From Bacillota bacterium (GTDB lineage: Bacteria; Bacillota_A; Clostridia; Tissierellales; Peptoniphilaceae), in assembly GCA_023418535.1 (NCBI GenBank), contig JAEZZN010000132.1, positions 1 through 16,422 on the forward strand: a DNA stretch of 16,422 bases. Reading direction: 5' to 3'. Positions 1-16,422 of the stretch are shown here, one piece after another. Made by a program: the position numbers and the translations under genes. Position 1 is the first letter of the stretch. Each line of letters starts with the position of its first letter. A model generated the notes under the pieces. It made no database searches, had not been told where the DNA came from, and saw only the letters and a list, made by a program, of their open reading frames with translations.

Positions 1-508
1 TTAATTTAGCATCCAAGTTTGAAAGAGGTTCGTCCATTAAGAATACTTGTGCATCTCTTACGATAGCTCTACCTAAAGCCACTCTTTGTCTTTGTCCACC
101 TGAAAGTTGTTTTGGTTTTCTATCTAACAATTCTTCTATTTCAAGAATTTTAGCAGTATTTTTTACTCTTGCGTCAATTTCTTCTTTTGATAATTTAGCA
201 ATCTTTAAACCAAATGCCATATTATCATAAACTGACATATGTGGATAAAGAGCATATGATTGAAATACCATAGCTATATCTCTATCCTTAGGTGATACAT
301 CGTTAACTAATTTTCCATTGATGTATAATTCTCCACCTGATATCTCTTCAAGCCCAGAAACCATACGTAAAGTTGTTGTCTTCCCACATCCTGAAGGACC
401 TACAAATACTATAAACTCTTTGTCTTTAATATCTAAATTAAAATCATAAACTGCTTGAAAACCGTTGTCATAAATCTTTTGAATATTATCAAACTTTAAT
501 GTTGCCAT
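1..508 (-). CDS. ugpC: UgpC/MsmK/MalK-type sugar ABC transporter ATP-binding protein (C-terminus cut off by window edge)
   Basis: This is the cytoplasmic ATPase of a CUT1-type carbohydrate importer. The visible 169 residues are the N-terminal half of a family whose members are usually about 365 residues; the TOBE/regulatory half lies outside the window. All nucleotide-binding motifs are present: Walker [10 protein letters not shown] (about 37-45), Q-loop VFQSYALYP (Q83), signature LSGGQRQR (135-142), Walker B VFLMDEP (155-161) and D-loop SNLDAKL (163-169). The ATG at 508 has an AGGAGG ribosome binding site (515-520) six bases upstream. In Firmicutes one such ATPase often serves several sugar importers (MsmK in streptococci), so it may energise uptake of the glycans cut by the enzymes encoded just upstream. 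No permease or binding protein is visible here, so the substrate is inferred from context. A glycerol-3-phosphate role, implied by the name UgpC, is not supported by the neighbours. Confidence 0.93.
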
Positions 509-539
509 AGTTTTCCTCCTACTTTTTTATATCATATTA

Positions 540-568
540 ATTATATACCTAAAAAAAGGTTTTCACAA
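540..568 (-). promoter_or_regulatory. Probable sigma-A promoter of the ABC ATPase gene
   Basis: On the minus strand, TTGTGA (568-563) and a perfect TATAAT (545-540) are separated by exactly 17 bases. Initiation near 534 would give a leader of about 25 bases that contains the AGGAGG site. A TGAAAACC half-site resembling half of a cre operator overlaps the -35 box. Confidence 0.6.
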
Positions 569-611
569 ATTCCTATTAGATTTAGGTTTTTTTTTTATAA
601 TTCGTCTATTT

Positions 612-651
612 TTTTACAATTTTAGGAAATTGTTTTCAATAAATTGTAAAA
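612..651. promoter_or_regulatory. Inverted repeat enclosing a cre-like (CcpA-type) site
   Basis: A perfect 11-base inverted repeat, TTTTACAATTT (612-622) and AAATTGTAAAA (641-651), encloses 18 bases. Inside it, 625-638 reads TGAAAACAATTTCC on the minus strand. This fits the catabolite-response consensus TGWNANCGNTNWCA except for the central G and the last A. It lies about 45 bases upstream of the ATPase -35 box. It has no T-run that would make it a terminator, so an operator is more likely. The binding protein is unknown. Confidence 0.35.
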
Positions 652-784
652 TTCTCTAAATTGTTTAATTCTAAAACCCTTATAAAAAAAATTAATCACT
701 TCCGTTTTCCCCTAAATATACGCATTTTCTCTAATATATATCATAAAGATTCATAGTAATACTATCTATCGTAATATGAATATG

Positions 785-833
785 GTTTCATAATTATCTT
801 AATACAGTTGCATAATTATCTTAATACAGTTTC
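785..833. repeat. 22-base tandem direct repeat, about 2.2 copies
   Basis: Positions 785-806 and 807-828 are two adjacent 22-base units that differ at one base (T788 versus G810). A partial third copy, GTTTC, follows at 829-833. Each unit contains CATAATTATC and ends in TTAATACA. The repeat sits between the terminator of the GH84-GH33-GH84 gene and the promoter of the ABC ATPase gene. A 22-base period is about two helical turns, which would put repeated protein sites on the same face of the DNA. A simple duplication by slippage is also possible. Confidence 0.75.
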
Positions 834-872
834 AAAAATCGGTGTATCTAGAAATTTTGATACACCGATTTT
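834..872 (-). terminator. Rho-independent terminator of the GH2/GH84-GH33-GH84 operon
   Basis: A perfect 14-bp stem, AAAATCGGTGTATC (835-848) with GATACACCGATTTT (859-872), has a 10-base loop. Read on the minus strand it ends in a run of five T (838-834). It begins two bases after the stop codon at 875-877, so it closes the operon and separates it from the ABC ATPase gene. Confidence 0.9.
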
Positions 873-874
873 AC

Positions 875-3800
875 CTATACAAAGTATTCAATTATTTTAT
901 CTATAACTTTTGTTCCTGACGTTGCTATAAGTTGAGTTGCCGGGAACTCTTGTGTTCTCGTTTCAACCATAAAGCTCTTTGATTTTAATAAAGAATCATT
1001 TGCAGATTGAGTTAAATCTTCAATAACATCTTTATCATAATCCATTCTTTCATATAAATATCTTTCTAGTAAATATTTAGATGTTAAGGATTTGTAATAA
1101 AGTGAACTTATATATGGATGTAAATCTTCTTTCAGACCTTCAAACTTTGTAAGTTTTAGGTAATTTTCTATTGAATTCATTATATTTTCAAATCTTTCAA
1201 TCAATTCTTTTAGATAATACTCATATTGATTTGAATCATTTTCTATTCTAATTAGAAGTTCTTCGAATAGTTTTTGTATCTCTTTAGATTCTTCTAATCC
1301 TTCAATTCCGCCATTGTCAGCACTTGACATATGAGTTGCTATTTCTAAAAGATAGTCTGAAGTTTCACTTTCAATGTGCTTAAATGAATCTCTCCATGAT
1401 TTTTCATAATCAAAACTTTCTGTATTCCAACTATAATCACAAGTTTGGAATATAGCAGGAAACGAAGCATAAGCCTCTTGCATTGGATTTGTGATCGTAC
1501 CTACAATATTTATAACACCTTTGTGATACATCTCGGCTTTACCCATAAATACACGAATAGTCTCTTTCCTATCTATATCATTTACTGGCCAATTCATCCA
1601 AAATAGAGGATCTCTTCTAAATCCAATCTTTGTATCTTTAGTCTTAAAACCATTAATTGCAGATTGAGTAATAGGAGCGCAGGTAATATCTCCTGTAAAC
1701 ATTATTTGCACATCATTTGGAAATTCTTTTGAATAAATATCAAGTTCATCTGCATCAAAGCCCCAATCAGCTAATACATAACTAGCTGGTACAAATACAA
1801 AGTCATAGACATCTCCCTTTTCACTTCCCCATTTTGAAACTTCATTCATTACTCTTACTACCGTTTCTTTAGGAAGTTTTCCTACATCATCTCCAAGAAC
1901 TCCAAATTGTCTTACTCCACAATCGTAAAGTTGATTAAATTTATCTAAAAGTTTAACTACACTTTCTTCAAAATTATCTTCATCAATAGGACTTGAATCT
2001 TTCTTAAATGGAGAAATTGTCCATACATATCTTGTCTTTATTGATTCTCCAAGCCTTGCAAGTTTTGAAATTTCTTCAAGTTCTTCTTTTGGATATAATT
2101 CATACCATTTATCTCTATGATATGGATCATCTTTTGGAGCAAATATAAATACATTCCCTTTAACCTCTGACATAAATTTCATTATATCTGCACGTTTTTT
2201 ATTACCCCAAGGAATACCATAATATCCTTCAATTACACCTCTGATTTTTTGATTCGCAAAATCTTGTATTTCTAATTTTCTAAGTAATTTATCACTTCCT
2301 ATTTGAGATAATACTTGACCAAGAGTAAGTAGTGCATAGTATGCAGCATCATTATTTACAGCTACTATATCTATTTCTTTATCAATATTTAATTCATAAG
2401 CATCAAATTCACTTGAAAACTCTTCATCGATTTTGATATTTACCTTTAATTCACCTTCGCCATATTTATCTATTAACGAATTAAGTTTAGCCTCAACATA
2501 TTTATCAATACAAGTATCTCCCACAGATAAACCATTAAATTCAATAATTTTATTTAAATAATTTATATGTTGAACTTTTGGAACTATATTATATTCGAAA
2601 TTTTCATTATCTTTATTGAATACATCTAAATTAAATTCTCTATACACAATCTCTATCCTATCTCCATTTAAATCGGTTGCTCTTTCATAAGCTATCGCAA
2701 ATCTATCTTCAGATATTTGTTCAATACTTGAATATCCAAAGAATCCTTGTTCTAGTAAATAGCTATTTACAAATTTAAATTCTTCTCCATCAAATTCTAG
2801 TAGATTTATCTTTCCATTCAATCTTAAGAAATTACCATTTGTAGATGGTGCTGAAACTAATAAATATTCCTTTCCTTCTTTTTCAAAAAGTAAAGTACCC
2901 ATTTGACACCAGGATTGAGCTTTAAAATCTACATCTCTAGTACGATTTCTAAATGATTCTCCATTATCTTTTGAGACTATTTCTTCAAAAGTTCTTGGAA
3001 GTCCTGTTTTATAGTTTCTAATTATAAGTCTTAAATCTCCATTTGCGTGTTTTACAAGTGAAGATTCCCCAGTTTGATATGTTTCGTTATAAGGCTCATT
3101 AATATTTATAACTTTTTCATTAACTATTCTTTCATCATTTATAGAAGCTTTTCTTTCCCAAGTTTTACCTTGATCATCAGAAACAATTAAACATGAAGAT
3201 TGTCTATTATTTTTATCTGTGAAATACGCTGGAAATACCAATCTTCCATCATTAAGCTCATATCCTCTCGATGGTGACACACCCATAAATCTCATATAAT
3301 CTTCTTTAATATATTTATTTAACATTCTAAGATTTTCCCAAGTCTTACCATCATCGTCCGAATGTGTAACAAGTATATGACTTACTTTTCTAAGCTCCAA
3401 TGGACCATTTCCTACAAATATATTTCCAAGCATCATATCTCCATGGAAAATATCTCCCATCCTCTTAAATGGTTGGTTTTCATCAATAAAGATGGTAAAT
3501 GAAGTATCTTCTCCATCCATAGTTTTAACTTTATTGCCATCAAGATATAATACTTCTCCATTTTTGTCTAAAAGCTCTAAATATTTTTTCCCATTTACTT
3601 CTACATATCCACTTCCATGTTCACCACTTGTATCAAAATATCCATCAGAATTTGGAAATGCAGTTACAAATAGAAATATTCTACCTGTAGTCTTACTTTG
3701 CAATATTGAAGAATCTATAGTAAAGCCTGAAACTTCATTGTCTTTAATGTCTGGTAAATCAATAACTCTTACTTGTTTATCGAAATCTTTTCCTTTTTCT

Positions 3801-5662
3801 TTTCTTCTTATTATAGTATCTATATCTCCCCAGTCCATAATGACATTGTTTCTTCTATCCGAAACTAAAAGTAAAGTATCATCAATAGTTTTGTATAGTA
3901 ATGGAATTCTATAAAACTTTGAATCATCCATTCCTGGATAATATAAAACTTCGGGCTCAGTTATAGCATTGTTAGGAAATAAATCTTTATTCTTTTTTAC
4001 AAGTTTTTCTATGAATGGATTAATATGCAATGTTCCACTTTCTGTCTTAAGAATCCTAGACCTATCAGGATTTACATATATATAATGCTTATTAGATTCA
4101 TTTAATTTTTCCATTCCTGCATCGTATAAATATTTTGATAATTTCTTATTTTCACTATAGGAATCAATAGAATCAATTAGATAATTTGCAGCTTCTAACT
4201 TTTCTTTTAAATTTAGTACAAATGGTTCTAAATCTTTTTTTAGTTTTTCATTTTCTGCAAAATCTAAATATCTTAAGCATGAATCAATAATATATTCAAA
4301 TTCCTCTTTAATTTTTTCTAAATTTGCATCATCAATATCTTTAGATAATAATTCTTTAATATCTTCTGATTCTTCAAGACCATAAATTCCTTTATCATCT
4401 TGATTTGACATATGACTTGAAATTACTCCTAATTCATAAGTCATATCAGATTCAAGAATATTCAGTGCTTCCTTATGATTTAAAGTACTATCAAATGCTT
4501 CGATATTCCAACCATAGTCAGAAATCCCAAATAATGCAATAAGTGAAGCATATGCTTCTTGCATCGGATTAGTAAGCGCCCCATATAGATTGTCTACCAT
4601 ATTATCTAACATTGACATCTTGCCAAGATGAAGTTTTCTGTAATCAGGATCTATATCATTAACAGGGAAATTTAACCAGAAGAGTGGATCTTTTCTTACT
4701 AAACCATCGCTATCTTTTGTCTTATACTCATCTAAATCTTTTTTATCAATAGGTGCACAAACTTTTCTACCTGTATGGAATAGATGTACATCATCTGGAA
4801 ATTCTATTTCATATGCATTGATTTCTTTTGCATCCCAAAATTCTTTGCTTAAATTATAGGCTCCAGGACAATACACAAAATCTCTGACATCATCTTTCGT
4901 CTTTCTCCATTTTGAAAGCTCATTCATCATCATTACTGGAATTTTTGGATCAAGTCCTCCGACATCATCTCCAAGAACACCAAACTGTCTAACCCCTACA
5001 TTATAAAGTTGCTCAAATTTAGCAATTATTTTTTCTATTGATTCATCAAAATTATCTAAATTTATAGTTTTTTGGTAAAATGGTGCAATTGTCCATACAA
5101 AATAGTTTTTATATTTATTGCCTTGCTTTGCAAGTTTACCTATTTCTTCTAATTTTTCTGCATCATATAGTTCAAACCATTTTTCTCTATGATATGGATC
5201 ATCCTTTGGAGCATAAATAAAAGCATTATTTTTATATCTACCACCAAATTCGATGATATCCATTCTTGCTTGAAAACTATATGGAATTCCATAATAACCT
5301 TCAATCATTCCTCTCATTTTAAGTGATGGATAGTCTTCTATGCTTAATTTCTCAATCTTATTACTATCAAACTCAAGCAATCTTTCAATAGTAACAATAG
5401 CATAAAATGCCATATCTTCATCTGAAGCTTTTATATTTACTTCATTAGAGATATCTATTTTATATACATTATCTAAATCTCTATCAATTTCAATATTTAT
5501 TATTAATTCTTTTTGTCCATTATATCTAGATTTTATTTCATCAATTTTTTCAATTATAGCTTTATCGTCAATATCATTTATATTAAACTTAATATTGTCA
5601 AAATCTATAAATTCATCATGATATACCATTTTTTTTGGCGTTGGGTAAATCCTATTTTCCAT
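875..5662 (-). CDS. Cytoplasmic GH84-GH33-GH84 fusion: two beta-N-acetylglucosaminidase units flanking a sialidase
   Basis: The 1595-residue product has three predicted catalytic units. Unit 1 (about 1-555) has a GH20b-like N-terminal fold (YPTPKKMVY to about 97), then a GH84 barrel: RGMIEGYYGIP (117-127), APKDDPYHREKW (151-162), the acidic pair D232-D233 in FGVLGDDVG, FPVND (332-336), NPMQEAYAS (365-373), then a helical region. The central unit (about 565-1012) is a GH33 sialidase: YRIP (R585), D602, Asp boxes SDDDGKTW (768-775), SDDQGKTW (828-835) and SKDNGESF (897-904), E866 and R882 sixteen residues apart as recalled for NanI, probable third arginine R947 and Y977. Residues about 645-760 resemble the irregular insertion domain of NanA/NanI-type sialidases. 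Unit 2 (about 1026-1595) repeats the GH20b-GH84-helical layout with RGVIEGYYGIP (1141-1151) and D1258-D1259. No signal peptide, membrane segment or sorting motif is seen, so it should act in the cytoplasm on Neu5Ac- and GlcNAc-terminated glycans. The start overlaps the upstream galactosidase gene by 11 bases. GH84 proteins are often misnamed hyaluronidases; exo-beta-GlcNAcase is the better call. Confidence 0.93.
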   Translation of the reverse strand: MENRIYPTPKKMVYHDEFIDFDNIKFNINDIDDKAIIEKIDEIKSRYNGQKELIINIEIDRDLDNVYKIDISNEVNIKASDEDMAFYAIVTIERLLEFDSNKIEKLSIEDYPSLKMRGMIEGYYGIPYSFQARMDIIEFGGRYKNNAFIYAPKDDPYHREKWFELYDAEKLEEIGKLAKQGNKYKNYFVWTIAPFYQKTINLDNFDESIEKIIAKFEQLYNVGVRQFGVLGDDVGGLDPKIPVMMMNELSKWRKTKDDVRDFVYCPGAYNLSKEFWDAKEINAYEIEFPDDVHLFHTGRKVCAPIDKKDLDEYKTKDSDGLVRKDPLFWLNFPVNDIDPDYRKLHLGKMSMLDNMVDNLYGALTNPMQEAYASLIALFGISDYGWNIEAFDSTLNHKEALNILESDMTYELGVISSHMSNQDDKGIYGLEESEDIKELLSKDIDDANLEKIKEEFEYIIDSCLRYLDFAENEKLKKDLEPFVLNLKEKLEAANYLIDSIDSYSENKKLSKYLYDAGMEKLNESNKHYIYVNPDRSRILKTESGTLHINPFIEKLVKKNKDLFPNNAITEPEVLYYPGMDDSKFYRIPLLYKTIDDTLLLVSDRRNNVIMDWGDIDTIIRRKEKGKDFDKQVRVIDLPDIKDNEVSGFTIDSSILQSKTTGRIFLFVTAFPNSDGYFDTSGEHGSGYVEVNGKKYLELLDKNGEVLYLDGNKVKTMDGEDTSFTIFIDENQPFKRMGDIFHGDMMLGNIFVGNGPLELRKVSHILVTHSDDDGKTWENLRMLNKYIKEDYMRFMGVSPSRGYELNDGRLVFPAYFTDKNNRQSSCLIVSDDQGKTWERKASINDERIVNEKVININEPYNETYQTGESSLVKHANGDLRLIIRNYKTGLPRTFEEIVSKDNGESFRNRTRDVDFKAQSWCQMGTLLFEKEGKEYLLVSAPSTNGNFLRLNGKINLLEFDGEEFKFVNSYLLEQGFFGYSSIEQISEDRFAIAYERATDLNGDRIEIVYREFNLDVFNKDNENFEYNIVPKVQHINYLNKIIEFNGLSVGDTCIDKYVEAKLNSLIDKYGEGELKVNIKIDEEFSSEFDAYELNIDKEIDIVAVNNDAAYYALLTLGQVLSQIGSDKLLRKLEIQDFANQKIRGVIEGYYGIPWGNKKRADIMKFMSEVKGNVFIFAPKDDPYHRDKWYELYPKEELEEISKLARLGESIKTRYVWTISPFKKDSSPIDEDNFEESVVKLLDKFNQLYDCGVRQFGVLGDDVGKLPKETVVRVMNEVSKWGSEKGDVYDFVFVPASYVLADWGFDADELDIYSKEFPNDVQIMFTGDITCAPITQSAINGFKTKDTKIGFRRDPLFWMNWPVNDIDRKETIRVFMGKAEMYHKGVINIVGTITNPMQEAYASFPAIFQTCDYSWNTESFDYEKSWRDSFKHIESETSDYLLEIATHMSSADNGGIEGLEESKEIQKLFEELLIRIENDSNQYEYYLKELIERFENIMNSIENYLKLTKFEGLKEDLHPYISSLYYKSLTSKYLLERYLYERMDYDKDVIEDLTQSANDSLLKSKSFMVETRTQEFPATQLIATSGTKVIDKIIEYFV

Positions 5663-5673
5663 TTGCTTCTCCT
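5652..5673 (-). promoter_or_regulatory. Overlapping stop/start with an internal ribosome binding site (translational coupling)
   Basis: The galactosidase stop codon (5654-5652) lies inside the first codons of the GH84-GH33-GH84 gene, whose ATG is at 5662-5660. AGGAG (5673-5669), six bases before that ATG, lies within the last codons of the galactosidase gene. This fixes the downstream start and suggests coupled, roughly equal synthesis of the two enzymes. Confidence 0.8.
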
Positions 5674-8600
5674 AGTTTAATATAGTAAATCCTTTCTGTT
5701 AGATTTGCTTCATCTATTACAATTATTCTAAATTCTCCATCTATTTCTTCTGGTTTTATAATTGTATAAGATGCATTATTGGTAACTTTTACGTCTATCT
5801 CTGGTATATAATTAGTATTTATATGATAGACTCTTTTCTCTTTATTAAATCCTTCTAATTCTTTACCATCTATGAAAATTTCTAAATCAAAATCAAATTT
5901 AGATTTCGCAATATCTCCATATGCTTCAAGTTCACTTATACCAATAGCTCTATCTTCGCTAGCTTCCATATCAATTCTTATCGCAAAAGTTGAAACATCC
6001 TCGATTTTTATATTTATAAATCTATCATCTTCAAATTCTTCAAGTATTTTTACTTCTTCAAAATTCTCTAAATTATTTAATTCATGATTATCAGGAATAT
6101 TTGCATAATTGTTTGGAATTGTTATTTCATTTTTTGTGAAATATCTAATCGTAAATTTATCTGGTTTAGCTGTTTCTTCATCTTCAAAAAACGCAATTCT
6201 TATATTGGAAATACTATGTTTTTCAAGTTTTCCAGCTCTTCCAAATATTATTCCAACATAATCATCTGGCCTTTTTTCTTTTGAAATATTACTCCATCTA
6301 TCTATATAATTTTTATCATATGAAGTAACTCCATTATTTATTGCAAGAATTGAATCTTCTCCATCTTCATTAGTGTATGATGCAAATCCAGCTGGAATTT
6401 CTGATCCATTCCATGCTTCGGCGTAATTATAGCTTCTAATTACATCCATACTCTCTCTTAAATAAAGCTTTGATACAAACCCGTCAACTTTTGCTTCATA
6501 TTCTAAATCAGAAATTTTATCCCATTTTTTTATTCTCTTTTCTATCTTCTCTCCATTTAGATTGTAAATCTCAGTTGAAAGAGGTAGTAAAGGTTCTAAT
6601 CCTTCTTTTATTGCCATTGAAAAATTTTTGGCTTGTACAAATTTGTCCTTTGTTGCTTCAGCTGTTGAAATTTCCTTATCAGATAAATCTATATTAATTT
6701 CATCAATAAGCTTTTCTTCAAAATTTTTCTTTTCTTCTACTGCTTGAAGTTCAATTATAGCTTTTTCTAAACCTTCTGATTTTGCTGTCACGCTAAACTC
6801 GTCTTCAAATGGTTTTATAATTATTAAACCCTTACCACTAAATGCTTTTCTTCTAAATTTTCCGTTTTTATCAGCCTTATATCTTTCTTGTGATGCAGCA
6901 TTTCCATTATCTACACCTAATATTTCACAACCATAAGCTTCAAACTCTACTAAATTATCTGCTGTTGGTACAAGATTTCCATCTTTATCAAATATTTCAA
7001 ATATTACAAATGAAGAATTTCCTTTTAATATTTCGCTATCTTTCAAAAGATTAATCTTATAAGCATCTCCAGATGTTACGACTTTATCTGAAGCGATTAA
7101 TTTTTGATTTGTTTTTAAATCATCACTATCTTCAAATGCTTTTGCTTCTAAAACTCCAGCTTCATATGGAACTAGCCATTCTAGATAAAGTTCATCTTCT
7201 TTTTCACCCTCATAATATTTAAATCCATATGAAGTTGTTTTTTCGTTGAAGGATTTTACTCCTTGTGATTTTCCATTTAAAAATAGTTCTGCATTCTTTA
7301 AGTTTGAATAAACTCTTACAGGAATTTTATTATCATCTCTTTTAATATCTGTACCTTGTTCTTTTAACTTTTCTCTATCTTCAAAATTCCAATGCGGAAG
7401 GATTTTTATAAATGGATCTTCTTTTTTATCTACCCATTGAGATTTGTAAAAATAGTAATCCATTTTTGGTAATCCACATGTGTCAAATATTCCAAAATAT
7501 GATGATTTAGATGGTGCGCCAAGATTTTCTTCATTGTGCCAAGGTGTTGGTTCCCCGATATAATCGAAACCAGTCCATATAAACTGTCCAGCATACGCTT
7601 TATTATCCCTATCATGTATCCATGATTGAATCGCAGTTCTACCCCATCCCACTCTATCATTTCCATAATCGGACATTTGATATTTTCTATTTGGTTTGTC
7701 AGGACTTCCTGTAGCAATATTATCTTTTTTTGCAGGATTATAAAATACTCCTCTACTCTTAACTGCTGACGATGTTTCAGCTCCATAAATTAACCAATTT
7801 GGTCTATTTTCTCTTATCTCATCAAAATTATGTTCAGAATAATTTAATCCTACTGCATCGTGTAAATCTGAAGTTTTAACATGAATAAAATCACCAAATT
7901 TACCAACAAACCCATTTTCTCCAATTGTAGTGTATCTAGAATCATCAATCTCTTTTATAGCATCAACTAAGAATTTTGTTAGTTCTATTCCATACTCAAC
8001 CTTAGTCTCCCAAATTTCATTTCCAGTTGACCACATAATTATTGATGGAGAATTAATATCACGTTTAACCATTTTCTGGATATCATATTTAGCCCATGTA
8101 ATTTCATTTTCAAATTCATCTTTTGTAACTTGTTTGTGGAAAAATCTATTATAGTCAAATTCTTTTTTTCTATTTCCACTCCATGTGTCAAACGCTTCTT
8201 CTATCACTAAAAATCCCATTTCATCACATAATCTTATAAATTCTCTTGATTGTGGATTATGTGATGTTCTAATAGCATTTACACCCATATCTTTTAGTTT
8301 TTTTAGTTTTCTAATTTCTGACGGAGTATCTTGAATAGCTCCTAAAGCTCCATTATCATGATGCAAGCATACTCCTTTAAATTTAATATATTTGCCATTT
8401 AAGAAAAAGCCTTCTTCACTATCCCAATCTATATATCTAAATCCAAATCTTGTAATCTGACTATCTATTATTTTTCCTTCAGATATTAATTCCGCCTTTA
8501 AATAATATAGATACGGATTTTCGATACTCCATAGATTAAAATTCTCAATTTCAAATTTGCTTTCAATTATTTTTTTGGAGTGTTTTTCAATATTTATTTC

Positions 8601-9254
8601 TTCTGTTTTTTCTAATAAAAGTTCTTCATTATCTTTATTAATGACTGAATATTTAACACTGAATCTTTTATCAGTAGAATATTTATTATTTATTAAAAAT
8701 GATACGTTTTTCTTTGCGTAGTTATCGTCAATAAAATCATCAGTAATTTTTGTTTCATCATCTTCTATAAATAATTTATTTCTTACAATTAATTCAACAT
8801 TTCTGTAAATTCCAGATCCTGAATACCATCTTGATGAAGGTTGTCTATGTTCAACTTTTACAAATAATTCATTTATACCTTCATGTACGAAATCAGAAAT
8901 ATCATAATATTGATCTAAATATCCAAATGGATAATTTCCTAAAAAATGCCCATTTATCCATACACTAGAATCCATGTAGATTGCACCGAAGTGAATTGTA
9001 ATATTGTTACCAATTATATCTTTATCTATATTAAAACTTTTCTTATAATATCCAAATCCACCATCAATTAATCCGCCTTCATTTCTTGCTAATGATTTTA
9101 TATTGAAATCTAAATATATGCTCCAATCATGAGGTAAATTCACACTTTGCCATTTATTTGTTGTGTCAATCCATTTTGAAAATTCTTCAAAAGGCATATC
9201 TTCCCCTCTAAAGAACTTCCAATCTTTATTAAAATCCAAGTATTTTTTAGCCAT
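5652..9254 (-). CDS. GH2 beta-galactosidase, BgaA-like, without secretion signal
   Basis: The 1200-residue GH2 enzyme is predicted to release terminal beta-galactose from host glycan antennae. The order is: N-terminal sugar-binding jelly roll (about 1-158, with NLPHDW and SSRWYSGSGIYRNVEL), Ig-like domain (about 160-275), and TIM barrel (about 280-610) with FKGVCLHHD, IRTSHNPQS, acid/base E413 in STGNEIWE and nucleophile E493 in YGAETSSA. Beta-sandwich and Ig-like domains follow (about 640-840). A discoidin/CBM71-like region (about 925-1113) contains PAGFASYTNED, DRWSNI and FGRAGKLEKHSISN, recalling pneumococcal BgaA. A C-terminal Ig-like domain covers about 1120-1195. BgaA is secreted and wall-anchored, but this protein starts MAKKYLDFNKDWKF and ends without LPXTG or a hydrophobic tail, so it is predicted cytoplasmic. 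The ATG at 9254 is preceded by AAGGAG at a good distance. It is the first gene of a two-gene operon with the GH84-GH33-GH84 fusion. Linkage specificity cannot be read from the sequence; beta-1,4 is inferred from BgaA similarity. Confidence 0.93.
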   Translation of the reverse strand: MAKKYLDFNKDWKFFRGEDMPFEEFSKWIDTTNKWQSVNLPHDWSIYLDFNIKSLARNEGGLIDGGFGYYKKSFNIDKDIIGNNITIHFGAIYMDSSVWINGHFLGNYPFGYLDQYYDISDFVHEGINELFVKVEHRQPSSRWYSGSGIYRNVELIVRNKLFIEDDETKITDDFIDDNYAKKNVSFLINNKYSTDKRFSVKYSVINKDNEELLLEKTEEINIEKHSKKIIESKFEIENFNLWSIENPYLYYLKAELISEGKIIDSQITRFGFRYIDWDSEEGFFLNGKYIKFKGVCLHHDNGALGAIQDTPSEIRKLKKLKDMGVNAIRTSHNPQSREFIRLCDEMGFLVIEEAFDTWSGNRKKEFDYNRFFHKQVTKDEFENEITWAKYDIQKMVKRDINSPSIIMWSTGNEIWETKVEYGIELTKFLVDAIKEIDDSRYTTIGENGFVGKFGDFIHVKTSDLHDAVGLNYSEHNFDEIRENRPNWLIYGAETSSAVKSRGVFYNPAKKDNIATGSPDKPNRKYQMSDYGNDRVGWGRTAIQSWIHDRDNKAYAGQFIWTGFDYIGEPTPWHNEENLGAPSKSSYFGIFDTCGLPKMDYYFYKSQWVDKKEDPFIKILPHWNFEDREKLKEQGTDIKRDDNKIPVRVYSNLKNAELFLNGKSQGVKSFNEKTTSYGFKYYEGEKEDELYLEWLVPYEAGVLEAKAFEDSDDLKTNQKLIASDKVVTSGDAYKINLLKDSEILKGNSSFVIFEIFDKDGNLVPTADNLVEFEAYGCEILGVDNGNAASQERYKADKNGKFRRKAFSGKGLIIIKPFEDEFSVTAKSEGLEKAIIELQAVEEKKNFEEKLIDEINIDLSDKEISTAEATKDKFVQAKNFSMAIKEGLEPLLPLSTEIYNLNGEKIEKRIKKWDKISDLEYEAKVDGFVSKLYLRESMDVIRSYNYAEAWNGSEIPAGFASYTNEDGEDSILAINNGVTSYDKNYIDRWSNISKEKRPDDYVGIIFGRAGKLEKHSISNIRIAFFEDEETAKPDKFTIRYFTKNEITIPNNYANIPDNHELNNLENFEEVKILEEFEDDRFINIKIEDVSTFAIRIDMEASEDRAIGISELEAYGDIAKSKFDFDLEIFIDGKELEGFNKEKRVYHINTNYIPEIDVKVTNNASYTIIKPEEIDGEFRIIVIDEANLTERIYYIKLGEANGK

Positions 9255-9281
9255 AATACACTCCTTATATCTCTGCTTTTA

Positions 9282-9308
9282 TGTTACTTGAATATTTAGT
9301 TAGTAACA
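9282..9308. repeat. Small inverted repeat in the galactosidase leader
   Basis: TGTTAC (9282-9287) and GTAACA (9303-9308) form a perfect 6-base inverted repeat with a 15-base spacer, 28 bases upstream of the galactosidase ATG. It could be an operator half-site pair or a weak leader hairpin. It is short enough to be chance in AT-rich DNA. Confidence 0.25.
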
Positions 9309-9341
9309 ATATTTCATTGCATTTAGAATGATTTTACAGGC

Positions 9342-9378
9342 TTTATAAAAAAACTTGAAAATCGAGAAAATGTTTTCA
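9342..9378 (-). promoter_or_regulatory. Possible galactosidase operon promoter with overlapping cre-like site
   Basis: On the minus strand a TATAAA -10 candidate (9347-9342) is preceded, 17 bases upstream, by a poor -35, TTTTCT (9370-9365). That -35 is the end of TGAAAACATTTTCT (9378-9365), a near-palindrome close to a CcpA/LacI-family operator and matching 12 of 14 bases with the site at 625-638. A regulator bound here would block the promoter. The -35 is weak, so the operator-like site is better supported than the promoter itself. Confidence 0.35.
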
Positions 9379-9476
9379 TGAATTATTGTGTTCATGTATA
9401 ATTTTTAATAAAAATAGTATAAATGAATTTTTGTAATAAAACTCTACAATAAACGTTAAATTAGATTATTAGAATT

Positions 9477-9502
9477 AAAAAAACGAGGATTTTATTCCTC
9501 GC
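9477..9502 (-). terminator. Rho-independent terminator of the GH92 mannosidase gene
   Basis: A 6-bp stem, CGAGGA (9484-9489) with TCCTCG (9496-9501), extended by a G-U pair, has a 6-base loop. On the minus strand it is followed by seven T (9483-9477). It starts just after the mannosidase stop codon and separates that gene from the galactosidase operon. Confidence 0.88.
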
Positions 9503-9508
9503 TTTTCA

Positions 9509-11617
9509 TTAAACCTCAGGTACAATTCCTAAGTTAAATTCAATATTTGTTGCATTCACTAATTTTTCATAGCTTATCTTATTTTCTATATATTTTTCAC
9601 CATCAATATACAAACTATTTACAAATTTCTTATGATGATAATTTTCATTCGTATTGATTGTAAGCGTATTACCATTATCTAAATGAATTTTTGCTTCATC
9701 ATAAAAAGCAATTCCTAAGTCATATATATTGCTTCCTGGACATGTTGGATAAAATCCAAGACTTGATAATATATACCACGCTGAAAGAGACCCATTGTCC
9801 TCATCACCTGGATATGCATCAAAATTAGGTCTAAAATAATTTAATAATAATTCTTTAATTATTATCTCTGTCTTAAATTTCTTATCTACATAATTATATA
9901 AATAAGGCAAATGGAATGATGGCTGATTTGAAATAGCTATATGACCAAAATGTGCTTCATAATATTCACGCATCTCGTGTATAGTTTGATTGTAATGTCC
10001 TACATCGAATTCTGTCTTTGAATTTGCAATTTCATCCAATCTCTTTTCAAATTCTTTCTTTCCACCAAACTCTAAAATAAATGCATCAAAATCATGATAC
10101 ATATTATAACTATTTTGATAAGCCGAACCTTCCGTATATGGTGATCCCCATGCTAAAGGATTAAATTCTTTTGCAAATTCTCCTTCTTTAGTTTTTGCTC
10201 TTAAGAATCCAGTCTCTCTATCAAATAATTTTAAATAATTTTTCGATAAATCTTTGTACTTTTCGTAAATATCTTCTTTGTTTAAATTCTTTGCTACAAC
10301 TGAAATAGAATAATCAGATAATGAATTATCTAAAGTTTGATTTACGGATTCATGTATATGGCTTGGAACATATCCATATTTAATATATTCATCTACGGCT
10401 GCCCTTCCATATCTAGCATCTCCTGAATCAGTTGTCGATGATTTTATCATCGCTTCAAGAAACTCCTCCATATATTCTTCGCCAATAGCTTTTGATGAAG
10501 CTTCAGCAATCACATTATCTACTAAGGTTCCTGGCATCAATCCTCTTTCATCAGGAGACAACCATTTCGGTAAATATCCAGTATTTCTATAACTATTCAA
10601 AACACCTTCCAAAATATCCTGGTATTGTTTTCTATCAATTAAAGAAAGCAGTGGAAATAGAGTTTTTCCAGCATCCCAAAAACCAATATTTGTAAATAAT
10701 TTTCCTTTTTTTACAGTTTTTGAAAATGTATCATAATGGATTTCTTCACCATCTTTATTTATTTCATATATTGTCATTGGGAATAAATGGCATCTATAAA
10801 GCGCATGATAAAAAAACTCAACTTGACTTTGTCTATCATACATTTCATATTTTTCATATTTTTTAGATTTTTCATTATTAGTAATTTCAAATCTATCAAA
10901 ATACTTGGTCCAAATATCCTTAGTTTCTTTTATCATTTCTTCCAAATTATTGTTTAACAACGAAAGATTATATATTGCTTGATCCGTAGAAATAAATGAT
11001 GTAGCAAATTTAAGTTCACATAAATTTTCTTCAGTCTCAACAATAAATGATTCTCCATTTTTCGTTAATTTAAATGAATCTATATCAAATGCAAGATACA
11101 TTGTAAAGTTTTCATCTTCACTTCCACTAAAGTTTGTAACTTCTCCGTATAATTTATTATCAACAACTTCAAGTTTGATATCCTTAAATAAAAACTTTGC
11201 CTTTTCTTTTGTTTCAAATCTTATTATTGCTCCATATTTTGAAGCGGACATTACCGCAGTTTCACCATTCATATAATCAATGATATTAAAATTTGGTCTA
11301 AATATTGATGAATATGGATTATATAATACATTTTCTTTCCCACTAAATGGAAGTATTACAAAATGTGAAAAATCCCCCATCCAAGGACTAGGCTGATGAG
11401 TAATCCTAAACCCAGAAAAATTTCTATCGTGTGGATTAAACCACCAAGAACCACCTTCCGGTCTTGTTTCAACAGCTATATAATTTTGACCATAAGGCAC
11501 TCCTGTATATGGAAGAGCATTACCATTTGAAAATTCATAAGCATTATTCGTTCCATAACGAGTGTCGGTAAATCTTTTATCTTCTAAAATTTCGTTTATA
11601 ATTTTTTTAATTTCCAT
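9509..11617 (-). CDS. GH92 alpha-mannosidase (SpGH92-like), cytoplasmic
   Basis: The product (702 residues from the chosen start) is a calcium-dependent, inverting exo-alpha-mannosidase of family GH92, predicted to release mannose from N-glycan cores or high-mannose arms. Signatures: FRITHQPSPWMGDFSH (about 70-85), IGFWDAGKTLFPLL (311-324), the long conserved run around GLMPGTLVDNVIAEASSKA (359-377), the catalytic acid in YTEGSAYQ (E496), and GDEDNGSLSAWYILSSLGFYP (604-624), whose D605/D607 match the family's base residues. The N-terminal DTRYGTNNAYEFSNGNALPYTG resembles pneumococcal SpGH92, an alpha-1,2-mannosidase (recalled). There is no signal peptide. A longer reading starts at 11641, but that ATG lacks a ribosome binding site. 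The ATG at 11617 has GGAG six bases upstream and gives MEIKKIINEILEDKRF. The gene is divergent from manA, which would process its product after phosphorylation. The exact linkage cleaved is inferred. Confidence 0.93.
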   Translation of the reverse strand: MEIKKIINEILEDKRFTDTRYGTNNAYEFSNGNALPYTGVPYGQNYIAVETRPEGGSWWFNPHDRNFSGFRITHQPSPWMGDFSHFVILPFSGKENVLYNPYSSIFRPNFNIIDYMNGETAVMSASKYGAIIRFETKEKAKFLFKDIKLEVVDNKLYGEVTNFSGSEDENFTMYLAFDIDSFKLTKNGESFIVETEENLCELKFATSFISTDQAIYNLSLLNNNLEEMIKETKDIWTKYFDRFEITNNEKSKKYEKYEMYDRQSQVEFFYHALYRCHLFPMTIYEINKDGEEIHYDTFSKTVKKGKLFTNIGFWDAGKTLFPLLSLIDRKQYQDILEGVLNSYRNTGYLPKWLSPDERGLMPGTLVDNVIAEASSKAIGEEYMEEFLEAMIKSSTTDSGDARYGRAAVDEYIKYGYVPSHIHESVNQTLDNSLSDYSISVVAKNLNKEDIYEKYKDLSKNYLKLFDRETGFLRAKTKEGEFAKEFNPLAWGSPYTEGSAYQNSYNMYHDFDAFILEFGGKKEFEKRLDEIANSKTEFDVGHYNQTIHEMREYYEAHFGHIAISNQPSFHLPYLYNYVDKKFKTEIIIKELLLNYFRPNFDAYPGDEDNGSLSAWYILSSLGFYPTCPGSNIYDLGIAFYDEAKIHLDNGNTLTINTNENYHHKKFVNSLYIDGEKYIENKISYEKLVNATNIEFNLGIVPEV

Positions 11618-11627
11618 TTCTATCTCC
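11617..11627 (-). promoter_or_regulatory. Ribosome binding site fixing the GH92 start
   Basis: GGAG (11627-11624) lies six bases before the ATG at 11617. The two upstream in-frame ATGs (11641 and 11629) have only AT-rich sequence before them. Confidence 0.7.
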
Positions 11628-11652
11628 ATTTTTATATTCATATATATATTAA

Positions 11653-11702
11653 TGAGTTTTTCAAAAATTTTCCAATTTATTTATAATTTGACATAAAACT
11701 CA
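11653..11702. promoter_or_regulatory. Inverted repeat spanning the GH92/manA divergent promoter region
   Basis: TGAGTTTT (11653-11660) and AAAACTCA (11695-11702) are perfect 8-base inverted arms 34 bases apart, placed between the two divergent genes. The right arm overlaps the spacer of the manA promoter. The layout suits a shared regulator that loops or bridges the two promoters, but the arms are short. Confidence 0.3.
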
Positions 11703-11716
11703 CTATAAAGGATACT
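11688..11716 (+). promoter_or_regulatory. Probable manA promoter
   Basis: A perfect -35 TTGACA (11688-11693) is followed after 17 bases by GATACT (11711-11716), a 4/6 match to the -10 consensus. Initiation near 11723 would place the GGAGGA ribosome binding site (11738-11743) in a short leader. TATAAA at 11704-11709 is too close to this -35 to be its partner. Confidence 0.55.
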
Positions 11717-11746
11717 TATATTGATATACAAATTATTGGAGGACAC

Positions 11747-12703
11747 ATGGAAATTTTAAAATTAAAACCTGCCCTTAAAGATTATTTATGGGGTGGAAAC
11801 AAGTTAAAAACTATTTATAATAAAGAATCCAATTGGGATATAGTTGCAGAATCATGGGAACTTTCTGCCCATAAAGACGGTTTATCAATTATTGAAAATG
11901 GTGAATTTAAAGGTTTAACTCTTGATAAATATTTAGAAAAAATGGGAAATAAAGTAATCGGAAATGAATATACAAAAGATAGATTTCCTATTCTAAATAA
12001 AATAATAGATGCAAATCAGTCACTATCAATTCAAGTACATCCTGAAGATAAATATGCAAACGAAAATGAAAATGACAATGGTAAAACAGAAATGTGGTAT
12101 ATAATCGATGCTGAACCAGGTGCATATTTATATTATGGGGTTAAAGAAAAAGTTGCAAAAGAAGAATTTAAAGAAGCAATTGAAGAAGGAACTCTTCTAG
12201 ACAAATTAAATAAAGTAAATGTTCATAAAGGTGATGTATTCTTTATAGAAGCTGGAACAATTCATGCCATTGGAGAAGGTATACTTATTTATGAAGTTCA
12301 ACAAAGCTCAAATGTTACCTACAGAGTTTATGATTATAAGAGAAAAGATAAAGATGGAAATGAAAGAGAACTTCATATTGAAAAAGCTTTAGAAGTTTCA
12401 AATCTTAAACCTAATGGACAATACAATTTCGATGATAAAAACAATATAAACTCTTCTCTTACAAGACTAGCAAAATCAGATTATTTTGATGTGTTAAAAG
12501 GTCAAGTAGATGACTGGTCTTACACAATAACTGAAGAATCCTTCCACGCTATAACTTTCCTAGAAGGAAGTGGTGAAATTTTAACTCATGGACCTTCTTA
12601 TAAATATGAAAAGGGAGACACATTCTTTATTCCTGCAAATAATAATGAATATAAAATCAGTGGAACTGGAGAATTTATCCTTTCTAGATTACCTATTGAA
12701 TAG
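11747..12703 (+). CDS. manA: Mannose-6-phosphate isomerase, class I (cupin type)
   Basis: This zinc enzyme interconverts mannose-6-phosphate and fructose-6-phosphate in the cytoplasm. The 318-residue length is normal for the short Firmicute type. The N-terminal KPALKDYLWGG and WELSAHKDGLS motifs are present. The zinc ligands can be read as Q96 and H98 (SIQVHPEDKYA), E115 (GKTEMWYII) and H173 (EAGTIHAIGEG). QQSSNVTYRVYDY (185-197) is the usual segment after the metal site and carries the active-site arginine (R193). The ATG at 11747 follows GGAGGA by three bases. It is a single-gene unit, with its own promoter and a terminator at 12767, divergent from the GH92 mannosidase. The pairing suggests that mannose released inside the cell enters glycolysis through this enzyme. 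A kinase for free mannose is needed and is not in the window. ManA may equally serve PTS-imported mannose. Confidence 0.96.
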   Translation: MEILKLKPALKDYLWGGNKLKTIYNKESNWDIVAESWELSAHKDGLSIIENGEFKGLTLDKYLEKMGNKVIGNEYTKDRFPILNKIIDANQSLSIQVHPEDKYANENENDNGKTEMWYIIDAEPGAYLYYGVKEKVAKEEFKEAIEEGTLLDKLNKVNVHKGDVFFIEAGTIHAIGEGILIYEVQQSSNVTYRVYDYKRKDKDGNERELHIEKALEVSNLKPNGQYNFDDKNNINSSLTRLAKSDYFDVLKGQVDDWSYTITEESFHAITFLEGSGEILTHGPSYKYEKGDTFFIPANNNEYKISGTGEFILSRLPIE

Positions 12704-12766
12704 AAATTTACTAAAATAGATATATTATGAGCTGAATTCATAAACACAGAATAATTTAATAACATC

Positions 12767-12822
12767 TAAATCGGAATGTAATTTACCATCAACATCTAAC
12801 ATTCCGATTTATTTTTGTTTTT
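12767..12822 (+). terminator. Rho-independent terminator of manA
   Basis: A perfect 13-bp stem, TAAATCGGAATGT (12767-12779) with ACATTCCGATTTA (12799-12811), has a 19-base loop and is followed by TTTTTGTTTTTATTT. It lies 63 bases after the manA stop codon. Confidence 0.88.
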
Positions 12823-13146
12823 ATTTCTTCGTTTTATAATTTAATACAGTATTATATTTCTATAATTGTAAAAATAAATTATTTTTATCAAGATCTATTT
12901 CACATATATTAGTTTATTTTTCATATCAAATAACACAATACATCTATCGAAATACAGCTAAAATCTATTGTTATTCAATAAAACTTTATTATAATCCAGA
13001 ATTAACACATAATTAAATTATAGTATTGATATTAGTATCGTGATAAACAAAGCAATATATCAACATATACAAATATCGTGAGATTTAAATTTTATTAGAT
13101 CAATAATAGAGCAAAGGGATCCAATTTTAATTTATAAGGGGAGTAA
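12823..13146. other. AT-rich intergenic stretch upstream of the ABC pseudogene; no gene seen
   Basis: No open reading frame with a ribosome binding site and no RNA gene is recognisable here. The octamer TATCGTGA occurs twice in the same orientation (13036-13043 and 13074-13081), a possible pair of operator half-sites. AAGGGGAG (13136-13143), just before the pseudogene ATG, looks like its ribosome binding site. I could not find a convincing promoter. Confidence 0.5.
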
Positions 13147-15261
13147 ATGCTAGAATTAAAAAATATTTCAAAACATTATAATGTAGCTGGAAACGATTTT
13201 ACAGCACTTGATAATATAAATCTAAAATTTAGAAAAAAATGAATTTGTTTCAATTCTTGGACAGAGTGGTTCTGGTAAGACAACAATGTTAAATATCATT
13301 GGTGGTTTAGATAGGTATAGTAGTGGTGATTTAATCACAAACAACACATCTACCAGTACATATAGCGATAGAGATTGGGAAATGAAGTTGATCTAACAAA
13401 CAAAAATAAAACATCCATGTCATTTTTTACCGCCCTATCACTTAGTTTTAACAACTTGCTAACTAAAAAGGCTAGAACCATTCTTACCGCCTTTGCAGTA
13501 AGTATAGGTATAATCGGCATATCTCTTATTTTGTCACTTTCTACAGGAGCCCAAGATTATATTGATAGAATACAGGCAGATACTTTGACAATGTACCCAA
13601 TTACTATAGAAGATAATTCTATAGACTTGTCTTCTTTACTTGAACTTCAATCAAATAATAGTGAAGATAAAGAGGATGATGATAAAAAAGATAACAAGGT
13701 TATTACAACTAAAAATGTGACAACTCAAATGCTTACTGGTATGCAGGCCTTTACTGGAACTACAGAAAATAACTTAAATAAATTTAAAAAACATATAGTG
13801 AATAATAAAAATGAATTAGAAGATTTAACTAATGCAATTGATTATGGCTATAATATAAACTTAAATCTGTATAATAAAATAGATGATAAGATAACAAAAT
13901 TAAATCCTTTTGAATATATAGATAATCCTGCGGAATATGCTGGTTTTGCTAGAACTTCTAGCAATCAACCCCTTAATGCATGGGAAGACCTTTTAGGAAA
14001 TAAAAATCTTCTAGAAAGCCAATATGATTTAGTTGAAGGTAAATGGCCTGAAAGCAAAGAAGAATTGGTTCTTTTTGTAGACAAGGATAATCAATTGTCC
14101 GACCTATCTCTTTACCAATTAGGACTATTAAACCCTAATGACCCTAAAGAAAAACAAGAAAAAATTTCCAAAGGTGAAGAAGTAGGAGAAGTTGATAGAG
14201 ATATTTCCTATGATGAAATTCTAAATCTTACATTTAAATATATACCTTCTGTATCATTTTATGAGAATAACAATGGTTCATGGATATCTAAGGAAGATGA
14301 CCAAGAATTATTAGAAAAACTATACGATGATGCGTTAGAATTAAAAATAATAGGTATTGTAAAAGCAAGTGAAAATTCTAGTGTGGAATCTGAGAGCGGC
14401 AAGGTTGGCTATACAAAAGAATTAACCAACTATATAATCGAAAGTGTTAACAGTAATAAAATAGCTAAAGAACAATTAGATAATCCAGAAATAGATGTAT
14501 TTACAAAGAAACCATTCTTAAAGCCAGGTGAAGAGATACAACCTGCTAAATTAGAAGAATTACCAGACAATATAAGAGCATATGTTTCTACTTTACCAGA
14601 AAAAGAACAAAAAGAAGCTTTACTTAATTTTGCAGAGGCTTCAAAAAACACCCTTGAAGATAATCTTAAGACTTTGGGAATTGTTGATCAGGAAAGTCCA
14701 AATTTCCTAAATCTATATCTTAAAGACTTTTAGTCTAAAGAAAAAATAGATGATTTTATCAAAGACTACAATTCAAATATAGATGATGAAAATAACCAAA
14801 TTAAATATACAGATTTCGTTGGATTAATAATGTCTTCTGTAAGTAGTATAATCAATGTGATATCATATCTACTTATCGGATTTGTTTCAATCTCATTGGT
14901 AGTATCTTCTATAATGATTGGAATCATCACTTATGTATCAGTTTTAGAAAGAACAAAAGAAATTGGTATTCTAAAAAGTATTGGAGCTAGCAAAAAAGAT
15001 ATATCTAGAGTGTTTAATGCAGAAACCGTTATAGTTGGTCTACTGTCTGGTTCTCTAGGTATCTTAATTACAAGCTTATTAATATTACCAGCAAATAGTA
15101 TTATAAAGTCTTTAACTGGAGTCAATAATTTCGCTGTACTTCCTATTAAAGCAAGTCTACTGCTAATTTTATTAAGTGTTACACTTACACTGATAGCAGG
15201 AATAATTCCTTCCAGAATAGCAGCGAAAAAAGATGCTGTAGAAGCATTAAGAACTGAATAG
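13147..15261 (+). pseudogene. Decayed fused ABC transporter ATPase/FtsX-type permease
   Basis: The reading frame begins MLELKNISKHYNVAGNDFTALDNINL at 13147 and matches a single-polypeptide ABC exporter with an N-terminal ATPase and an FtsX/MacB-like permease. Three lesions are visible. First, an A7 run (13233-13239) has one base too many, so the frame stops at TGA 13240-13242; it continues in the next frame as [15 protein letters not shown] (Walker A, 13259-13285) to YSDRDW. Second, near 13371-13385 the ATPase jumps to the linker [11 protein letters not shown], losing roughly 170 residues including the Q-loop, signature and Walker B. Third, the permease frame is cut by TAG at 14731-14733, yet the next codons in that frame (SKEKIDDFIKDYNSN) are clearly its continuation, to the stop at 15261. 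The permease has TM1 (about 13474-13542), a large extracellular domain and a three-helix C-terminal part with SVLERTKEIGILKSIGASKKDI. Some permease pieces might still be made, but ATP hydrolysis is impossible. The original substrate is unknown. Confidence 0.9.
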
Positions 15262-15269
15262 AAAAAAAT

Positions 15270-15317
15270 ATGAGCTGAACCCAAAATCCGAAATAAGGAT
15301 TAAGGGATTCAGCTCAT
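15270..15317. terminator. Bidirectional terminator between the ABC pseudogene and the peroxiredoxin gene
   Basis: ATGAGCTGAACCC (15270-15282) pairs with GGGATTCAGCTCAT (15304-15317) with one bulged base, and an inner AATCC/GGATT stem extends the hairpin. The plus strand continues into TTTATA. The minus strand ends in seven T (15268-15262). It serves both convergent units. Confidence 0.85.
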
Positions 15318-15335
15318 TTTATATTGTTTTTCGTT

Positions 15336-15791
15336 CTATAAATTATCAATTGCTTCAAGCACTTCTTTCATATCTGGTCTTTCTGGCTTATCATATTCTT
15401 TGGACCAAATAACCACACCATTTTCGATTAATACATTTGCTCTTGCACTAATACCAGCTTTTTCAATATATATTCCTAATTCTTTAGCAACTGCACCCTT
15501 AGGGTTAAAATCTGCAAGCAATGGTGTTTTCTTAACTCCTATCGATAATCCCCAAACAGCTTTTGAAGGATGTGCGTCAACGCTCATTCCAAACGCTTTT
15601 ACTCCACGCTTTTCAAGCTCATCATGATATATCTCCAAATCTCTCATTTGATCTGTACATACTGATGTAAAAGCTAAAGGATGATAACTTAATAAAATTT
15701 TTCCTTCAACTTCACTTAAATTAACCTTTTCACTATTTTGGTCTCTTAATTCATAATCTAAATTTACTTTATCACCTTTTTTTACTATCAT
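15336..15791 (-). CDS. Peroxiredoxin, AhpC/TSA family, single-cysteine type
   Basis: The 151-residue cytoplasmic thiol peroxidase is predicted to reduce hydrogen peroxide or organic hydroperoxides. The family motif PxxxTxxC is seen as HPLAFTSVC: P38, T42 and peroxidatic C45. The conserved arginine is probably the one in SARANVLIENG. GMSVDAHPSKAVW and TPLLADFNPKGAVAKELGIY are the usual segments after the active site. C45 is the only cysteine, so there is no resolving cysteine in the chain; reduction must use an external thiol. The ATG at 15791 has a very strong ribosome binding site, AAGGAGG (15802-15796). The downstream terminator is shared with the convergent ABC pseudogene. The length and motif spacing are close to AhpE-like or BCP-like proteins, but I would not assign a subfamily. 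Confidence 0.92.
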   Translation of the reverse strand: MIVKKGDKVNLDYELRDQNSEKVNLSEVEGKILLSYHPLAFTSVCTDQMRDLEIYHDELEKRGVKAFGMSVDAHPSKAVWGLSIGVKKTPLLADFNPKGAVAKELGIYIEKAGISARANVLIENGVVIWSKEYDKPERPDMKEVLEAIDNL

Positions 15792-15895
15792 TTTTCCTCC
15801 TTAATTTACATTTAAAATATTTATATACGCTAATCTTGTACATCTCTTATATACCCATTTATAAGATTTTTATTTTTATTAAGAAAGATTTAAAT

Positions 15896-16129
15896 TTAGA
15901 TATTTGTGTTTAAATCATCTTCGTAGTATGCTTCTGTAAAACCATGTGGTCCTGTAGTTCTTACTGAATATAAACCTGTTCTTGGATCAAAATCAATGAT
16001 ATCACCAACTTGACCTCTCCATCTTATCATTACCCTTTGACCTATTCCGTATTTTTGTCTATAATTTCCAAAAAGATCTCTGCTACCTTTTTTGTTTTTA
16101 TCACCGTTATTTCCAAAGAAAAATCCCAT
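15896..16129 (-). CDS. Small conserved-looking protein of unknown function (77 aa)
   Basis: I do not recognise this protein. A GGAG ribosome binding site lies seven bases before the ATG at 16129, and the gene fills the space between two minus-strand genes, which supports it being real. The N-terminus (MGFFFGNNGDKNKKGSRD) is glycine-, asparagine- and lysine-rich and probably disordered. Residues about 28-70 (GIGQRVMIRWRGQVGDIIDF, then DPRTGLYSVRTTG) look like one small beta-barrel, perhaps SH3/KOW-like, with alternating basic residues that could bind nucleic acid. That is only a fold impression. There is no signal peptide, membrane segment or cysteine. Confidence 0.75.
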   Translation of the reverse strand: MGFFFGNNGDKNKKGSRDLFGNYRQKYGIGQRVMIRWRGQVGDIIDFDPRTGLYSVRTTGPHGFTEAYYEDDLNTNI

Positions 16130-16154
16130 ATTCTACTCCGATTGTTTATTTAGC

Positions 16155-16185
16155 AAAAAGCTCCAGATATTTTATCTAGAGCTTT
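16155..16185 (-). terminator. Rho-independent terminator of the FMN-binding protein gene
   Basis: AAAGCTC-C-AGATA (157-169 of the 16,000s) pairs with TATCT-A-GAGCTTT (173-185) with one internal mismatch and a 3-base loop. On the minus strand it runs into five T (16159-16155). It lies 30 bases after the stop codon at 16215 and upstream of the 77-residue gene. Confidence 0.8.
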
Positions 16186-16214
16186 CAATATATAATATTT
16201 AATTTCTCAGATAG

Positions 16215-16422
16215 CTATTGACTTAATGCATCTTTAACCGCTGCTTTAATCGCATCAACTGTAACTGTAGCTCCTGCTACCCCATCTATTTCTAATGAGT
16301 TTGCTTCTACTATTTGTTGAGATGCTGTATCTTTTGCTGCTCCACCTATTTCTGGAGTTTCTGATTCTTTTACTACTTTTACTTCTGAAATCTTTCCACC
16401 TGATACTACAACTTCTACTTCT
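16215..16422 (-). CDS. FMN-binding domain protein, C-terminal fragment (N-terminus beyond window edge)
   Basis: The last 69 codons of a gene entering from the right edge read EVEVVVSGGKISEVKVVKES, then ETPEIGGAA, and end with NSLEIDGVAGATVTVDAIK, AAVKDALSQ and a stop at 16217-16215. This is the typical end of an FMN_bind (PF04205) domain. The threonine in the GATVT motif is where family members attach FMN through a phosphoester bond, usually outside the membrane with help from ApbE. Such domains occur in RnfG/NqrC, in urocanate/fumarate reductase-like flavoproteins and as repeats in surface proteins of anaerobic cocci. The fragment cannot say which. The third residue after the motif threonine region is V (TVTV) where TVTS is more common; this is a mild variation. 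Confidence 0.85.
   Translation of the reverse strand, partial: EVEVVVSGGKISEVKVVKESETPEIGGAAKDTASQQIVEANSLEIDGVAGATVTVDAIKAAVKDALSQ

Follow-up and report, generated by a model that had tools for sequence, protein, structure and literature searches.

What would a bacterium do with a sialidase unit set between two GH84 units in a single protein that carries no export signal? We addressed this question in a window of 16,422 nucleotides (the whole stretch of DNA analysed here), in which a sequence scan found no N and whose closest genome is that of Helcococcus sueciensis DSM 17243, 94% identical along the entire fusion, so that the DNA very likely comes from a Helcococcus. The reading that we favor, with a probability of roughly 0.7, is that the fusion trims antennae in the cytoplasm as part of a predicted system for importing complex N-glycans.

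Architecture of the fusion protein

An earlier note on this DNA had placed the gene at 875..5662, and these coordinates stand, with the strand corrected to minus by the ORF table. The limits and bit scores of the GH84 units below come from a gh84 profile built from these same units.

875..5662, minus strand: GH84-GH33-GH84 fusion, 1595 aa (P0001; ORF, Pfam, PDB sequences)
4088..5485, minus strand: N-terminal GH84 unit, residues 60-525 (gh84 profile, 730 bits; PDB 6pwi)
2609..3949, minus strand: GH33 sialidase unit, residues 572-1018 (Pfam BNR_2/BNR_3; PDB sialidases)
974..2425, minus strand: C-terminal GH84 unit, residues 1080-1563 (gh84 profile, 753 bits; PDB 6pwi)

The domain search that the earlier note had proposed recovered the GH84 family model PF07555 (NAGidase) in two stretches (7.1e-162, 538 bits against a cut-off of 25), one of them at residues 1141-1439 within the C-terminal unit, and Glyco_hydro_20b likewise in two stretches above its gathering score. 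The middle of the protein matched BNR_2 (9.9e-13, 48.5 bits) and BNR_3 (8.8e-09, 35.6 bits), both above gathering score. Searched alone against PDB sequences, the N-terminal half (residues 1-575) matched 6pwi at 4.8e-86 and BT_4395 at 3.1e-54, and the C-terminal half (residues 1020-1595) matched 6pwi at 3.7e-98. The sialidase unit matched 'Sialidase A' 2vvz (7.5e-62) and the exo-alpha-sialidase 2vk5 (4e-60), which we take to be NanA and NanI, compared with 1.5e-13 for the anhydrosialidase 4x6k. Pfam and PDB searches thus recover the order first proposed, a sialidase between two full GH84 units, and we regard GH84-GH33-GH84 as a new architecture of predicted enzymes from known families. A predicted structure of residues 1-1027 reached a pLDDT of 65.5 and a pTM of 0.49, too low for judging geometry.

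Conservation of the predicted active sites

Conservation was read from an alignment of 14 full-length fusion proteins (A1), from which P0054 and the split forms described below were left out.

4964..4969, minus strand: D232-D233, predicted GH84 catalytic pair of the N-terminal unit, invariant 14/14
1886..1891, minus strand: D1258-D1259, predicted GH84 catalytic pair of the C-terminal unit, invariant 14/14
3833..3835, minus strand: D610, predicted sialidase acid/base, aligned with DWGD of Sialidase A, invariant 14/14
3065..3067, minus strand: E866, predicted partner of the nucleophile, invariant 14/14
2732..2734, minus strand: Y977, predicted sialidase nucleophile, invariant 14/14

Nineteen GH84 positions were mapped, and all are invariant in both units of the 14 proteins except for one proline that is T in a single C-terminal unit. 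They include K153, D232, D233, Y269, W329, N331, D336 and N365 of the N-terminal unit and K1177, D1258, D1259, Y1295, W1355, N1357, D1362 and N1392 of the C-terminal unit, and we assume that the Asp-Asp pair and the K, Y, W, N, D and N positions have the roles of their counterparts in NagJ and BT_4395. The two acidic pairs fall in the same alignment columns and lie 1026 residues apart, as the earlier note had described. The possibility that one GH84 unit is dead gained no support, the mapped residues being kept in both. Three positions are fixed differently between the N- and C-terminal units, each in at least 13 of 14 proteins (C265/V1291, N282/D1308 and K343/R1370), and no linkage specificity of either unit could be read from the residues that differ in this way; the two units may nevertheless serve different branch linkages.

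In the sialidase unit R585, D610, E866, R882, R947 and Y977 are invariant in all 14 proteins, with roles that we presume to be those of the corresponding NanA residues. The YRIP motif, three Asp boxes (read in the sequence at 768-775, 828-835 and 897-904), E866, R882 and Y977 are present as previously listed, and R947, which that list did not contain, would be the third arginine of the sialidase triad. The one assignment that did not hold is D602 as the acid/base. Alignment with Sialidase A puts D610 of the DWGD motif, 25 residues past the YRIP arginine R585, at this position, the DWGD aspartate of Sialidase A being, we assume, the acid/base; D602 is also invariant (14/14), but at another place.

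Cellular location

The N-terminus of the fusion is not hydrophobic. Its highest 12-residue hydropathy within the first 45 residues is 0.10, and the same maximum ranges from -0.18 to 1.10 in 20 proteins with GH84 and GH33, compared with 1.19 to 3.25 in 13 hand-chosen control GH84 proteins (at least 1.85 in 12 of the 13), by a measure that is a crude substitute for SignalP. A clear hydrophobic signal was visible by eye at the start of all eight multi-domain GH84 or GH85 frames longer than 700 aa. The absence of an export signal, claimed from the outset, is therefore borne out, and the fusion likely acts inside the cytoplasm. The contrast drawn there with secreted counterparts is overstated, as a cytoplasmic place is not odd in itself: the S. 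pyogenes GH84 Spy1600 has no signal (PMC2815779), and sialidases of B. infantis are intracellular (PMC10298468, a milk-glycan review; citations here and below refer to the accessible parts of each paper).

Neighboring genes and the predicted import locus

The fusion lies among genes for further predicted glycan-degrading enzymes.

5652..9254, minus strand: GH2 beta-galactosidase-type protein, 1200 aa (Pfam; best PDB match 4cu6, 1.1e-227)
5652..5662, minus strand: overlap of 11 nt between the GH2 end and the fusion start
9509..11641, minus strand: GH92 alpha-mannosidase-type protein, 710 aa (Pfam; PDB 7fe1, 1.3e-183; 5swi, 2.3e-159)
11747..12703, plus strand: ManA, class I mannose-6-phosphate isomerase (TIGR00218 above cut-off)
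2..508, minus strand: ABC ATPase of UgpC/MsmK type, truncated at the window edge (ORF)

Neither the GH2 nor the GH92 protein has a signal-like N-terminus by hydropathy, and 4cu6 is, we take it, S. pneumoniae BgaA. The start codon of the fusion is preceded by AGGAG, and the ORF table gives overlaps with GH2 of 11 nt in H. sueciensis (L001) and 8 nt in a related genome, G059. The overlap likely reflects translational coupling, in agreement with the earlier suggestion that the fusion is co-translated with a beta-galactosidase. Promoter scans of two intergenic gaps of the window gave counts near chance, and a terminator-like site was found on the plus strand at 9484-9501, in the GH92-GH2 gap. Beyond ManA the ORF table holds no frame of at least 80 aa between positions 12704 and 13374. 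Two plus-strand frames follow (13375-14733 and 14830-15261), in the same frame and about 100 bases apart, which to the eye resemble the two parts of a single MacB/FtsX-type permease, the front part with a weak MacB_PCD match. The minus strand then carries a 151-aa peroxiredoxin-type protein (15336-15791; AhpC-TSA in Pfam) and, at 16215-16421, the final part of a protein truncated by the window, reminiscent by eye of FMN-binding repeats.

Since the window stops inside the ATPase, the transporter part was read in relatives. In H. sueciensis (G001), G059 and a further relative, G069, the fusion lies within one locus of the same gene order, most members in G059 and G069 being recognized through matching N-termini. 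On H. sueciensis contig C13, GH2 ends at 3938, the fusion spans 3928-8715, and the UgpC-type ATPase follows (whole gene at L001 9037-10137, NF008653 above cut-off, first 50 residues the same as in the window). Then come a 230-aa membrane protein, a PF00528 permease, a second permease (by eye), a solute-binding protein (SBP; L001 12904-14442), GH38 and GH125. On L033, beyond GH125, the series continues with an RpiR-like gene (by eye), a pair of ROK proteins and GH1. The G069 GH38 protein matches the same NCBIfam model as that of H. sueciensis, but below cut-off. The 230-aa protein (L001 10137-10829, plus strand) has no Pfam match and is of DUF624/YesL type by eye; similar ORFs occupy the equivalent place in G059 and G069. 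The GH92-ManA pair, upstream in the window, lies on a separate contig (C25) in the H. sueciensis draft, which lacks the join of this pair to GH2 and the fusion seen in the window, and a fourth genome, G060, has GH92 and a GH2 on one contig (C67). By both sequence and fold, the solved SBP nearest to that of the H. sueciensis locus is pneumococcal NgtS, at 18-19% identity.

G059 and G069 carry an extra gene between SBP and GH38, where H. sueciensis has none.

L028 7324-8973, minus strand, and L032 5588-7273, plus strand: GH110-like genes in the loci of G059 and G069

The G069 copy has alpha-galactosidase and GH110 matches (8yk3, 2.9e-83; 7jw4, 9.3e-37), and its GLAA-B domain is also present in the G059 copy. 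An enzyme removing alpha-1,3-galactose caps would suit glycans of animals, and these genes could mark an adaptation to hosts with alpha-Gal caps.

Proposed role

The fused units and GH2 together cover Neu5Ac, Gal and GlcNAc and the locus covers the mannose core, so we read the fusion as a cytoplasmic antenna trimmer, an idea already present in the earlier note and strengthened here by the genes for a transporter and for mannosidases in the relatives' locus. In the pathway that we infer, a secreted GH85 endoglycosidase would release the glycan from host glycoproteins. GH85 enzymes leave one GlcNAc on the released glycan. NgtS is reported to bury this reducing-end GlcNAc (PMC5215778). An NgtS-like ABC importer would take up the glycan while it still bears some or all of its antennae. 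The GH33 unit would then take off sialic acid, the GH2 protein from the overlapping gene would cut galactose, the two GH84 units would cut antennary GlcNAc, and GH92, GH38 and GH125 would cut mannose, the remainder likely being handled by GH1, ROK kinases and ManA. A bolder form of this proposal is that whole sialylated complex N-glycans enter through the NgtS-like transporter, that a fusion with three active sites strips their antennae together with GH2, and that the two GH84 units differ in linkage; this form we hold tentatively, at slightly less than even odds. The main doubts about the import reading are the secreted parallel enzyme set of H. sueciensis and the ligand of the SBP.

Distribution, probable fission and likely origin of the fusion

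Two protein searches yielded 47 proteins at E <=1e-30 (of 7995 candidates scored) and 256 at E <=1e-150 (of 7988 candidates), the best 120 of the 256 being used, and an SBP search yielded 25. The resulting pool of 166 proteins includes 6 from the window and the 25 SBP relatives; candidates scored were those sharing exact words with the query, a procedure by which distant forms may be missed. At least 20 proteins combine GH84 and GH33 (15 GH84-GH33-GH84 including that of the window, 4 GH84-GH33 and 1 GH33-GH84). The search for other proteins of the same order, suggested in the earlier note, thus returned at least 14 further examples, 44-95% identical to the window fusion. The earlier note knew of no described enzyme with this order. 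In the accessible parts of open-licence papers we likewise came across no account of a GH84-GH33 fusion or of any sialidase from Helcococcus, although sequence databases do contain these homologues.

Among 249 genomes of the order of H. sueciensis, the intact fusion occurs in three (G001, G059 and G069) and a split form in G060. From this occurrence and the searches, the family seems restricted to Helcococcus (intact in H. sueciensis, split in H. kunzii) and its relatives, including 'Tissierellia bacterium'. In G060 the same units are divided between two genes, which overlap at an ATGA; GGAGG precedes the start codon of the second. The H. kunzii protein P0055 (1068 aa) is GH84-GH33 and stops at the point corresponding to the start of the second GH84, which would be expected as a neighboring gene of its own. 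Split forms among the matches listed include P0020, P0021, P0055 and P0056. In the sialidase tree five split proteins fall at no fewer than four places among 15 fused ones (4 changes, forced by the starred branches), which is best read as repeated fission and implies that a single polypeptide is not essential. Such repeated splitting offers natural controls for studying why the units came to be joined.

From the GH84 tree (67 domains) we excluded L029, P0022, L031 and L012 as copies of sequences already included, nine repeats of a single secreted type (P0044-P0052) and stretches below 200 bits. N-terminal and C-terminal units form separate clades, each with support of 100/99, and the branching broadly matches that of the sialidase tree, as joint inheritance of the three units would predict. 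In the best tree the N-terminal units group with the secreted GH2-GH84 proteins (G001; P0063 of G060) and a 1232-aa frame of G037, the C-terminal units with the secreted GH85-GH84 proteins of G069 and G060; support for these groupings with different secreted GH84s is 95/96 and 96/93, and in an AU test one joint clade of N- and C-terminal units gave p 0.056, not rejected at 5%. The GH84 duplication likely preceded the fusion. A simple recent internal duplication was rejected on the separate clades and on the identity of only 40-48% between the two units within one protein.

Alternative readings and the glycosidase complement

One alternative is that secreted enzymes take off most of the antennae outside the cell, after the fashion of S. 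pneumoniae, and that the cytoplasmic fusion only finishes partly trimmed N-glycans that slip in. This would agree with trimming before import in S. pneumoniae (PMC5215778, PMC10154615) and with the secreted enzymes of the relatives. GH85 is above cut-off in all four genomes (H. sueciensis, G059, G060 and G069), with the orders GH85-GH84-GH20 in G069, GH85-GH33-GH20 in H. sueciensis and GH85-GH84 in G060, some frames running off contig ends. A GH2-GH84 protein is likewise secreted in H. sueciensis, secreted GH85-GH84 proteins are present in G069 and G060, and GH20 matches occur in 4/4 genomes. With its secreted GH33, GH2, GH84 and GH20 domains, H. sueciensis at least can trim antennae outside. 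We nonetheless consider mainly external trimming unlikely. Counted by PF13088 (BNR_2), and hence for one sialidase type, G059, G060 and G069 each have a single sialidase above cut-off, the signal-less fusion or its split form, and only H. sueciensis has a second, the secreted GH85-GH33-GH20 protein. In G059, read on a nearly complete 1.77-Mb contig, the signal-less set comprises the only GH33 (BNR_2), GH84 and GH2 found: its GH84s are the fusion's two units, and its one GH2_C, like that of G069, lies within the locus. Further GH84s number one in G069 and two in G060 (secreted frames) and two in H. sueciensis, and further GH2_C one each in H. sueciensis and G060, inside the secreted GH2-GH84 frames. 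The catalytic residues retained by the fusion's units also argue against a residual role. PF00704/GH18 is above cut-off in two of the four genomes, each time in a frame of about 345 aa. The giant secreted glycosidases of the relatives (L036 6634-14859, minus; L035 1-7899, minus; L048 5729-12775, plus; L051 4928-11617, plus) have the domain orders GH2-GH84, GH85-GH84-GH20, GH85-GH33-GH20 and GH85-GH84. The group seems, on these domain arrangements, to shuffle its N-glycan enzymes, secreted and intracellular alike.

NanE is above cut-off in one of the four genomes (G059), and N-acetylneuraminate lyase occurs in two, G059 (beside a ROK kinase) and G069. In H. sueciensis neither turned up, and in G060 neither exceeded its cut-off, these two genomes and G069 being in many contigs. 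With sialic acid use so patchy, its release would not always be paired with its use, and with the sialidase kept in all four genomes uncapping is the likelier common role.

It is also conceivable that the substrate is a smaller sialyl-LacNAc oligosaccharide (an O-glycan or milk-type fragment) rather than an N-glycan. The fusion with GH2 would suit any Neu5Ac-Gal-GlcNAc chain, and B. infantis offers a precedent in its intracellular sialidases (PMC10298468), but GH38 and GH125 of the locus, the adjoining GH92 and the NgtS-like SBP point to mannose-containing glycans and make this quite improbable. Export by a non-classical route to a surface function, which has been suggested as possible for the relatives in S. 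pyogenes (PMC2815779), is more improbable still: the fusion has no signal-like start and no LPxTG by sequence scan and crude hydropathy, no membrane stretch (highest 19-residue hydropathy 0.96) and no carbohydrate-binding module in Pfam, whereas the four secreted proteins scanned do carry F5/8-type modules and signals. An assembly error joining two or three genes, named in the earlier note as a check, can be dismissed: nothing was found in its favor, and the same order recurs in at least 14 further proteins from independent assemblies (several genomes and contigs), with the G059 copy on its 1.77-Mb contig.

Comparison with known systems

The enzyme families and the cytoplasmic degradation of N-glycan cores are already known. 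In the best-studied Gram-positive case, S. pneumoniae, whose GlcNAcase StrH is a GH20 enzyme, the stripping of complex N-glycans takes place at the surface and their core is then taken up. Its pathway comprises NanA, BgaA, StrH, EndoD, the NgtS importer, SpGH92, SpGH38 and SpGH125 (PMC5215778). Here the same activities are predicted to follow one another in the same order, the SBP of the locus comes closest to NgtS, and the GH92, GH38 and GH125 proteins of the locus and window have close relatives among those enzymes. In the pneumococcus, separate surface proteins serve as sialidase, beta-galactosidase and GlcNAcase, and it is the trimmed core that enters the cell (PMC5215778), whereas here the proteins are signal-less and sialidase and GlcNAcase (GH84) form one protein in a transporter locus.

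Cytoplasmic N-glycan-core degradation has been proposed for S. pyogenes, where an operon brings together the signal-less GH84 Spy1600, GH38 Spy1604, GH1 and sugar transporters; the accessible text names one GH84 and mentions no sialidase (PMC2815779). It has likewise been proposed for C. acnes, with signal-less GH38, GH125 and hexosaminidases and ABC transporter genes, but with sialidase and beta-galactosidase predicted to be secreted and no fusion described in the accessible part of the paper (PMC6160142). B. longum subsp. infantis NanH1 and NanH2 are also intracellular GH33 sialidases, for which the available portion of the review describes no GH84 fusion (PMC10298468). SiaBb3 of Bifidobacterium bifidum (GH33-GH123) similarly joins sialidase and hexosaminidase in one polypeptide for sequential action, but its GH123 is a beta-GalNAc-ase acting on Sda antigens, a single hexosaminidase unit rather than two flanking GH84 units (PMC12856340).

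For glycan analysis the fused enzyme is a candidate tool consisting of a single protein. If glycans enter with their caps and are stripped within the cell, neighbors would have no share in the sugars set free. Import of complex N-glycans before trimming has been proposed for C. canimorsus, in the periplasm (PMC5215778), and the system described here would, if our reading is correct, be a private counterpart of this import-then-degrade scheme proposed for some Gram-negative bacteria.
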